From contig NZ_LT607754.1 of NCBI RefSeq assembly GCF_900090285.1, positions 620,001 to 684,000 of the forward strand: 64,000 nucleotides of DNA, given 5' to 3'. A program made the translations under genes and the position numbers. The notes under the pieces were generated by a model. The model had not been told where the DNA came from, did no database searches, and was given only the letters and a program-made list of their open reading frames with translations. The DNA is from Micromonospora inositola. GTDB taxonomy: Bacteria > Actinomycetota > Actinomycetes > Mycobacteriales > Micromonosporaceae. Below, one piece after another: positions 1 through 64,000 of this stretch; the stretch's first letter is position 1, and each line of letters starts with the position of its first letter.

Positions 1-422
1 CGCCAGGCGGCCGCCTCGCCCCACCCCACCCGGTACGCCCGGGCGTAGGAGGCGACGTCGGTCTGGTACACGGCGACGGTGGGCAGCCCGTGCCGGGTGG
101 CCAGGGAGGCGCCGGCCGCGCCGAGGACGAACGGGCTGGCCAGGTGGACGACGTCCGGCTCGTGGCCGAGCAGCGCGCCGGCCAGCCGGGCGCTGGGCAC
201 GCCGAGCCGGAAGCCCTGGTACCGCGGGATCGGCACGCTGGGGATGCGCACCACCGGGTACGGCAGCCGGTCGGCCGCCCGGCCTCGCGCGCCGGCCGGC
301 GCCGGCGCGATGACCAACGGCTCGTGCCCCCGCGCCACCAGGTGCTCCGCGGTCCGGACGACGGAGTGCGCCACGCCGTTGACGTCCGGCGGGAACGACT
401 CGGTCACGATGGCGATCCGCAT
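1..422 (-). CDS. GT4-family glycosyltransferase (mannosyltransferase type), C-terminus off window
   Basis: Only the first ~140 residues are present; the gene runs off the left edge. The protein starts MRIAIVTESFPPDVNGVA, the usual opening of actinobacterial GT4 enzymes of the MgtA/PimB group, which transfer mannose or a related sugar from a nucleotide donor to glycolipid acceptors at the inner membrane face. The N-terminal Rossmann half is visible: a VARGHEP turn near residue 30, then a PDVVHLASPF strand-loop near residue 90. Start is the ATG at 422, 91 bp downstream of the metallo-hydrolase stop on the same strand, so co-transcription is possible. The family is clear; the exact acceptor cannot be told. 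Confidence 0.85.
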   Translation of the reverse strand, partial: MRIAIVTESFPPDVNGVAHSVVRTAEHLVARGHEPLVIAPAPAGARGRAADRLPYPVVRIPSVPIPRYQGFRLGVPSARLAGALLGHEPDVVHLASPFVLGAAGASLATRHGLPTVAVYQTDVASYARAYRVGWGEAAAW

Positions 423-513
423 GGCCCGAGGGTGAAGGCCGCACCGGAGCGGCAGGCGACCGGCCGCTGACCGGCCGGCAAACAGTACGGCAACCCGGCG
501 CGCCGGGCGACGG

Positions 514-1260
514 TCAGACGTCGTAGCAGGCGCCGGGTCGGACCACCTCGAGGGGACCGGTGTACGCGACGGCGGCCGACTCCAGGGTGTGGGCCTCGCT
601 GCCCCAGGCCGCCACCAGGTGGGTGAGCAGCAGCCGGCCGGCGCCCGCCTTGGTCGCCACCTCGCCGGCCTCCCGGCCGGTGAGGTGCAGGTCCGGCGGG
701 TTCTCCACGCCGTCGAGGTAGCTGGCCTCGCAGAGGAAGAGGTCGGCGCCCTGGGCGAGCCGCAGCAACGCGTCGCAGAGGGCGGTGTCCGAGGAGTAGC
801 AGAGCACCCGCCCGTCGTGCTCCAGCCGCACGCCGTAGGTCTCGATCGGATGGTTCATCCGCTCGACGGTCACGGTGAACGGGCCGATCGGGAAGGTGCC
901 GGGCTGCAGGCCGTAGAACTGGTAGACGTCCTCGACGGTTCTGTCCGGCTGGTCGGAAGCGGCGGCAAGCCGGTCCGGCGCGCCGGCGGGCGCGTACACC
1001 GGCAGGGGCGGGTACGGCCCGTCGGGGGCGTACCGGCGCACCACCACGTACGACACCGCGTCGAGCATGTGGTCGCAGTGCAGATGGGTGAGGAGGATGG
1101 CGTCGGGGGCGTGCAGCCCGACGTAGCGCTGGAGCGTGGAGAGCGATCCCGAGCCGAAGTCGATCAGGAGCCGGAAGCCGTCCGCCTCCACCAGGTAGGC
1201 GGAGCAGGGGGATTCGGGGCCGGGGAAGCTGCCCGCGCAGCCGAGAACGGTCAGTCGCAT
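514..1260 (-). CDS. MBL-fold metallo-hydrolase (Rv1339-like)
   Basis: 248 residues with the RNase Z/cyclic-nucleotide phosphodiesterase type of metallo-beta-lactamase fold. The zinc motif THLHCDHMLD lies near residue 60, with further ligand candidates at MNHPIE (~135), SSDTAL (~158) and the terminal LLTHLV (~212). The M. tuberculosis counterpart by position, Rv1339, sits just past cysM and has been described as an atypical class II cAMP phosphodiesterase, so hydrolysis of a cyclic nucleotide or phosphodiester is the best guess. It follows cysM on the same strand after a 224-bp gap with a hairpin, so it probably has its own promoter. Start is the ATG at 1260. Family confident, substrate inferred. 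Confidence 0.82.
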   Translation of the reverse strand: MRLTVLGCAGSFPGPESPCSAYLVEADGFRLLIDFGSGSLSTLQRYVGLHAPDAILLTHLHCDHMLDAVSYVVVRRYAPDGPYPPLPVYAPAGAPDRLAAASDQPDRTVEDVYQFYGLQPGTFPIGPFTVTVERMNHPIETYGVRLEHDGRVLCYSSDTALCDALLRLAQGADLFLCEASYLDGVENPPDLHLTGREAGEVATKAGAGRLLLTHLVAAWGSEAHTLESAAVAYTGPLEVVRPGACYDV

Positions 1261-1445
1261 CCGGTCGTCCCGATGTCACGCCGAGTAGTCGACGCGCCGG
1301 CAACCGACCCGCCGATGATCTCTACCGACGCGTACGCCACGCTGCGCAGCCTACGCGTCGCCACTGCGGGTGAAGAATCATCTGCCGGAAGATGTCGTCA
1401 ACGTGACACCCGCACGCGTCTCGCGGCGGCCCGTGACGCAGAGTC

Positions 1446-1470
1446 GGCCGGCGGCAGGACGCCGCCGGCC
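1446..1470 (-). terminator. Hairpin downstream of cysM
   Basis: A perfect 10-bp stem, GGCCGGCGGC / GCCGCCGGCC, with a 5-nt AGGAC loop lies 15 nt past the cysM stop. There is no T-tract, as is usual for actinobacterial terminators. It would end the mec-cysO-cysM message before the metallo-hydrolase gene. Confidence 0.6.
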
Positions 1471-1484
1471 GGCCCCGTGGCCGT

Positions 1485-3354
<1,870 letters not shown>

Positions 3355-3361
3355 GCCGACC

Positions 3362-3367
3362 AGCCTA
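3362..3367 (-). promoter_or_regulatory. Putative -10 box of leaderless mec
   Basis: TAGGCT on the minus strand, 7 nt before the GTG of mec, placing the likely transcript start at the start codon. It gives mec-cysO-cysM a promoter separate from clpS. Confidence 0.5.
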
Positions 3368-3409
3368 GCGCCTGCCGCTGACCCCCGGCGAGGTGGCGAC
3401 CGTCACGAC

Positions 3410-3913
3410 TCAGTCGATCAGGGCGTTGAGCAGGGACTCCTGCAGATAGCCCAGGTACGCGTAGACCGACAGCTGGAACACCCGGGAGGAGGTCGGGTCC
3501 TCGGCGACCGCGTCGTCGAGCTCCTCCCCCAGGTCGGTGCCGTCCTTGATCTCCAGGCGGACGCCCATCGCCAGCCGGGCGTCGTTGAGCGCGCGCAGCC
3601 ACGCCTCGGCCGCCTCGGCGTCGAGGCGCACCTCGCCGCCCGCCGCGCCGGAGGAGTCGGGCAGCGCGGCGAGGATGGCGCCGGCCTGGTCGATCTTGGC
3701 GGTCTTCAGGTCGCCCTCGGTGTACCGCCGGAACTCGGCGGTGCTCGCCGAGTCGTCCGGGTAGACCTCCGGGAAGAGCCGGCCCACCACCGGGTCGCTG
3801 TGGTCGAAGCCGTCGGTGAGCAGCCCCACCACTTCGGAGGCGACCTTGCGCAGCACCCGGACCTCGTCCAGGGCCAGGTCCGCGACGTACCGGTCGCCCT
3901 GCCGGCGGAACAT
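3410..3913 (-). CDS. DUF2017 family protein (Rv1332-like)
   Basis: 167 residues, no signal peptide or membrane segment. Sequence and position, directly after clpS and before mec, match the DUF2017 family (M. tuberculosis Rv1332). No catalytic motif is seen: it is an acidic, largely helical protein with a repeated hydrophobic pattern (EVRVLRKVASEVVGLL near residue 16) and a C-terminal QLSVYAYLGYLQESLLNALI helix. The clpS stop and this start are 2 nt apart, or overlap as GTGA if GTG 3919 is used, so the two are translationally coupled and probably act together. Function not known. Confidence 0.85.
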   Translation of the reverse strand: MFRRQGDRYVADLALDEVRVLRKVASEVVGLLTDGFDHSDPVVGRLFPEVYPDDSASTAEFRRYTEGDLKTAKIDQAGAILAALPDSSGAAGGEVRLDAEAAEAWLRALNDARLAMGVRLEIKDGTDLGEELDDAVAEDPTSSRVFQLSVYAYLGYLQESLLNALID

Positions 3914-3915
3914 GC

Positions 3916-4206
3916 TCACGACCGGTCCACCGTCGCCCACAGGCCGTACGCGTGCAGCTGCGACGCGTCGTGCTCCATCCGCTCCCGGGCGCCGCTGGAG
4001 ACGACCGCGCGGCCCTTGTGGTGCACGTCCAGCATCAACTGCTCGGCCTTCTCCCGGCTGTACCCGAAAAGCTTCTGGAAGACCCAGGTCACGTACGTCA
4101 TCAGATTCACCGGGTCGTCCCACACGATCGTCACCCATGGCCGGTCGGAGACCGGCACCTCGTCGGTGTCCGGCGTCTCGACCGGTGCAACCTGTGGAGC
4201 CGCCAT
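3916..4206 (-). CDS. clpS: ATP-dependent Clp protease adaptor ClpS
   Basis: About 96 residues. ClpS hands N-end-rule substrates to the ClpAP/ClpCP protease. The family signature is intact: [20 protein letters not shown] near residue 24, the acidic/hydrophobic pocket that binds N-degron residues, then HHKGRAVV and a final HAYGLWATV. Start could be ATG 4206 (MAAPQVAP) or ATG 4215 (MGGMAAP), the latter having a slightly better GGTGG upstream. It heads the clpS-DUF2017 pair; the next upstream gene ends at 4310 on the same strand. Confidence 0.94.
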
Positions 4207-4309
4207 GCCCCCCATCGTGCCACCGGATCCGGGGAAGCGATGAACCGGAACGCCGCGCCGCCCCGGATCACCCTCCCGGGCGGCCGGAGACGGGTCGGCG
4301 CGGCCGACC

Positions 4310-5887
4310 TCAGGCGAGCAGGATGCCGTGGTCGACAGCATCGGTGAGCACCGCGCCCAACGAGAGACGGATCACCTCGAAGCGGCGGGACACCTCGCTG
4401 GAGAGCTCCAGCTCGACCTCACGCAGCGCCCGCTGCGCCCAGGAGCGCGCACCGTTCGGGTCGTCGTTGCCGGGCCCGCGCCAGTGCTGCCAGCAGCCCC
4501 CGGAGAGGGCCACCCCCACCGGCGGCAGGATCTCGACGCGTTCCGCCCCGGGAAAGCCGGCCAGCGCATCGATGGCGCCCGCGCCGCTCAGTCCGGCCAC
4601 CCCGCCGGTGCTGGTGACCAGGAGGACCCGGTCCAGCTCCCGAGCGGCCGGGTGGTCGGCGAGGCCCCAGCGCACGGCGTTGGCGATCCGCTGGCGCACC
4701 CCCTCGGCGAGGGGCGCGCCGAAGACCCGGGCGGCCGCCTCGTCGAGGATGGCCCGGGCGGCCTGGTCGCACTGGGCGGTGGCGAGCAGCGACAGGGCCT
4801 CCATCTCCCGGTCGAGCAGCTGCGGCAGGCCGGCGGGGCCGACCCCGAAGACGATCTCCTGCACCACCCGCAGGTGGATGTTGGCCAGCTCCAGGGCGAG
4901 GTGCTGGCGGATCCGCTGGGCGCAGAACCGGACCTGCCGGTCCAGCCGCTCGGCGAGGTCGCCCGGGTCAAGCCCTGGCACGACGGCCACCCGGCCGTGC
5001 TCGCCCGGCAGCACGGGCGGCTGCGCGCTGGCGCGGCGCAGCCCCTCGTCGGCGGCCCAGCCGACCAGGGCCCGGCGCAGCGCCGCGTGGTCGGCCTGCC
5101 GTACCGGGTACCACCGCGCCCCGGCGAGCGCGGGAACGGTGGCGAGCAGGGCGGCGCGGTGGGCCGCGACGGAGACCGCGGCCGGGTCGACCGGAACCCG
5201 GGCCCGGCCCCGGGCCGGGGCCCCGGGCCCGACGGGAGACGGGACGGAGGCCCCCGCATCCTCCGTCGACGTGCCCTCCGGCACCGGGGCCCAGCCGGCC
5301 AGCCCCGGGGTGACCATGAAGAAGACCTCCACCGGGGCGCGGGCGACCTCGGCCAGCAGGTGGAGCTCGACGGCGCTGAACGCCTGGTCGGCCGAGATCA
5401 CGAAGAGCAGCGCGCCGGCCCGGCCGACCGCGTCGAGCAACACCCGACCCCCGGCCAAGCCGAGCGAGCCGGTGTCCGGCGTGTCGAGCACGGCGAAGTG
5501 CCGCAGCAGCGGATCGGGGACGCTCAGCTCCACCCGGCGCGGGGGACGGGCCAGCGCCGGCCCGGCCGCCGCCTGGTCGGCCCCGTACGCGTGCGGCTGG
5601 CGGTAGCCCGGCACGTACGCCGCGCGGGTCGGCACCCGGGCGTGGTTGACCACCAGAAAACTGCCGGTCGGCACCGCCAGCACGCCGGCCGGGAGGTCGA
5701 GCAGGGCGGCGAGCACCTCGCGGCGCCCCGCACCGGCCGGGCCGGCGGCGACCACGGCCAGCCGCTCGTCCGGCCCCGGGGCGGGGGTCACGGGGAGCCG
5801 GGTGGGCAGCGGCCAGTGACACAGCCGCTGTGTCGACTCACCCGCGTCGTCGGGCACGTCGACCGCGGGGCGCGGACCCGGCTTCAT
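4310..5887 (-). CDS. Dynamin-like GTPase-related protein with degenerate P-loop
   Basis: 525 residues of unknown function. The N-terminal half looks like a GTPase domain of the dynamin/YfjP type: a P-loop-like GPAGAGRRE near residue 50 (normally GxxxxGKS, so the lysine is Arg here), a strand ending VLDTPDTGS near 140 in the G3 position, and a VFFMVTPG strand near 200. The C-terminal half is helical and charged. There are no membrane segments. Start ATG 5887 has GGGAGG 7 nt upstream; the frame stays open upstream only as a shadow of the divergent regulator gene. Binding and hydrolysis of GTP are doubtful given the lysine loss. Family call is inference. Confidence 0.6.
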
Positions 5888-6079
5888 CAGGCTGCCTCCC
5901 GGTCGGGCAACCGGGTTGCAGTCCGGTCGCGTGGGAAGAATCCGGGTGGTGGCACCCCGGATGCCGGAAGAGTACGTGCGCAGCCCGTCCTCGGCCGAAC
6001 ACTTCGGATACTCACCAGTAATCAACAGCTTACTCAACTTCGCTGAGTGACGGCGTACGCGCGGACGGAGAACCGTCGA

Positions 6080-6085
6080 TATGCT
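6080..6085 (+). promoter_or_regulatory. Putative -10 box of leaderless LuxR-family gene
   Basis: TATGCT, 6 nt before ATG 6092. No Shine-Dalgarno sequence is present, consistent with leaderless translation. Confidence 0.5.
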
Positions 6086-6091
6086 GCCCGG

Positions 6092-8767
6092 ATGAGTCGG
6101 TGGGACTTCGTCGGCCGCACGGATGAGCTCGACCGTCTGTTGTCGGCGGTCGGCCCCGAGGGGCGTGGACTGCTCTTCAGCGGCAGCGCGGGGGTCGGCA
6201 AGAGCCGGCTGCTGCGGGAAGGGGTCGCCGCCCTGCCCACCGACCGGTACGCGATCTGGTCGGTCTCGGCCAGCGCCACCACCGCCGCGCTGCCCTTCGG
6301 CGGGCTGGTCCAGGTGCTCCCGGCCGACCAGCCCCAGGGCCTCTCCCCCGCCGGCATCCTGCGCTGGGCGGTGGACGTGCTGCAGGAGCAGGCGGCCGGA
6401 CGACCCATCGTGCTGGCGATCGACGACGCCCACCTGCTCGACCCACCCTCGGCGGCGCTGGTGCACCTGATCGCCCGGGCCGAGAACGCCACCGTGCTCG
6501 GGACGCTGCGCAACGGCGAGCAGATCCCGCTGCCGATCCGTGCCCTCTGGACCGATGATCTGGTCGACCTCGTCGAGCTGGGCCCGCTGGGCTCCGCCGA
6601 GACCACCGGGCTGCTCGCCGCGGTCCTCGACGGCCCGGTCGACGCCGGGTCGGCCGAGCGGCTGTTCCGGCTCTCCGCGGGCAATCCCCTGCTGCTGCGC
6701 GAACTGGTGCTGGCCGCCGCCGGTGGCGGCGAGCTGACCCGCACGTACGGCATCTGGAAGTGGACCGGCCGGCTGGAGCTGGCGCCGACCCTGACCGATC
6801 TGATCGACACCCGGGTCGGCCAGCTCACCCCCGGCGTCCGCTCGGTGGTCGAGCTGGTCGCCTTCGGTGAGCCGCTCGGCCTGCAACTGCTGGAGCGGGC
6901 GGTGGAGCCGACCGATGTGGAGACCGCCGAGGAGCGCGGCCTGATCAGTCTGGTGCTGGACGATCGGCGGCTGGACGTGCGGCTGGCGCACCCGCTCTAC
7001 GGCGAGGTGATGCGCCGGCAGTGCCCGGTGAGCCGGACCCGCCGACTCCAGGCGACCCTGGCCGACCTGCTGGAACAGGTCGGCACACGGCGCCGCGACG
7101 ACCTGCTCCGGGTGGCGGTGTGGCGGCTGGACTCGGGCACCGCGCAGGACCCGGCCCTGCTGCTCGACGCGGCCGCCCAGGCCTTCGGCCGGTACGACGT
7201 GCCGTTGGCGACCCGGCTGGCCCGGGCCGCGCTGGAGGCCGACGGCGGGTTCGACGCCGCCGAGCTGCTCGCCACCATCCTGATGTTCGCCGACCGGCCG
7301 GACGAGGCGATCGAGGTGCTCGACTCGGTCGCCGGGGACGTCCGCTCCGACCGGCGGCGCAGCCGCTGGCTGACCGTGCGCGGCATGGTCAGCTACTGGG
7401 GGCTGAGCCGGGAGTCCACGGTGGAGGAGATCGGCGCCCGCGGCGCCGAGCTGACCGACCTGGCCGATCTGGCCCGGGTCCGCGCCTTCGAAGCGATCAT
7501 GCGGCTGCACCGGATGGACACCGGCGTCGCGCGACGGCTGGCCCAGTCCGTGCTGGACCGCCCGGCCGCCCCGGTGGCCGCCCGGGAGCTGGCCCGGTGC
7601 ACTATCGCCCACCTCCAGGCCGCCCAGGGCCAGTTCCGGCGCAGCGCCACCGCGATCGCCCGGGTGCAGGCCGAGGCGGCGCGCTGGCGGGGCGACATGC
7701 CGTACCTCCAGCTCGCCATGGAGCTGGCCCGGGGCACCCGGCTCGCGCTCTCCGGGGACCTGGCAGGCATCGACGCGATCGTGGCGGACGAGTTCGCCGA
7801 CCTCGCGGGCGCCGGCGACTTCCGGCTCGGCACCGGCTACCTGGCCATTCTCCAGGCGTACGCGGCACGGCTGCGCGGGCAGAGCGACGAGGCGTTGAAG
7901 ACCAGCCTCGGCGCCTGCGCGGTGCTCGCCACCAGCCGGGTGTACGCCGGGCTGGCGCACGCCGAGCGCGCCCAGGCGGCGGCCCTGCGCGGCGACCCGG
8001 CACACGCCGCGGAGGCGATGGCCGAGGCGGACCGGACCCACGCCCCCGGGATGGCGGTGCTCTACCCCTGGCTGGAGCAGGCCCGTGGCGCGGTGCTCGC
8101 CGCGAGCGGCGACCTGCCCGGCGCGACCAAGCACCTGGGCCAGCTCGCCGACCGGCTCCGCGCGGACGGGCTCACCGGTCACGAGATGCTGGTTCTGCTC
8201 GACCTGGTCCGGCTGGACCAGGCCGCCGTCCCGGTCGGCCCGACCTGCACCGACGGCGGCCGGCGTACGGTGGCGCAACGCCTGGCCGAGCTTTCCGAGC
8301 AGGTCGACGGGGTGCTGCCGCCGCTGCTCGCCCGGTACGCCCGCGCCGCCGTGGCGGACTCCCCCACCGACCTGCTCGCCGTCGCCGACGACCTGGCGGG
8401 GCTCGGCCTGACCGTGCACGCCGCCGAGGCGGTCGCGCTGGCGCTGCACCGGCTGCGGCAGAGCCGCTCCGCCGCCACCGGTCCGGCGCGGGAGCGACTC
8501 GCCGCCCTGCTGAGCCGCTGTGACCAGGTCTCCACGCCGGCGCTGCGACTGCTTCGCCCGGCGTTGACCGAACGGGAGTGGGAGGTGGCGCGCCTCGCCG
8601 CCGCCGGGGTGACCAGCCGGGCCATCGCGGAGCGGCTCTACCTGTCCAGCCGGACGGTGGAGAACCACCTCCAGCGCGTCTACAGCAAGCTCGGCGTGGC
8701 CGGGCGGGCCGAGCTGAAGGCCGCCCTCCGGTCGACGCCGGGCCACGACGGCACGGATCCCGCCTGA
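6092..8767 (+). CDS. Large LuxR-family ATPase transcriptional regulator (LAL type)
   Basis: 891 residues. An N-terminal AAA-type ATPase starts at once (VGRTDELDRLL), with Walker A GSAGVGKS at residues 31-38 and Walker B IVLAIDDAHLLD near 113. A long helical TPR-like middle (roughly 330-800) is the usual sensor/dimerisation region. The C-terminus is a LuxR/GerE helix-turn-helix (LTEREWEVARLAAAGVTSRA near 825, then RTVENHLQRVYSKLGV). Such regulators bind ATP and an inducer and activate catabolic or secondary-metabolite genes. It is divergent from the GTPase-like gene and 16 bp upstream of pncB, which may be a target, though the sequence does not show that. Start ATG 6092 rather than an earlier TTG/GTG because of the -10 box placement. 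Confidence 0.92.
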   Translation: MSRWDFVGRTDELDRLLSAVGPEGRGLLFSGSAGVGKSRLLREGVAALPTDRYAIWSVSASATTAALPFGGLVQVLPADQPQGLSPAGILRWAVDVLQEQAAGRPIVLAIDDAHLLDPPSAALVHLIARAENATVLGTLRNGEQIPLPIRALWTDDLVDLVELGPLGSAETTGLLAAVLDGPVDAGSAERLFRLSAGNPLLLRELVLAAAGGGELTRTYGIWKWTGRLELAPTLTDLIDTRVGQLTPGVRSVVELVAFGEPLGLQLLERAVEPTDVETAEERGLISLVLDDRRLDVRLAHPLYGEVMRRQCPVSRTRRLQATLADLLEQVGTRRRDDLLRVAVWRLDSGTAQDPALLLDAAAQAFGRYDVPLATRLARAALEADGGFDAAELLATILMFADRPDEAIEVLDSVAGDVRSDRRRSRWLTVRGMVSYWGLSRESTVEEIGARGAELTDLADLARVRAFEAIMRLHRMDTGVARRLAQSVLDRPAAPVAARELARCTIAHLQAAQGQFRRSATAIARVQAEAARWRGDMPYLQLAMELARGTRLALSGDLAGIDAIVADEFADLAGAGDFRLGTGYLAILQAYAARLRGQSDEALKTSLGACAVLATSRVYAGLAHAERAQAAALRGDPAHAAEAMAEADRTHAPGMAVLYPWLEQARGAVLAASGDLPGATKHLGQLADRLRADGLTGHEMLVLLDLVRLDQAAVPVGPTCTDGGRRTVAQRLAELSEQVDGVLPPLLARYARAAVADSPTDLLAVADDLAGLGLTVHAAEAVALALHRLRQSRSAATGPARERLAALLSRCDQVSTPALRLLRPALTEREWEVARLAAAGVTSRAIAERLYLSSRTVENHLQRVYSKLGVAGRAELKAALRSTPGHDGTDPA

Positions 8768-8771
8768 ACTC

Positions 8772-8777
8772 TAGGCT
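8772..8777 (+). promoter_or_regulatory. Putative -10 box of leaderless pncB
   Basis: TAGGCT, 6 nt before the GTG of pncB, starting within 5 nt of the LuxR-gene stop codon. It suggests pncB-pncA is transcribed independently of the regulator. Confidence 0.55.
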
Positions 8778-8783
8778 GGACCG

Positions 8784-10070
8784 GTGAGCACCCTTCGCCC
8801 CGCGCTGCTGACCGACCACTACGAGCTGACCATGGTCAGCGCCGCCCTGCGGGACGGCACGGCCGACCGCCGCTGCGTCTTCGAGGTGTTCAGCCGGCGG
8901 CTGCCGGCGGGCCGCCGCTACGGGGTGGTCGCCGGCACCGGACGACTGGTCGAGATGATCCGGGACTTCCGGTTCGACGCCGACGAGGTCGACTTCCTGC
9001 GCCGCACCGGCGTGGTCGACGACCGGGCCGCCGACTGGCTGGCCAACTACCGCTTCACCGGCGACGTCGACGGGTACGCCGAGGGTGAGCTCTTCTTCCC
9101 CAACTCCCCGATCCTCACCGTCTCCGGCGGCTTCGCCGAGTGCGTGGTGCTGGAGACGCTGGTGCTGTCGGTGCTCAACCACGACTGCGCGGTCGCCGCG
9201 GCGGCCGCCCGGATGGTGACCGCCGCCCGGGGCCGGGCCCTGATCGAGATGGGGTCCCGCCGGGCGCACGAGGAGGCGGCGGTGGCCGCGGCCCGGGCGG
9301 CGTACCTCGCCGGGTTCCGGTTCACCTCGAACCTGGCCGCCGGCCAGCGGTACGGCATCCCCACCGCCGGCACCGCCGCACACGCGTTCACCCTGCTGCA
9401 CGACGACGAGAAGGCGGCGTTCGCCTCGCAGGTCGCCACGCTGGGCAAGGACACCACGCTGCTGGTCGACACGTACGACATCGGCCAGGGCATCCGTAAC
9501 GCGATCGAGGTGGCCGGGCCGGAGCTGCGGGCCGTCCGGATCGACTCCGGCGACCTGGCGGTGATCGCCCAGCAGTCCCGCGAGCTGCTCGACTCGCTCG
9601 GCGCCACCGAGACGAAGATCATCGTCTCGGGCGACCTCGACGAGTACGCCATCGCCTCGCTCGCCGCCGAGCCGGTCGACATGTACGGCGCCGGCACCGC
9701 CGTGGTGACCGGCTCCGGCGCGCCCACCGCCGGCCTGGTCTACAAGCTGGTCGAGGTGGACGGGCGGCCGGTGGTCAAGCGCTCCGAGCACAAGGCCACC
9801 ATCGGCGGCCGGAAGGTGGCGGTACGCCGGCACAAGCCCACCGGCACCGCCACCGAGGAGATAATCGTGCCGCAGGGCGTACCGGACCGGCAGCCCAACG
9901 ACCGGCTCCTCCAGCGCTCGTTCGTGGTGGACGGCGAGCCGGCGGCGCTGCCGACGCTGGACGAGTCGCGGGAGCACCTGCGGGAATGCCTGATCTCCAT
10001 CCCGTGGGAGGGCCTGAAGCTCTCCGGTGGCGACCCGGCCGTACCGGTGACCGTCGTACCCGCGAGCTGA
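8784..10070 (+). CDS. pncB: Nicotinate phosphoribosyltransferase
   Basis: 428 residues. Converts nicotinate plus PRPP to nicotinate mononucleotide in the Preiss-Handler NAD salvage route. It has the N-terminal TDHYELTM motif, the FEVFSRRLP segment and the IDSGDL phosphate-binding motif near residue 253, and spans the full family length. It is followed 16 bp later by pncA, so nicotinamide is deamidated and its product used by the same operon. In M. tuberculosis pncB1 (Rv1330c) also neighbours clpS. GTG start at 8784, apparently leaderless. Confidence 0.95.
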   Translation: MSTLRPALLTDHYELTMVSAALRDGTADRRCVFEVFSRRLPAGRRYGVVAGTGRLVEMIRDFRFDADEVDFLRRTGVVDDRAADWLANYRFTGDVDGYAEGELFFPNSPILTVSGGFAECVVLETLVLSVLNHDCAVAAAAARMVTAARGRALIEMGSRRAHEEAAVAAARAAYLAGFRFTSNLAAGQRYGIPTAGTAAHAFTLLHDDEKAAFASQVATLGKDTTLLVDTYDIGQGIRNAIEVAGPELRAVRIDSGDLAVIAQQSRELLDSLGATETKIIVSGDLDEYAIASLAAEPVDMYGAGTAVVTGSGAPTAGLVYKLVEVDGRPVVKRSEHKATIGGRKVAVRRHKPTGTATEEIIVPQGVPDRQPNDRLLQRSFVVDGEPAALPTLDESREHLRECLISIPWEGLKLSGGDPAVPVTVVPAS

Positions 10071-10086
10071 GAGAAGGGGCGCTCCG

Positions 10087-10668
10087 ATGGCGAACGCGCT
10101 GATCATCGTGGACGTGCAGAACGACTTCTGCGAGGGCGGGTCCCTCGCGGTGGCCGGCGGGGCCGACGTGGCGGCCGGCATCTCCCGGCTGCTCGCCGCC
10201 GAGCCGGACCGGTGGGACCACCTGGTCGCCACCAAGGACTACCACGTCGACCCGGGGGAGCATTTCGGTGACCCGCCGGACTACGTCGACTCCTGGCCCC
10301 GGCACTGCGTGGTCGGCACCGCCGGCTCCGAGTTCCACCCGAACCTGGAGACCGGGCGGGTGGAGGCAATCTTCCACAAGGGCGAACACGCGGCCGCGTA
10401 CTCGGGCTTCGAGGGGCACGCGGGTGACGGCGAGTGCCTGGCCGACTGGCTGCGGGCGCGGCGGGTGGACCGGGTCGACCTGGTCGGCATCGCCACCGAT
10501 CACTGCGTCCGGGCCACCGCGTTGGACGCCGCCCGGGAGGGCTTCGGGACCACGGTGCTGCTGGACCTCACCGCCGCGGTCGCGCCGATGACCCTCGACG
10601 TGGCGCTGCGGGCGATGGACGGCGCCGGGGTCACCATGCTCGGAGAGCCTGTGATCAGGGCCGCTTGA
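10087..10668 (+). CDS. pncA: Nicotinamidase
   Basis: 193 residues, isochorismatase-like hydrolase that converts nicotinamide to nicotinate. The catalytic triad D9, K98, C140 and the metal ligands D51, H53, H59 and H73 are all present and match the spacing of M. tuberculosis PncA (which also activates pyrazinamide). A good AGAAGGGG lies ahead of ATG 10087. It forms an operon with pncB. Confidence 0.96.
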   Translation: MANALIIVDVQNDFCEGGSLAVAGGADVAAGISRLLAAEPDRWDHLVATKDYHVDPGEHFGDPPDYVDSWPRHCVVGTAGSEFHPNLETGRVEAIFHKGEHAAAYSGFEGHAGDGECLADWLRARRVDRVDLVGIATDHCVRATALDAAREGFGTTVLLDLTAAVAPMTLDVALRAMDGAGVTMLGEPVIRAA

Positions 10669-10731
10669 CCAGGTAATCGCTTGCGACTGTCGTACCCGGC
10701 GTCGAGGATGGCGCCGGAGGTACGGACCGTC

Positions 10732-11946
10732 GTGAACTTGAAGCCTTACCGGCAGGCGCTCGCCCTGCCCGGTCTCCGGTCGCTGCTGCTGGTGTCGGTG
10801 CTGGCGCGCATCCCGCTCACCGCGACCGGGGTGACGCTCACCTTCCACGTCGTGCTCGACCTCGGCCGGGGATACGGCGCCGCCGGCCTGGTCGGCGCCG
10901 CGTCGACCGTCGGCGCCGCGCTGGGCTCGCCGCTGCTCGGCCGGCTGGTGGACCGGCGTGGCCTGCGACCGGTGCTCGCCCTGACCACCGTCGCCGAGGC
11001 GGTCTTCTGGGCCGCCGCCCCCACGCTGTCCTACCCCGTGCTGCTGCCGGCCGCGTTCCTGGCCGGGCTGCTCGCCCTGCCGGTCTTCTCGGTCGTCCGC
11101 CAGTCGGTGGCCGCGCTGGTCCCGGCCGAGCGCCGCCGCCCGGCGTACGCGCTGGACTCGATGTCGGTCGAGCTGTCGTTCATGGTCGGCCCGGCGCTGG
11201 CCGTGGCGCTGGCCACCGCCGTCTCCCCACGCATCACCCTCTGGGCGGTCGGCGCCGGGATCGTCGCCTCCGGCGTCGCGTTCTGGCTGTTGAACCCGCC
11301 CACCCGCAGCGCCGACGAGCCGGCGGGCCCGCACCGCAAGGTGCCCCGCCGCGAGTGGCTCACCCCCCGCCTGCTCGCCGTGCTGGCGGTGAGCCTCGCC
11401 GCCACCCTGGTGCTCGGCGGCACCGACGTCGCGGTGGTCGCCGTGCTGCGGGCCAGCGGCGAGGTTGGCTGGACCGGGGCGGTGCTGGCCATGTGGGCGG
11501 TCGCGTCGCTGGTCGGCGGCTTCGCGTACGGGGCGGTCAGCCGGTCGTTCTCGCCGCTGGCGCTGGTGGCCGCGCTCAGCCTCTGCACCATCCCGGTCGG
11601 GCTGGGCGGGTCGCACTGGTGGCTGCTCTGCCTGGCACTCGTCCCGGCCGGGGCGCTCTGCGCCCCCACCATCGCCGCCACCTCCGACGCGGTGAGCCGG
11701 CTCGCCCCCGCCGGCGTACGCGGCGAGGCGATGGGCCTGCACGGCTCCGCGGTCACCGTCGGCATCGCGGTCGGCGCCCCGCTCGCCGGCGCGGTGATCG
11801 ACGCTTCGCTGCCCCTCTGGGGCTTCGCGGTGACCGGGGCGATCGGCCTGCTGGTGGCCCTGGCCGTGCTCCCCGTCGAGCTGCGCCACCGCCGGGAGAC
11901 CGTCGGCGAGGGCGTCCCTGCCGAGCTGGCTACCGCCACCACCTGA
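10732..11946 (+). CDS. MFS transporter
   Basis: 404 residues with about 12 hydrophobic segments, a cytoplasmic VDRRGLRP loop after TM2 (the MFS GxLaDrxGrr position) and a charged central loop (PHRKVPRREW near 203). It most resembles drug/proton antiporter-type exporters of actinomycetes; the substrate cannot be told. GTG 10732 is chosen because GGAGGT lies 10 nt upstream and the hydrophobic region follows shortly; ATG 10708 is possible. It follows pncA by 63 bp on the same strand. Confidence 0.85.
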   Translation: MNLKPYRQALALPGLRSLLLVSVLARIPLTATGVTLTFHVVLDLGRGYGAAGLVGAASTVGAALGSPLLGRLVDRRGLRPVLALTTVAEAVFWAAAPTLSYPVLLPAAFLAGLLALPVFSVVRQSVAALVPAERRRPAYALDSMSVELSFMVGPALAVALATAVSPRITLWAVGAGIVASGVAFWLLNPPTRSADEPAGPHRKVPRREWLTPRLLAVLAVSLAATLVLGGTDVAVVAVLRASGEVGWTGAVLAMWAVASLVGGFAYGAVSRSFSPLALVAALSLCTIPVGLGGSHWWLLCLALVPAGALCAPTIAATSDAVSRLAPAGVRGEAMGLHGSAVTVGIAVGAPLAGAVIDASLPLWGFAVTGAIGLLVALAVLPVELRHRRETVGEGVPAELATATT

Positions 11947-12133
11947 ACCCGGCGACCCGCCACGCCAGCCCGGCCCTGCCGCCCGGCCCGGGCCGGGTCG
12001 GCCCGGTCGGCCGGCCCGGTTGGGCAGGCGATCAAGCCGCCGGCGTCCGTTCGTCCCGCCCGTTCGGCGTCGGTCGGGAGCGGGCTGCCCGGGAGCCTGG
12101 ACCGGCGGACCGGCGACCGGCGGAAACGGCGAC

Positions 12134-12166
12134 GGGCGCCGCACCCCTGGAAGGGGTACGGCGCCC
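12134..12166. terminator. Bidirectional hairpin between MFS gene and ctaD
   Basis: GGGCGCCG-c-ACCCCT-gga-AGGGGT-a-CGGCGCCC forms a 14-bp stem with one C/A mismatch and a 3-nt loop. It sits between convergent genes and can serve both. Confidence 0.75.
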
Positions 12167-12187
12167 GGGGCGCGGTGTTTCAGCGGG

Positions 12188-13945
12188 TCAGCGCTGGTCG
12201 AGGTTGCCGGCGGTGTCCTCCTGGTAGCTGGCGCCACCGTTGGACTCGCTGGTCAGCGGCTTGGCGCCACCCTCCGGCGGGCCGGCGAGGCTGTGGCCGG
12301 CGGCCAGCTCCGGGAACTTGGCGTCGAACGCGGGGCGCTCGGAGCGGATCCGCGGCATCCGGTCGAAGTTGCGCAGCGGCGGCGGGGAGCTGGTGGCCCA
12401 CTCGAGCGAGTTGCCGTGGCCCCACGGGTCGTCGACCTCGACCACCGGGCCGGTCTTGTACGACTTCCAGCAGTTCCAGATGAACGGCAGGGTCGAGATA
12501 CCGGTGATGAACGCGCCGATCGTGGAGATCGTGTTCAGCGTGGTGAACCCGTCGCCGGGCAGGTAGTCGGCGTACCGGCGGGGCATGCCCTCGGCGCCGA
12601 GCCAGTGCTGAATCAGGAAGGTGGTGTGGAAGCCGATCATGGTCAGCCAGAAGTGCACCTTGCCGAGCCGCTCGTCGAGCATCCGGCCGAACATCTTCGG
12701 GAACCAGAAGTAGATGCCGGCGAAGACGGCGAACACGATCGTGCCGAAGAGCACGTAGTGGAAGTGCGCCACCACGAAGTACGAGTCGTGCAGGTGGAAG
12801 TCGAGCGGCGGGCTGGCGAGCAGCACACCGGTCAGACCACCGAAGAGGAAGGTCACCAGGAAGCCGACCGCCCAGAGCATCGGCGTCTCGAAGGTGATCT
12901 GGCCCCGCCACATGGTGCCGATCCAGTTGAAGAACTTCATGCCGGTCGGCACGGCGATCAGGTAGCTGAGGAAGCTGAAGAACGGCAGCAGCACCTGGCC
13001 GGTGGCGAACATGTGGTGCGCCCAGACGCTCATCGACAGGGCGGCGATGGAGATGGTCGCGGCGACCAGGCCCTTGTAGCCGAAGATCGGCTTCCGGCTG
13101 AAGACCGGGATGATCTCGGTGATGATGCCGAAGAACGGCAGCGCGACGATGTAGACCTCGGGGTGCCCGAAGAACCAGAACAGGTGCTGCCAGAGCATCG
13201 GGCCGCCGGTGGCGGGGTCGTACACGTGGGCGCCGATCAGCCGGTCCGCGGCGAGCGCGAAGAGCGCGGCGGCCAGCAGCGGGAAGACCAGGATCGCCAG
13301 CAGGCTGGTGACCAGCATGTTCCAGGTGAAGATCGGCATCCGGAACATGGTCATGCCGGGGGCGCGCAGGGTCAGGATCGTGGTGATCAGGTTGACCGCG
13401 CCGAGGATGGTGCCCAGACCGGAGATGGCCAGACCGACCACCCACATGTTCGCGCCGACGCCCGGCGAGTGCTCGGCGGTGCTCAGCGGCGTGTACGCGG
13501 TCCAGCCGAAGTCGGCCGCGCCGCCGGGGCTGACAAAGCCCGCGACGGCCATGGTGCCGCCGAACAGGTACAGCCAGTAGGCGAAGGCGTTCAGCCGGGG
13601 GAACGACACGTCCGGCGCGCCGATCTGCAGCGGCACCACGTAGTTCGCGAAGGCGAACACGATCGGCGTCGCGAAGAACAGCAGCATGATCGTGCCGTGC
13701 ATGGTGAAGAGCTGGTTGTACTGCTCGGGCGACAGGAACTGCAGGCCCGGCCGCGCCAGCTCGGCGCGCATGATCAGGGCCATCAGGCCACCGATCATGA
13801 AGAACGCGAACGCGGTGACCATGTACATGATCCCGATCTGCTTCGCGTCCGTGGTGCGCAGCAGCCGCGCGATTGCCGACCCCTTGACCGGCTCTCGGAC
13901 CGGCCAGGGCCGGGTCACGACCGGCTTGGGTGCGACGGTGGTCAC
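12188..13945 (-). CDS. ctaD: Cytochrome c oxidase subunit I (aa3 type)
   Basis: 585 residues, 12 predicted transmembrane helices, integral in the cytoplasmic membrane. It is the catalytic subunit of terminal oxidase, reducing O2 and pumping protons. Haem/copper ligands are visible: FTMHGTIML (haem a His), [11 protein letters not shown] (CuB His and cross-linked Tyr), [10 protein letters not shown] (CuB His pair) and [13 protein letters not shown] (haem a3 and a Mg-site His). The tail after residue 530 is cytoplasmic and typical for actinobacteria. No other cta gene is adjacent, as in other actinobacteria where ctaD stands alone. Start GTG 13945 has GGAGG 6 nt upstream. Confidence 0.97.
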
Positions 13946-14083
13946 GAGTGGCCTCCGGTTCTCGGTTGTCCCGCTCGGCGCGCGCTGGATCTGCGGGCCG
14001 TCATCCGCAAGGAGGATAGTCCCCGGCAGGTGGCCCCGCCGCGTGGGGTGGCGGGCTACGATCATCCGCCCCCGGCCCGCCGA

Positions 14084-15190
14084 TCAGAGCGGGTCGACCA
14101 GCAACCGGTAGTGCTCCTGGAAGATCCGTCCGCCGCGCCCGCGCAGCAGCGGGTCGCGCAGCGCGGGCGGCACGTCGCGGGTCCGGTTGCGGTCCCGGGT
14201 CCGGTCCCGCACCCATCGGGTACGCGGTCGCCGCCGACTCTCGTAGGCCAGCAGCGCGGCCTCGACGCTGCCGGCCGCCTTCAGCGACTCGGCGAGCACG
14301 ACGGCGTCCTCGAGGGCCATGGCGGCCCCCTGGGAGAGGGTCGGCGCGGTGGCGTGGGCGGCGTCGCCGATGAGCAGCACCCGGCCGTGGAACCAGCGAC
14401 CCAGTTCCACCTCCTCGGTGACGCCGACGTGCACCTGTTCGAGGGCGGACAGCACCTCGGGCACCGGGCCGCCGTAGCCGGCGAAGAGTTCCCGCAGCCG
14501 GGCCGGCGGGTCGGCCGGCGGGACGGCGCCGGCCTCGTCGGCGTAGCAGTACAGCCGCCCGGCGCCGATCGGCACCAGCAGGAAGCCGGACCGCTGGCCG
14601 AGCAGGGCGGTCCAGTCGGTGATCCGTGGCCCGTCGCGCACCACGCTGCGGTAGACCACCTGCCCCGCGGGCCGGGGCGGGCCGCCGAGGGCGGCGAGGG
14701 TGCGGACCGCCGAGCGCGGCCCGTCGGCGCCGATCACCAGGTCGTACTCCCCGGAGGTGCCGTCGGTGAAGCCGACGGCGACGCCGCCGGGCAGCGGTTC
14801 GACGGTGCTGATCTCGGCGCCGTGCCGGACGGCGCCGCCGGCGCCGGTGAGCAGCACCCGGTGCAGTTCGGCGCGGGGCAGTGCCCGGCACTCCCCGACC
14901 CCGGCCCAGAGGGCGTCGAGGTCGACCTCGCAGAGCGGCGAGCCGGCCGCGTCCAGGAAGCGCTGCCGGTGGATCACCTGGCCGAGTGGGCGGACCGGTC
15001 CGTCGAGGTCGAGCCGGCGCAGCGCCCGGGCGGCGTTGCCGGGCAGGTAGAGGCCGGTGTCGACCAGCTCGGTGGGGGGCAGCTTCTCGGTGACGTCGGG
15101 CCGGAACCCCGCGAGCCGCAGCGCCCGGGCCACGGCCAGACCGGCGATGCCCGCGCCGACGACGAGGATGCGCAGGGGGAAGCCACCCAT
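14084..15190 (-). CDS. FAD-dependent monooxygenase (UbiH/PHBH-like)
   Basis: 368 residues. The FAD dinucleotide-binding motif GAGIAGLAVARAL is at residues 13-25, the second FAD-contact DLVIGADGPRS near 150, and the GD motif LLIGDAAHATAP near 280: the three signatures of group A aromatic hydroxylases. It probably hydroxylates a small aromatic compound with NAD(P)H and O2; no substrate clue is nearby. Start ATG 15190 with GGAGG 11 nt upstream. It lies 138 bp upstream of ctaD on the same strand but with a separate ribosome binding site. Confidence 0.85.
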   Translation of the reverse strand: MGGFPLRILVVGAGIAGLAVARALRLAGFRPDVTEKLPPTELVDTGLYLPGNAARALRRLDLDGPVRPLGQVIHRQRFLDAAGSPLCEVDLDALWAGVGECRALPRAELHRVLLTGAGGAVRHGAEISTVEPLPGGVAVGFTDGTSGEYDLVIGADGPRSAVRTLAALGGPPRPAGQVVYRSVVRDGPRITDWTALLGQRSGFLLVPIGAGRLYCYADEAGAVPPADPPARLRELFAGYGGPVPEVLSALEQVHVGVTEEVELGRWFHGRVLLIGDAAHATAPTLSQGAAMALEDAVVLAESLKAAGSVEAALLAYESRRRPRTRWVRDRTRDRNRTRDVPPALRDPLLRGRGGRIFQEHYRLLVDPL

Positions 15191-15473
15191 GGTGGTGTAC
15201 GCCTCCGGAGGGGTTCGGCACGCGTTGGAGGCAAGACACTACTCGCGGCAACCGGTGCACGGTAGGGGCCATCGGCCCCGACGCGTCCGACCCCTCGGCG
15301 CGGCGCACTTGTCCCACCGCCCGGACCTGCCCGCCACCCGGAGAACCGGCACGGCGGGTCGGACATGAGGCGCCCGCCGGACGTCCGCCCGGCTCCGGCC
15401 GCTCACCCGGCACGCCCGACGGCCCTCGCATCCGCCGCCACCACGCGGCTCCCGCTGCCCCTTCCCCGCCCGG

Positions 15474-16259
15474 TCAGCCGCCCAGGGCGTCGATGTCGCG
15501 CATCTCCTCGGCGGTCAGTGAGAAGCCGAAGATGTCGGCGTTGGCCCGGATCCGGTCGGGGGTGACCGACTTCGGGATCACCACGATCTCGTGGTCGATG
15601 TGCCAGCGGAGCACGACCTGCGCGGGTGAGACTCCGTGCGCGGCGGCGATCCGCGCCAGCACCGGGTGTGACAGGTCGCTGGTCTTGAACGGGCTGTAGC
15701 CCTCCAGCACCACGCCCCGGTCCCGGTGGGCGGCGTGCGTCTGCCGGTCGTACAGGGAGGGGCTCCAGCGGATCTGGTTGACCGCGGGGGTCTCCTCGGT
15801 GGACTGGATCAGCTCGTCGATCTGGCTGATGCTGTAGTTGCTCACCCCGACGGTCCGGGTCAGTCCCTCGTCCCGGGCGGCGAGCAGTTCCCGCCAGACC
15901 GGGATGCTGTCGCCCGGCGAGGACGGCGGCCAGTGGATCAGCCACAGGTCGAGGTAGTCGGTGTCGAGGGCGCGCAGGCTCGCCTCGATGGTCTCCCGTT
16001 CCCGGCCCACCCGGTCCGGCGGCAGCTTGGTGGTGAGGAAGACGTCCTCCCGGCGCAGGTCGCTCTCCTTGATCGCCCGACCGACCTCCTCCTCGTTGCC
16101 GTACATGGTGGCGGTGTCGATGTGCCGGTACCCGGCGTCGAGAGCGGCGAGCACGGCCTTGTACCCGGCCTCGCCGGTGGCCTGCCAGGTGCCGAAGCCG
16201 AGCAGCGGCATCCGGGCGTCGCCGGCGAGCGGGACGGTGGGCTGTTCAGCGGTGGTCAT
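15474..16259 (-). CDS. Aldo/keto reductase (2,5-diketo-D-gluconate reductase type)
   Basis: 261 residues, AKR TIM barrel that reduces aldehydes and ketones with NADPH. Catalytic elements are in order: DTATMYGNEEEVG (Asp/Tyr, ~48), LTTKLPPDR (Lys, ~77), LIHWPP (His, ~108), GVSNYSI (~137), and the cofactor-binding VIPKSVTPDRIRAN (~222). It is slightly shorter than average for the family but complete. ATG 16259 lies 7 nt after TAGAAC, so it is probably leaderless. A second, distinct family member is at 55763. Confidence 0.9.
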   Translation of the reverse strand: MTTAEQPTVPLAGDARMPLLGFGTWQATGEAGYKAVLAALDAGYRHIDTATMYGNEEEVGRAIKESDLRREDVFLTTKLPPDRVGRERETIEASLRALDTDYLDLWLIHWPPSSPGDSIPVWRELLAARDEGLTRTVGVSNYSISQIDELIQSTEETPAVNQIRWSPSLYDRQTHAAHRDRGVVLEGYSPFKTSDLSHPVLARIAAAHGVSPAQVVLRWHIDHEIVVIPKSVTPDRIRANADIFGFSLTAEEMRDIDALGG

Positions 16260-16266
16260 GGCGGCT

Positions 16267-16272
16267 GTTCTA
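16267..16272 (-). promoter_or_regulatory. Putative -10 box of the aldo/keto reductase gene
   Basis: TAGAAC on the minus strand, 7 nt before ATG 16259. Confidence 0.4.
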
Positions 16273-16447
16273 CCCCTGATCAGGCCCGCCATGCCGGCGA
16301 CCCGCCGGCACCGCCCGAACCGGTCGGGCCGGGACGGCAGCGGTGGTTCCGGCCGGAACGGCGCGCGCGGCAGCTTCCCAGGGAAACGGGGACGAATCGG
16401 CCGGGCGGCGGCCTGCGATCGGCCCCGGGGTGCCGCAGAATGCGGGG

Positions 16448-17488
16448 GTGGCGGACCGGCTGGAGGAGTACCGGCGGCGGAGGGACGCGAAGCGTACCCC
16501 CGAACCGGTGCCGGAGCGGACCCCGGAGCCGGCGCGGGCGGGCCGCGCCAAGGCCCGGTTCGTCATCCAGCAGCACCACGCCCGCCGGCTGCACTGGGAC
16601 CTGCGGCTAGAGCACGCGGGGGTGCTGGCCTCCTGGGCGGTGCCGCGCGGCCTGCCCCGCGAGCCCGGCCGCAACCACCTGGCCGTGCACACCGAGGACC
16701 ACCCGATGGAGTACCTCACCTTCCACGGCGAGATCCCGGCCGGCGAGTACGGCGGCGGGAAGATGACCATCCACGACACCGGGACGTACCGCGCGGAGAA
16801 GTGGCGCGACGACGAGGTGATCGTGGTGCTCGACGGGAAACGGACCACGGGCCGCTACGTGCTCTTCGCGACCGGCGGCCGGGACTGGATGATCCGCCGC
16901 ACCGATCCCCCGCCGCCCGGCTGGACGAGCAGGCCCGAACTGGTCCGCCCGATGCACCCGACGCCGGCCCGCAGGCTGCCGAAGAACGAGGCCGAGTGGG
17001 GGTACGAGCTGCGCTGGGACGGCGTGCGCGTGATGGCGTACGTCTCCGGCGGCCGGCTGCGCCTGCTCTCGGAGACCGACGAGGAGATCACCGGCAGCTA
17101 CCCGTGGCTGCGGGAGCTGGCCGAGGAACTGGCGCCGACGGAGGCGGTGCTGGACGGCGTGCTGGTCCGGATCGACGGCGCGGGCCGGGTCCGGCCGGCG
17201 ACCGGCGGGAAGGGCGGCCCGGAGGACCAGTTCCTGGTCTTCGACCTGCTCTGGCTGGAGGGCGTGACCAGCACGGACGTGCCGTACGCGCAGCGCCGGG
17301 AGCTGCTCGACGGTCTGGCGCTCGCCGGCCCGCACTGGCAGACTCCGCCGTGGTTCCCGGGTGTCGGCGCGGACGCCCTGCGGACCGCCCGTGAACAGGG
17401 GCTCCCGGGGGTGGTGGCCAAGCGGCTCGACTCCCCGTACGAGCCGGGTCGGCGCAGCCGGCGCTGGCTGAGCATCGACACGAGCTGA
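16448..17488 (+). CDS. LigD-type 3'-phosphoesterase fused to a degenerate ATP-dependent ligase domain
   Basis: 346 residues. Residues 37-150 are the phosphoesterase (PE) domain of LigD, which trims 3' ends in bacterial non-homologous end joining. All six Pseudomonas LigD active-site positions are matched with an offset of one: H43, H49, D51, R53, H85, Y89. Residues 165-346 resemble the ligase nucleotidyltransferase domain, but motif I is RWDG (R189 instead of the adenylated Lys), motif III has LDGV instead of LDGE, motif IV has PGVVAK instead of EGVVAK, and motif V is WLSID without lysines. The OB domain is absent. So it is likely a PE nuclease with a non-catalytic, perhaps DNA- or partner-binding, ligase-like module. 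GTG 16448 start; threonine synthase follows after 8 bp. Confidence 0.85.
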   Translation: MADRLEEYRRRRDAKRTPEPVPERTPEPARAGRAKARFVIQQHHARRLHWDLRLEHAGVLASWAVPRGLPREPGRNHLAVHTEDHPMEYLTFHGEIPAGEYGGGKMTIHDTGTYRAEKWRDDEVIVVLDGKRTTGRYVLFATGGRDWMIRRTDPPPPGWTSRPELVRPMHPTPARRLPKNEAEWGYELRWDGVRVMAYVSGGRLRLLSETDEEITGSYPWLRELAEELAPTEAVLDGVLVRIDGAGRVRPATGGKGGPEDQFLVFDLLWLEGVTSTDVPYAQRRELLDGLALAGPHWQTPPWFPGVGADALRTAREQGLPGVVAKRLDSPYEPGRRSRRWLSIDTS

Positions 17489-17496
17489 GGAGCACC

Positions 17497-18684
17497 GTGC
17501 ACCTGACGCACCTGGAGTGCCCGCGCTGCGGTGCGGAGCACCCGGCGGACAAGTTGCAGAACCTCTGCGACTGCGGCTCCCCGCTGCTGGCCCGCTACGA
17601 CCTGGCCGCGGTGGCCGCCTCGGTGACCCCGGAACAGTTCGGGCTCCGCCCGGCGGACCTCTGGCGCTACCGGGAGCTGCTGCCGGTGGCCGACGCCCGG
17701 TTCGTCACCACGCTGGGCGAGGGCTGGACGCCGCTGCTGCGCGCCCCGGCGTACGGCGCGGAGATCGGCATCCCGGACCTGATCGTCAAGGACGAGGGGC
17801 TCACCCCGACCGGGTCGTTCAAGGCGCGCGGCGCGGCGGTGGGGGTGAGCCGGGCCCGGGAGCTGGGCGTCGAGCGGATCGCCATGCCGACCAACGGCAA
17901 CGCGGGGGCGGCCTGGGCGACGTACGCGGCCCGCGCCGGGATGGGCGCGACCATCGCCATGCCGCTGTCCGCGCCGACCATCTGCCGCCGGGAGTGCCTG
18001 GCCGCCGGGGCCGACCTGCGGCTGGTCGACGGGCTGATCAGCGACGCCGGCCGGTGGGTCGCCGGCCTGGTCGCCGAGTCGGGCGGGCGGATCTTCGACG
18101 CGGGCACGCTGCGCGAGCCGTACCGCCTGGAAGGCAAGAAGACCATGGGGTACGAGATCGTCGAGCAGTTCGGCTGGCAGGTGCCCGACGTGATCATCTA
18201 TCCGACCGGAGGCGGGGTCGGGCTGATCGGCATCCACAAGGCGCTGCACGAGCTGCGCGAGCTGGGCTGGGTGGAGGACAAACTGCCCCGGCTGGTGGCG
18301 GTGCAGTCCACCGGCTGCGCGCCGATCGTCCGGGCGTTCGCCGCCGGGGAGCCGCGGGCCACCCCGTGGGCGGACGCGCACACCGTGGCCTTCGGCATCA
18401 CCGTGCCGGCGCCGCTGGGCGACGAGCTGATCCTGGACGCGCTGCGGGAGAGCAGCGGTACGGCGATCGCGGTGGACGACGCGGAGATCCTGGCCGACCT
18501 GCGGGACTTCGCCGCCCGGGAGGGGCTGCTGCTCTGCCCGGAGGGGGCGGCCTGCCTGTCGGCGGCCCGCCACCTGCGGGCCGGCGGCTGGATCCGGGCC
18601 GGCGAGCGGGTGGTGGTGCTGAACACCGGCGCGGGGCTGAAGTACCCGGAGACGGTGGACGTGTCGGGCGTACCGGTGCTGTGA
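17497..18684 (+). CDS. Threonine synthase (zinc-ribbon N-terminus)
   Basis: 395 residues, PLP fold-type II, converting O-phosphohomoserine to threonine. The N-terminal ribbon has C8-x2-C11 and C24-x-C26, as in the ThrC subgroup with a rubredoxin-like start. The PLP lysine is K109 in TGSFKARG, followed by PTNGNAGAAW and YPTGGGVGLIG binding loops. The gene is 8 bp downstream of the phosphoesterase gene with GAGGAG before its GTG. Its genomic setting is not a threonine operon, so a broader beta-replacing activity cannot be excluded. Confidence 0.88.
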   Translation: MHLTHLECPRCGAEHPADKLQNLCDCGSPLLARYDLAAVAASVTPEQFGLRPADLWRYRELLPVADARFVTTLGEGWTPLLRAPAYGAEIGIPDLIVKDEGLTPTGSFKARGAAVGVSRARELGVERIAMPTNGNAGAAWATYAARAGMGATIAMPLSAPTICRRECLAAGADLRLVDGLISDAGRWVAGLVAESGGRIFDAGTLREPYRLEGKKTMGYEIVEQFGWQVPDVIIYPTGGGVGLIGIHKALHELRELGWVEDKLPRLVAVQSTGCAPIVRAFAAGEPRATPWADAHTVAFGITVPAPLGDELILDALRESSGTAIAVDDAEILADLRDFAAREGLLLCPEGAACLSAARHLRAGGWIRAGERVVVLNTGAGLKYPETVDVSGVPVL

Positions 18685-18694
18685 GACGCCGGTG

Positions 18695-18721
18695 CCCCGC
18701 GGACTGTGCGGTCCGCGTGGG
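18695..18721. terminator. Hairpin between threonine synthase and GH15 genes
   Basis: CGCGGAC / GTCCGCG with a 6-nt TGTGCG loop, flanked by C and G runs, between two convergent genes. Confidence 0.6.
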
Positions 18722-18730
18722 CCCGCCCGC

Positions 18731-20515
18731 TCAGGCGGTGGTGGGATCGGTCAGCCGCCAGGCGGCGTTGATCAGCCCGATGTGCGACAGCGCCTGCGGG
18801 GTGTTGCCGAGCTGGGCGCCGGTGCGCAGGTCGATCTGCTCGGCGAACAGGCCAACGTCGTTGGCCTGTCCGAGCACCTTCTCGAACAGCGCCCGGGCCC
18901 GGTCCCGCTGGCCCGTCATCACCAGGCACTCCACCAGCCAGAACGAGCAGAGCACGAAGCCGGCCGGGTCGTTGTTCCAGCGCCGCACCAGCCCGGCGTC
19001 GGTGCCCAGCTCACGCTCCACCATCTCGATGGTGGAGCGCATCCGCGGGTCGGTCGCCGGCAGGAACTGCACCACCGGCAGGTAGAGCGCCGAGGCGTCC
19101 AGCTCCGCCGAGCCGAAGGCCCCGGTGTACGCGCCGATCCGGTCGTTCCAGCCCTCGCGTAGCACGGTCGCCCGAATCTCGTCCCGGATCGCCGCCCAGC
19201 GACGCGGATCCGCCCGGTCCCCGAGCCGGGGCGCCAGCTTCACCGCCCGGTCCAGCGCCACCCAGCAGAGCACCTTCGACGACAGGTAGTGCCGCTCGGT
19301 GTCCCGGGTCTCCCACATCCCCCGGTCCGGCAGCCGCCACATCGCGGCGACCTGCTCGGCCAGGCCCACCACCATCTCCCGCAACTCCTCGTCGAAGGTC
19401 TCACCAAGGTAGTCGTGCAGCCGCCAGACCGCCGCCAACACCTCGCCGGGCACGTCGAGCTGCCGCTGCCGCCAGGCGTCGTTGCCGATCCGCACCGGCC
19501 GGCTCTCCGCGTGCCCGCGCAGGTGCGGGTACGCGTGCTCGGAGATGTCCCGCTCCCCCTCCAGCCCGAAGAGCACCGGCACCGGCGCATCGCCGATCCG
19601 GCCGATGGAGCGGGCCGCCCAGGCGAAGAGCCGGGACGCCTCGTGCGGGCAGGCCGCCACCCAGAGGGCGTCCATGGTCATCGAGAAGTCGCGCAGCCAC
19701 GAGTAGCGGTAGTCGTAGTTGCGGTCGCCGCCCGTGCGCTCGGGCAGCGAGGTGGTCGGGGCCGCGGCGACCGCGCCGCTGCGGGCGTACGTCAGGCCGG
19801 TGAGCACGGTGGCGCTGTGCCGGACCTGCGGAATGTACTGGCCGTCGTAGTGGTGGGCCTCCCGGTAGGCCTCCCACGCCCGCGCCGTCTCGGCGAGCGT
19901 GGCGACCGGGTCCAACCGGGCCGCCGGCGGGCCGTAGACCGGGGCGTACGCCAGGTCGAAGCCGATCGTCTGGCCGGCGGCGATCTCGAAGGTGTGCCCG
20001 ACCCGGTCCCCGTCGACGCGCAGCACCTGCCCGTCCCCGCGCAGCACCAGCGCCACCGACCCGGTGGTGGCCAGCACCCCGCCGTCCGGCTGCTCGTGCA
20101 GGTACGGGGTGAGCAGCCCGTACTCCGGGAGCGGGGCGAAGTCCAGGTGCATCCGCACCCGTCCGGTCAGCCCTTCGACCACCCGCAGCAGCACCGCCGG
20201 TGAGTTCATCCCCAGCTGGTGGCCGCGGGCCCCCAGCTCGGCGGCGAGCGCGTCGGTGACCGCGACGCTGCCCTCCGGGGTGTGGTGGACGGTCCGCAGC
20301 ACCAGGGTGTCCGGCCGGTACGCGCGTTCCACCCGGCTCGCGGCCAGCGGCGCGATCCGCCAGTGCCCGCCGGCCGGGTCGAGGAGCCGGCAGAAGACCG
20401 ACGCCGAGTCGAACCGGTCCGGGCACCACCAGTCGACCGAACCGTCCCGACTGACGAGGGCACCGGAGCGGCAGTCGGAGATGAATCCGTAGTCGGAGAT
20501 CGCCGGCTGATGCAC
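18731..20515 (-). CDS. GH15 family glycoside hydrolase (trehalase/glucoamylase)
   Basis: 594 residues, full length for the GH15 type found in mycobacteria, where members are trehalases. The N-terminal beta-sandwich begins ISDYGFISDCRSGALVSRDG; the (alpha/alpha)6 barrel carries the hallmark GGDRNYDYRYSWLRD (263-276). Catalytic acids are E402 in GMWETRD and E559 in GLFAEQID. No signal peptide, so it acts in the cytoplasm, likely on trehalose or other alpha-glucosides. Start ATG 20515. A cupin gene lies 42 bp upstream on the same strand. Confidence 0.9.
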   Translation of the reverse strand: MHQPAISDYGFISDCRSGALVSRDGSVDWWCPDRFDSASVFCRLLDPAGGHWRIAPLAASRVERAYRPDTLVLRTVHHTPEGSVAVTDALAAELGARGHQLGMNSPAVLLRVVEGLTGRVRMHLDFAPLPEYGLLTPYLHEQPDGGVLATTGSVALVLRGDGQVLRVDGDRVGHTFEIAAGQTIGFDLAYAPVYGPPAARLDPVATLAETARAWEAYREAHHYDGQYIPQVRHSATVLTGLTYARSGAVAAAPTTSLPERTGGDRNYDYRYSWLRDFSMTMDALWVAACPHEASRLFAWAARSIGRIGDAPVPVLFGLEGERDISEHAYPHLRGHAESRPVRIGNDAWRQRQLDVPGEVLAAVWRLHDYLGETFDEELREMVVGLAEQVAAMWRLPDRGMWETRDTERHYLSSKVLCWVALDRAVKLAPRLGDRADPRRWAAIRDEIRATVLREGWNDRIGAYTGAFGSAELDASALYLPVVQFLPATDPRMRSTIEMVERELGTDAGLVRRWNNDPAGFVLCSFWLVECLVMTGQRDRARALFEKVLGQANDVGLFAEQIDLRTGAQLGNTPQALSHIGLINAAWRLTDPTTA

Positions 20516-20557
20516 CCGCCCTGGGTACCCGGACCCGGGGCGTTCAGGCCGGGCCGG

Positions 20558-20950
20558 TCAGGCGGTCGGCGGCTCGTCCTGGCCGGCCGCCTCCGCCGCG
20601 TCGGCCTCCTCCTTGGTCCGGTGCACGGCCTGGTCGGCGTGCTCCGGCGGCCCGTAGACGGTGTAGAGGACCAGCGGGTTGGGGCCGGTGTTGACGAAGT
20701 TGTGCTTCGTGCCGGCCGGTACGACCACCAGGTCCCCCGAGACGACCTCCTTCTTCTCGCCGGCCACCCGGGCCTCGCCGGTGCCGCTGACGAAGGTCAG
20801 GATCTGGTCGACGTCCTCGTGGACCTCCTCGCCGATCTCCCCACCGGGTGGAATCGTCATGATCACCAGCTGGGTGTGCTCCCCGGTCCAGAGCACCCGG
20901 CGGAAGTCCGGGCTCTTCTCGGCGACGGTCGCGATCGTGAAATGCTCCAT
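20558..20950 (-). CDS. Cupin-domain protein
   Basis: 130 residues forming one beta-barrel cupin. Motif 1 is PPGGEIGEEVHEDVDQILTF with an incomplete metal set (one His, several acidic residues) and motif 2 is GDLVVVPAGTKHNFVNTG. The C-terminal 25 residues are acidic and probably disordered. Small cupins of this type include isomerases and metal-dependent stress proteins; no specific reaction can be named. ATG 20950 lies 6 nt after TATGTC, so it is likely leaderless. It is upstream of and parallel to the GH15 gene. Confidence 0.85.
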   Translation of the reverse strand: MEHFTIATVAEKSPDFRRVLWTGEHTQLVIMTIPPGGEIGEEVHEDVDQILTFVSGTGEARVAGEKKEVVSGDLVVVPAGTKHNFVNTGPNPLVLYTVYGPPEHADQAVHRTKEEADAAEAAGQDEPPTA

Positions 20951-20956
20951 GGCGCC

Positions 20957-20962
20957 GACATA
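20957..20962 (-). promoter_or_regulatory. Putative -10 box of the cupin gene
   Basis: TATGTC on the minus strand, 6 nt before ATG 20950. Confidence 0.4.
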
Positions 20963-21224
20963 CCCGGTCGGGCCCGCGGCCACGCCGGGACTGGCAGATG
21001 GTGGAATTCCCCACTGATCCGTGGTTTGGATCCCCTCCCGACGGGCATCTGGAGCGCCAAGACCGGTGCATGGACGGCCGGTCGAGCCAGGTCCCCGCTG
21101 TCGTACCGCCGTACGGCTGCGGTGGTGGGAGACGGCCGAGCGCGGCGACGTTACGACTGAGGTCGAGCGGCGCCGTGCGCTCGTCTGTGCGACCGCCCGC
21201 ACCCGCTGAGCTAGGCAGACGTCG

Positions 21225-21701
21225 TCAATCGTGGGCGACGGCCACCGGCTCCGCGCCGACGCAGCGCAGCTTCAGCTCGTGCTCACCCTCGGGACCGGCG
21301 AACCGGACCTCGACGTGGTCGTCCGGCCCCCGGTCGACGTCCTTCACCCGGTAGCCCTGGGCCGGCGCCCAGGAGACCAGGCGTGCCCCCAGCGGCCCGC
21401 ACTCCACCACCGCGGTGCCACCCGGAGTGGCGAAGCTCCGCCGGACCCCGCCCTCGACCGGAGCACGGGTCGGCGTCCGGGTGGCCGTCGCTGTCGGGCT
21501 CCCGGTCGGGTCGCCGGTCGGCGCGACGGGTGCCGGCTCCGGCGACGCGAGCGCGCGCTCGACCTCGTGCTGGGCGCGTACACCGCCGGGAGTGCCGGTG
21601 ATGTCCTCCCCGACCAGCCGGATCGCGCCCAGCCCGACGAGCGTGGCGGCGACGGTGGTGGCCAACCACCCGACGGCGGCGAGGATCGGACGACGGCCCA
21701 T
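21225..21701 (-). CDS. Membrane-anchored protein divergent from the two-component system
   Basis: 158 residues: a short basic N-terminus, one membrane helix (about residues 8-28), a Pro/Thr/Ser-rich extracellular linker with repeated PTGDPTGSPTAT units (61-80), and a C-terminal beta-rich domain of about 70 residues with two cysteines (VECGPLG, LRCVG) that could form a disulfide. No named family recognised. A putative regulator box, TTAACCCGCCCTTAGC read on this strand, ends 45 nt before the start, so the gene is probably a target of the adjacent response regulator. Confidence 0.65.
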   Translation of the reverse strand: MGRRPILAAVGWLATTVAATLVGLGAIRLVGEDITGTPGGVRAQHEVERALASPEPAPVAPTGDPTGSPTATATRTPTRAPVEGGVRRSFATPGGTAVVECGPLGARLVSWAPAQGYRVKDVDRGPDDHVEVRFAGPEGEHELKLRCVGAEPVAVAHD

Positions 21702-21746
21702 GCACCAAGTGTCGCGGACGAAAGGTTGAGCCCGGCACCGGGAAAC

Positions 21747-21762
21747 GCTAAGGGCGGGTTAA
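21747..21762 (-). promoter_or_regulatory. Putative response-regulator box (divergent promoter)
   Basis: TTAACCCGCCCTTAGC on the minus strand. Two TTA half sites are 11 bp apart, the direct-repeat geometry of OmpR/PhoB-type regulators. A 14/16 match recurs at 23771-23786 ahead of the PepSY gene. It sits between the response regulator and the divergent membrane protein and could serve both. Confidence 0.55.
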
Positions 21763-21791
21763 CGGGTACCGGCCCGGACGGCCACCGGGGT

Positions 21792-21797
21792 TAGCCT
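21792..21797 (+). promoter_or_regulatory. Putative -10 box of the response regulator gene
   Basis: TAGCCT, 7 nt before GTG 21805, with the regulator box centred about 50 bp upstream of the presumed start. Confidence 0.5.
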
Positions 21798-21804
21798 GCC
21801 TGCT

Positions 21805-22500
21805 GTGGCCCGGCTACTGCTCATCGAGGACGACCTGACGATCCGTACTCCGTTGATCCGGGCACTGCGGGAGCGCGGCCACGCGGTGGCCGCGGCCTCG
21901 ACCGCGATGACCGGGCTGCGCGACGCGCTCGACGACCGGCCCGACCTGGTCGTCCTCGACCTGGGACTACCCGACCTGGACGGTCGCGAGCTGCTACGGA
22001 TGCTGCGCGCGGTCAGCTCGGTGCCGGTCATCGTGGCCACCGCCCGGGACGACGAGACCGAGATCGTCCGGATGCTCGACGCCGGAGCCGACGACTACCT
22101 GGTGAAACCGTTCACCGCGGCGCAGCTGGACGCCCGGGCCCGGGCCGTGCTGCGCCGGTCGGCGGACGGCGCCGGAGCCGGGGACCCGACGCTCGTGGTC
22201 GGCGGGCTGGGGATCGACCCGCGGTCCCGGCAGGTGAGCCTGGACGGAGTCCCGGTCGAGCTGACCCCTCGCGAGTTCGACCTGCTGCACCACCTCGCCG
22301 GTCGGCCGGGGCAGGTGGTCACCAAGCGGGAACTGCTCACCGAGGTCTGGCGGATCCCGTACGGCGGCGCCGACAAGACCGTCGACGTGCACCTGTCCTG
22401 GCTGCGGCGCAAGCTGGGCGAGAGCGCTCAGGACCCGCGCTACCTGCACACCGTCCGGGGCGTCGGGGTGCGGCTGGCGGCCCCCGGGGACGACCGGTGA
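21805..22500 (+). CDS. OmpR-family response regulator
   Basis: 231 residues. Receiver domain (1-115) with acidic pocket E8-D9-D10, phospho-acceptor D52 and K101 in VKPF. Winged-helix DNA-binding domain (about 130-225) ends with the TVDVHLSWLRRKLGE and RGVGVRL signatures. The gene overlaps the kinase gene by 4 bp (GTGA), so both are coupled. GTG start, leaderless. A conserved box upstream of this gene and of the downstream PepSY gene suggests autoregulation. Confidence 0.93.
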   Translation: MARLLLIEDDLTIRTPLIRALRERGHAVAAASTAMTGLRDALDDRPDLVVLDLGLPDLDGRELLRMLRAVSSVPVIVATARDDETEIVRMLDAGADDYLVKPFTAAQLDARARAVLRRSADGAGAGDPTLVVGGLGIDPRSRQVSLDGVPVELTPREFDLLHHLAGRPGQVVTKRELLTEVWRIPYGGADKTVDVHLSWLRRKLGESAQDPRYLHTVRGVGVRLAAPGDDR

Positions 22501-23774
22501 GGAGCCGCCTGGCGCTGCTCGCCGCCGCCGTCAGCGTGCTCATCCTGACCGCCTTCCTGGTGCCGCTGGCGCTACTGGTACGCACCGTCGCCGCGGACCG
22601 GGCGACCGTGCGGGCCACCGCCGACGCGCAGAGCCTGGCGCCGGTGGTCGGCACGGCCGACCCGGACACCATCCGGCTCACCGTCGAGCAGCTCGCCGCC
22701 GACTCGGGACGGCCGGTCAGCGTGTTCCTGCCCGACGGCACCGTGCTCGGCGCGCCCGTGCCGCGTACGCCCGCGGTGACCCTCGCCGCCCGGGGGCAGA
22801 GCCTGACCGCGGAGTCGGACGGCGGCCGGGAGGTGGTGATCGCCGTCCAGGGCCGCTCGGACGGGACCAGGGTGATCCGCACCGTGGTCCCCCGGTCGGA
22901 GCTCACCGCCGGGGTGACCCGGGCCTGGCTGGTGCTTGCGCTGCTCGGCGTGCTCCTGGTGCTGGTCGGGTTGGTCGTCGCCGACCGGCTGGCCCGCACG
23001 CTGGTCCGGCCGATCACCGAGCTGTCCCGGGTCTCCCACCGGCTCGCCAACGCCGAACTCGACGCCCGGGTCGCCCCGGCCGGACCGGCCGAGCTGCGGG
23101 AGGTCGCCGGCGCGCTCAACCACCTGGCCGGACGGATCCAGGTGCTGCTGCGCGACGAGCGCGAGCAGGTGGCGGATCTGTCGCACCGGCTCCGCACCCC
23201 GTTGACCGCGCTGCGGCTGGAGGCCGAGTCGCTGCGCGACCCGGCCGACGCGGCCCGGCTGACGTCGGCGGTGGACGGCCTGGAACGGGCCGTCACCGGC
23301 CTGATCCGGCAGGCCCGCTGGCGCAGCTCGGCGCCGGACGGCACGGCCGGTTCTGATGCGGCCGCGGTCGTCGGCGAGCGCGTCGCGTTCTGGTCGGTGC
23401 TCGCCGAGGACACCGGCCGTACGGTCACCCTCGACCTCGCCAACGGCCCGTTGCCCGTAGGGGTGGCCGCCGACGAGTTGGCCGCGGCGGTGGACGCGCT
23501 GCTGGGCAACGTCTTCGCGCACACGCCGGACGGAACGCCGTTCACCGTACGGCTCGCCCCGGACGCGGGACAGGTCGTGCTGACCGTTGCCGACTCCGGC
23601 CCGGGGATGCCGACCGGAGCGGTACTGCGGGGTGCCAGCCAGGCCGGGTCGACCGGCCTCGGCCTCGACATCGCCGACCGGGCCGCCCGGACCAGCGGCG
23701 GGCGGCTGGAGCTGCGGGCCGGGCCAGGCTGTGGCGCGGTTGTGCTGCTCCGGCTCGGACCGCCGCGGCCTTAA
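22497..23774 (+). CDS. Sensor histidine kinase
   Basis: 425 residues. Two membrane helices (about 6-28 and 144-163) flank a ~115-residue extracytoplasmic sensor. A HAMP linker follows (~164-215), then a HisKA domain with phospho-acceptor H230 in LSHRLRTPL, and an HATPase domain with N box DALLGNVFAHT and G boxes DSGPGMP and GLGLDIAD. The first G box and G2 are intact, so the kinase should be active. It phosphorylates the preceding regulator. GTG start, overlapping by 4 bp. Confidence 0.93.
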   Translation: MRSRLALLAAAVSVLILTAFLVPLALLVRTVAADRATVRATADAQSLAPVVGTADPDTIRLTVEQLAADSGRPVSVFLPDGTVLGAPVPRTPAVTLAARGQSLTAESDGGREVVIAVQGRSDGTRVIRTVVPRSELTAGVTRAWLVLALLGVLLVLVGLVVADRLARTLVRPITELSRVSHRLANAELDARVAPAGPAELREVAGALNHLAGRIQVLLRDEREQVADLSHRLRTPLTALRLEAESLRDPADAARLTSAVDGLERAVTGLIRQARWRSSAPDGTAGSDAAAVVGERVAFWSVLAEDTGRTVTLDLANGPLPVGVAADELAAAVDALLGNVFAHTPDGTPFTVRLAPDAGQVVLTVADSGPGMPTGAVLRGASQAGSTGLGLDIADRAARTSGGRLELRAGPGCGAVVLLRLGPPRP

Positions 23775-23786
23775 CCCGGGCTTAGC
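23771..23786 (+). promoter_or_regulatory. Putative response-regulator box ahead of the PepSY gene
   Basis: TTAACCCGGGCTTAGC, overlapping the kinase stop codon, 66 nt upstream of the PepSY start. It has the same 11-bp-spaced TTA half sites as the site at 21747-21762. Confidence 0.55.
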
Positions 23787-23852
23787 CCCCGGGCAGCGCG
23801 CCGCTATCCACTGCGGACCGATCCTCGACAGGACAACCGAGGAGAGGTGGAG

Positions 23853-24305
23853 ATGATGCGACGAACTTCCCTGGTCCTGGCAGCGGCCGGCGGGGCCGCC
23901 GTGCTGGCGGTCACCGGTGCCGCGCTCGGCGTGACCGCCGTCGAACGGGAGACCCCCGGCAGCGCGCTCGCCGCCGCGACGGTCAGCCCGACGGCCGACG
24001 ACAACCCGACGGGCGACGCGACGCCCAGCGGCGCCACCCCGACCGGCAGCGCGGGCCCCTCCGGGGCCGGCGGCACGGTGAGCCGCAAGCAGGCCGGCGA
24101 GATCGCGCTCACCCGTGCCGGCGGCGGCCGGATCGTGGAGATCGAGGCCGAGGAGGAGCACCGCCGTCCGGTGTGGAGTGTCAAGATTGTCCAGGGCGGC
24201 ACCGCGTACGAGGTCAAGGTCGACCGGGCCGACGGCGCCGTGCTCGAGATCGAGCGGGAGCCGGCCGACGACCACGGCGGCGACCGCACCGGCACGGACG
24301 ACTGA
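23853..24305 (+). CDS. Secreted or membrane-anchored PepSY-domain protein
   Basis: 150 residues. An N-terminal hydrophobic signal/anchor (about 6-26) is followed by a Thr/Ser/Gly/Pro-rich linker (40-75) and one PepSY domain (about 76-138: VSRKQAGEIALTRAGGGR, VWSVKIVQGG, YEVKVDRADGAVLEIE). PepSY domains are thought to inhibit or sense extracellular proteases or metals. It lies 78 bp after the kinase gene with its own promoter region and the shared regulator box, so it is likely a regulated output and possibly a feedback partner of the kinase. Start ATG 23853 (or 23856) follows GGAGAGG. Confidence 0.85.
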   Translation: MMRRTSLVLAAAGGAAVLAVTGAALGVTAVERETPGSALAAATVSPTADDNPTGDATPSGATPTGSAGPSGAGGTVSRKQAGEIALTRAGGGRIVEIEAEEEHRRPVWSVKIVQGGTAYEVKVDRADGAVLEIEREPADDHGGDRTGTDD

Positions 24306-24494
24306 ATGACCCATCGCTTCCGGAGTCCGGCCAGACCACCTCTGCCCGGGCCCCGGAGCGGGTCAGCGTGCGGCGCAGCCCGGTCGGGGGTTGGTTGTCG
24401 CCGGTCAGCGCCAGCCCCACCCACCGATCGGATGGTTCGGGCGGCGGCACGGGCGTCCCAGGCCGAAAGCCTGTGACCGGCGCCGATGTCTCGC

Positions 24495-24500
24495 TACCCT
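24495..24500 (+). promoter_or_regulatory. Putative -10 box of the beta-family gene
   Basis: TACCCT, 5 nt before ATG 24506; no Shine-Dalgarno sequence is seen. Confidence 0.4.
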
Positions 24501-24505
24501 GAAGT

Positions 24506-25609
24506 ATGGTGCCCGCCCACGGCGGCCGGGCGGCGGAACCGGTCTACCGCCCCATTCTGACGGGTCGCCGAGGTGAGCTGGAGGCACTGGCCCATCTCGA
24601 CGACGCCGCCGCTCCGCTGCTCGCTCCGGTCCTCGACGTCTGCGCGGTCGATCCGTGCACCGTGGACCTCGTCGGCCGGCTGCCGACCGGGCTGCTTCCT
24701 GCCGTCGACGTCTCCGCCCTGCCGGACGTCCCGGAGACCGAGCTGGTCCGCTGGGGCGTACCCCTGGTGCCGGTGGTCGGGCTGGCGGAGAGCGACCGAC
24801 GGCTGGTGGCGCACGGCGTGGCTGCGCGGGCGTACGCCCGGCGGGCGGTGGTCCGACTGCGGACCGGGCAGGACCGGGCGGGCCCGGACGCGACGACGAC
24901 CGCGGTGGAGCGGGTCTGGCGGCTCGCCCGGCTGGTCCCGGAGCAGTGCGACCTGCTCGTCGACGCGGGCGACGTCTGCTGCCCGGCAGACGTGCGGCTG
25001 GCCGAGCTTCGGATCCGGCGGCTGCTGGGCTGGGCCGGGCGGCACGCCTGGCGCTCGGTCACCGTGGCGGCCGGGGGGATGCCGCCGACCCTGGCCCGCC
25101 TTCCCACCGACGAACCGGTCCGCCTCGACCGCTTCGACTGGCAGCTCTGGCAGCGGCTGGCCGATCTGGGCGTGGGATACGGCGACTACGGGGTCGGCTC
25201 CGCGATGCCCGGCGCGGACGGCCCCGGCGACCGGCTGCCGACGCTGCGCTACACGGCCGACGGGGTCTGGTGGGTCTACCGCTGGTCCCGACGGGGCGGT
25301 CGGGGCGACGACCGCTTCGCCGACCTGTGCCGGACGCTGGTGGCGGCCCCGCACTGGCCGGCGGTCGGGGCGGCCTTCTCCTGGGGCGACCACGAGATCC
25401 TGCGCCGGGCCCGGCGCGGGGCGGGCGCCGGCTCGGCGACCAACTGGGCGGCGTGGAGCACGTCGCACCATCTGGCGTACGTGCTGGGCACGCTGCTTCG
25501 GCCGGACCGGGGGCAGCGGCCCGGGCCCTGGGGCGCCGGCCAGGACGCCCCCGAGCGGGGACGGTCCGGCCGGCCGCACCGGGGCGGGGAGGCCCGCCGC
25601 GCGGGCTGA
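24506..25609 (+). CDS. Beta-protein family protein (phage T4 beta-like)
   Basis: 367 residues. The layout matches the Beta_protein family: an opening YRPILTGRRGELEAL, a TIM-barrel-like series of strands (VLDVCAVD, PLVPVVGL, CDLLVDAGD, SVTVAAGGMP), then GYGDYGVGS, TLRYTADGVWWVYR, AAFSWGDHEI and a C-terminal STSHHLAYV. The function of this family is not established; members occur in phages and in bacterial accessory DNA. The last 40 residues are basic and low-complexity. No signal peptide. It stands alone between the two-component locus and the HesB-like gene. Confidence 0.65.
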   Translation: MVPAHGGRAAEPVYRPILTGRRGELEALAHLDDAAAPLLAPVLDVCAVDPCTVDLVGRLPTGLLPAVDVSALPDVPETELVRWGVPLVPVVGLAESDRRLVAHGVAARAYARRAVVRLRTGQDRAGPDATTTAVERVWRLARLVPEQCDLLVDAGDVCCPADVRLAELRIRRLLGWAGRHAWRSVTVAAGGMPPTLARLPTDEPVRLDRFDWQLWQRLADLGVGYGDYGVGSAMPGADGPGDRLPTLRYTADGVWWVYRWSRRGGRGDDRFADLCRTLVAAPHWPAVGAAFSWGDHEILRRARRGAGAGSATNWAAWSTSHHLAYVLGTLLRPDRGQRPGPWGAGQDAPERGRSGRPHRGGEARRAG

Positions 25610-25619
25610 GCCGCCCGGG

Positions 25620-25901
25620 TCACTCCTTCTCGGTGAAGCCGAACTGCACGATCCCCTCGTCGTCCACGGTCGCGTCGACGGAGGTCTCGTTGAGCAGCTC
25701 GGCGGCGTCGGCGTCGAGGAAGATCCGGGCCCCCTGGTTGTCGACCACCTGGTCGCCCTGCATCGGCTGCGGCACCAGCTCGATGGAGAGCGAGCCGGCG
25801 TCGGTGTCGGCCGCGATGCGCAGCCCGCCGTCGTCGGCGACGTCCTGCTGGACGGCGAGGTCGCGGATCACCATTGTGGCGTTTTCGGTCATGGTCAGCA
25901 T
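25620..25901 (-). CDS. HesB/IscA-like protein lacking cysteines
   Basis: 93 residues that follow the HesB/IscA fold (AVQQDVADDGGLRIAADTDA, LSIELVPQPMQGDQVVDNQG, RIFLDADAAELLNETSVDA), the A-type carriers that hold iron-sulfur clusters with three cysteines. No cysteine is present anywhere, so cluster binding in the classical way is impossible. It is known as a recurrent actinobacterial HesB-like variant of unknown role. Start ATG 25901 (MLTMTENA) is set by GAGGAG 7 nt upstream; ATG 25892 is an alternative. Confidence 0.75.
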   Translation of the reverse strand: MLTMTENATMVIRDLAVQQDVADDGGLRIAADTDAGSLSIELVPQPMQGDQVVDNQGARIFLDADAAELLNETSVDATVDDEGIVQFGFTEKE

Positions 25902-26343
25902 GGCGGAACTCCTCGTGGCTGTTCGGGATCGCGGCGGGTCAGCGGCCGCGCGGGCCGGGCCCGCACCCAGGAAGGCGAATCGGTCTTCGCCGTGCAAACC
26001 AGGGCAGGTTGAACGCCCCTCATGGCCTACGGTGCACCCTGACCGGGCATCCGTCAAATAGAGCGGAGTCAGTCGACACCGTGGTGGCAGCGGCGGGCGT
26101 TATCCGGCCCGGAACGGGTATCCGGCGTGGTGACCAGGGGTTTCCGGTCCAGATCCCGTGCCGATCGCCTGCTGAACCGACGCGGGCCCCTTCCCGCGGG
26201 GGTGGGATGGGGCCCGCGTCGGCGGTCAGGCGCCGGACCGGTGCGGGCGCGGACCGGCGGTGCGTTCGCCGAGGATGGTCGGACCGGGACACCCGGAGGC
26301 TACGACGCCACCGTGGCCGCGCGACGGACAAACTGTCCCGAGG
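25902..26343. other. Intergenic region, 442 bp
   Basis: No coding frame with convincing codon use or homology. It holds the upstream region of the HesB-like gene and a strong hairpin at 26177-26222. Nothing else is recognised. Confidence 0.5.
26177..26222 (-). terminator. Hairpin downstream of the F420-type reductase gene
   Basis: A perfect 14-bp stem CCGACGCGGGCCCC / GGGGCCCGCGTCGG with an 18-nt loop, about 120 nt past the 26344 gene stop on the minus strand. Confidence 0.55.
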
Positions 26344-26781
26344 TCAGACCCGTTCGAGCACCACCACCGGGATCTCCCGGTCGGTCCTGGTCTGGTACCC
26401 GTCGTACGCCGGCCAGGTCGCGGTCATGGTCCGCCACATCCGGGGCTTCTCCTCCGGCGTGGCGGTCCGCGCCCGGGCGGTGAACCTCTCCGCACCGACC
26501 TGCACCTGGACCTCCGGCTCGGCGAGCAGGTTGAGATACCAGGCGGGGTGCTCGGGCGCGCCACCCTGGGAGGCGACCACCAGGTAGGCGTCGCCGTCCC
26601 GGCCGTAGATCAGCGCGGTGCGCCGCAGCTTGCCGCTGCGCCGGCCTCGGGTGGTCAGCAGCAGGGTCCAGACGCCGGGACGCCACTCGTGGCCCTCCGC
26701 GCCGTCGGTCTCGACGTACCGGCGGATGTGGTCGGCGACCCACCCCTCCGGACTGTCCAGCACCTGCTCGCTCGCCGTCAT
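26344..26781 (-). CDS. Deazaflavin (F420)-dependent nitroreductase/quinone reductase family protein
   Basis: 145 residues, split beta-barrel of the Ddn family, which uses reduced F420 to reduce quinones or nitro compounds. Characteristic parts are WTLLLTTRGRRSGKLRRTAL (~38-57), the phosphate/F420-binding loop, then YLVVASQGGAPEHPAWYLNL (~66-85) and the end VVVLERV. Start ATG 26781 has GGAGGG upstream. It stands alone on the minus strand. Confidence 0.9.
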   Translation of the reverse strand: MTASEQVLDSPEGWVADHIRRYVETDGAEGHEWRPGVWTLLLTTRGRRSGKLRRTALIYGRDGDAYLVVASQGGAPEHPAWYLNLLAEPEVQVQVGAERFTARARTATPEEKPRMWRTMTATWPAYDGYQTRTDREIPVVVLERV

Positions 26782-26857
26782 GGGTCCCTCCAGGTCATCG
26801 GCCGGCCGTCGCGCCCACGCTACTCCCGGGCCGCGGACGGCACCGGGCGAACGGACG

Positions 26858-27757
26858 TCAGCGCAGCGCCACCGCCTGCACGCTGACGTTGCCGCAGTCC
26901 CCGAGGGACTCCTCCACCGTCCAGTGCACCAGCAGCTTCGCCCCCTGGGGCGCCCGGAACCGGATGGTGAACTCGGCCGTGTGCTGGGTGTGCGGGTCCT
27001 CCAGCCGCCGGGTGCTGGTCGGCCCGCCGGTGGAGAGCCGCAGGTCGAGGCGACCCCGGGCCATCCAGAGGCCGGCGTAGAGCCGCACCGTGCGCAGCTC
27101 GCCGTCGGCGTTCACGGCGAGCACGAAGCCGTTGCCCCGGCCGCAGGTGTAGACCCCGGACGTGGTGCCGCTGGCGGACCCGACGGTTGCGCCGTCCCGC
27201 CAGGCGTACGCCTCGGGGTTGTTGCTGTAGCTCTCCCGCCGGCCGCGCCCGCCCTCGTCGCGGATCGCCCCGGAGCCGTTGCGCTTGCGCACGGCCCGGT
27301 CCGCGCCGAGCAGTCCCCATTGGACCCAGTCGACCGGACCGGCCGCGGTGAGGTCGACGCGCGCCGGCACGTCGGCCTGGGTGACGGTGAGGACCGGCTC
27401 GACGGCCGGCCGGGACGGCGACGGCGACGGCGACGGGGGCCGCTGCCGGGGCCGCAACCCGGGCGACGCGGCGTCGGCGTCGGCCCCGGGCCGCTGGGTG
27501 GACGGTACGGCCGGCCGCCCGGCCCCGGGCGCCGGTCCCGGCCGGACGCCGCTCTCCTCCTGGCGGGACCCCGCGTGCTGCTCGGCGCCGAGGTACGCGA
27601 CGAGGGCGGCCAGGCAGGCGAACGCGGCCAGCGCCTCCACGATCCAACGGCGGCGTTGCCGGACCCGCGCGATCCGCCGGAGCGCCGACCGGCTCGGCCG
27701 GCACCCGTACGGGGACGACGCCCGGCCGCCGAACCGAGTGAGGTCTTCCTCCGCCAC
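26858..27757 (-). CDS. Membrane-anchored protein with DLTAxGxxDWxxWG domain, paralogue 1
   Basis: 299 residues: a cytoplasmic N-terminus beginning VAEEDLTRFG, a basic stretch, one membrane helix (about 45-62), a Pro/Ser-rich linker with PSPSPSPS, and a C-terminal beta-rich domain of about 160 residues. That domain has VDLTAAGPVDWVQWGLLGAD, a conserved basic-Gly segment (RKRNGSGAI), RTVRLYAGLW and RFRAPQGAKLLVHWTVEE. The same domain and N-terminus occur in the next gene upstream, so the two arose by duplication. No catalytic motif; a binding or structural role outside the cell is plausible. GTG 27757 is chosen by match to the paralogue start. Confidence 0.65.
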   Translation of the reverse strand: MAEEDLTRFGGRASSPYGCRPSRSALRRIARVRQRRRWIVEALAAFACLAALVAYLGAEQHAGSRQEESGVRPGPAPGAGRPAVPSTQRPGADADAASPGLRPRQRPPSPSPSPSRPAVEPVLTVTQADVPARVDLTAAGPVDWVQWGLLGADRAVRKRNGSGAIRDEGGRGRRESYSNNPEAYAWRDGATVGSASGTTSGVYTCGRGNGFVLAVNADGELRTVRLYAGLWMARGRLDLRLSTGGPTSTRRLEDPHTQHTAEFTIRFRAPQGAKLLVHWTVEESLGDCGNVSVQAVALR

Positions 27758-27794
27758 CGCACCTCCGCTCCCCCCACGCACCGGACGGGCGGGC

Positions 27795-27808
27795 GTGAAG
27801 GGCTTCAC
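27795..27808. promoter_or_regulatory. Palindrome upstream of paralogue 1
   Basis: GTGAAGGGCTTCAC has perfect 6-bp arms separated by GG, 38 nt upstream of GTG 27757. It could be an operator; no second copy was found. Confidence 0.3.
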
Positions 27809-27887
27809 GGTTTCATCGGCCGGGCGAATGCGCCATATGGGGACGGCGGTGCGTTTCCAGTTTGTTACCAACCAGTAGCTGAAGCGG

Positions 27888-29114
27888 TCAGCTGACCGTC
27901 AGCGCCTCCATGCTCACCCCGTCGTTCTCCCCGCCGGCCACGCCGAGCGCCCGCCAGGTGACGAGCAGCCGGGTGCCACGTGGGGCCCGGAAGTGGATGA
28001 CGTACTCGACGAAGCGGTCGCCGGTGACCTGGGGAACCTCCCGGGTGGCGACCCCGCCCCCGCCCGAGAGCCGCAGCTCCAGGCGGGCGCCCGCCGAGAA
28101 CGTACCGGCGAAGAACCGGACCGTGCGCAGGTCCCCGCTGCCGGCCACCGCCAGGGAGAAGGCCTTCCCGGCACCGCGCTGGAAGACGCCGTACCGAGTG
28201 CCGTCCTGTCGCCCGGCCGGCGTCCCGTCCGTCCAGCCGAAGCCCGCGACGCTCGCGCCGTGCTGGAGCCGTTCGCCGCCCGGGTCGCTGATCTCGCCGG
28301 TCCCGGCCTGCTTGCGCTGCACGGTGTCGCCGCCGTTCATCCCCCAGTGGATCCAGTCCCGGGCGCCGAGGGCGGTCAGGTCCACCATCGCCGGCACGTG
28401 CTCCTCGTCCACGGAGAGCAGCGGCCCGCCCGGAAAGGCCGGGGCCCCGGTGACCGGCACGGTCGTGCGCGCCGCCGCCGGCGCCGCCGAGGAGGTCGCG
28501 GCCGTCGGCGGGGCCGGCACCGCGGCGGGCATCCGACGGCCGCGGTCCGACCGTGGGCCCCACCCGGCGTACACCAGCAGCAGCACCGCGGCGGCCACGA
28601 CGGCGGCGCCCTGCACGGCCCGGCGGCGGCGGCGCCGGACCCGGGCCGCGCCGACCCGGGTGGCCGGTCCGGCCGGCGCACCGTCCACGGCCGCGCGCCG
28701 CCGGTCCGTGGCCGGACCGCGCACGTTGGCCGGCCGCGCCGCCATGCCACCCGCCGCCGCCGACGGCGGTCCGTCCGCCGGCGGGGTCGCCACGGCCGGC
28801 GAGACCGCAGCAGCAGGCGGGGTGGCGACGGCCGGATCGGCCGGCGGCGGGGAGGCGGCCCATGCGACCGGCGGAGCGGGCACCGGCCCGGCACCGGGCC
28901 AACCGGCGTCCGGCTGACGGGCATAGAGCTGGACGGCTTCGCGCCCGGCCCGGTCCGGGATCGGGTCGGCGGCCGGCTGGTCGGACGGAAACCCGTCGTC
29001 GGGGAACCGTCGCGGGACGGCCGCCGGATCCGGTGCCCGCGCGGGATCGCCCGGTACGGCGGGCAGCCAGCGCCCGACCCGGATACCGGTCTGGGTGAGT
29101 TCCTCCTCTGCCAC
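27888..29114 (-). CDS. Membrane-anchored protein with DLTAxGxxDWxxWG domain, paralogue 2
   Basis: 408 residues, same plan as its neighbour: start VAEEELTQTG, a longer Pro/Ala-rich cytoplasmic region (to ~175), one membrane helix (about 188-205), a short linker and the C-terminal domain (VDLTALGARDWIHWGMNGGD, VRFFAGTFSAGARLELRLSG, YVIHFRAPRGTRLLVTWRAL). The domains share the order of motifs but are well diverged, so the duplication is old. Related domains appear attached to actinobacterial secreted proteins; I know no assigned function. GTG 29114 has GGGAGG 5 nt upstream. Confidence 0.65.
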   Translation of the reverse strand: MAEEELTQTGIRVGRWLPAVPGDPARAPDPAAVPRRFPDDGFPSDQPAADPIPDRAGREAVQLYARQPDAGWPGAGPVPAPPVAWAASPPPADPAVATPPAAAVSPAVATPPADGPPSAAAGGMAARPANVRGPATDRRRAAVDGAPAGPATRVGAARVRRRRRRAVQGAAVVAAAVLLLVYAGWGPRSDRGRRMPAAVPAPPTAATSSAAPAAARTTVPVTGAPAFPGGPLLSVDEEHVPAMVDLTALGARDWIHWGMNGGDTVQRKQAGTGEISDPGGERLQHGASVAGFGWTDGTPAGRQDGTRYGVFQRGAGKAFSLAVAGSGDLRTVRFFAGTFSAGARLELRLSGGGGVATREVPQVTGDRFVEYVIHFRAPRGTRLLVTWRALGVAGGENDGVSMEALTVS

Positions 29115-29142
29115 CGACCCCTCCCTCGGCCACCGGCGTCGG

Positions 29143-29161
29143 GGGTCACCGCCGGTGACCC
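29143..29161. promoter_or_regulatory. Perfect palindrome GGGTCACCG-c-CGGTGACCC
   Basis: 9-bp arms, 29 nt upstream of GTG 29114 and 66 nt downstream of the pentapeptide gene on the same strand. It may be an operator for the downstream gene or a terminator for the upstream one. Confidence 0.4.
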
Positions 29162-29226
29162 GCCGCACGGAGGATGTCACACGACTCGATCGTCGAGAAG
29201 CTGTCCGTCCGTACGCAATTTCCCGA

Positions 29227-29820
29227 TCAGCGGATCTGGAAGCCGAGCGCCTGCGCCAGCACGATCGTCTGCTCGGCGTCGACGATCGCGCCGGCCCGCT
29301 CCACCGTGGTCGGGTCCAGCGAGGTCAGGTCGCTGCCCCGCAGGTCCGCGCCGGAGAGCCGGGAGGCGTGCAGCTGGGCGCCGGACAGGTCGACGCCGGT
29401 GACCGTCGCGCCGGTCAGGTTCGCGCCGGTCAGGTCGGCCTCGCGCATCCGTACGTCGGTGACGCTCACCCCGCGCAGGTCCGCGCCCGGCAGCGCGACG
29501 AAGGACCAGTCGCCGCCGCTGATCCGCAGCGGGCGCAGGTCGCACTGGTCGAAGCTGCTGCCGACCAGCTTGCAGCCGGTGAACTCGGCCTCGAAGAGGT
29601 TGCACCGCTTGAACGTGCAGCGGGTGAAGGCGGAGTCGGTGTGCCGGGAGGCGTTGAACGCCACGTTGCCGAAGACGCACTCGGTGAAGACCGCCCCCTG
29701 GCTGACCGCCTCGGTGAGGTCGACGTGGAAGAACGAGCAGCGGACGAAGTGCCGGTCGCCCAGCTCTTCGGCGTACCAGTCCTCGTGGCGGTAGGTGACG
29801 TCCTCGGTGGGCTCAGCCAT
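29227..29820 (-). CDS. Pentapeptide-repeat protein, Qnr/MfpA-like
   Basis: 197 residues built of A(D/N)LxX pentapeptides, forming a right-handed quadrilateral beta-helix. Clear repeats run from about residue 25 (RCSFFHVDLTEA) through 125-170 (ADLTGANLTGATVTGVDLSG). The C-terminus, DAEQTIVLAQALGFQI, resembles the C-terminal helix of Qnr proteins, which mimic DNA and protect gyrase from quinolones; length is also close to MfpA/Qnr. Start ATG 29820 is apparently leaderless (TAATCT 6 nt upstream) and diverges from the serine hydrolase 65 bp away. Gyrase protection is a possibility, not shown. Confidence 0.8.
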   Translation of the reverse strand: MAEPTEDVTYRHEDWYAEELGDRHFVRCSFFHVDLTEAVSQGAVFTECVFGNVAFNASRHTDSAFTRCTFKRCNLFEAEFTGCKLVGSSFDQCDLRPLRISGGDWSFVALPGADLRGVSVTDVRMREADLTGANLTGATVTGVDLSGAQLHASRLSGADLRGSDLTSLDPTTVERAGAIVDAEQTIVLAQALGFQIR

Positions 29821-29826
29821 CGGGCC

Positions 29827-29832
29827 AGATTA
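29827..29832 (-). promoter_or_regulatory. Putative -10 box of the pentapeptide gene
   Basis: TAATCT on the minus strand, 6 nt before ATG 29820. Confidence 0.5.
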
Positions 29833-29872
29833 GTGGCGCGGACCGACACTTCCCGACCCGCGTACCAACGAG

Positions 29873-29878
29873 TAGGTT
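29873..29878 (+). promoter_or_regulatory. Putative -10 box of the serine hydrolase gene
   Basis: TAGGTT, 7 nt before GTG 29886. The two divergent -10 boxes are 40 bp apart, so the promoters share their upstream DNA. Confidence 0.5.
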
Positions 29879-29885
29879 CGGCGGC

Positions 29886-31118
29886 GTGAGCGTGGCAGTG
29901 AGCACCGACCCGGAACGTATCGGCTTCGACCCCGCCCGGCTGGCGCGGATCGACGAGCACTTCGGCAGGTACGTCGACGACGGCCGGCTCGCCGGCTGGC
30001 AGATCGTCGTCACCCGCCGGGGCGAGATCGCCCACTCGTCGACCTACGGACTGCGGGACCGGGAGGCCGGCGCCCCGGTGGAGTCGGACACGCTCTGGCG
30101 CATCTACTCGATGACCAAGCCGATCACCTCGGTCGCGGCCATGATGCTCTGGGAGGAGGGCCGGTTCGAGCTGACCGACCCGATCAGCCGCTGGCTGCCC
30201 GAGTTCGCCGACGTCCGGGTCTACGACAGGGGCTCGGTCCTCAAGCCGTACACGGTGCCGGCGGTCGAGCCGATCCGGATCTGGCACCTGCTCACCCACA
30301 CCGCCGGCCTGACGTACGGCTTCGCCCAGAGCACGGTGGTCGACGGCCTGTACCGGTCGGCGGGCTTCGACCTGGGCGTGCCGGCGGGCGCGGACCTGGC
30401 GGCGGCCTCGGCCGGCCTGGCCCGGCTGCCGCTGCTCTTCCAGCCGGGCACGAGCTGGAACTACGGGGTCTCCACCGACGTGCTGGGCCGGCTGGTCGAG
30501 GTGGTCTCCGGGCAGCGCCTGGACGCCTTCTTCACCGAGCGGATCCTCCGGCCGCTGGGCATGACGGACACCCGCTGGTGGGTCGACGAGCCGGAGTCGA
30601 AGCGGCTGGCCGCCCTCTACGCCCCGCACCCGGCGACCGGGCAGGCGGTCCGCGCCGACGGCGTCGGCCGGGCGGCGCTGGCCGAGCCGAGCTGGTTCTC
30701 CGGGGGCGGCGGGCTGGTCTCCACCGCCGCCGACTACCACCGCTTCACCCAGTTCCTGCTGCGCGGCGGCGAGCTGGACGGGGTACGCCTGCTGGGCCCG
30801 CGGACGCTGCGCTTCATGACCCGCAACCACCTGCCCGACGGCCGCGACCTGGCCTCGTTCTCGCCGGACGGCTTCGCCGAGACGGTGCTCGACGGGATCG
30901 GCTTCGGTCTCGGCTTCGCCGTGGTGCTGGACCCGGTCCCGGCCCGGGTGCCGAGCAGCGTCGGGGAGTTCTACTGGGGCGGCCTGGCCAGCACCGCGTT
31001 CTGGGTGGACCCGGTGGAGGAGGTCACCGCGCTGCTCTTCACCCAGCTCATGCCGTCGAGCACGTACCCGCTGCGCTCGCAGCTGCGTCAGCTGGTCTAC
31101 TCCGCGCTGATCGACTGA
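29886..31118 (+). CDS. Beta-lactamase-fold serine hydrolase (EstB/class C type)
   Basis: 410 residues without a signal peptide, so cytoplasmic. The SxxK nucleophile motif is SMTK in RIYSMTKPITS (~76), the tyrosine motif is YGVS in WNYGVSTDVLG (~196), and a GGLAS segment near 360 takes the KTG place. LLTHTAGLTYG is the usual family motif. These proteins act as esterases or peptidases rather than true lactamases. GTG start, leaderless. Confidence 0.88.
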   Translation: MSVAVSTDPERIGFDPARLARIDEHFGRYVDDGRLAGWQIVVTRRGEIAHSSTYGLRDREAGAPVESDTLWRIYSMTKPITSVAAMMLWEEGRFELTDPISRWLPEFADVRVYDRGSVLKPYTVPAVEPIRIWHLLTHTAGLTYGFAQSTVVDGLYRSAGFDLGVPAGADLAAASAGLARLPLLFQPGTSWNYGVSTDVLGRLVEVVSGQRLDAFFTERILRPLGMTDTRWWVDEPESKRLAALYAPHPATGQAVRADGVGRAALAEPSWFSGGGGLVSTAADYHRFTQFLLRGGELDGVRLLGPRTLRFMTRNHLPDGRDLASFSPDGFAETVLDGIGFGLGFAVVLDPVPARVPSSVGEFYWGGLASTAFWVDPVEEVTALLFTQLMPSSTYPLRSQLRQLVYSALID

Positions 31119-31131
31119 CCGATCCGGGGCG

Positions 31132-31169
31132 CGCCCGGCCAGGATCGCCGTTACGGCACCGGCCGGGCG
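31132..31169 (+). terminator. Hairpin after the serine hydrolase gene
   Basis: CGCCCGGCC / GGCCGGGCG, 9 bp, with a 20-nt loop, 13 nt past the stop codon. Confidence 0.45.
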
Positions 31170-31223
31170 GCCCGCTCCATAGCCTGGGAGACGAGGCAGG
31201 TCGGGGCGGGAGGCGGTCAGGCC

Positions 31224-31865
31224 ATGAGCAACATCGTCGTGTTCGGCGCCGGCGGCACCGCGGGGTCGCGGATCACCGCCGAGGCGGTCGAGCGGGGTCA
31301 CCGGGTCACCGCGGCGGTGCGCCGCCCGGAGGCGACGAGCTACCTGCCGGCCGGGGTGCGTACGGTCACCGGCGACGCGACCTCGGCGCGGAGCGTCCGG
31401 GAGCTGGCCGAGGACACCGACGTGTTCGTGGTGGCGATCGGCGGCGGTGAGCGGACGCTGTGGCGGGACGCCGCGCAGACCCTGGTGAACACCCTGCGCG
31501 AGTTGCCCGATCCGCCCCGGGTGATCCACATCGGCGGCGGCGCGACGCTGCTGACCCCGAAGGACACCCCGTTCCTCGAGGAGCCGGGCTTCCCGGACGA
31601 GTACCGGGATTCGGCCGAGGGCCAGGCCGACGCGCTCGCCGTCTACCGCTCCGCCGCTGAGGGCGTGACCTGGACCTACGTCTCCCCGCCGCCGTTGGAG
31701 TTCCACCCGGGCGAGCGCACCGGCCACTACCGCACCGGCACCGACCACCCGGTGACCGACGCCCAGGGTCGCTCGGTGCTGACCTACGAGGACCTGGCGG
31801 TGGCGATCGTGGACGAGATCGAGAGCCCGCGGTTCCCGAACGCCCGCTTCACCGCCGCGTACTAG
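31224..31865 (+). CDS. NAD(P)H-binding protein, atypical SDR (NmrA-like)
   Basis: 213 residues, Rossmann fold of the extended/atypical SDR type. The dinucleotide-binding motif is VFGAGGTAGSRI (5-16), followed by DATSARSVRE (~52) and IHIGGGATL. No Ser-Tyr-Lys triad is evident, as usual for this subgroup, which includes redox sensors and anti-stress reductases. Start ATG 31224 with GGGAGG 10 nt upstream. Its stop overlaps the stop of the convergent PPOX gene within a CTAG. Confidence 0.85.
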   Translation: MSNIVVFGAGGTAGSRITAEAVERGHRVTAAVRRPEATSYLPAGVRTVTGDATSARSVRELAEDTDVFVVAIGGGERTLWRDAAQTLVNTLRELPDPPRVIHIGGGATLLTPKDTPFLEEPGFPDEYRDSAEGQADALAVYRSAAEGVTWTYVSPPPLEFHPGERTGHYRTGTDHPVTDAQGRSVLTYEDLAVAIVDEIESPRFPNARFTAAY

Positions 31866-32326
31866 TCGGCGAGCCGGGCAGGGAAGCCGCCGGTGGCGAC
31901 CGGTCCCCAGCTGTCGATGGTGACCCGGATCAACGACTTGCCCTGCTTGGCCATCGCCGCCCGGTACTCGTCCCAGTCCGGGTGCTCGCCGGAGATGCTG
32001 CGGAAGTACTCGACCAGTGGTTCGACCGCCTCGGGCAGGTCGAGCACCTCGGCGGTGCCGTCGACCTGCACCCAGGGCCCGTTCCAGTCGTCGGAGAGCA
32101 CGCAGGCGGAGACCCGGGGGTCGCGCCGGATGTTGGTCACCTTCGCCCGCTCCGGGTAGGTGGAGATCACCAGCCGGCCCGCGCCGTCCACCCCGCAGGA
32201 GACCGGCGAGGACTGCGGCCGGCCGTCGGCGCGGGTGGTCATCAGCACGACCTTGTGCCGGGGACGGAGGAACTCGATGAGGGCGTCCCGGTCGACCCGG
32301 GTGTTACTCGCGATGCTGCGTGCCAT
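31862..32326 (-). CDS. PPOX-class F420-dependent oxidoreductase
   Basis: 154 residues, split beta-barrel flavin/deazaflavin protein of the pyridoxamine-phosphate-oxidase superfamily. Visible elements: FLRPRHKVVLMTTRADGRPQ (~19), GRLVISTYPERAKVTNIRRD (~50-69) for phosphate/cofactor binding, and VQVDGTAEVLDLPEA (~86). The TIGR03618-type members bind F420 and reduce small molecules such as biliverdin. ATG 32326 follows a TAGAAC 6 nt upstream. Confidence 0.88.
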   Translation of the reverse strand: MARSIASNTRVDRDALIEFLRPRHKVVLMTTRADGRPQSSPVSCGVDGAGRLVISTYPERAKVTNIRRDPRVSACVLSDDWNGPWVQVDGTAEVLDLPEAVEPLVEYFRSISGEHPDWDEYRAAMAKQGKSLIRVTIDSWGPVATGGFPARLAD

Positions 32327-32332
32327 GCGTCG

Positions 32333-32338
32333 GTTCTA
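32333..32338 (-). promoter_or_regulatory. Putative -10 box of the PPOX gene
   Basis: TAGAAC on the minus strand, 6 nt before ATG 32326. Confidence 0.4.
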
Positions 32339-32388
32339 CCAGGCCCCCGGCCCGCCGCCCGGGTGCGCCCCGGCCGGGCGGCGCGGCG

Positions 32389-33030
32389 TCACCGGGGGTG
32401 GTCGGCGACGCGGCGCGGGGAGGGCTGCGCCGGCACCCGGGGGCGGACCGCCGGCCGCCAGGCCCGGCCGTTGGCGTAGATCACCCGGAAGCCGAGGTAC
32501 GACGCCAGCGGCGCCCAGTGCGCCGAGCCCATCCGCAGCTCGGCGGCGTTGTGTCGCTGACCGTTGGCGAGCACGTCGAGCAGCACGGTCTCGAAGGCGG
32601 CCGATTCGACCCAGTCGACCTCGCGGGTGAATCCGCAGATCAGCGCCGCCCCGGTCACGTCGAGGAAATCCCGCAGCACGGCGTCGGAGGCGCGCAGCAC
32701 CGAGCAGCTGCCGAAGTAGAGCCGTCGCCCCTCGCACCGGCCGGCCATCCGTTCGGCGACGTCGGCCAGCTCGACCGAGTCCCAGTCGGTGAGGCAGAGC
32801 CGGCTCGGTTCGCCGTGCATGGCGAAGAAGCCGACCCGGTAGTCGGCGTACTGCTTGAGCAGCCAGCGATCGAGGAAGTAGAAGAGTTCGTCGTGGGTGG
32901 CCGCGTCCTTGTGGATGAACCGGATCCGACCGAGCCGTTCGAGCAGTTCCAGCGTGGGCAGGACGGACCCGCGTTCGTTGAGGTCCCGGTGCCACTGGCC
33001 CTCGATGCAGAAGACGCCACCGCGCGCCAC
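32389..33030 (-). CDS. DUF6642-like protein with caspase-like His/Cys pair
   Basis: 213 residues, cytosolic. The sequence fits DUF6642 (start GGVFCIEGQWH). Inside it, a hydrophobic strand ending in VGFFAMHG (H72) and a second strand ending in LYFGSC (C109) are placed as the catalytic His-Gly and Cys of caspase/CHAT-type peptidases; between them is an acidic loop (LTDWDSVELADV). Peptidase activity is inference from this pattern only. The C-terminal ~30 residues are basic and Pro-rich. GTG 33030 is chosen because GGGGAGG lies 5 nt upstream. No operon partner: neighbours are the PPOX gene and the divergent M15 gene. Confidence 0.68.
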   Translation of the reverse strand: MARGGVFCIEGQWHRDLNERGSVLPTLELLERLGRIRFIHKDAATHDELFYFLDRWLLKQYADYRVGFFAMHGEPSRLCLTDWDSVELADVAERMAGRCEGRRLYFGSCSVLRASDAVLRDFLDVTGAALICGFTREVDWVESAAFETVLLDVLANGQRHNAAELRMGSAHWAPLASYLGFRVIYANGRAWRPAVRPRVPAQPSPRRVADHPR

Positions 33031-33345
33031 GCCCACCTCCCCGTTCGCGGAGCCCGGCGCAGACGTTACCGGCCCCGGGTCACGAGCCGGCATCACCCTT
33101 GGTGGCCCCGAACCGCCGGCTCCGTCACCTCTGCGCATTCCCGGACGGCTTCGACGCGGACGGTCCGAATGGGCGTTTCGGAATTCGGTGCAATTCACAG
33201 GCGGCACTCAGGAACAACCAATTATGAGGACTATTCTGGTTATTAGCCGCCAATCCCCCGACACGCTGTCAGAGTGGAAGGGACAGGACGTCCCGGCCGA
33301 TGCCCTGATCACCATCCCATTGGCTCTTCTATCGGGAGGACTTCT
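33031..33345. other. Divergent intergenic region, 315 bp, AT-rich patch
   Basis: Separates the DUF6642-like gene from the M15 peptidase gene. The part 33181-33260 is distinctly A/T-richer than its surroundings (for example CAATTATGAGG, TATTCTGGTTATTAG) and probably carries promoters. I looked for a ydaO-type riboswitch, common before cell-wall hydrolases, and did not see its conserved core. Confidence 0.4.
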
Positions 33346-34119
33346 GTGCGCGTGAACACCTTGAAGCGGGCGGTCGTCGCGTTCGCCCTGGCGTTGCCCG
33401 GGGCTGCGATCGCCACGCTGGTCGCCGCGCCGGCGGCCCACGCCGACGGCTGCTACACCTGGCAACGGACCCTGTCCCAGGGGCGTTCCGGCGCGGACGT
33501 CCGCCAGTTGCAGATCCGGGTGGCCGGCTGGGCCGCGTACCGGGACATCGTTGCCGTCGACGGCAGCTACGGACCGGAGACCGCCGCCGCGGTCCGGCGC
33601 TTCCAGTCCGCGTACGGGCTGCGCGCCGACGGCATCGCCGGCCCGCAGACCTTCGCCAAGATCTACGAACTCCAGGACAGCGACTGCACGCCGAAGCACT
33701 TCAGCTACAGCGAACTGGACAACGGCTGCGGCAAGGGCGGGTGGAGCGGGGGCCCGCTCTCGCCGAGCGCCACCAGGGAGACGGCGGTACGCACCATGTG
33801 GAAGCTGGAGGCGCTGCGGCGCAGCCTCGGCGACAAGCCGCTCTACGTGAACAGCGGCTTCCGCAGCATCGCCTGCAACAACCAGGTCGGCGGGGCGTCG
33901 GACAGTCAGCACCTCTACGGCAACGCCGCCGACCTGACCTCGCGCAGCTCCTCGCTGTGCCAGCTGGCCCGCACGGCCCGCAGCCGGGGCTTCAGCGGCA
34001 TCTACGGTCCCGGCTACCCCGGCCACGGGAACCACGTCCACGTGGACTCCCGCCGGGAGAACAACAGCGACCGGAGCCGGAGCACGACCAGCTGGTCCGC
34101 GTCGAACTGCGGAATCTGA
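33346..34119 (+). CDS. Secreted peptidoglycan-binding M15A D-Ala-D-Ala carboxypeptidase
   Basis: 257 residues. Signal peptide 1-33 with an AHA cleavage site; a PG_binding_1 domain (about 44-108: GRSGADVRQLQIRVAG, VDGSYGPETAAAVRRFQ); then a peptidase M15 domain with the zinc site S187-QH189-LYGNAAD196 and H230-VH232-VD234. It cuts peptide stems of peptidoglycan outside the cell and would act in wall remodelling. Seven cysteines, so disulfides are likely. GTG 33346 follows GGGAGGA by 5 nt; GTG 33352 is an alternative. Confidence 0.92.
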   Translation: MRVNTLKRAVVAFALALPGAAIATLVAAPAAHADGCYTWQRTLSQGRSGADVRQLQIRVAGWAAYRDIVAVDGSYGPETAAAVRRFQSAYGLRADGIAGPQTFAKIYELQDSDCTPKHFSYSELDNGCGKGGWSGGPLSPSATRETAVRTMWKLEALRRSLGDKPLYVNSGFRSIACNNQVGGASDSQHLYGNAADLTSRSSSLCQLARTARSRGFSGIYGPGYPGHGNHVHVDSRRENNSDRSRSTTSWSASNCGI

Positions 34120-34238
34120 CCGCCGCCGGCAACATGCAGCCGGCGGACGTGGACGGCGGCCCGGCGCAGGGGTGGGGGACCCTGCGGCCGGGCCGCCGTC
34201 GTGCCACCCCGGGCCACGGGCTGTCGGGCGCGCCCCGA

Positions 34239-34697
34239 TCAGCTCGCCCGGGGCCAGCGCGGCCTGGTGGCGGGAGGCGCCACCGGCCGACCGGTACCGC
34301 CGGGCCGGATGGCGGGCCGCACCCCAGGTGCGACGACCCGGCCGGCCTGGCCGCGCGGGGACTGGGTGACCGGGGCCGGCCGACGCGCGGACGCCGGCCC
34401 GGTCAGCACGAACGGGAAGGGCACGTGCACGAACGGGTTGCCGTGCCGCACCAGCGCGTCGATCTGCCGCTCGTTGAGGCCGTGGACCTCCAGCACCCGC
34501 CGGCCCCAACGGTGCAGCCGGCAGGGGTACGACGCGCCGTCGTTGCGGCACTTCGGTCCGGCGGGCCACTCCTCGGCGGCGTGCACCACCACCGCCCGGA
34601 CCGCGAGCCGGACATCCTCGGGGGTCAGCGGCGCCGGCACCGGCACCTCGCCCAGAATCTGATCGATGGGATCCGTCGACTGCTCACCAACTCGCAC
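34239..34697 (-). CDS. Conserved actinobacterial hypothetical protein
   Basis: 152 residues, family not recognised. The front half is folded-looking (IDQILGEVPVPAPLTPEDVR, RAVVVHAAEEWPAG, a CRNDGASYPCRLHRWG segment with two cysteines, and RQIDALVRHG); the last ~45 residues are Pro/Arg-rich and probably disordered. No signal peptide or membrane helix. GTG 34697 is strongly supported by GGGAGG 6 nt upstream, which argues that the gene is real. Confidence 0.6.
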   Translation of the reverse strand: MRVGEQSTDPIDQILGEVPVPAPLTPEDVRLAVRAVVVHAAEEWPAGPKCRNDGASYPCRLHRWGRRVLEVHGLNERQIDALVRHGNPFVHVPFPFVLTGPASARRPAPVTQSPRGQAGRVVAPGVRPAIRPGGTGRPVAPPATRPRWPRAS

Positions 34698-34854
34698 GGC
34701 AGGCCTCCCGCAGCTCGGCAGCGGTGCGGCTGACCCGCCACACCACATCCTCGCCCACTGGTACGGCCGCCGGCCGGCAGGAGTTCAATCCCGACGTGCT
34801 TCGCCACCGGAGCCGGTAGCGTTTCCGGCGGGACAGCGAGGCCGGGAGCAGGCG

Positions 34855-35088
34855 ATGACCGATCCCCGGATCACCACCCGGGAGATCCCCGGGCAGCTCG
34901 TCGCCGCGACCCGGTTCTCCGGCCGGTGGACCACGCGGGCGTTCGAGGTGCGGTCGACCGCGCTGGGCCGGGCGGTCGCCGCCGCCGGGTTCCAGCCCGC
35001 CGGCGCGGTCCGGTACGCCCGCTTCGACCCGCCGTGGAAGCCGTGGTTCCTGCGCCGTAACGAGGTCGCGCTCCCCGTCGCCGAATAG
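34855..35088 (+). CDS. Half-length SOUL/haem-binding-like protein
   Basis: 77 residues only. They match the C-terminal half of SOUL-family proteins: ITTREIPGQLVAATRFSGRW, a helix (STALGRAVAAAGFQ), and the signature end RYARFDPPWKPWFLRRNEV. A normal SOUL domain is about 180-200 residues with two similar halves; the first half is missing. The gene starts cleanly (ATG 34855, GGGAG 8 nt upstream, TAGCGT further upstream) and there is no room for a frameshifted N-terminal half in the 157-bp spacer. It may be a self-dimerising half module or a remnant. Haem binding unproven. Confidence 0.65.
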   Translation: MTDPRITTREIPGQLVAATRFSGRWTTRAFEVRSTALGRAVAAAGFQPAGAVRYARFDPPWKPWFLRRNEVALPVAE

Positions 35089-35150
35089 GTCGGCGGCCGG
35101 CGCGGTCGCCGGGCCACCCTTAGACTCCCGGTGTCCCGCCCCCGGCCCAG

Positions 35151-35660
35151 ATGGGAAGTCCCGTGCATCGCTGGCCCGCCGCCCTTGCCCTGGTCCTGCT
35201 GCTCTCCGGCTGCGGCGGCGGAATCGAACGGACGGCGCAGCTGCCGGCCTGGCAGACTCCCTCGCCGACGGCCCCGGCCCCGCTGGCCGCGAAGGAGGCC
35301 AAGGGCCGCTACCTGGCGATCGTGGCGCCGTACAACACGGCGCTGGAGGAGCTGCAGGAGGCGATGAAGGCCGGCAAGCCGTGGCGGACGGTCCGCACCC
35401 TGGCCCGTGCGGTCGCCACCACCAACGCCGCGCACGCGGAGCAGCTGCGGACGACCGCCTGGCCGGCGAAGGCGCAGGCCCCGGTCGCGGCGCTGCTCAA
35501 GGAGAACGACCTGGCGCTGCCGCACTGGAAGCTGGCCGGCGAGGCGACGGGCGCCGCCGCGCTGATGCGGGAGATCCGCGCGGCCGCCGCGCACGACGGC
35601 GGCGCGCAGGCGAACAAGGTACGCGCCAGCCTCGGCCTGCCCGTCTACAAGAAGCCCTGA
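35151..35660 (+). CDS. Putative lipoprotein of unknown function
   Basis: 169 residues. Type II signal peptide with lipobox LLLSGC (Cys at ~21), then a short Pro/Thr linker and a helical domain (AKEAKGRYLAIVAPYNTALE, RTVRTLARAVATTNAAHAEQ, ALMREIRAAAAHDG). No family recognised; the helical layout is like other small actinobacterial surface lipoproteins. Start ATG 35151 or GTG 35163; TAGACT at 35121 is a possible -10. Confidence 0.7.
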   Translation: MGSPVHRWPAALALVLLLSGCGGGIERTAQLPAWQTPSPTAPAPLAAKEAKGRYLAIVAPYNTALEELQEAMKAGKPWRTVRTLARAVATTNAAHAEQLRTTAWPAKAQAPVAALLKENDLALPHWKLAGEATGAAALMREIRAAAAHDGGAQANKVRASLGLPVYKKP

Positions 35661-35729
35661 GCCGCCCGGCCGTCCCGAGGCGCGGCGGAATCCGGGTTCC
35701 GAAGCGTACGCACCACCCCGGTCACGGCG

Positions 35730-35762
35730 GTGGGCCCGTGCCGCCGTGCGGCACGGGCCCAC
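35730..35762. terminator. Strong bidirectional hairpin
   Basis: A perfect 14-bp stem GTGGGCCCGTGCCG / CGGCACGGGCCCAC with a 5-nt loop, between the convergent lipoprotein and metalloprotease genes. Confidence 0.8.
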
Positions 35763-35778
35763 CCGGTGGTGGTACGGC

Positions 35779-37908
35779 CTACTTCTTGTTGCCGGTGTTG
35801 TTCACCCGGAAGGTGTAGTCCGCGTCGAGGAAGGTGAGGTCGCCGGTCGGCAGGTTGGAGACCAGGACAGCGAAGTCGTCCTGGTTGCCGCTGGCGCACT
35901 TCGTGTTGAGGTTGCTGGCGGTGAACTGGTCACCGGTGAACCGGTAGACCCAGTTGCCCGCGCCGTCGGTGGTCTCCCCCGCCGAGGTGGCGCCCGGGGT
36001 GAGGTCGCAGTGGCTGACCACCTGGACGGTCCAGTTGTTGTCCTGCACGCCGGTGGTGGTGAACCAGTTGCCCGGCGCCGAGGTGAGGGTCGCGGCGGCG
36101 CCGTTGACCCGGACGTCGTCGACGAACCAGCCGGTGTCCAGGTAGGCGGCGTCGGTGGAGTAACGGAACCGCACGTCGGTGGCGCCGGCCGGCAGGTTGG
36201 CGGTGAGGTGCACGTAGACCGGGTCGTCGACGAAGTACTCGCCGCCGGAGGTGCCGGTGAGACCGTTGCCCTCGGTGTTGTTGCCGTGCGGGTCGTCGTT
36301 GGTGGTGACGACCTGGTTGGCGTCGTTGCGCAACGGGACGGTGACCCAGTCGCCGTTCACCAGGGCCTCGACGAAGCCGTAGTCCCAGCCCTCCTCGATG
36401 AAGTTCCAGCTCCAGAAGTCCAGCGAGCCGACCGTGCCGCTGGTGTTCACCTCGAGGATGTTGTCGTTCTGGCTCTCGTAGCCGGCGTACCAGTGGGTGG
36501 TGCCGGTGTGCGGGGCGATGACCGTCTCGTCGTCGCCGTCGAAGGCCAGCGCGACGGTCGGGCCGGGGTTGCGGAACCGCTCGACGGACATGCCGAACGG
36601 CACGGCGGTGGTGTCCGGTCGGTTCTTCAGCCGGGCCCACTTGGCCTCCGGGGTGGCGCCGTTGTAGCTGCCCCGGCCGGCCCAGAAGACGTCGTCGGCG
36701 ATGTCGATGGTCCACGAGGTGTCGGCCGGATCACCGAAGTTGAACGCCTTGATGTCGTAGATCGGCGAGTCCTCGTCGTCCAGGTAGACCGCCACCGACC
36801 AGTCGCGGAACAGGTCCGCCGCGCTGCGCAGGTGCGCGCCGGTCGCCGCGTTGAAGTCGTCGATGGCGTTCTGCACGCCGGTCATGCCGTCGGCCTGCTC
36901 CTCGAAGATGGTCTTGATGAGCAGGTCACCGGCCTTGCCGTCGTACTGCTTGTCGGGGGTGTAGGTGCCGTCGCCGTTGCCGCCGGCCTGCTCCCACAGG
37001 TACTGGAAGTAGGTGAACGAGGCGCCGTAGTTGGCCAGCGTCCCACCCCACCGGGTCAGCGAGGTCTCCTCGTAGAAGACCTGCTGGTTGCTCAGGTGCG
37101 AGCCGCCGGCGTCCAGGCCGTTGAGGAAGATGGCGAAGTCGGCCAGGCCCTCATCGACCCAGGAGAGTTCGCCGGGGTCGCTGTAGTTGTGCAGCAGGTG
37201 CTGGAGCTCGTGGGCGACGGTGCCCTCGTACAGCTCGGGGCGGTCGTTGGCCGGGTTGGTGTCACGCCACGGCGAGGTGTTCGGCCCGACCCGGTTGGCC
37301 CAGTCGAGGGCGTCGACCACGATCACGTTCATCCCGACGCTGTCGATGAAGTCGGGAGCGAAGTACCCGGCCGTGTACGACGTCTGCGAGCAGTCGTAGT
37401 ACGCGTCGTCCTGGATGTTGTAGAGCACCATCACCAGCGAGTCGCTGGCCGGCTCGGCGGGGTCCGCGGCCTGCATCGGGCCGAAGTGCTCCTCGTCCAC
37501 CGCGACGATCTGGTGGGCGAGCTTGTCGCCGACGTAGTCGATCTCCGCCCTGGTGAGGGTGAACTGCGCCGCCGTGGCGGTGGCGCACGGGGTGAACCCG
37601 TCGCCCGGGTTGTGGTCGAACTGCGGGTCGAGGCTGGCCACGCCGGCCGGTGCGGTGCCGTCGAGCGGGGTCCCCTTGGGAACGTAGATGTAGACCGGGG
37701 TGCCGTCGGGCGTGGTGTTGGCGTACACCCGGGTGAAGTCCTGGTTGTAGGTCCCGCCCGCCGCGCTGTCGTTGATCGGTAGCGTGATGGTCGGTTCGCC
37801 GGGAAGGTTCTCGTGATCGTTGGCCTGGGCCGGGGCCGAGACCGTGAAGGCGAGCGCTGTCACGCCCGCCACTGCGGCCGCGATCCGGCTCGGTCGTCTC
37901 ATTCGCAC
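35779..37908 (-). CDS. Secreted M6-type (immune inhibitor A-like) metalloprotease
   Basis: 709 residues. Signal peptide 1-29 (SAPAQA-N). The zinc site is H233-E-L-Q-H237 in AHELQHLLH with a likely third ligand E253 in WVDEGLADF. The catalytic half is followed by beta-rich modules: an MAM/concanavalin-like part (DFWSWNFIEEGWDYGFVEAL, DTGWFVDDVRV) typical of immune inhibitor A peptidases, then about 100 C-terminal residues. It would act on extracellular proteins. GTG 37908 is preferred over ATG 37902 because GGAGG lies 7 nt upstream of the GTG. It stands alone between the terminator and the divergent ParA gene. Confidence 0.88.
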   Translation of the reverse strand: MRMRRPSRIAAAVAGVTALAFTVSAPAQANDHENLPGEPTITLPINDSAAGGTYNQDFTRVYANTTPDGTPVYIYVPKGTPLDGTAPAGVASLDPQFDHNPGDGFTPCATATAAQFTLTRAEIDYVGDKLAHQIVAVDEEHFGPMQAADPAEPASDSLVMVLYNIQDDAYYDCSQTSYTAGYFAPDFIDSVGMNVIVVDALDWANRVGPNTSPWRDTNPANDRPELYEGTVAHELQHLLHNYSDPGELSWVDEGLADFAIFLNGLDAGGSHLSNQQVFYEETSLTRWGGTLANYGASFTYFQYLWEQAGGNGDGTYTPDKQYDGKAGDLLIKTIFEEQADGMTGVQNAIDDFNAATGAHLRSAADLFRDWSVAVYLDDEDSPIYDIKAFNFGDPADTSWTIDIADDVFWAGRGSYNGATPEAKWARLKNRPDTTAVPFGMSVERFRNPGPTVALAFDGDDETVIAPHTGTTHWYAGYESQNDNILEVNTSGTVGSLDFWSWNFIEEGWDYGFVEALVNGDWVTVPLRNDANQVVTTNDDPHGNNTEGNGLTGTSGGEYFVDDPVYVHLTANLPAGATDVRFRYSTDAAYLDTGWFVDDVRVNGAAATLTSAPGNWFTTTGVQDNNWTVQVVSHCDLTPGATSAGETTDGAGNWVYRFTGDQFTASNLNTKCASGNQDDFAVLVSNLPTGDLTFLDADYTFRVNNTGNKK

Positions 37909-38189
37909 GCGGATGCCTCCTGCCGATGAGGCGGTGATCAGCTCCGGCCACCGCCGTCAGGTAACACGTCCGTCCCCTGCGGATACTGCGCGAAGCAGCA
38001 GCTGAGCAGGGGATTGTTGACTTCAGGCAACCATTTGGGACGGTCGGTTGCGAAGCGGCGGCAGGTCACAACTGCGGCACGAACGGCCGTCGCCCGCCGC
38101 CGTAAGGACGATTGCCGCGCGGCGTCCGGCGGTCCCGGGCGGTCCACTCGTCCCGGCTACCGCTACCGTTCCCGGTCGGGGAGGTGCCG

Positions 38190-39122
38190 GTGTACGTCGT
38201 ATCGGTGATCAATTACAAGGGCGGGGTGGGCAAGACCACCATGACCGCCAACCTCGGGGCCGAGCTGGCCAACCGGGGGATGAAGGTGCTGCTGATCGAC
38301 CTCGATCCGCAGGCCAGCCTGACGTTCAGCTTCTACGAGCCGGACGACTGGCGGGACCGGCTGCGCGACAGCCGCACCGTCAAGCGCTGGTACGACGGGC
38401 TGCGCGGGGACACCCCGGGGGTCACCCTCGGCGAGCTGGTGGTCTCCCCCGGCCCGGCGAACGCGCACCTCAAGGGCGCCGGCCGGCTGGACCTGATCGC
38501 GTCCCACCTGCAGCTCGTCGACATCGACCTGGCGCTGGCCCGGAGCGTGGCCGACGGCGACGAGTACGACGCCGAGCTGTTCCGGGTGCGGGGCTCGCTG
38601 GCCGAGGGGCTGCACGACGAGGCGCTGGACCCGTACGACCTGGTGCTGATCGACTGCCCGCCGAACTTCAACGTGGTGACCCAGTCGGCGATCATCGCCA
38701 GCGACCACCTGCTCATCCCGGCGAAGGCCGACTACCTCTCCACCCTCGGCATCGACTATCTGCACGGCAACGTCCGGGAGCTGGTCGACCGGTACAACGC
38801 CGACTCCCGCCGGTTCGCGAAGATCCGCCGGCACCACAAGGTCGCGCCGGGCATCGCCGGCGTCGTGTTCACGATGATCCAGCTGATGGCGCAGCGGCCG
38901 ATCGCCGCCCACCAGGGCTACATGGACCAGGTGCGGGCGCTCGGCGTACCGGTCTTCCCGACCGCGCTGCGGGAGAACGTCACGCTCTTCGCCACGAACA
39001 CGCCGCGCGGGGTGCCGGTGGTGCTGCGGGACCGGATCACCGCCCCGCCGGTCCGCGAGGAGCTGCGGCAGATCACCACCGAGTTCCTCGCCCACCTCCA
39101 GCCCGCCGGAGCCACGGCATGA
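38190..39122 (+). CDS. ParA-family ATPase (orphan)
   Basis: 310 residues. Deviant Walker [11 protein letters not shown] (8-17) with signature lysine K10 and catalytic K15, Walker A' [11 protein letters not shown] (~37) and Walker [12 protein letters not shown] (~153). These ATPases form nucleoid-bound gradients to position plasmids, chromosomes or protein assemblies. No parB or parS is nearby; instead a small gene follows with a 4-bp ATGA overlap. An inserted segment (about 50-105) makes it longer than plain Soj proteins. GTG 38190 has GGGGAGG 5 nt upstream. Confidence 0.88.
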
Positions 39123-39580
39123 CCGACCCGACGCGCACCGCCCTGGCCCGGGTCGCCGAGTTCCTGACCGGTCTGTCGGCGGCGGACCTCACCGCGCTCG
39201 CCGAGGGGCGGGCCCGGCTGGCGTTGGTCCCGGCCGGGGGCGTCACGCCAACTGGTCCCGTCGCCTCCCCGGCCCTGGCGACCGCCGCCGGGACGACCAC
39301 CGTCGCGGCGCCGACCGGCGCCGCCGCCCCGCGGGCCACGCGGCCGGTGGCGGCGTCCGCCGTGGACACCGAGCACGCCTACGCGGCGCTCGCCGCCATG
39401 TCGCGGCGCGACGACGGTACGGCGTACCTGTCGTCGTGGACGACCCGGGACCTGCGGGCGCTGGCCGCGCGGACGGGGCTGCGCGGGGTCACCGGACTGC
39501 GGAAAATGGAGCTGGTCGATCGGATCGTCGACCGCACCATCGGCTTCCGGCTCGACTCCACCGCCATCCGCCAGCGCTGA
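39119..39580 (+). CDS. Small partner of ParA with a SAP/Rho-N-like C-terminal domain
   Basis: 153 residues. An N-terminal helical region (LARVAEFLTGLSAADLTALA), a flexible Ala/Thr/Pro-rich middle (about 40-85), and a C-terminal helix-extended loop-helix (SSWTTRDLRALAARTGLRGV ... LRKMELVDRIVDRT, 105-145) of the SAP/Rho-N type, which binds DNA or RNA. It overlaps the ParA gene by ATGA, so the two are coupled. The layout (ParA plus a small, partly disordered adaptor) is like cargo-positioning pairs such as McdA/McdB or ParA/ParB; this is inference. Confidence 0.65.
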   Translation: MTDPTRTALARVAEFLTGLSAADLTALAEGRARLALVPAGGVTPTGPVASPALATAAGTTTVAAPTGAAAPRATRPVAASAVDTEHAYAALAAMSRRDDGTAYLSSWTTRDLRALAARTGLRGVTGLRKMELVDRIVDRTIGFRLDSTAIRQR

Positions 39581-39662
39581 GGCACGACGCCCCGGCGCAG
39601 CGACCCCCAGGAGGGCCCGCTACCTGGCGCTCCGTCACCAGGTACCACCGGACGAGCCGACC

Positions 39663-39691
39663 GCGCCCGCCCCGGCGGCCGGCGCGGGCGC
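39663..39691. terminator. Hairpin between ParA operon and amidase gene
   Basis: GCGCCCGC / GCGGGCGC with a 13-nt loop. A weaker TACCTGG / CCAGGTA stem lies just before it at 39621-39644. Both are between convergent genes. Confidence 0.45.
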
Positions 39692-39773
39692 CGGTATATC
39701 GCGCAACGGGTTCCAGCCCGGCCGGCGGCGACACGCCGCCCCGACCGCCGCCGAGGCGCGCTCCCCCACGGGC

Positions 39774-40787
39774 TCAGCGGTGGGTCAGGTAGTCACGGGC
39801 GATCTGCCGCAGCCGGGCGTGCGTCCCCTCGTACGTGCTCGCCCCGCCGAGGTAGCGCTTGGCCACCTTGGCGACCATCGTGTAGTTCGGGTCGCAGACG
39901 TTGCCCACCGGCGCCTCGCCGGCCTGGCTGATCAGCTGGTACGCGTCGAGCTGGTCCAGGCCGACCAGCTCGGCCGTCCAGGTGACCAGGTCGTGCTGGC
40001 TGATCCGGTACGCGTCCTCCAGCGGCCGGGCCGAGCCGGTGCACATCAACGCGTCGTCGGACTCCAGGCGCGGCCACGGGGTGCCGGCGCCCTTGATGAC
40101 GTCGACCACGATCGTGGTGTTCATGGCCGCCTCCACGGCGGTGCCGCAGACCTCGCCGTGGCCCTGCCGGCAGTGGCCGTCCCCGAGGGCGAACAGGGCT
40201 CCCGGCACGTTGACGCCGAAGTAGGCGGTGACCCCGGTCCGCAGCTCGGGGGTGTCCATGTTCCCGCCGTGGGCGTCCGGGGTGATCGTCATGCGCGCCT
40301 CGAAGGCGCCGGGCGCCACGCCGACGGTGCCGTGCATCGGGTCCAGCGGCAGTTCGACCGTGAAGTCGCCGCGCCGGGCGCGGTAGGTGACCGTGCCGGC
40401 GGCCACGTCGACGTCGTAGCGCCAGACGACCTCGTCGAGCGGGGGATGCAGGGTGGCGGTGGCGTGGGTGCCGGTGAGCGCCCCGAAATGCGGGAAGGTG
40501 GTGGAGACCGCCCAGTCCCGGGCCGGTTCGATGGCGACGAAGTGGACGGCGAGGGTGTCCCCCGGTTCGGCGCCCTCGATGTGGATCGGGCCGGTCACCG
40601 GGTTGAGGTACGGGAACTCGCACACCCGCGACGGCAGGTCGTCCACCCCGCGTACCCGCCCGCCGAAGCAGTCCTCGGTGTAGAGCTCCAGGATCGTGCC
40701 CGGCCGTACCCGGCGCACCGGTTCCCGCCCGCCGAAGGTGTACGACAGTTCGTCCGGCTCGGGCCGGTACTTCACCACTTCGGTCAT
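39774..40787 (-). CDS. Acetamidase/formamidase family protein
   Basis: 337 residues, FmdA/AmdA family, hydrolysing formamide, acetamide or related short amides to the acid and ammonia. Family blocks: IHIEGAEPGDTLAVHF (~69), PHFGALTG, the GNMDTPELRTGVTAYFGVNV block (~185) with the likely active-site region, and GALFALGDGHCRQGHGEVCG. Its ATG overlaps the stop of the upstream permease gene by 4 bp, so permease and amidase form an uptake-and-hydrolysis operon for an amide nitrogen source. Confidence 0.9.
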   Translation of the reverse strand: MTEVVKYRPEPDELSYTFGGREPVRRVRPGTILELYTEDCFGGRVRGVDDLPSRVCEFPYLNPVTGPIHIEGAEPGDTLAVHFVAIEPARDWAVSTTFPHFGALTGTHATATLHPPLDEVVWRYDVDVAAGTVTYRARRGDFTVELPLDPMHGTVGVAPGAFEARMTITPDAHGGNMDTPELRTGVTAYFGVNVPGALFALGDGHCRQGHGEVCGTAVEAAMNTTIVVDVIKGAGTPWPRLESDDALMCTGSARPLEDAYRISQHDLVTWTAELVGLDQLDAYQLISQAGEAPVGNVCDPNYTMVAKVAKRYLGGASTYEGTHARLRQIARDYLTHR

Positions 40788-42217
40788 GCGCCCTCCTTCA
40801 CGGGCTCGTCGGTGGGCTCGGGCGCGGCGTCGGCCAGGGCGGGGAGTTCGGGGCGCCGGCCGGTGGCGTAGAAGGTCAGCAGGACCAGCACCCCGATGCC
40901 CAGCCAGACGAAGCCGAGCACCTGGGCGGCGACCTTGGCATTGATCACGACGAAGAGCAGGATGACGAAGCCGACCACCGGCACGACCAGGTGGCGCAGC
41001 CAGTCCCGGCTGCCGTTACGGATCACGTAGTGCACCACCACGGAGACGTGCAGCGCCAGGAAGGCCGTCATCGCGCCGAAGTTGACCAGCGTGGAGAGCA
41101 GGGAGATGCCATCGTCCCGGCTCGCCATCCAGAGCCCGAGGGCCAGGGAGATGCCGGCGACCAGCAGGGTGGCGTTGGCCGGCACCCGGTGCCGGGCGTT
41201 GACCCGCGCCAGCACCCGGGGCATCTGCCCGTCCCGGGCCATCGCGTACAGCAGGCGAGAGGTGGCGGCCTGCGCCACCAGCGAGTTGGCGAAGCCCCAG
41301 GCGATCGCGGTGGCCAGGGCGGTGAGCCCGGCCAGCCAGCCGCCGCCGGCCACCCGGGCGGCATCGTAGAACGCCGTGCCCTCCGGGTCGCCGTTGGCCA
41401 GCAGGTCCGCCGAGTCGGTTACGAGCAGCGCGGCGACCCAGGTCTGCACGATGAACAGGGTGCCGGCGAGCAGCAACGCCGCCACCATGGCCCGGCCGAT
41501 CTGGCGGGCCTCCTCCCGGCTCTCCTCGGCGAGCATGGAGATGCCGTCGAAGCCGAGGAAGGAGAGCACGGCGATCGACACCGCGCCGAACACCAGCGGC
41601 CAGGAGAACGTTCCGGAGTCGAAGAGCGGGCGCAGGCTGAACCCGTCGCCCTTGCCCTGGGCGACTGCCACCACGCCGACCACCAGGAAGATCGCCAGGA
41701 TGACCAGTTCGGCCGCCAGCATGACCCGGTTGACCCGGGCGGTCATCCGGATGCCCAGGAAGTTGACCACGGTGTTGAGCACCACGAAGGCGGCCAGCCA
41801 CACCCACACCGGCACGGCCGGCACGAGCGAGTGCATGGCCACACTGGCCACCAGGTAGAGAAGCCCGGGCACCAGGATGTAGTCGAGCAGGATCACCCAG
41901 CCGGCGAGGAAGCCGACCGGTGGGGCGATGCCGCGGCCGGCGTAGCTGTAGACCGAGCCGGCCATCGGGAAGGCCTTGACCATCTGCGCGTACGACAGGG
42001 CGGTGAACATCATCGCGACCATGCCGATGAGGTAGGCCAGCGCCACCATGCCGCCGGAGCCGGCGTAGACGCTGCCGAAGATGCCGAACGGGGCGATCGG
42101 CACCATGAAGATCAGACCGTAGACCAGCAGGTCCGTGAAGCTCAGCGAGCGGCTCAGCTCCTGCCGGTAGCCGAAGCGCTCGATGGGGGTGGCAGCCTCG
42201 CCAGGGGGTCGGGTCAC
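40784..42217 (-). CDS. APC-family amino acid/amide permease
   Basis: 477 residues with 12 transmembrane segments. The APC signature is visible: GIFGSVYAGSGGM in TM1, the FPMAGSVYSYAGRGI stretch, and SFLGFDGISMLAEESREEAR near 220. Charged tails at both ends. Being coupled to the amidase gene, it probably imports an amide or amino acid used by that enzyme. GTG 42217 with AGGAGA 5 nt upstream. Confidence 0.9.
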   Translation of the reverse strand: MTRPPGEAATPIERFGYRQELSRSLSFTDLLVYGLIFMVPIAPFGIFGSVYAGSGGMVALAYLIGMVAMMFTALSYAQMVKAFPMAGSVYSYAGRGIAPPVGFLAGWVILLDYILVPGLLYLVASVAMHSLVPAVPVWVWLAAFVVLNTVVNFLGIRMTARVNRVMLAAELVILAIFLVVGVVAVAQGKGDGFSLRPLFDSGTFSWPLVFGAVSIAVLSFLGFDGISMLAEESREEARQIGRAMVAALLLAGTLFIVQTWVAALLVTDSADLLANGDPEGTAFYDAARVAGGGWLAGLTALATAIAWGFANSLVAQAATSRLLYAMARDGQMPRVLARVNARHRVPANATLLVAGISLALGLWMASRDDGISLLSTLVNFGAMTAFLALHVSVVVHYVIRNGSRDWLRHLVVPVVGFVILLFVVINAKVAAQVLGFVWLGIGVLVLLTFYATGRRPELPALADAAPEPTDEPVKEGA

Positions 42218-42295
42218 CGACGTCTCCTATCCGCTCATGACGGGAAGGGGCAGGGTGGAGTCACGTGATGGAGCGGCGGGTGTGGACCGGAGAAA

Positions 42296-42311
42296 GTGAG
42301 ACGGGTTTCAC
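42296..42311. promoter_or_regulatory. Candidate operator GTGAGACGGGTTTCAC
   Basis: An imperfect palindrome (one mismatch per arm) in an A/T-rich patch 79 nt upstream of the permease start, before a TATTGATTAAC stretch. It might bind a GntR- or TetR-type repressor; none is encoded nearby. Confidence 0.3.
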
Positions 42312-42426
42312 TATTGATTAACTTCTACGCTCCGCCGGTCGCCGGGTCAACCGTCGGCGGGGCCACGCCGGCTCCGCGCGGACTGCCTAGGCTGAACCGG
42401 GACGCACATCGAGACGAGGAGGCGGG

Positions 42427-42987
42427 ATGGCAGACCGAAAGGCTGGCGCGAGCCGGTACGTGGCCGTGCTGCGCGGGGTCAACGTCGGCACCACCCGGAT
42501 CGCGATGGCCGACCTGCGCCGGCTCGTCGCCGACCTCGGGCACGAGGACGTGAAGACCTACCTGCAGAGCGGCAACGCGGTCTTCAGCAGCACCGCGACG
42601 GACACCGCCAAGCTGGCCCGCGGCATCGAGCGGGCGATCAGCGACGAGCTGGGGCTCACCGTGCCGGTACTGGTCCGCAGCGGCGCCGAACTGGCGGCGA
42701 TCGCCGAGGGCAGCCCGTATTCCGACCGGCAGCACGACCCGACCCGGCTGCTGGTGGCCTTCCTGTCGGCGCCGCCCGCGAAGACCCGCGTGGCTGCCCT
42801 GACCGTGCCGGCCGGGGAGAACGTCGAGTACACGGTGGTCGGACGGGAGATCCACCTGCACTTCCCCGACGGCGGGTACGGCCGGACGAAGTTCACCAAC
42901 GCGTACCTGGAGAAGCAGCTCGGCGTGGTGGCGACCACCCGCAACTGGAAGTCGGTCTGCGCGCTGCGCGACCTGGCGGCGGGCTGA
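42427..42987 (+). CDS. DUF1697 family protein
   Basis: 186 residues. Matches DUF1697 throughout: YVAVLRGVNVGTTRIAMADL at the start, YLQSGNAVF (~46), PVLVRSGAEL, and the end GRTKFTNAYLEKQLGVVATT followed by NWKSV. Cytosolic; function not established. ATG 42427 is preceded by GAGGAGGCGGG. Confidence 0.92.
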   Translation: MADRKAGASRYVAVLRGVNVGTTRIAMADLRRLVADLGHEDVKTYLQSGNAVFSSTATDTAKLARGIERAISDELGLTVPVLVRSGAELAAIAEGSPYSDRQHDPTRLLVAFLSAPPAKTRVAALTVPAGENVEYTVVGREIHLHFPDGGYGRTKFTNAYLEKQLGVVATTRNWKSVCALRDLAAG

Positions 42988-43091
42988 GCGGCGAGTCCAC
43001 CGTCCGACTGAACTTCATCTTTAAGATCTTGTCCGGTGGTCCGCGGCCCCGTTACGCTGCCGGCCGCTACCTCACCTGTGAAAGGACCACT

Positions 43092-43319
43092 GTGACCGCT
43101 CCTGTCGCCGCCACCGCCCAGAAGTCCTGGGTGGTCGCGCTTCTGCTCTGCTTCTTCTTCGGCGTGCTCGGCGTGCACCGCTTCTACGCCGGCAAGGTCG
43201 GCACGGGGATCCTGCAGCTGATCACCTTCGGTGGCCTCGGCATCTGGACCCTGATCGACTTCATCCTGATCCTGGTCGGGTCGTTCAAGGACAAGCAGGG
43301 CCAGCCGCTCGCCAAGTGA
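43092..43319 (+). CDS. TM2-domain membrane protein
   Basis: 75 residues. Two membrane helices (about 12-32 and 40-62) joined by the TM2 signature FFFGVLGVHRFYAGKVGTGI, ending LIDFILILVGSFKD. These small proteins sit in the cytoplasmic membrane; role unknown. GTG 43092 follows AAAGGA by 5 nt. Confidence 0.9.
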   Translation: MTAPVAATAQKSWVVALLLCFFFGVLGVHRFYAGKVGTGILQLITFGGLGIWTLIDFILILVGSFKDKQGQPLAK

Positions 43320-43330
43320 GCACCGCGCGC

Positions 43331-43359
43331 AGGGGCCGGGATCGCCGATCCCGGCCCCT
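43331..43359. terminator. Strong bidirectional hairpin after the TM2 gene
   Basis: AGGGGCCGGGATCG-c-CGATCCCGGCCCCT, a near-perfect 14-bp inverted repeat between convergent genes. Confidence 0.8.
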
Positions 43360-43370
43360 GCGCCGTACCC

Positions 43371-44366
43371 CTAGAAGTGGTACGCGCTGTGGTACTCCGG
43401 CACCACCACCCGGCTGCGCGGGGACGCCTTCCGCACGGCCGCGACCAGGTCGTCGAGGCGCTGACGGTCGCTCGGGGCGACGGTCGGCGGGTTGGTCAGC
43501 GGCGACTCGAAGTTGTCCCAGTGCACCGGCACCACGACCTTCGGGTGGTCCAGCGCCGCCATCAGCCGCGGCACGTAGTCGGCGGTCGAGGTGGTCGCCG
43601 CCGAGGCCACCATCGCCACGTCCGGCGCCAGCCCGGCAAGGTTGCGCCCGTTGAAGTCGCTGGCGCCCATGAAGAACACCGCCGGGCCGCCGGCGACCCG
43701 GATCTGGTACGCCAGGGTGTCGCCCTCGGGCAGGTCGGCGATGGTCGCCGGCTTCGGCGGCGGGGTCACCCGCACCCCGGGAAAGGCCATCGAGTACGCC
43801 CCGTTGCGGCTGTGCAGCGAGCCGACCACCTCGACGGTGTAGTCGCCGAAGTCGAGCACCTCGCCGCCCTTCACCGGGCTGAGCTGGCCGGCCGGCACCC
43901 CGTACGCCAGGCCCAGGTGGTAGGCGGTCAGCGTGCCGAAGACCCGCGCCCGGGTCCGGCCGGCGATGTACGGCACGTCGTTGAAGTGGTCCCAGTGGGT
44001 GTGCGTGACCAGCACGTTCTCGGCCCGGTCCACGTGCTGGTCGATGACGGTGGTGTTCACCTCCAGCGGGGTCTGCGGGTGGAAGGCGCCGGTGAACAGG
44101 CCGGTGTCGAAGCGGCTCAGGTACGGGTCGACCAGGACGGTCCGGTCGCCGATGTCGATCCGCCAGCCGGACGTACCCCACCAGCGGAAACTGACCGCGC
44201 CGCGGCGACGGCCGGTGGTGGCGCCGACCGGCGCGGCGGCCGGCGGCGCGGCCTGGGCCGGCGCGGTCAGCGCCGCGGCGGCGAGCCCCCCGGCCGAGAC
44301 GGTGGCGGCGCCGACCGCGGCGTCCCGGAGCAGGCGGCGACGGTCGATGCCGGGGTTCTCGGGCAT
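43371..44366 (-). CDS. Tat-exported MBL-fold hydrolase (UlaG-like)
   Basis: 331 residues. Twin-arginine signal RRRLLRDAAVGA (9-20) then a hydrophobic stretch to about 39. The metallo-beta-lactamase zinc motif is THTHWDHFND (~130); later ligand candidates are at GSLHSRNG, GASDFNGRN and VPVHWDNFES. It resembles the UlaG/L-ascorbate lactonase branch more than lactamases. It would fold with metal in the cytoplasm and act outside. ATG 44366 with GGGAGGA 6 nt upstream. Confidence 0.88.
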   Translation of the reverse strand: MPENPGIDRRRLLRDAAVGAATVSAGGLAAAALTAPAQAAPPAAAPVGATTGRRRGAVSFRWWGTSGWRIDIGDRTVLVDPYLSRFDTGLFTGAFHPQTPLEVNTTVIDQHVDRAENVLVTHTHWDHFNDVPYIAGRTRARVFGTLTAYHLGLAYGVPAGQLSPVKGGEVLDFGDYTVEVVGSLHSRNGAYSMAFPGVRVTPPPKPATIADLPEGDTLAYQIRVAGGPAVFFMGASDFNGRNLAGLAPDVAMVASAATTSTADYVPRLMAALDHPKVVVPVHWDNFESPLTNPPTVAPSDRQRLDDLVAAVRKASPRSRVVVPEYHSAYHF

Positions 44367-44519
44367 GGTGCGTCCTCCCCGTGAGGTTCGGTGATCGGTA
44401 GGCCCACCCCACCACCCCGACGAGCCCCGCGTCCAAGATCGACCAGCCGCACCGTCGATATCGGCCCGCATATCGGAGCAGGTCACGGCGGGTGCCGGCG
44501 GGTCGGACCGGTCCGAAAC

Positions 44520-45410
44520 TCAGCCGCCGCGCAGGGCCTCGACGGCCACCCGGGCGGCCTCGCCCATCGCCAGGTCCACGTCGATCCGGCGGGTGTCGAG
44601 CCGCTCGGTGCGGGCGGACACCGCGATCGCGTACCGGCCGCCGTCGGGGTACTCCGCGACGCCCGCCTCCAGGTGCAGGCCCGGCAGGGTGCCGCTCTTC
44701 GCCGCGACCCGCACCCCGGGCGGGAAGCCGGAGGCGAGCCGGGTCCAGAAGAGCTGACGGCCCATCAACGCCCGGACCATGGCGCAGGCGGCGGGCGGTC
44801 CGGCCTCGTTCCGCCAGATCAGGCCGAGCAGCCGGGTCAGCTCCCGGGCGGTGCTGGACGTCGTGTGCGCCGGGTCGAGGACCCGCATCGCCCGGACCCG
44901 CTCCGGCGGCAGCGTCGGGAAGATCCGGGCGAAGTCCGCCTCGGTGCGGGCGCCGACGTCGGCGAGCATCGTCTCCACCAGCTGCCGGGGGCCACCCACG
45001 ATCCGGGTACGCGGCAGCCCCAGCTCGGCGGCGAGCATCGGCACCACGTCCGGGCCGACCCGGCGCAGCAGCAGGTCGGCGGCGGTGTTGTCGCTGACCG
45101 ACATGGCGAAGTAGGCCAGGTCGCGCAGGGAGACCTCGGCGTCGTCGGCGCAGCCGGCGATCCCCCAGCCGCCGAGCCGGTCCTCGGCCCGCACGAGCAC
45201 CCGCTCGGTCGGGTCGAGCTGGCCGGCGGCGGCCTGCCGGGCGAACTCCAGCACCAGCAGGATCTTGAACACCGAGGCGATCACCACCTGCTCATCCGCC
45301 CGGACGGCCACCTCCCGCCCCGCGCCCCCGCCATCCAGCGGGACCACATGCAGGTTCCCCCGAATCCCCACCCGCCCGAAGATCTCCCCGACCCGCTCCC
45401 CCACACCCAT
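44520..45410 (-). CDS. Class A beta-lactamase-like serine hydrolase without signal peptide
   Basis: 296 residues. The nucleophile motif is S46-V-F-K49, the SDN loop is S106-D-N108, and the KTG-like triad is K238-S-G240. An omega-loop ExxxN general base could not be found at the expected place (GGPRQLVETMLADVGART), and there is no signal peptide, so this is probably a cytosolic serine hydrolase rather than a drug-hydrolysing lactamase. ATG 45410 is leaderless (TAGCGT 6 nt upstream). Confidence 0.82.
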   Translation of the reverse strand: MGVGERVGEIFGRVGIRGNLHVVPLDGGGAGREVAVRADEQVVIASVFKILLVLEFARQAAAGQLDPTERVLVRAEDRLGGWGIAGCADDAEVSLRDLAYFAMSVSDNTAADLLLRRVGPDVVPMLAAELGLPRTRIVGGPRQLVETMLADVGARTEADFARIFPTLPPERVRAMRVLDPAHTTSSTARELTRLLGLIWRNEAGPPAACAMVRALMGRQLFWTRLASGFPPGVRVAAKSGTLPGLHLEAGVAEYPDGGRYAIAVSARTERLDTRRIDVDLAMGEAARVAVEALRGG

Positions 45411-45416
45411 CCCGCC

Positions 45417-45422
45417 ACGCTA
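45417..45422 (-). promoter_or_regulatory. Putative -10 box of the lactamase-like gene
   Basis: TAGCGT on the minus strand, 6 nt before ATG 45410. Confidence 0.45.
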
Positions 45423-45579
45423 ATCCCGCCCCCGCCCCGCCGATCTCGCACGTCGGGCCCGCGCCTCCCGGGTGTCGGTTGGTGGCTGGCTCTGGCCGCG
45501 CCGTGGTTGTGCCGCCGGCAACCGCCACGGGATCCGATCGGGCTCCTGCCAAACAGCCGCCAACTCGAGCCGTGGGCCG

Positions 45580-46932
45580 TCAGGTCCGGCGCACCCGGCG
45601 CCACAGCAGGAGGGCGGCGCCGAGGACGACGGTGGCGACGGGGATCGTCAGGGTGGCCGGCCAGGGGCCGCGCTGCGGGCGGCCGGCGTGCCGGACGGTC
45701 AGGTCGGGCAGCAGGCCGGTGGCGAGCTGCAGGTCGAACACCTGGCAGGTCTGCATGCCCAGTTCGCAGCTGTCGCCCGTGTCGAAGCGGGACAGTGTCC
45801 GGCGGGTGCCGGCGCCGAGCTGCACCTCGGTCAGCGACAGCTGCCCCGCGGCGTTCGCGGTCGCGGCGACCACGCTGCCCGCCGAGCGCCAGCCCAGGAG
45901 CTGCACGACGTCCTGGACCGGCGCCGGCGGCGGCGTGCCGCCGGCGGTGATGGCTACGAAGCCGACGTTGCCGGGGATCGACAGGAACACGCCGTGGTTG
46001 GTGTTGCCGCCGACGGTACCGTCGAATGGCCCGTCCGCGGCCCATGGCACGGTGGCGAGGAACCTGCCGTCCGGCGACCAGCCGACATTGGCGGCCAGCT
46101 CGCGCCCGGCCGTGATGTGGACGCTGCCGGACTCGCGGCCGTCGAGGTCGATGAGGTGGGCCTCCTGACCGACCTGCACGGCGAGCCGGCGACTGTCCGG
46201 CGCGAACGCCGCCGTCCACGCTGGCTTGATCGCCGGCAGTTCGGTGCTGCGTCCGGTCGACAGGTCGAGCAGCCGCAGCGTGCCGGTGCGAGCCACCTCG
46301 GGTTCGACGAAGTTGACGCTGCCGAACTCGCCGGAGCCGGTGAGGGGCGCGGCACTGTAGGCCACGTAGCGGCCGTCGGGGGACCAGGCCAGCAGCCGCA
46401 CGCCGACCGGGCCGCCGAGCGGGATCGACCGGCGCTTGCCGGCGGCCAGGTCGACGAGGACCAGGTCGTCGGTCGCGCCGCGGTCGTCGCCGAGCAGCAC
46501 GCCGGTGCCGTCCGGGGCGAGCAGCGCAGACGGGCGGTTGCGCTCCTGCAGGGCGTCGACCTGCCGGTACGTGTCCCGGTCGGCCCCGACGACCAGCGGC
46601 TGGAACATGTTGAACAGTTCGCCGTTGCCGTAGCCGTAGAGGGCGATCGCGCGGCCGGGCGGGGTCTTGGTGACGGTGCTGGTGAGCAGCGAATACCCGG
46701 CGAAGCGGTCCGGCAGGCCGGGCTTCTTCGACGGGGCGCCCGGCTGGGCAGGAAGCTGCACGCCGGGCACGACCAGGACGGCGAGGGCGAGCACGACGAC
46801 CGCCCACACTGCGGCGGTGCCGATCCGCCGCCGGCGGGCCGAGCGGCGGCCCAGGGTGAGCACGGTGTCCAGATAGCCGGCCGGCATCGGCGGCGCCGGC
46901 TCGTCCGGCAGGGTGGCGAACAGGTCTCTCAT
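45580..46932 (-). CDS. Membrane beta-propeller protein coupled to a sigma factor
   Basis: 450 residues. Cytoplasmic N-terminus of about 37 residues ending in RRSARRRR, a membrane helix (38-58), an extracytoplasmic part with TolB/WD-like repeats (LLAWSPDGRYVAYSA, AAFAPDSRRLAVQV, VGWSPDGRFLATV), and a C-terminal membrane helix (425-443) with a basic tail. It overlaps the sigma-factor gene by 4 bp (ATGA). Such membrane partners often hold the sigma factor inactive, so a role as anti-sigma or signal sensor is plausible, though no ZAS/RsgI motif is seen. Confidence 0.72.
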   Translation of the reverse strand: MRDLFATLPDEPAPPMPAGYLDTVLTLGRRSARRRRIGTAAVWAVVVLALAVLVVPGVQLPAQPGAPSKKPGLPDRFAGYSLLTSTVTKTPPGRAIALYGYGNGELFNMFQPLVVGADRDTYRQVDALQERNRPSALLAPDGTGVLLGDDRGATDDLVLVDLAAGKRRSIPLGGPVGVRLLAWSPDGRYVAYSAAPLTGSGEFGSVNFVEPEVARTGTLRLLDLSTGRSTELPAIKPAWTAAFAPDSRRLAVQVGQEAHLIDLDGRESGSVHITAGRELAANVGWSPDGRFLATVPWAADGPFDGTVGGNTNHGVFLSIPGNVGFVAITAGGTPPPAPVQDVVQLLGWRSAGSVVAATANAAGQLSLTEVQLGAGTRRTLSRFDTGDSCELGMQTCQVFDLQLATGLLPDLTVRHAGRPQRGPWPATLTIPVATVVLGAALLLWRRVRRT

Positions 46933-47435
46933 GGGATGTCCGACCCTCCCGGCACGTAGTTCGGCAGCAGGCGTCGCAGCGCCGCGATGGCGTACGACGT
47001 CTGGCTCTTGACGGTCCCGGTCGAGCAGCCCAGCGCCGCCGCGGTCCGGGCGACGTCGAGGTCCTCCCAGTAGCGCAGGACCAGCACCGCGCGCTGCCCG
47101 CGGGACAGCTTGCCGAGCGCGGCCAGCAGGTCGATGCGGTGTTCGGCGCCGGTCAGCGGTGTAGCCGAGGGCCCGGCCACGTCGGCGGCGGGGCGGACCC
47201 GGCGGGTCCAGGTGCGCTCCCGCTCGGCCAGGTAGGCGTGGACCAGCATCGCCCGCACGTAGGCGTCGATCGAGTCCGCCGCCGACGCCTTCCGCCAGTG
47301 CCGGTACAGCGCGACAAGACACTCCTGCACCAGATCGTCAGCGGCCGACCACTCTCCGCACAGCCTGTGTGCAAGCCGCCGCAGCGACGGCGTGCGCGCC
47401 TGCACGTAGTCGACGTATTCCCGTTCATCCCGCAA
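46929..47435 (-). CDS. SigE-family RNA polymerase sigma factor (ECF type)
   Basis: 168 residues. Region 2 (about 14-80: LRRLAHRLCGEWSAADDLVQ ECLVAL) and region 4 (about 105-160: KLSRGQRAVLVLRYWEDLDV, then ALGCSTGTVKSQTSYAIAAL). Belongs to the actinobacterial SigE-like ECF group. The start is TTG at 47435, supported by GGGAGG 5 nt upstream; no ATG/GTG with a ribosome site fits. TAGTGT about 20 nt upstream may be the -10. Translationally coupled to the propeller gene. Confidence 0.9.
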   Translation of the reverse strand: MRDEREYVDYVQARTPSLRRLAHRLCGEWSAADDLVQECLVALYRHWRKASAADSIDAYVRAMLVHAYLAERERTWTRRVRPAADVAGPSATPLTGAEHRIDLLAALGKLSRGQRAVLVLRYWEDLDVARTAAALGCSTGTVKSQTSYAIAALRRLLPNYVPGGSDIP

Positions 47436-47522
47436 CCCGGCCTCCCAGCAACACTATGAGTGGTCCGGGACCCGATTCGGTTGTGGCTTCAGCGCCAAAC
47501 TTACGAACCCGGGCTGGAGTAT

Positions 47523-47528
47523 TAGGGT
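47523..47528 (+). promoter_or_regulatory. Putative -10 box of the LysR gene
   Basis: TAGGGT, 6 nt before GTG 47535. Confidence 0.45.
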
Positions 47529-47534
47529 GCGGGG

Positions 47535-48422
47535 GTGGACCTGCTGCGGCATCTGCGGCACTTCGTGGTCGTCGCGCGGGAGTTGCACTTCGGGCGGGCG
47601 GCCGAGGAGCTGGGGATGGCCCAGCCGCCGCTGAGCCAGTCGATCCAACGGCTGGAGCGGGAGCTCGGGGTCGAGCTGTTCGACCGGTCCCGGCGACAGG
47701 TCCGGCTCACCACCGCCGGTCAGCTGCTGCTCGGCGAGGCCGACGAGCTGCTCGCCGGGGAGCAGCGGTTGCGCAACCTCATCCACCAGGTACGCCGGGG
47801 CGCGCTGGGCGTGCTGCGGGCCGACGTACCGCCGGAGACCCCGGCGGTGACCCTGCGGGCGCTGCTGGACCGGCTCGCCGCCAAGGCGCCCGGGCTGGAG
47901 GTCGACCTGCACGAGCTGACCAGCGCCGAGCAGGTCCGGATGCTCGCCGAGGGTGGGCTCGACGCGGGGCTGCTGCACCATCCGGTGGACCCGGCCGGGC
48001 TGCGGTTCGGCCCGGCGGTCGACGTACCGCTGGGGGTGCTGCTGCCGCGGGCCTCGCCGCTGGCCCGGGGCCGGCAGGTCGACCTGGCCGAGCTGGCCGG
48101 GCTGGACCTGGTCACCGCGCCCCCGGCGACCGCGCCCGGCCTGCACGACCACGTCCTGGCGGTCTGCCGGCGGTACGGCTTCACGCCCGGCCGGGTGCGG
48201 CACGCCCGCAACCCGGAGTTCCTCTTCGGGCTGGTGCTGGCCGGCGGCGCGGTGGCCCTCGAGCCGGCGGCGCTGGCCCGCCGGGAACCCCGGATCGCCT
48301 GGCGGCCGGTGGTCGGGGCGCCGCTGGTGAAGCGCACGTCGGCAGCCTGGCCGGACCGGTCGCCGCACCCGGCCGCGCCGTACGGCTGCTACCACCGCCT
48401 GCACGCACCCCACCTGGAATGA
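47535..48422 (+). CDS. LysR-family transcriptional regulator
   Basis: 295 residues. N-terminal winged helix-turn-helix (LLRHLRHFVVVARELHFGRA, PPLSQSIQRLERELGVELFD) and a C-terminal type-2 periplasmic-binding-like effector domain from about residue 90. It is divergent from the sigma factor gene; LysR proteins commonly regulate a divergent neighbour, but the 99-bp spacer shows no clear T-N11-A box. GTG start, leaderless. Confidence 0.92.
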   Translation: MDLLRHLRHFVVVARELHFGRAAEELGMAQPPLSQSIQRLERELGVELFDRSRRQVRLTTAGQLLLGEADELLAGEQRLRNLIHQVRRGALGVLRADVPPETPAVTLRALLDRLAAKAPGLEVDLHELTSAEQVRMLAEGGLDAGLLHHPVDPAGLRFGPAVDVPLGVLLPRASPLARGRQVDLAELAGLDLVTAPPATAPGLHDHVLAVCRRYGFTPGRVRHARNPEFLFGLVLAGGAVALEPAALARREPRIAWRPVVGAPLVKRTSAAWPDRSPHPAAPYGCYHRLHAPHLE

Positions 48423-48514
48423 GCCGGTCGCCCTTGGGAAAGACCCAGGCGTACGACCCGGGAGATTTGAGTTCCAAGTCACTTTTGCGGGTCGGCGCGC
48501 TATACCCATAAGGA

Positions 48515-48538
48515 GGTTATGCATAATGGGGTTATGCA
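48515..48538 (+). promoter_or_regulatory. Putative MarR operator overlapping the ribosome-binding site
   Basis: Two direct copies of GGTTATGCA (48515-48523, 48530-48538) with a perfect palindrome TTATGCATAA at 48517-48526. The region overlaps AGGAGG and both possible start codons of the MarR gene, and TATACC at 48501 is a likely -10. This fits autorepression. Confidence 0.5.
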
Positions 48539-48965
48539 CTCGAATGCCTCCGGCACTGACCTGGTTGTGGTGCTCGAGCACCTCGTGACGCTCATCCGCC
48601 AGGTCTCCACCGCCGGCGGTCTCAGCACGGCAGCCTCGTCCGCCCTGAACCGCCTCGGACGTGACGGACCCCACAGGCTGACGGAGCTGGCTCACGCCCA
48701 GGGCGTCTCCCAGCCAGGGATGACGCAGCTGGTTACCCGCATGGAACGCGAGGGCCTGGTGCGCCGCACCGCGAACCGCGGCGACCGGCGCGGCGTGGTG
48801 GTGGAGGCGACCGACGCCGGCCTCGACCTCCTCAGGCGTCGGCGTGCGGAGCGCGCCGACGCCCTGCAGCACCTGCTCGACCGACTCGATCCGCAGGATC
48901 AGGCCGCTATCGCCGCCGCACTACCCGCGCTCGCCCGGCTCGTCGAGGCCCGGGCGTCCGACTGA
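48519..48965 (+). CDS. MarR-family transcriptional regulator
   Basis: 148 residues (143 if ATG 48534 is used). Winged helix in the middle: ALNRLGRDGPHRLTELAHAQ, VSQPGMTQLVTRMEREGLVR, and the wing NRGDRRGVVVEATDAG. It precedes the MFS-UspA gene by 41 bp on the same strand and probably represses itself and that exporter. The first ATG is only 2 nt from AGGAGG, the second is 17 nt away, so the start is uncertain; a nearly leaderless transcript is possible. The upstream DNA is less GC-rich than its neighbours. Confidence 0.88.
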   Translation: MHNGVMHSNASGTDLVVVLEHLVTLIRQVSTAGGLSTAASSALNRLGRDGPHRLTELAHAQGVSQPGMTQLVTRMEREGLVRRTANRGDRRGVVVEATDAGLDLLRRRRAERADALQHLLDRLDPQDQAAIAAALPALARLVEARASD

Positions 48966-49006
48966 ATACGCGCATCGACAAACGCCACCTTCAGGAGAAC
49001 CTGCAT

Positions 49007-50695
49007 ATGACCGCATCACATGGGACGGCCCCGAGCCCGTTCAAGCAGCCGCGTGCCGTCTGGGCCGTGGCGTTCGCCTGTGTCGTCTCGTTCATGGGCA
49101 TCGGGCTCGTCGATCCGATCCTGCCCGCACTGGCCGGCAGCTTGCACGCCACGCCGAGCCAGGTGTCGCTGCTGTTCACCAGCTATCTGGTCGTGACCGC
49201 GGTCGCGATGCTGGTGGTCGGCTGGGTATCCAGCCGCATCGGCGCCAAGCGCACACTGGTCGTCGGCCTGATCCTCATCGTCGTGTTCGCCGCGCTCGCC
49301 GGCACGTCGAACTCGATCGGCGGCATTGTCGGTTTCCGCGCCGGCTGGGGCCTGGGCAACGCCCTGTTCATCGCCACCAGCCTCGCCGTCATCGTGGCCT
49401 CGGCCAGCGGCGGCTTCGCCGGGGCGATCATCCTGTACGAGACCGCGCTAGGCCTCGGCATCGCGGTCGGGCCGCTGCTCGGCGGCGAGCTGGGCAGCAT
49501 CAGCTGGCGCGGACCATTCTTCGGCGTCGCGGCGCTGATGTTCATCGCCCTCGTCGCGACCGTCGCGTTCGTCCCGGACCTGCCGAAGCCCGAGCACAAG
49601 ACATCGTTGGCCGCGCCGCTCAAGGCCTTGCGGCACCGCGGCCTGCTGACCATGGGCATCATGGCGCTGCTCTACAACTGGGGCTTCTTCACCATGCTCG
49701 GCTACGCGCCGTACCCCATGGAACTCAACGCCCACCGGCTCGGCCTGGTCTTCACCGGCTGGGGCCTGCTGGTCGCCGCCTTCAGCGTGTTCTTCGCCCC
49801 GCGGCTGCAGGCGCGGTTCGGCACCGCGCCGGTGCTCTACGTCAACCTGCTCTGCCTCGGCATCGTCATGGCCATCATCGCGATCGGCGTGAACACCCCG
49901 GCGGCGGTCATCGGCGCGGTCATCGTCAGTGGCGCGTTCATCGGCATCAACAACACGCTGACCACCCAGGCGGTCATGCTCGTCTCGCCGGTGGAGCGGC
50001 CGGTCGCCTCCTCGGCGTACGGCTTCGTCCGGTTCATCGGCGGCGGCCTCGCCCCATTCGCCGCGGGCAAGCTCGCCGACGCCACCAACCTCAGCGTCCC
50101 CTTCTACCTCGGCGGCGTCGCCTTCATCCTGGCCATCGTCGTTCTCGCCTCCGGCCACAAGCTGGTCGCCGCGGCCGAGAAGGGCATGGTCGAGGGGGAG
50201 TCGGTGCGCCCGAGCCTGCAGCGCGTCGGGGCCACACCGCCGGCTGGGTACCAACCTGTCATCGTCGCGGTCGGCGCCACCGAAGACGCCGCCAAGATCG
50301 TCGACGCGGCCGCCGCAATCGCCCGCGACGCCGGCCGCCCGTTGGAGGTTGTCCACGTCCGCGAGACCGCCGTAGTCGAGGAACTGGCCATCGACGCCGA
50401 GGACGCCGAGCAGGCACACTCCGCGGTCCTGGGCCACCTCGACCGGCTGGCCGCGCAGGGCATCGCCGCCACCGGTCAGGTACTCGCCAGCGTCGGCGAC
50501 CACGCCGCTGCAGGTCAAGTCCTCGCTCAGCACGCCGACGACGTCGACGCGCGCGTCATTGCGGTCGGCCGGTCCCCGCGCGGGCCGGTGGCCCAGTTCG
50601 CCGACGGCAGCTTCACCACCGCGGTGACCCACGCCGCAGCCCGCCCGGTCGTACTGGTTGAACCCGGCAAAGCGCCGTACCGGTTGACAGCTTGA
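49007..50695 (+). CDS. MFS exporter fused to a UspA-like domain
   Basis: 562 residues. Residues 15-400 form a 12-TM MFS drug-exporter domain (PRAVWAVAFACVVSFMGIGL, then VSSRIGAKRTL in loop 2-3). From about 421 a universal-stress-protein-like domain follows (YQPVIVAVGATEDAAKIVDA, PLEVVHVRE, RVIAVGRSPRGPVAQFADGS FTTAVTHAA), with a partial Usp nucleotide-binding pattern. The domain would lie in the cytoplasm and may gate or sense. Preceded by MarR; GGAGAACC lies ahead of ATG 49007. Confidence 0.88.
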   Translation: MTASHGTAPSPFKQPRAVWAVAFACVVSFMGIGLVDPILPALAGSLHATPSQVSLLFTSYLVVTAVAMLVVGWVSSRIGAKRTLVVGLILIVVFAALAGTSNSIGGIVGFRAGWGLGNALFIATSLAVIVASASGGFAGAIILYETALGLGIAVGPLLGGELGSISWRGPFFGVAALMFIALVATVAFVPDLPKPEHKTSLAAPLKALRHRGLLTMGIMALLYNWGFFTMLGYAPYPMELNAHRLGLVFTGWGLLVAAFSVFFAPRLQARFGTAPVLYVNLLCLGIVMAIIAIGVNTPAAVIGAVIVSGAFIGINNTLTTQAVMLVSPVERPVASSAYGFVRFIGGGLAPFAAGKLADATNLSVPFYLGGVAFILAIVVLASGHKLVAAAEKGMVEGESVRPSLQRVGATPPAGYQPVIVAVGATEDAAKIVDAAAAIARDAGRPLEVVHVRETAVVEELAIDAEDAEQAHSAVLGHLDRLAAQGIAATGQVLASVGDHAAAGQVLAQHADDVDARVIAVGRSPRGPVAQFADGSFTTAVTHAAARPVVLVEPGKAPYRLTA

Positions 50696-50774
50696 CAGCG
50701 GCGTCGCTGCACGAGCTGCGCCGCAGAAGCAGGAATCCGCCCCGACGCTGCATGTTCCACCCGCAGCGTGGAGG

Positions 50775-50808
50775 GAATCTCCGCTCTTCAGGGCGGGGAG
50801 AACGTCAA
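50775..50808. mobile_element. Possible IS200/IS605-family right-end remnant
   Basis: The stretch GAATCTCCGC-tcttcagg-GCGGGGAG followed by AACGTCAA resembles the subterminal hairpin and end of IS605-type elements (usual form CCCCGnCCTTCAGGnCGGGG then GATGTCAA). No tnpA or tnpB is left. The telA stop codon lies inside it (50805-50807), and the hairpin sits between two convergent genes where it can also act as terminator. Confidence 0.45.
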
Positions 50809-52115
50809 CGCTGGGCGGGGACGACCGCCGGCGCCTGCTCCAGCACCGCGGCGGGCAGCTGCGGCCCGGCCGGCAGCGCCACCGGCTCCTGCGCCCGGGT
50901 GACCAGCTCCACCACCGTCCGGCTGAGTCGCTCCGAGGACTCCGACATGGACCGGTTGGCGGTGATGATCGCGCCGACCACCTCGGCCCGCTTCTGCTGG
51001 CCGTAGCGGACGGCGTCCTCGATGCCCCGGGCCTGCGCGTCGATGGACTCGGCGACCTCGAGGATGGTCTCCGGCCGGATCGTCGGGGTCTGGATCACCC
51101 GGGCGATCTGCGGCACCGCCGTCTTCGACGCCGTCGCGTACGCGGACAGCACGTCGTTGGCGCCGTCGGCGACCGCCTGCTGCATGTCGGCGGCCTGGTT
51201 GGCCTGCAGCAGCAACGCCCACTGGGCGATGGTCAGCTTCATCGTCGGGATGGTGAGGTTCATCAGCAGCGCCAGCCGCTGGCCGAGGCCGTAGTTGAGG
51301 GTGCGGATGTTGCGCACCTGCGGCGAAGTGGACCAGGCCACGAAGAGCCGCTGCTGGAACTCGTTGATCCGCACCTCCAGCGCCTGCGCGAACTCGGTGA
51401 CCAGGGAGAGCCGTTCCCGCTGATCCCGCTCGTCGGGCGCACCCGGCGTCACGGTGATCGACTTGGCGTCCGCGAGCGCCACGTCGCGGACCAGCTCCAT
51501 CACCGCGATGGCGCCGACGAGCTGGCCGATGGCCGCCTCGTTGGCCTTGTACAGCTCGTCGCAGAGCACCACGTTGCGGCGCAGTTGGAGCTGCTTGTCG
51601 CTGAGCTGCCCGGCAACCCGGTCGAGCTGCTGCTCGACGGTGCGTGCCTCCTCGAAGAGCATCTCCAGCAGGTCGCGGCCCTTGCGGAACAGCCCCCGGA
51701 TGGCGTCGGAGAACTTGGTGAAGGTCTCGCGGACCTTCGGGTCGCTGGGGTCGTACTTGCGGCGGAAGCTGCGCATCCGGTCGTTGATCTCGTGCATGAT
51801 GCCGGTCAGCTCCGGGATGTCGACCCGGCCGACCTCCCGGAAGATCCGGCTGACCTGGGCGTTGACCTGGTCGAGGGCCTGGTTGCCGAAGCTGGCCAGG
51901 GCCTCCGTGTTGGCCAGCATGGTCGGGTAGAGCTGCCGGGAGGCCTGCTCGGCCTGGCCGAGCTGGGCCGGGGTGAGCAGGTCCTTGCAGGCGAACGTCT
52001 GCGGCTCGGCGCCGGTGGCCAGCGCGGTGGTGATGGCGGCGTCGGCGGCGCCAGCGGGCGGGTCGGCCGGGCCGCCGACGATGCTGCCGAAGTCGATCTG
52101 CAGTCCCTCGGTCAT
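50805..52115 (-). CDS. telA: TelA-family toxic anion resistance protein
   Basis: 436 residues, cytoplasmic, almost all helical with long coiled-coil stretches. Family features: the FGNQALDQVNAQVSRIFREV block (~75), FRRKYDPSDPK (~117), LRRNVVLCDELYKANEAAIG (~177), and QWALLLQANQAADMQQAVAD (~285). TelA proteins are associated with tellurite and other toxic-compound resistance and often neighbour XpaC-type genes, as here. Last gene of a four-gene operon, 14 bp after the solute-binding protein gene. ATG 52115 follows AGGGG. The stop codon lies in a possible IS end, so the last few residues may be acquired. Confidence 0.92.
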   Translation of the reverse strand: MTEGLQIDFGSIVGGPADPPAGAADAAITTALATGAEPQTFACKDLLTPAQLGQAEQASRQLYPTMLANTEALASFGNQALDQVNAQVSRIFREVGRVDIPELTGIMHEINDRMRSFRRKYDPSDPKVRETFTKFSDAIRGLFRKGRDLLEMLFEEARTVEQQLDRVAGQLSDKQLQLRRNVVLCDELYKANEAAIGQLVGAIAVMELVRDVALADAKSITVTPGAPDERDQRERLSLVTEFAQALEVRINEFQQRLFVAWSTSPQVRNIRTLNYGLGQRLALLMNLTIPTMKLTIAQWALLLQANQAADMQQAVADGANDVLSAYATASKTAVPQIARVIQTPTIRPETILEVAESIDAQARGIEDAVRYGQQKRAEVVGAIITANRSMSESSERLSRTVVELVTRAQEPVALPAGPQLPAAVLEQAPAVVPAQR

Positions 52116-52129
52116 GACGTGGGTCCCCT

Positions 52130-53272
52130 TCACTTGCAGGTGGTGGCGTCCTTCATGCAGCTGAGCAGCGCGAGCGTGACGTCGGCGGCGGGCGCCGGCG
52201 CGGCCCGGAGCTGGTCGGCCAGCCCGATGCCGGGGAAGTCGGCGACGTCGTTCGCGCCGACCTGCACGGCGGAGCGGAAGCCGTACCGCTGCCAGGCGAT
52301 CTGCTGAATCTTCGGGTCCTTCAGCGCGTCGATGAGCCGGCCGGCGGCCGGGTTCAGGGCGAGCACCGGGTGGTCGCTGTAGATGGTCGGGTCGGGGTAG
52401 AGCACCCGGACGTTCTTCAGCAGCGGCCCGCTGTTGTCGCCGCTCTGCACCACCTGCTGGATGATCTGGTTCTCGTAGCCGGCGTAGAGCGGGGCCTTGA
52501 ACTCGCCGCCCTGGGTGAGCCACTCCCGGAAGCCGGAGTCGGAGCTGCGCGACTGCAGGCCCTGCGCGTCGTGCAGGGCGCGCATGGTGGGCAGCGCCCG
52601 GCGGGCCTGGGCGAGGCTGGGCGCGGAGAAGCCGTCGGCCGTGGCGACGATGTTGAGCTGGAGCTGGGCCATGGTGAAGCCGCTGTTCGACTTCGCCGGG
52701 TCGGTGCTGGCCACGGTGATCGGCCCGCGCAGGTCGTTGGCGCCGATCGCCTCCCAGGTGCCGCGCTTGACGACGTGGTCCAGCAGCAGGGCCTTCATGT
52801 CGACCACGAAGTACCGGTCGCCGCGACGCTGCACGATGCCCTTGCGCAGCAGCGCGTCGGTGCCGCGCGGGCCGGCGTAGACGACCTCGGGCGACTGGAG
52901 CAGGTTCTCCGCCCGGTAGTCGGGGAACGCGCCGGCGTGCTGGGCCTCGAAGACGCCCTGCGCGCTGGCGCTGGACGGCCAGAGGCAGTCCAGCTTCCGC
53001 TTCTTGATCTCGTCGGTGCTCAGCTGCACCTGGTCGTACGAGCCGAGCGGTTGGAAGGCGACCTCCAGCCGGTAGCTGTCCCGCAGGATCCGCTTGACCT
53101 CGGCGTCGGCCATCAGTTCGGACTTCTCGGAGCCGCCGAGGCAGGTGAGGGTCGTCGGCGGGCCGGCGGTGGCCGGGGTGTCCCCGGACCGCTGCCACAG
53201 CACGGCGGCGACCACGCAGACGGCGATCACCGTGACCAGCCCGATCAGGAACCGGATGCTCGGCAATCTCAA
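52130..53272 (-). CDS. Membrane-anchored type-2 solute-binding protein in the telA operon
   Basis: 380 residues. N-terminal membrane anchor (7-26), then a periplasmic-binding fold: TCLGGSEKSELM (GSE at 47-49), a CLWPSSASAQ loop, and DPAKSNSGFTM (SNSG at 195-198), a ligand-loop pattern also present in the vWA lipoprotein three genes upstream. Ligand unknown; the SNSG loop recalls anion- or phosphate-binding family members. The TTG start 53272 is set by AAGGAG 5 nt upstream, 9 bp after the XpaC-like stop. Confidence 0.78.
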   Translation of the reverse strand: MRLPSIRFLIGLVTVIAVCVVAAVLWQRSGDTPATAGPPTTLTCLGGSEKSELMADAEVKRILRDSYRLEVAFQPLGSYDQVQLSTDEIKKRKLDCLWPSSASAQGVFEAQHAGAFPDYRAENLLQSPEVVYAGPRGTDALLRKGIVQRRGDRYFVVDMKALLLDHVVKRGTWEAIGANDLRGPITVASTDPAKSNSGFTMAQLQLNIVATADGFSAPSLAQARRALPTMRALHDAQGLQSRSSDSGFREWLTQGGEFKAPLYAGYENQIIQQVVQSGDNSGPLLKNVRVLYPDPTIYSDHPVLALNPAAGRLIDALKDPKIQQIAWQRYGFRSAVQVGANDVADFPGIGLADQLRAAPAPAADVTLALLSCMKDATTCK

Positions 53273-53281
53273 CGTGACTCC

Positions 53282-53881
53282 TTATCGGCCCAGGTCGGGC
53301 AGGGTCGGTGGGGCAACGGTGTCGAGGTTGGCGGTGTACTGCGCGATGTCGCCCTGGTTGACCAGCCGAACGCTGTCCAGGGCGAAGTCTGCGAAACGCC
53401 GGAACGCCAGCTCACCGTTGCGTTGCAAGGTCTGCGGGTCGTGGTAGAGCACCGGCTGATGCTGGATGTCCAGGTACTGCCGGACCGCGCCGTCGAGGCT
53501 GCGCAGGTGCCCGCCGACCTGGGCGGCAGTGGAGTAGAGGCTGTCGGGCGAGCGGTCCCTGACCCGCTCGAAAAGCTCCGGGACGTACCGGCAGGCGTCC
53601 GCCAGGGCCTGGCGGGCTTCCGGACGGCGGACGTCCCGGCTGAGCCGCTCGATGCCGCGCAGCACCCGCAGCGCCTCGTCGACCCGGTCCCGGGCCTCGT
53701 CGGCGTAGCTGTCGCTGTCCACCCGCGTGGCGGATCGGTCGTCGAGCATCAGGTAGAGCCCGAGCGCGGCGGCGACGGCGAGCAGCGGCGCCCAGAGCAG
53801 GCTGCCGGTGACGGCGAAGACCAGCGCGAACGCGGCGACGGCGGCGGCCAGGGCGAGAGGCGCGGCCAGGCGGCGCCTCAC
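53282..53881 (-). CDS. XpaC-like membrane protein in the telA operon
   Basis: 199 residues. Two closely spaced membrane helices at the N-terminus (about 5-47) and a long helical cytoplasmic part (DEALRVLRGIERLSRDVRRP, ACRYVPELFERVRD, GHLRSLDGAVRQYLDIQHQP). This is the layout of the XpaC/5-bromo-4-chloroindolyl phosphate hydrolysis family, whose genes pair with telA in Firmicutes and others. GTG 53881 overlaps the stop of the vWA gene as GTGA. Confidence 0.78.
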   Translation of the reverse strand: MRRRLAAPLALAAAVAAFALVFAVTGSLLWAPLLAVAAALGLYLMLDDRSATRVDSDSYADEARDRVDEALRVLRGIERLSRDVRRPEARQALADACRYVPELFERVRDRSPDSLYSTAAQVGGHLRSLDGAVRQYLDIQHQPVLYHDPQTLQRNGELAFRRFADFALDSVRLVNQGDIAQYTANLDTVAPPTLPDLGR

Positions 53882-55506
53882 CGGTACCCCGCCGCCTGGC
53901 GCAGCGCCGCCACCAGGTCGTCCTGCCGGACGAAGGTGCCGTGGGTGGCCTCGGCGACCTCCTTGAGCTGCCTGGGGTCGGCGTCGCGGCCGAACGCGAT
54001 GGCGACCACGGGCACGCCGGCGGCGGTGAGCGCGGACAAGGCCTCGCCCCGGCGCCGGCTCTTGGACTGCCCGTCGGTCATCAGCACGACCAGCCGCTTG
54101 CGGTCGTCGGCCTGCGGGCGGGCGAGTTCGTCGGCGGCGCGCAGCAGGCACGCGTACATGTCGGTGCCGCCGTCGGGCCGGTAGCCGGTGACCTTGCCTT
54201 GCAGGCCGCGCAGGGCGGTGGGGTCGTTGCCCTGCACCGTCCACGGGCTGCCGCCGGCGAGGTCGTCGTTGAAGATGCTGACAGTCGTGCTGTCCTTCGG
54301 GTGGGTCTGCAGGAAGTTCAGCGCCGCCTGGTCGGGGTCGAAGATCTGCCCGGCGGCCGCCTGGATGCCGGTCCAGCCGTCGTTGTCGCCCATCGACCCG
54401 CTGCCGTCGAGGCAGTAGTACACGGCGACGGGCCGGCGGTAGCGGGTCTGGTAGCGGTCCAGCGCGGCCTGGATGACCGGCGCGCTGGGGAACTGGATGG
54501 CCTGCTCGTTGATGGTGCCCTTGATGCCCCAGGCCGGGTTGAAGACTGCCGGGTCGGGCTTGTCGAGGGTGAGGCCCACCCCGGCGGCCGGCCGGCGGCC
54601 CAGCTTCAGCAGGGTGGCCTGCGCGCCCGGGTCCTTGAGCAGGTGGTCCTGCAGTTCGGTGAAGATCCGGTGGGCGTCGTCGTTGCCGGCCTGCGGCAGG
54701 AAGCCCAGCGGGGCGTCGCTGACCGCGAGGGACCCCTTGGGGTACGCCACCAGCAGCGGTTCCCGGCCGGCCTTGACCAGCTCGGCGTTCTTCTCGATGA
54801 CCAGGTCCTCGTAGGTGAACATGGCCCGGCACTGATCGGCGTGGGCGAGGCACTCGGTCATCAGGGTGCCGGTGGACGGCGGGGTCTGGTCCATCGCCTT
54901 GACGAACCGGCTGACGCCCTGCTCGACGGCGGGCGAGTCGAGCTGCTGCTGGGTGAGCGGGGTGCCGGGTCCGTTGCCGGCGAAGTAGTTGAGGAAGCCG
55001 AACAGCACGGTGGCGCCGGAGTTGGACTGGGTGGGGTTGGTGATCCACACCTTGGTCCGGCCCGACTCGACGGCCCGCAGGATGTCGGCGATCGGTACGT
55101 CGGAGCGGCCGGCGAAGCCGAGCTTGTCCATCTCGGAGCGCCAGGCGGCGAAGACCACCGGGGTGAGGAACATCGGCTGGACGTCGCGCAGGGCGCTGGC
55201 CCGGTCGCCGAGTTGCAGGAAGACGCTGGAGGCGAACCAGTACGCGTCGTAGTCGGCGCTGCCGGCGGCGAGCAGCCGGGCCTGGTCCACCGACCCCTTC
55301 AACGTCACCTGACAGGTGTAGTGCCGGCTCGCGCACCACGGCTTCACGGTCGTGTCGACGACGCTGGCCTGTTCGCTGCCGGCGACCAGCCGCAGGGTGC
55401 CGGCGCTCGGCCCACTGCTCGGCCGGTCGGCCGGATCCCCGTTCGTGCAGCCGGTGACCAGCACCAGCACCATCACGGCCAGCGCCGTGAACCCCTTGGC
55501 CCGCAC
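53878..55506 (-). CDS. Lipoprotein combining a solute-binding domain with a vWA domain
   Basis: 542 residues. Lipobox LVTGC (C20). Residues 36-350 form a type-2 solute-binding domain with GSE at 43-45 and NPTQSNSGA (SNSG 161-164), sharing motifs with the second binding protein of the operon. Residues 360-540 are a von Willebrand A domain with MIDAS D367-G-S-G-S371 and GGTDMYACL, binding a divalent cation. It heads the operon and is exported to the outer membrane face. GTG 55506 is chosen to give a normal lipoprotein signal; ATG/GTG codons up to 55575 are alternatives. Confidence 0.82.
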   Translation of the reverse strand: MRAKGFTALAVMVLVLVTGCTNGDPADRPSSGPSAGTLRLVAGSEQASVVDTTVKPWCASRHYTCQVTLKGSVDQARLLAAGSADYDAYWFASSVFLQLGDRASALRDVQPMFLTPVVFAAWRSEMDKLGFAGRSDVPIADILRAVESGRTKVWITNPTQSNSGATVLFGFLNYFAGNGPGTPLTQQQLDSPAVEQGVSRFVKAMDQTPPSTGTLMTECLAHADQCRAMFTYEDLVIEKNAELVKAGREPLLVAYPKGSLAVSDAPLGFLPQAGNDDAHRIFTELQDHLLKDPGAQATLLKLGRRPAAGVGLTLDKPDPAVFNPAWGIKGTINEQAIQFPSAPVIQAALDRYQTRYRRPVAVYYCLDGSGSMGDNDGWTGIQAAAGQIFDPDQAALNFLQTHPKDSTTVSIFNDDLAGGSPWTVQGNDPTALRGLQGKVTGYRPDGGTDMYACLLRAADELARPQADDRKRLVVLMTDGQSKSRRRGEALSALTAAGVPVVAIAFGRDADPRQLKEVAEATHGTFVRQDDLVAALRQAAGYR

Positions 55507-55762
55507 CCGTACCCCGTTCCTGTCCGGTCGAAGACCCACATTCGGGTGGATCGAGGTCGTTGGTAGCACCGGCAAACCAACTGGACGGCCAACATTGGGT
55601 GAACTCCGGGTGTCGCGGTCGCTTGTCGCAGATCACCGTCGGGCCAGCGTGAGGAAATCGCCCGGCTGGGTACGTCATTCTGGTGCACGCGCGTCCGGCG
55701 AGGCCGTGGCAGCGCTCCCGGCGCCGGCCCGGGCGCCCTTTGACGATGGGAGAGACAGCCGC

Positions 55763-56614
55763 ATGGCGAACACGGTTCCCGACATCTCACTCAACGACGG
55801 CAACACCATCCCGCAGCTCGGCTTCGGGGTCTTCCAGATCGAGCCGAAGGACACCGCGACGGCGGTCGGCAAGGCCCTGGAGGTCGGCTACCGGCACATC
55901 GACACCGCCGAGATGTACGGCAACGAGGCCGAGGTGGGGCAGGCGGTCCGCACTTCCGGGCTGGATCGCGGCGAGGTCTTTGTGACCAGCAAGCTGAACA
56001 ACGGCTTCCACCGGCCCGACGACGCCCGCAAGGCGTTCGAGTCGACGCTGCGGGAGCTGCAGTTCGACTACCTCGACCTGTTCCTCATCCACTGGCCGCT
56101 GCCCACCCTCTACGACGGCGACTACGTCTCCACCTGGAAGGTGCTGGAGGAGCTGCGGCGCGACGGCCTGGTCCGGTCGATCGGTGTGTCCAACTTCCAG
56201 GTGGCGCACCTGGAGCGGCTGGCCGCCGAGGCGGACGTGGTGCCGGCGGTGAACCAGATCGAGGCGCACCCGTACTTCGGCAACGAGGAGGTGCGCGCGT
56301 ACGACAAGGCGCACAACATCGTGACCGAGGCGTGGTCGCCGATCGCGCAGGGCAAGGTGCTCGACGACCCGACGATCGTCGACATCGCCCAGGAGGTCAG
56401 CCACACCCCGGCCCAGGTGGTGCTGCGCTGGCACGTGCAGCGGGGCGACGTCGTCTTCCCCAAGTCGACCACCCCGAAGCGGATCGAGGAGAACTTCCAC
56501 ATCTTCGACTTCGAGCTGGACGACGCGGCGATGGACCGGATCACGAACCTGGACAAGGGCGAGGCCGGTCGGCAGGGCCCGAACCCGGACACCTTCGACT
56601 ACGTACCGAGCTGA
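55763..56614 (+). CDS. Aldo/keto reductase (AKR5 type)
   Basis: 283 residues, NADPH-dependent. Catalytic positions: DTAEMYGNEAEVG (~50), VTSKLNNGFH (Lys ~77), LIHWPLP (His ~111), GVSNFQVAHLERL, and the cofactor loop FPKSTTPKRIEENFHIFDF (~235). Similar in type to the reductase at 15474 but clearly a separate gene. ATG 55763 with GGGAGA 10 nt upstream. Divergent from the vWA gene across 256 bp in which nothing else is recognised. Confidence 0.92.
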   Translation: MANTVPDISLNDGNTIPQLGFGVFQIEPKDTATAVGKALEVGYRHIDTAEMYGNEAEVGQAVRTSGLDRGEVFVTSKLNNGFHRPDDARKAFESTLRELQFDYLDLFLIHWPLPTLYDGDYVSTWKVLEELRRDGLVRSIGVSNFQVAHLERLAAEADVVPAVNQIEAHPYFGNEEVRAYDKAHNIVTEAWSPIAQGKVLDDPTIVDIAQEVSHTPAQVVLRWHVQRGDVVFPKSTTPKRIEENFHIFDFELDDAAMDRITNLDKGEAGRQGPNPDTFDYVPS

Positions 56615-56645
56615 CGTAACGCACCGGGAGATCGCGGCGCAGGTA

Positions 56646-56674
56646 AGGAGGGGGCCCCGGAAGGGCCCCTTCCT
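56646..56674 (+). terminator. Hairpin after the aldo/keto reductase gene
   Basis: AGGAGGGGGCCC / GGGCCCCTTCCT, 12 bp with one mismatch and a short CGGAA loop, 31 nt past the stop. Confidence 0.6.
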
Positions 56675-56702
56675 CGCGTACGGAAAGGACGACCTCGCCG
56701 CG

Positions 56703-57401
56703 ATGATGCGCCGCCGTCTCCCGCTGGCCCTGCTGTCGTTGCTGGTCGTCGCCGGAGTCGGCGCCTGCGGACCGGCCGCGGCCCCGCAGGCCAGCCGCTG
56801 GTCCGCGCCGCCGACCCCCTCGGCGACGCCCCCACCGCCGCTGCGGCCCACACCCACAACGGCCGCCCAGGTCCGCACCCGGGTGAAGGCCGCGATGCTG
56901 GACCTGGACGCCGACTTCCACCCGGAGACGGCCGACTACGCCGAGGAGAGCGCCGAGGCGGTGAAGCTGATCGCGCCCTGCCGGGACACCCTGCCGTCGG
57001 ACCGCAAGCGCAGCGGGCAGCGGGAGCGGCTCTGGCGCGGGGAGAAGGTCTGGATCCGCCAGTACGTCGTCGGCTACCTGAAGGTGCCCGGCCGCAAGCT
57101 CGCCGACGAGCTGCGCGCGACCCTGGCGAAGTGCAAGCGGTACACGTATTCGTCCGACGGCAAGGTGTCGACGATCGTCCGCCCGTCGCCCCCGCTGCTA
57201 CCGGACGGGCCGGAGACCATCACCTTCTGCGAACGGCTCGCCAGCAGCCGCCCGTTCCACCAGTGCACGCTGCTGCTGGCCCGCGGGAACTTCGTGCTGG
57301 AGATCGACGCCTCCGACGAGCACGGCGATCTGAAGGCCAGCCAGACGCTGCTGACCCGGCTGGCCCCGTTGGCCACCGCCGCCCTGCAGAAGGCGACCTG
57401 A
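56703..57401 (+). CDS. Putative lipoprotein of unknown function
   Basis: 232 residues. Signal with lipobox VAGVGAC (Cys ~20), a Pro/Thr-rich linker (30-52), and a folded domain with four more cysteines (IAPCRDTL, AKCKRY, TFCERL, HQCTLL) likely in two disulfides. Family not recognised. It stands alone, convergent with the MmyB-like regulator 4 bp beyond its stop. ATG 56703 or 56706. Confidence 0.75.
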   Translation: MMRRRLPLALLSLLVVAGVGACGPAAAPQASRWSAPPTPSATPPPPLRPTPTTAAQVRTRVKAAMLDLDADFHPETADYAEESAEAVKLIAPCRDTLPSDRKRSGQRERLWRGEKVWIRQYVVGYLKVPGRKLADELRATLAKCKRYTYSSDGKVSTIVRPSPPLLPDGPETITFCERLASSRPFHQCTLLLARGNFVLEIDASDEHGDLKASQTLLTRLAPLATAALQKAT

Positions 57402-57405
57402 TCCC

Positions 57406-58242
57406 TCAGGCGCCGACGCGGTCGGCGATCCGGCGGAAGGCCGCCTGGGTCGGCGAGCCCGGTTCGGGGACGTAGACGATCAACCGCTGGTCGGTCTCCG
57501 GGACGTGCAGCACCCGGCACTCGAACTCCAGCGGCCCCAGCTCAGGGTGGTCGACCCGCTTGACGGTCGGGCGGCGCTCCCCGACCTCGTGCTCCGCCCA
57601 GAGCGCGGTGAACCGGGGCGACACCCCGAGCAGCTCGGTGACCAGCCGGGCGATCGCCGGGTCGCCCGGGTAACGGCCGTACGCGACGCGCAGATCCGCG
57701 ATCGAGGTACGGGCGAAGCGCAGCACCTCCGGGTCAGCCCAATACGACTCGGGGACCTCCCGCCGGAACATCCAGCGGATCATGTTCCGCTCATCGGCCG
57801 GCACCGCGGACAACTCCCCGACGAACCAGGTGGCCAGCCGATTCCAGGCCAGCACCTCGTAACTCGCGTCGACCAGGTACGCCGGGGTCTCCGCCATCGC
57901 GTCGAGCAGGTGCCGCAGCCCGTCGGACACCTCCCGGCTCGGGCCGACGGACTCCGGCGCGCTCTCCCCGGCGATCCGGAACAGGTACGCCCGCTCGTCG
58001 CGGGTGAGCAGCAGCGCCCGGGCCAGCGCGGCGAGCACCTGCCGGGACGGGTGCGGCCCGCGGCCCTGCTCGAGCCGGATGTAGTAGTCGATCGACATGC
58101 CGGCGAGTTGGGCGACCTCCTGGCGGCGCAGGCCGGGCGTGCGGCGGCGTACCCCGTCGGGGAGGCCCACCTCGGCGGGGCGCAGCCGGGCGCGGCGGCT
58201 GCGCAGGAAGGCCGCCAGCTCATCGCGGCGCAGGGTGGTCAT
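57406..58242 (-). CDS. XRE/MmyB-family transcriptional regulator
   Basis: 278 residues. N-terminal helix-turn-helix with the usual RRTPGLRRQEVAQLAGMSID YYIRLEQGRGPHPS (32-65), and an MmyB-like ligand-binding domain (PAYLVDASYEVLAWNRLATW near 125, then RFTALWAEHEV near 225) thought to bind fatty acids. It is divergent from the SDR gene 103 bp away, which it probably controls, an arrangement common in actinomycetes. ATG 58242. Confidence 0.92.
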   Translation of the reverse strand: MTTLRRDELAAFLRSRRARLRPAEVGLPDGVRRRTPGLRRQEVAQLAGMSIDYYIRLEQGRGPHPSRQVLAALARALLLTRDERAYLFRIAGESAPESVGPSREVSDGLRHLLDAMAETPAYLVDASYEVLAWNRLATWFVGELSAVPADERNMIRWMFRREVPESYWADPEVLRFARTSIADLRVAYGRYPGDPAIARLVTELLGVSPRFTALWAEHEVGERRPTVKRVDHPELGPLEFECRVLHVPETDQRLIVYVPEPGSPTQAAFRRIADRVGA

Positions 58243-58332
58243 GCCCTCCAGCTTGCCGCACCCACAGCCGGCGAGGGTGGTACCGCCGGTCCCAGCCTCG
58301 GCCGGCCTCTCCCGGCCCGCCGTGCCCGGCGG

Positions 58333-58338
58333 CAGGCT
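58333..58338 (+). promoter_or_regulatory. Putative -10 box of the SDR gene
   Basis: CAGGCT, 7 nt before ATG 58346; a weaker match to TANNNT. Confidence 0.35.
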
Positions 58339-58345
58339 CGATGGC

Positions 58346-59095
58346 ATGACGACGACGATCGCCCTGATCACCGGGGCCAACAAGGGAATCGGGCTGGCCA
58401 CCGCCCAGCAGCTCGGGGCGCGCGGGTGGACCGTGCTGGTCGGCGCGCGGGACGCGGCGCGCGGCGGGGAGGCGGAGCGGGCGCTGCGCGACGGCGGCGC
58501 GGACGCCCGGTACGTGCCGCTGGACGTGACCGACGAGGAGTCGGTCGCCGCCGCGGCCAAGCTGGTCGAGCAGGAGTACGGCCACCTGGACGTGCTGGTC
58601 AACAACGCCGGGATCATCCGGGCCGACGGGACGGCACTGCCCAGCGAGACCACCCTCGCCACCCTGCGCGAGGTGTACGAGACGAACGTCTTCGGCGTGG
58701 TGGCGGTGACCAACGCGTTCCTGCCGCTGCTGCGCGAGGCCCCGGCCGCGCGGATCGTGAACGTCTCCAGCGAGGTCGGCTCGATCGCGGTGATGACCGA
58801 CCCGCAGGGCGCCCTGTTCGAGTTGACCTCGGTGCCGTACCCGTCGTCGAAGTCGGCGCTGAACATGGTCACCGCGATGTACGCCAAGGAGCTGCGGGAC
58901 ACCCCGATCAAGGTGAACGCGGCCAACCCCGGCTACTGCGCAACCGACCTCAACCACCACAGCGGCTTCCGTACGCCGGAGCAGGGCGCCGAAGTCAGTG
59001 TGCACCTGGCGACGCTGCCGGCGGACGGGCCGAGTGGGCTGCTGTGGGGGTACCAGATGGACGCCGGCGGCGGCTACGGGTTGCTGCCCTGGTGA
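58346..59095 (+). CDS. SDR-family NAD(P)-dependent oxidoreductase
   Basis: 249 residues, classical SDR. Cofactor motif TGANKGIG (9-16), DVTDEE, NNAG (~90), catalytic Ser in VNVSSEVGS (~140) and Tyr-x-x-x-Lys in YPSSKSALNM (~170). The carbonyl-reductase-like sequence suggests reduction of small ketones. Paired with the divergent MmyB-type regulator. Confidence 0.92.
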   Translation: MTTTIALITGANKGIGLATAQQLGARGWTVLVGARDAARGGEAERALRDGGADARYVPLDVTDEESVAAAAKLVEQEYGHLDVLVNNAGIIRADGTALPSETTLATLREVYETNVFGVVAVTNAFLPLLREAPAARIVNVSSEVGSIAVMTDPQGALFELTSVPYPSSKSALNMVTAMYAKELRDTPIKVNAANPGYCATDLNHHSGFRTPEQGAEVSVHLATLPADGPSGLLWGYQMDAGGGYGLLPW

Positions 59096-59123
59096 GGCGA
59101 GCCTCTCTGGCCGGTCTGCCCCG

Positions 59124-59561
59124 TCAGCTGTGCCCGAGGACGAGGCGCCTGGTGGCGCGGTCGAAGCGGCCGATGATGCCGCGGGCCGCCTCCCCCCTCG
59201 CCTCGGCGGCCGGCTGACCGGCCTCCGCCGGCCCGTCGGGCTGAGGGTCGTCGGGTGGCGCGACCGCCAGGTTGGCCTCGTCGATCAGCGCGCGTGCCTT
59301 CTCCTCAATCAGCCGCTTCTGCTCGGGTGACTCCCGAGCCTCGGCCTGGAGGGTCGACATGGCCAGCCGCCAGGCATTGCCGAGCCGCTGGGGGTCGTCG
59401 AAGAGGCTCGTCTTCAACGGTGGCTCCGGGTCGACATAGCTGCTGGACGGCACGACCCAGAGGGCGTCGTCCGCGACGTACCGCTCCTCGGGCTGCGCCT
59501 GCTGCCGCTCGGGCTCGGGCGAAGTTGTCACCACTCCTCCAATGGTCTCCATTATCTCCAT
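59124..59561 (-). CDS. Small protein paired with the membrane protein upstream
   Basis: 145 residues, no known family. Mostly polar: an N-terminal Gln/Glu/Pro-rich part, a central region (YVADDALWVVPSSSYVDPEP), a helical stretch (RLGNAWRLAMSTLQAEARES PEQKRLIEEKARALIDEA), then an Ala/Pro-rich tail. Likely cytosolic. It overlaps the end of the upstream membrane-protein gene by 10 nt, so the two are coupled. ATG 59561 has GGGGGAG 5 nt upstream. Confidence 0.6.
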   Translation of the reverse strand: MEIMETIGGVVTTSPEPERQQAQPEERYVADDALWVVPSSSYVDPEPPLKTSLFDDPQRLGNAWRLAMSTLQAEARESPEQKRLIEEKARALIDEANLAVAPPDDPQPDGPAEAGQPAAEARGEAARGIIGRFDRATRRLVLGHS

Positions 59562-61345
59562 GCGAACTCCCCCGTCCCGAGGTCTTCCCGCTTGAGCAGA
59601 TCGCTGTAGTGCACGAGCTTGAGCGTGAACCGGTAGGAGACGTAGATCAGGTTGAGGGCGGAGACGGCGCAGAGCGCTATCCACCGCCAGTCGGTGATAC
59701 CAACGAAGCTGAGGGGCTGCGCGATGCTGCCCGCCGGCGCCGGCGCCGGAGACCCCAGATAGAGGACGACCGCGGCGACGGAGACGGCGCCGCTGACGAT
59801 GAGGGAAAGGCGGGCGAGCAGCGAGCCACCGACGAGTGCGTCCTTGTCCGACGCCATGCCGAACCAGCCTGCGGCGACGGCCGGCAGAGCCAGCATCAGG
59901 GCCGGCAGGCCACCCACCTGTGCTCCGTGCGCGGTGCCGACCAGATTTCCGGCGACCGCGATCAGCAGCGTCGTCGCAAGCGCGGTTACCGTCGCCCGGC
60001 CCCGCGCCCCGGGCGGGACCTCCTTGAATCGCGCCAGGACCTGAAGATCCCGCATCTTCGGCGACGCCTTCGCGTACCCCCGCATGTACACGTGCACGAA
60101 GTTCTGTCCGCGCCGGCGGCGTACCCGGAAGTGGTGGTCGACCTCGACGGCCGGCCCGACCTTGTGGGCGCACAGGCCCTGCTTGTCGTCCTCGTCCTTC
60201 ATCCCGCGCGGCTGCATGCCGCGCCATTTGCGCGTCGCCAGGGTGCGACAGTGGCGGCACTGGAGGAACTGCTTGAGCACGTACTTGTTGGACGGGGCGT
60301 TGACCCGCAGGTGGTAACTCTCGGCGGTCAACGCCAGCTCCACCGGGACCGCCACCTGGTCGGGCTTGAGACCGAGGCTGAGCCGGAGCAGGCCGCGCCA
60401 ACCCCGGGTGAGTGAGGACGGGACGAAGGTCCGTTCGTACTTGAGCAGCAGGCGACCACTGGTCGCCTCGGCAGCGGGGACGACGGCGACGATGGGGTAC
60501 GACGAGCTGAGTGCGGCGACGTACTTGCGGACCCGCAGCCGGCTCTCGTCATCGCGAAACTTGATTTTCTCGAGGATGATGTCCATCTTGCGGTCGACGA
60601 CCTGGCTGTTCATTGGCCCGCGGGTGGCCACGATCTGCAGCAGGGCCAGCTCGGCGGCCCGCTCCGCCTCGCCCAGCGTGCGATGCGCCGGAGGAACCTG
60701 CTCACTGCCGGACATTTCGATCAGCAGCCGCAGGCCGGCCGACGCCAGGCGGATGGATTCCTCGTAGGACATCGTGGGCAGCGAGTCGCCCCGGGCATTG
60801 CGGAGGTGGAAGTTGTCCACCAGTTCGCCCTTGCGCGGCTGCACGACCGGCACATAGAGCACGCGACCGCCATTCTCGGCGTGGGGCAGCGAGAACGAGA
60901 TCGAGACCTGCTGCACCACGGCCCGCTCGTCGAGGTCGATGGTCTCGGTCAGGCGGGAGCGGCGTCGGGCCGGATCCACGATCAGCTCCACGAACATCGC
61001 GATGGCCTTACGGTCATCCTCGGTGATCCGGCTGGCCGCCGACTTCTGCAGTTCCTGCAGCCATGCCACGTCGGGATCGACAGGCGGCTCGGGGTCGGCG
61101 GTCTCACGGCCCAACCGATCGCGCAGCCGCGAGAAGATCAATAGGCCGACCGCGGCGGCGAGGAGGAAAAAGAAGATCCGCCCGGCTGCTTCGAGCAGAT
61201 CTCCGTGCCGGCCGATCCACCCGCCGTTCCCGTCGAAACGGTGCCGGAGCCAGCCCGTGCCGCCCGCCAGAATGATGAGCGGTATGGCCAGGATGTAGAT
61301 GGCGAAATTCATCACGGTCTTTCGGGTGCCACGTCGCTCCTGCAT
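59552..61345 (-). CDS. Unknown multi-pass membrane protein with Cys/His-rich segment
   Basis: 597 residues. Two N-terminal membrane helices (about 12-29, 55-73), a large cytoplasmic region (75-440), and about four C-terminal helices (450-580). The cytoplasmic part has a possible zinc site, QCRHCRTLATRKWRG then GLCAHKVG and VDHHFRVRR (about 370-410). No family recognised. Codon use is normal for the region. ATG 61345 is used; ATG 61312 (MNFAIYIL) has a GAAAGA before it and may be the true start. Confidence 0.6.
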   Translation of the reverse strand: MQERRGTRKTVMNFAIYILAIPLIILAGGTGWLRHRFDGNGGWIGRHGDLLEAAGRIFFFLLAAAVGLLIFSRLRDRLGRETADPEPPVDPDVAWLQELQKSAASRITEDDRKAIAMFVELIVDPARRRSRLTETIDLDERAVVQQVSISFSLPHAENGGRVLYVPVVQPRKGELVDNFHLRNARGDSLPTMSYEESIRLASAGLRLLIEMSGSEQVPPAHRTLGEAERAAELALLQIVATRGPMNSQVVDRKMDIILEKIKFRDDESRLRVRKYVAALSSSYPIVAVVPAAEATSGRLLLKYERTFVPSSLTRGWRGLLRLSLGLKPDQVAVPVELALTAESYHLRVNAPSNKYVLKQFLQCRHCRTLATRKWRGMQPRGMKDEDDKQGLCAHKVGPAVEVDHHFRVRRRRGQNFVHVYMRGYAKASPKMRDLQVLARFKEVPPGARGRATVTALATTLLIAVAGNLVGTAHGAQVGGLPALMLALPAVAAGWFGMASDKDALVGGSLLARLSLIVSGAVSVAAVVLYLGSPAPAPAGSIAQPLSFVGITDWRWIALCAVSALNLIYVSYRFTLKLVHYSDLLKREDLGTGEFAWR

Positions 61346-61793
61346 AGACCCCGCCCCCCAGCCACCGAATGCGAAGCGTGCTCAGAGGAGTACAGGGTGC
61401 TACAGGGAGGCATGTCTGTCGAGCCCGCGCGGCACCGGGACCATTGGGAGAAATCCTTCCGCTCTGCAAACAAAACTGCACGTCAGCTGCCGACGCTCCA
61501 GTATGGCCAGCCACTGTTACGAAACGTCCACAGGAAACCGCCGTTACGCGATCGTTATCTTCGTGGTTTCCGACTCGCCCGTTCGGTTTCGCAACGGAGT
61601 CCCGCTGTTCCGTGAGCCCGTCCGGTCGTTGCCCGGTCGACGCCGACGGGACGAATTGATCGAGCGGAACTGACACCACACCACTCTCTACGTAGGACAG
61701 GTTTCCACAGATCAACGCCCGGAGCAGGCGGCGGCATTTGGCGAAGCTGATCGGAGGGGGCCGACAATATCGGTCGATTCCGTCACCAGGCCG
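61346..61793. other. Intergenic region, 448 bp, less GC-rich
   Basis: Lies upstream of the membrane-protein gene. Composition is visibly lower in GC than around it. Short open frames occur on both strands without codon bias or homology. No repeat or terminator recognised. Confidence 0.45.
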
Positions 61794-61973
61794 TCAACTA
61801 CTGTCGCTGCCGGAATTGACGGAATACTCGGCGATCACCGCGCGCACCGCCGCGGTCGCCAGGCCCCGCCCCTGGTACGCGGGCAGGATCGCCCAACCCA
61901 TCTCCGGCGCGTTGAGCTGCCGCAGCAGGTCGAGGTCGCCCTCGTTCCACTGCTCGATGCGCACCTCGGACAT
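61794..61973 (-). pseudogene. GNAT acetyltransferase remnant with internal deletion
   Basis: 59 codons. The first 25 (MSEVRIEQWNEGDLDLLRQL NAPEM) are a typical N-terminus of actinobacterial GNAT proteins, then it jumps directly to GWAILPAYQGRGLATAAVRA, the acetyl-CoA-binding motif A, which normally lies some 60 to 80 residues later. The C-terminal part after motif A is lost as well (AEYSVNSGSDSS, stop). The middle of the gene is deleted in frame. Not expected to be active. Confidence 0.7.
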
Positions 61974-62144
61974 GTCGCTCCCGTTCTCCCGACGGCTCAT
62001 TGAAACAGCCGCCACCGACGGTTCCGTGCATCTCACCCTCGACCACCGAAGCGCCCGTGGTCCGAGCCGCTAGATCGGATCTAGCGTGCGCTCGCCGTCC
62101 TCTCGCGCCTGAAGGTTGAAGCCCGACCGAGGTGGGAGGGGAGC

Positions 62145-62699
62145 ATGACGCCGCTGAGGCTTGCCGTGATCATCGGCAGCACCCGTGAGGGACGGATGGG
62201 CGACCGGGTCGGTCGCTGGTTCGTCGACCAGGCGCGGCAGCGTGACGAGATGGCGGTGACCGTCGTCGACCTCGCCGGGTACGACTTCCCCGCCAGCTAT
62301 CCGGCGGAGACGACCCCGACGATGCGGTCGTTCGCGCAGCAGGTGAGCCGGGCGGAGGCGTTCGTCGTGGTCACCCCCGAGTACAACCACAGTTTCCCGG
62401 CCTCGTTGAAACAGGCGATCGACTACGCGTACGACGAGTGGCAGGCCAAGCCGGTCGGCTTCGTGTCGTACGGCTGCCGTTCGGTCGGCCTGCACGCGGT
62501 CGACCAGCTCCGGACGGTCTTCACCGCCCTGCACGCCGTGACGGTGCGCGACATCGTCGGCGTCGACCTGCTCTGCGGCGAGCCGACGCCGCAGGCCGAG
62601 GACCAGCTGCGCCAGGACTCGCGGGTGCTGCTCGACCAGCTCTGCTGGTGGGGTCTGGCGCTGCGCGACGGTCGCGCGGCGCGTCCGTACGTCTCCTGA
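62145..62699 (+). CDS. NADPH-dependent FMN reductase family protein
   Basis: 184 residues, flavodoxin-like. FMN phosphate loop IIGSTREGRMGDRVG (9-23), then VVVTPEYNHSFPASLKQAID (~74) and YGCRSVGLHAVDQLR. Reduces FMN, quinones or azo compounds with NADPH. GGTGGGAGGGG before ATG 62145. The ABC-transporter gene follows after 24 bp. Confidence 0.92.
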   Translation: MTPLRLAVIIGSTREGRMGDRVGRWFVDQARQRDEMAVTVVDLAGYDFPASYPAETTPTMRSFAQQVSRAEAFVVVTPEYNHSFPASLKQAIDYAYDEWQAKPVGFVSYGCRSVGLHAVDQLRTVFTALHAVTVRDIVGVDLLCGEPTPQAEDQLRQDSRVLLDQLCWWGLALRDGRAARPYVS

Positions 62700-62723
62700 A
62701 CGTGTGAGAGGAAGGTTGCGATC

Positions 62724-63737
62724 ATGAGTAAGCGCACCACCGGCCTGGCCGTCGAGGCCGACGGCCTGACCCGGTCGTTCGGGGAGACCCGCGCGCTGAA
62801 CGGCCTGGACCTCCAGGTCCCCGCCGGCACCGTCTACGGCCTGCTCGGCCCGAACGGCGCCGGCAAGACCACGGCGGTACGGGTGCTGGCGACGCTGCTG
62901 CGTCCCGACGGCGGCCGGGCGCGGGTCTTCGGGCACGACGTGGTGGCGGAGGCCGACGCCGTCCGCGCCCGGGTCAGCCTGACCGGCCAGTACGCCTCGG
63001 TCGACGAGGACCTGACCGGCATGGAGAACCTGGTGCTCCTCGGTCGGCTGCTCGGGCTGGGCAAGCTGGCCGCCCGCCAGCGGGCCGAGAGCCTGCTGGC
63101 CGCGTTCGGTCTGACCGAGGCGGCCGGCCGCCAGGTCAAGAAGTACTCCGGCGGCATGCGGCGGCGCATCGACATCGCGGCGAGCATCCTCAGCACCCCC
63201 GACCTGCTGTTCCTCGACGAGCCGACGACGGGCCTGGACCCGCGCAGCCGCAATCAGGTGTGGGAGATCGTCCGGGCGGTGGTGGCACACGGCACGACGG
63301 TGCTGCTGACCACGCAGTACCTGGACGAGGCGGACCAGCTCGCCGGGCGGATCGCGGTGGTCGACCACGGCAAGGTGATCGCGGAGGGCACGCCGGGCGA
63401 GCTGAAGTCGTCGGTCGGTTCCGGCACGGTCCACCTGCGACTGCGCGACCCGGGGCAGCGGTCGGAGGCCGAGAAGGTGCTCCAGGCCGCACTCGGCGTG
63501 CCGGTGCAGCTCGAACCGGATCCGGTGGCGATGACGGCCCGGGTCGGCGGGGACGGCTCCGACCTCGACGCCAGCGAGCAGGCGGCCCGGGCGCTCGGGG
63601 AGCTGGCCCGCGCCGGCATCGCCGTCGACGACTTCTCCCTCGGCCAGCCGAGCCTGGACGAGGTCTTCCTGGCCCTGACCGACCACCCCGCCGTCGAGGC
63701 CGGCGAGCGGGACGACCAGCTGGAGGCAGCGCGATGA
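62724..63737 (+). CDS. ABC exporter ATPase, daunorubicin-resistance (DrrA) type
   Basis: 337 residues. Walker [10 protein letters not shown] (43-51), signature YSGGMRRR (~141), Walker [17 protein letters not shown] (~159), switch His absent in [13 protein letters not shown] form as in DrrA. A C-terminal DrrA extension (about 230-337: [35 protein letters not shown]) confirms the subfamily, which exports antibiotics and lipids. Its stop overlaps the permease start by ATGA, so they form one exporter. Confidence 0.94.
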
Positions 63738-64000
63738 GCGACGCCACTACCACGACCGGGCGGGCCCCGTCCGTCTACGTGCCGTCCGCCGAGGCGCTGG
63801 CGACCGTCCTCGCGCCCGGCGCGCGACCGCCGAGGCCGGGCGCGCTGTCGGCGTCGCTCACCTTCGGCTGGCGGGCCCTGCTGAAGATCAAGCACGTGCC
63901 GGAGCAGCTGTTCGACGTGACCGCGTTCCCGATCATCATGGTGCTGATGTTCACCTACCTGTTCGGCGGCGCCCTCGCCGACAGCCCGCGGGACTACCTG
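63734..64000 (+). CDS. ABC-2 type permease, N-terminal part (DrrB type)
   Basis: The first ~89 codons of the permease partner; the gene runs off the right edge. A Pro/Ala-rich cytoplasmic lead, then [20 protein letters not shown], the standard opening of ABC-2 permeases, and a first membrane helix ([20 protein letters not shown]). Start ATG 63734 overlaps the ATPase stop by 4 bp. Confidence 0.88.

Follow-up and report, generated by a model that had tools for sequence, protein, structure and literature searches.

A conserved operon pairing TelA and XpaC-like proteins with two solute-binding proteins in Micromonospora inositola, and its possible role in sensing under phosphate limitation

TelA and XpaC are widespread families, and an operon in the window (the whole 64,000-nucleotide stretch of Micromonospora inositola DNA analysed here) links both with two binding proteins at the cell surface and, it appears, with control by phosphate. 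What would such a combination do? The original prediction was that the binding proteins sense an anion or metal outside the cell and signal through XpaC to TelA inside. To answer this, we examined the four proteins, their relatives in other bacteria and the DNA upstream of the operon.

The operon and its proteins

The operon is a minus-strand run of four closely packed genes, encoding a solute-binding protein with a von Willebrand A domain (vWA-SBP), an XpaC-like protein, a membrane-anchored solute-binding protein (SBPtm) and TelA (Table 1). The first two genes overlap by 4 nt (GTGA), and gaps of 9 bp and 14 bp separate the XpaC-like gene from SBPtm and SBPtm from TelA. All coordinates were re-checked, and the gene run, overlap, gaps and TTG start with AAGGAG hold as originally described. 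PADLOC matched none of the four operon proteins, and a reading as anti-phage defence was therefore dropped.

Table 1. Features of the operon and its upstream region (window coordinates)
Feature	Position	Strand	Description
TelA, divergent subgroup	50805..52115	(-)	ATG start; PF05816
SBPtm	52130..53272	(-)	TTG start after AAGGAG; one N-terminal TM anchor and type-II solute-binding domain
XpaC-like protein	53282..53881	(-)	Helical domain, probably cytosolic, after two hydrophobic segments at the N-terminus
vWA-SBP	53878..55506	(-)	Lipoprotein; GTG start; type-II solute-binding domain ~34-360, C-terminal vWA domain ~362-531
Inverted repeat GTTGGT-N11-ACCAAC	55559..55581	(-)	Contains conserved octamer TGCTACCA (55561-55568)
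PHO-box-like tandem repeat GTTCACC-N4-GTTGGCC	55587..55604	(-)	98 bp upstream of GTG; 12/14 matches, equalled by 1/200 shuffles
Weak third repeat unit CGACACC	55609..55615	(-)	11 bp upstream; three-unit score 16/21, equalled by 0/200 shuffles

Pfam recognised the VWA domain of the vWA-SBP (PF00092, E 5.7e-11) and matched no family to SBPtm. The structure models of both proteins adopt a two-lobed type-II binding-protein fold (pLDDT 91-93), so that, as far as models can tell, the two modules are related as had been proposed. They descend from one old duplication, and their trees, built from a sample of 80 of the 253 SBP rows, mirror each other. The GSE and SNSG motifs noted earlier are present in both. 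In the vWA-SBP alignment (n=82), G43, E45, S161, N162 and G164 occur in all 82 sequences, S44 in 79 and S163 in 81; in the SBPtm alignment (n=90), G47, K50, S195 and S197 are found in all 90, E49 and N196 in 89 and G198 in 87, with S48 kept in just 54. The MIDAS motif of the vWA domain (DxSxS...T...D) is complete and invariant in 82/82 aligned vWA-SBPs, consistent with the predicted cation dependence of this domain. Fold matches of the models include sulfate-, molybdate-, ferric, thiamin, polyamine and sugar-phosphate binders. Assigning a ligand by fold alone was rejected, with sulfate, thiamin, ferric, sugar-phosphate and polyamine binders lying within a few Z units. Among solved structures, TelA, XpaC and SBPtm had no direct sequence match at E 1.

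The XpaC-like protein scores 28.6 bits against PF10112, narrowly below the cut-off of 29.8, and a PF10112 search of the whole genome gave no match. Proteins in the same slot in other phyla reach 32-123 bits (8 of 8 scanned), and profile-profile comparison of the slot gave a probability of 96. All but one of 18 close relatives, counting the window protein, have two hydrophobic segments. The outside loop of XpaC is nearly absent, so that any contact with the SBPs would need to go via the membrane helix. TelA, the sole member of its family in the genome, matches PF05816 with 103.2 bits (cut-off 30) over residues 68-380. The predicted layout thus fits the topology first suggested, with SBPs outside, a membrane hairpin and TelA in the cytosol.

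Recurrence of the cassette across phyla

We compared 81 loci, comprising 80 fetched (named) loci and the window. Two gene orders were found. Order A (vWA-SBP>XpaC>SBP>TelA) occurs in Actinomycetota, Bacillota, Chloroflexota and Thermodesulfobacteriota, with all four genes in 18 of the 81 loci; order B (SBP>TelA>vWA-SBP>2-TM protein) is found in other actinobacterial families, Lentzea and Gallionella (26/81). In a blastn comparison with window positions 40-64 kb (E 1e-20), matches stay within the 4.8-kb operon block for 17 of the 20 loci L167-L186; L167, L168 and L186 have extra matches beyond it. Because the genes recur together far beyond the genus, the four-gene grouping exceeds chance. The claim of a conserved unit is borne out in several phyla; co-occurrence is not confined to close relatives and the folds of the binding modules are not unrelated, the two outcomes that would have spoken against a dedicated system.

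Both SBPs are present by score in 77 of the 80 named loci; the other three (L209, L210 and L213) have no vWA-SBP above the script threshold and were left out of the SBP-pair analysis. TelA was found in 57 of the 80. Since none was detected next to the cassette in the remaining 23, three of which end at most 131 bp after SBPtm, the SBP pair with XpaC is a more constant core than the full four-gene set. In a TelA tree built from 73 of the 112 TelA rows, order-B TelA clusters with Ter- and PknG-linked TelA, while order-A TelA lies across a 99% branch that carries long-branch warnings; strict co-inheritance of all four genes was dropped because of this split. The profiles of order-B TelA and of order-A TelA from actinobacteria also matched weakly (probability 6). 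The fourth gene of order B is possibly an XpaC relative. We did not adopt it as XpaC, as profile probabilities were 68 and 15 and the scanned copies had no PF10112 match.

PHO boxes upstream of the operon

The actinobacterial and E. coli PHO boxes are defined in the available parts of PMC6283541 and PMC4415409. Upstream regions of related operons carry sites similar to the PHO box of the window. The scan covered 42 order-A regions (27 distinct) and 29 order-B regions (25 distinct), all with gene starts; in a first scan 15 of the 42 upstream regions had lacked a start motif, and it was repeated with gene starts for all. At a forward score of at least 12/14, PHO boxes were found in 10 of 27 distinct order-A regions, a count that is not blind, the motif having been taken from order-A upstream alignments, and in 9 of 25 order-B regions. 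Among the other promoters of loci of this kind, 2 of 233 reached this score. Fisher values on these counts take related loci as independent. Neither strand reached a score of 11 in 8/27 order-A and 13/25 order-B regions. The window PHO box has 2 mismatches, and as the genome holds 107 sites with at most 2 (reversed-pattern control, 16), its weight comes solely from conservation. As a positive control, the sole perfect two-unit site of the genome and one one-mismatch site lie by a PhoU_div gene and before a PstS-like gene; this control covers one one-mismatch place, four more lying outside the check.

Other phyla carry other repeats. In Bacillota, TTHACA repeats, which we take to be the Bacillus-type PHO consensus, reached at least 11/12 in 16 of 27 copies compared with 5 of 131 control promoters; this degenerate form was scored after the single strings, among which TTTACA did best at the threshold of 11 (10/27), followed by TTAACA (4/27) and TTCACA (3/27). 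PhoB-type CTGTCAT repeats (at least 12/14) were present in 2 of 13 mixed non-Bacillota loci, L195 and L236, and in none of the random control segments, and GTTCACC was found in 0/13 of the same set. In L236 a PhoX gene adjoins the cassette. Among SBP-free TelA operons, 0 of 29 reached even 11/14, which places the cassette under different regulation. The PHO boxes tie the operon to phosphate limitation, and by its sequence the operon appears to be induced when phosphate runs short. This link was unexpected and is absent from the original prediction. The octamer TGCTACCA recurs in 12 of 16 named Micromonosporaceae loci, and the inverted repeat that contains it may be a -10 region or an operator.

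A possible sensing complex and its alternatives

From the computed gene set, SBP folds, intact MIDAS and PHO boxes, we tentatively propose, at slightly less than an even chance, that the four proteins form a single ligand-sensing complex across the membrane, which belongs to the phosphate-starvation (Pho) regulon and acts via XpaC on TelA. At low phosphate, PhoP-type activation would lead to synthesis of the complex. Outside the cell, SBPtm and the lipoprotein vWA-SBP would bind a small anionic ligand, perhaps a compound of phosphorus, perhaps an oxyanion resembling phosphate that becomes relevant once high-affinity phosphate uptake runs. Ligand closure and the metal-dependent vWA domain may then pull the two SBPs together, and the membrane helix of SBPtm and the XpaC hairpin could transmit this state to the cytosolic domain of XpaC, which would recruit or release TelA as a scaffold on the inner side of the membrane, so that the envelope is protected or adjusted. 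Against this reading count the 23 loci in which TelA was not found, the near absence of an outer loop in XpaC and the upstream regions with scores below 11. Of the sensor first envisaged, the conserved unit, shared SBP fold, MIDAS and topology stand, ligand, relay and output are conjectural, and the phosphate link had been missed. That a multi-phylum, Pho-regulated transmembrane sensor of this kind, with duplicated SBPs, one bearing a metal-dependent vWA arm, responds to a phosphorus compound or a mimic of phosphate and controls TelA scaffolding through the XpaC hairpin is possible but doubtful. If true, TelA and XpaC would gain a defined input, and toxic-anion phenotypes would be one branch of phosphate homeostasis. 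The operon offers testable handles in its presumed regulator (PhoP/PhoB), in two candidate receptors and in non-pathogenic actinobacteria as hosts for gene deletion.

The name of TelA and the toxic-anion link of its family (PF05816) suggest another role, in which SBPs made under Pho control trap or monitor toxic oxyanions such as arsenate and tellurite, which enter more easily under raised phosphate uptake, and TelA-XpaC protects the envelope. The PHO boxes before the operon and the closeness of the SBP models to sulfate- and molybdate-type binders would fit, as would two reports: according to the available text of PMC12791056, disruption of Listeria telA (lmo1967) increased susceptibility to nisin 4-fold and to tellurite 2-fold, and in the accessible part of PMC7866108 arsenate competes with phosphate in Streptomyces. 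The fold matches, however, cover ferric, thiamin, polyamine and sugar-phosphate binders equally, and no resistance gene was seen among the conserved neighbour clusters and the scanned neighbours, a minority of all; we consider this role unlikely. SBPs are classic partners of ABC importers, and such SBPs are part of Pho regulons. The pair could supply an importer of the ABC or another type, whose genes lie close by or elsewhere in the genome, with XpaC-TelA as an accessory. ABC-type neighbours occur in 4 of 14 examined TelA-less loci, as ATPases in L199, L202 and L211 (the last on the opposite strand) and as another SBP in L195; these neighbours slightly weaken the sensing reading and strengthen that of uptake. 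Yet the cassette has no constant permease or ATPase partner, and the window operon has neither; one cluster of neighbours with ABC ATPases turns up in 9 of 59 loci, in no fixed place, and none is common to order-A or order-B actinobacterial loci. The vWA domain on one SBP, the TM anchor on the other and the tie of the pair to XpaC also speak against uptake, a role that we judge rather improbable. A third account, which we regard as very unlikely, is an envelope-stress module in which XpaC-TelA acts as in B. subtilis xpaC-yaaN and the SBP-vWA pair serves as surface chaperones or metal carriers, not as sensors. The sigma-W regulon includes xpaC-yaaN and yceC-H in the available part of PMC3498285, other TelA operons contain TerD or TerC, and the complete MIDAS would also fit; against this, the window genome lacks TerD, and the SBP-free TelA operons without PHO boxes include 17 of 29 with TerD proteins.

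The sensing complex we favour resembles known systems in part. We found no earlier description of the four-gene cassette in the open-licence PMC literature. XpaC-TelA pairs such as B. subtilis xpaC-yaaN and Listeria lmo1966-lmo1967 likewise place PF10112 and PF05816 side by side, but in the available portions of PMC12791056 and PMC3498285 they appear with no mention of binding proteins and are placed under the control of sigma-W or stress, whereas the Micromonospora pair sits in a dual-SBP cassette with PHO boxes. In Ter stress-response systems, TelA and the vWA protein TerF have been proposed as submembrane components (PMC7824862, available part). The cassette shares TelA and a vWA protein with these systems, and TerD is missing from the window genome (0 matches in a search that was positive in 2 of 14 control genomes). 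The Ter systems were reportedly treated by Anantharaman, Iyer and Aravind in 2012. Another close system is the signalling SBP 6lkg, whose record title names a two-component system protein and which we take to be HptA; its partner is a histidine kinase, unlike in the cassette. The nearest tested principle is GlnH-GlnX-PknG, in which an SBP is proposed to signal through the membrane (PMC9769921 and PMC6069109, in the parts available). As described there, it comprises a family 3 SBP (GlnH), a relay with four TM segments (GlnX) and kinase output, whereas the cassette has two PF13531-like SBPs, a vWA domain and a 2-TM XpaC, and the window operon encodes neither a 4-TM GlnX nor a PknG kinase. A GlnH-type SBP and PknG share an operon with TelA in 6 of the 81 loci.

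Conservation of the four-gene unit

The unit of four genes that ends in TelA is conserved. In the window the genes form one run with a 4-nt overlap followed by 9- and 14-bp gaps, encoding a vWA/solute-binding lipoprotein (vWA-SBP), an XpaC-like protein, a TM-anchored solute-binding protein (SBPtm) and TelA. The operon proteins gave nothing above cut-off in an NCBIfam search and zero matches in PADLOC. TelA is single-copy in the M. inositola genome, in which searches returned no TerD and, at E 0.001, no match to PF10112.

Coordinates of the operon, its upstream elements and features in other genomes
Feature	Coordinates	Strand	Description
Operon	50805-55506	minus	four genes
vWA-SBP lipoprotein		minus	VWA PF00092, E 5.7e-11 (Pfam)
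XpaC-like protein		minus	two N-terminal hydrophobic segments; PF10112 28.6 bits, slightly below the cut-off of 29.8 (Pfam)
SBPtm		minus	TM-anchored; no match to any Pfam family
TelA		minus	PF05816, 103 bits (Pfam)
Inverted repeat	55559-55581		GTTGGT-N11-ACCAAC, containing the octamer TGCTACCA
Candidate PHO box	55587-55604	minus	
TelA fragment, genus-mate G600	C9:202812-203012		67 residues
TelA copy, genus-mate G630	C4:6003520-6003963		second, partial
ABC transporter ATPase gene, locus L199	10200-10967		same strand as, and 3' of, a TelA-less cassette
ABC transporter ATPase gene, locus L202	6640-7341		same strand as, and 3' of, a TelA-less cassette

TelA scored above cut-off in 25 of 150 genomes of the same family and matched in 75 of 394 genomes class-wide. 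Seven of the 25 are of the classical type, accompanied by TerD; the remaining 18, M. inositola among them, are of a divergent type, and all 18 genomes carry the identical four genes in identical order. Within a set of 81 loci, comprising the window and 80 loci selected from TelA and SBPtm sites, 18 have this arrangement (vWA-SBP, XpaC, SBPtm, TelA; order A) and 26 have SBPtm, a classical TelA, vWA-SBP and a two-TM protein, c1 (order B). TelA and c1 stand with short or long TerD proteins in 17 loci and with an AAA protein and PknG in six, and partial or other gene sets make up the other 14.

Named genomes yielded 384 matching loci when scanned; of the best 80 of these 384, 77 hold both SBPs (74 in order A, 3 in order B), and TelA was detected in 57 of the 80. 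The named loci span Micromonospora, Plantactinospora, Catellatospora, Nocardia, Propionibacteriaceae, Ktedonobacter, Lachnospiraceae, Paracoccaceae, Thermodesulfobacteriota and Verrucomicrobiota, with Lentzea and Gallionella among those in order B. PF10112 passed in all eight order-A XpaC-slot proteins scanned (32-123 bits), and TelA scored 64-246 bits in the four loci scanned. Of the 20 named loci compared with the window, 17 match it nowhere but in all or part of the four-gene block. In Micromonospora haikouensis, the vWA-SBP match begins ~200 residues late, and the 5' end of this copy appears shortened.

Phosphate-type repeats upstream of the cassettes

Upstream alignment of close relatives revealed GTTCACC-N4-GTTxxCC in the nearest relatives and a conserved octamer, TGCTACCA, which 12 of 16 named loci from Micromonosporaceae carry. 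An excerpt of PMC6283541 describes Streptomyces PHO boxes as 11-nt direct repeats with GTTCACC as the best-conserved portion; the E. coli form is given as CTGTCAT in part of PMC4415409. Scored forward over two units, 10/27 order-A regions reach 12/14 or more, a count that is not blind, as this set itself suggested the motif, and so do 9/25 order-B regions, against 2/1548 and 0/1428 random segments in the respective controls and 2/233 other promoters; these counts include related, non-independent loci. At 11/14 the figures are 18/27, 9/25 and 13/233, and all 29 TelA operons that lack SBPs score below 11.

The window's site is one of 107 in the genome at no more than two mismatches (control 16). 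The sole perfect site and a PhoU_div gene (PF01865) are on opposite strands, with ~130 bp between the site and the gene start, and a one-mismatch site, the place examined among five of its kind, precedes a PstS-like gene (PF12849) by 116 bp on the same strand. Upstream of Bacillota copies, repeats of TTHACA, which we take to be the Bacillota-type PHO consensus and used for scoring, reach at least 11/12 in 16/27 against 5/131 control promoters, other Bacillota strings also having been tried. PhoB-type boxes occur in 2 of 13 further loci, in one of which, L236, PhoX lies downstream of the cassette.

Ancestry of the paired SBPs and apparent loss of TelA

In an SBP-domain tree (80 of 253 rows sampled, midpoint root, long branches between the halves flagged by the program), vWA-SBP and SBPtm split at 100%. 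The same subgroups recur in both halves (Actinomycetota with Ktedonobacter, Bacillota with Chloroflexota, and order B), so the duplication looks older than both gene orders, and the two SBPs appear to have moved as a pair. The TelA tree, also with long branches, shows a looser pattern.

Within the genus TelA is patchy, matching in 11 of 121 genomes, one of which (G600) contributes a mere fragment. In two genus-mates (G587, G643) the aldo-keto reductase gene flanking the operon lies at the same distance as in the window, and the G600 fragment adjoins that same gene, which suggests loss at one common site. A partial second copy occurs in another genus-mate, G630.

Sensing, uptake and links to known pathways

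The XpaC-TelA pair and SBP-based signalling are already known; no prior description of the cassette or its PHO boxes was found in the open-licence PMC literature searched, a scope outside which the 2012 Ter paper falls. Under phosphate limitation, two surface SBPs, attached by a lipid and by a membrane helix, would bind an anionic ligand. The metal-dependent vWA domain might link both SBPs or recruit a third partner, XpaC could transmit the state to the cell interior, and TelA, proposed in a portion of PMC7824862 to form submembrane structures, would be the output; from ligand binding onward we infer each step. The GlnH-GlnX-PknG pathway, as presented in excerpts of PMC9769921 and PMC6069109, offers the precedent for such sensing.

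The SBPs might instead serve uptake, as ABC-type neighbours at four TelA-less loci would suggest: ABC ATPases adjoin the cassette in L199, L202 and L211 (the one in L211 being on the opposite strand), and a further SBP does so in L195. However, no constant permease or ATPase partner was found among the cassette loci compared, and we therefore favour sensing over uptake. One cassette-end neighbour was scanned in 14 of the 23 named loci without detected TelA; these neighbours are diverse (SecA, thiolase, PhoX, MFS transporter, metallo-beta-lactamase fold, AAA, DNA glycosylase), and some had no match. L236 has a three-gene cassette without TelA, with two related long genes downstream of SBPtm; the one scanned encodes alkaline phosphatase PhoX.

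TelA is itself tied to a PknG signalling operon, because TelA and c1 precede GlnH-type SBP and PknG genes in six loci of other actinobacterial families (L112, L113, L116-L119). Also behind TelA and c1 are genes for an AAA protein and for a membrane protein placed where GlnX would be; the SBP is SBP_bac_3 where scanned (L112, L118), and PknG is PF16919 where scanned (L113, L117). At L122, L127, L130-L133 and L142, TelA and c1 adjoin long proteins; both scanned (L127, L130) have an N-terminal TerD domain and a long remainder without a Pfam match. L163 and L166 carry an SBPtm/vWA-SBP pair without TelA, with a protein of ~250 residues (c131) where c1 would stand.
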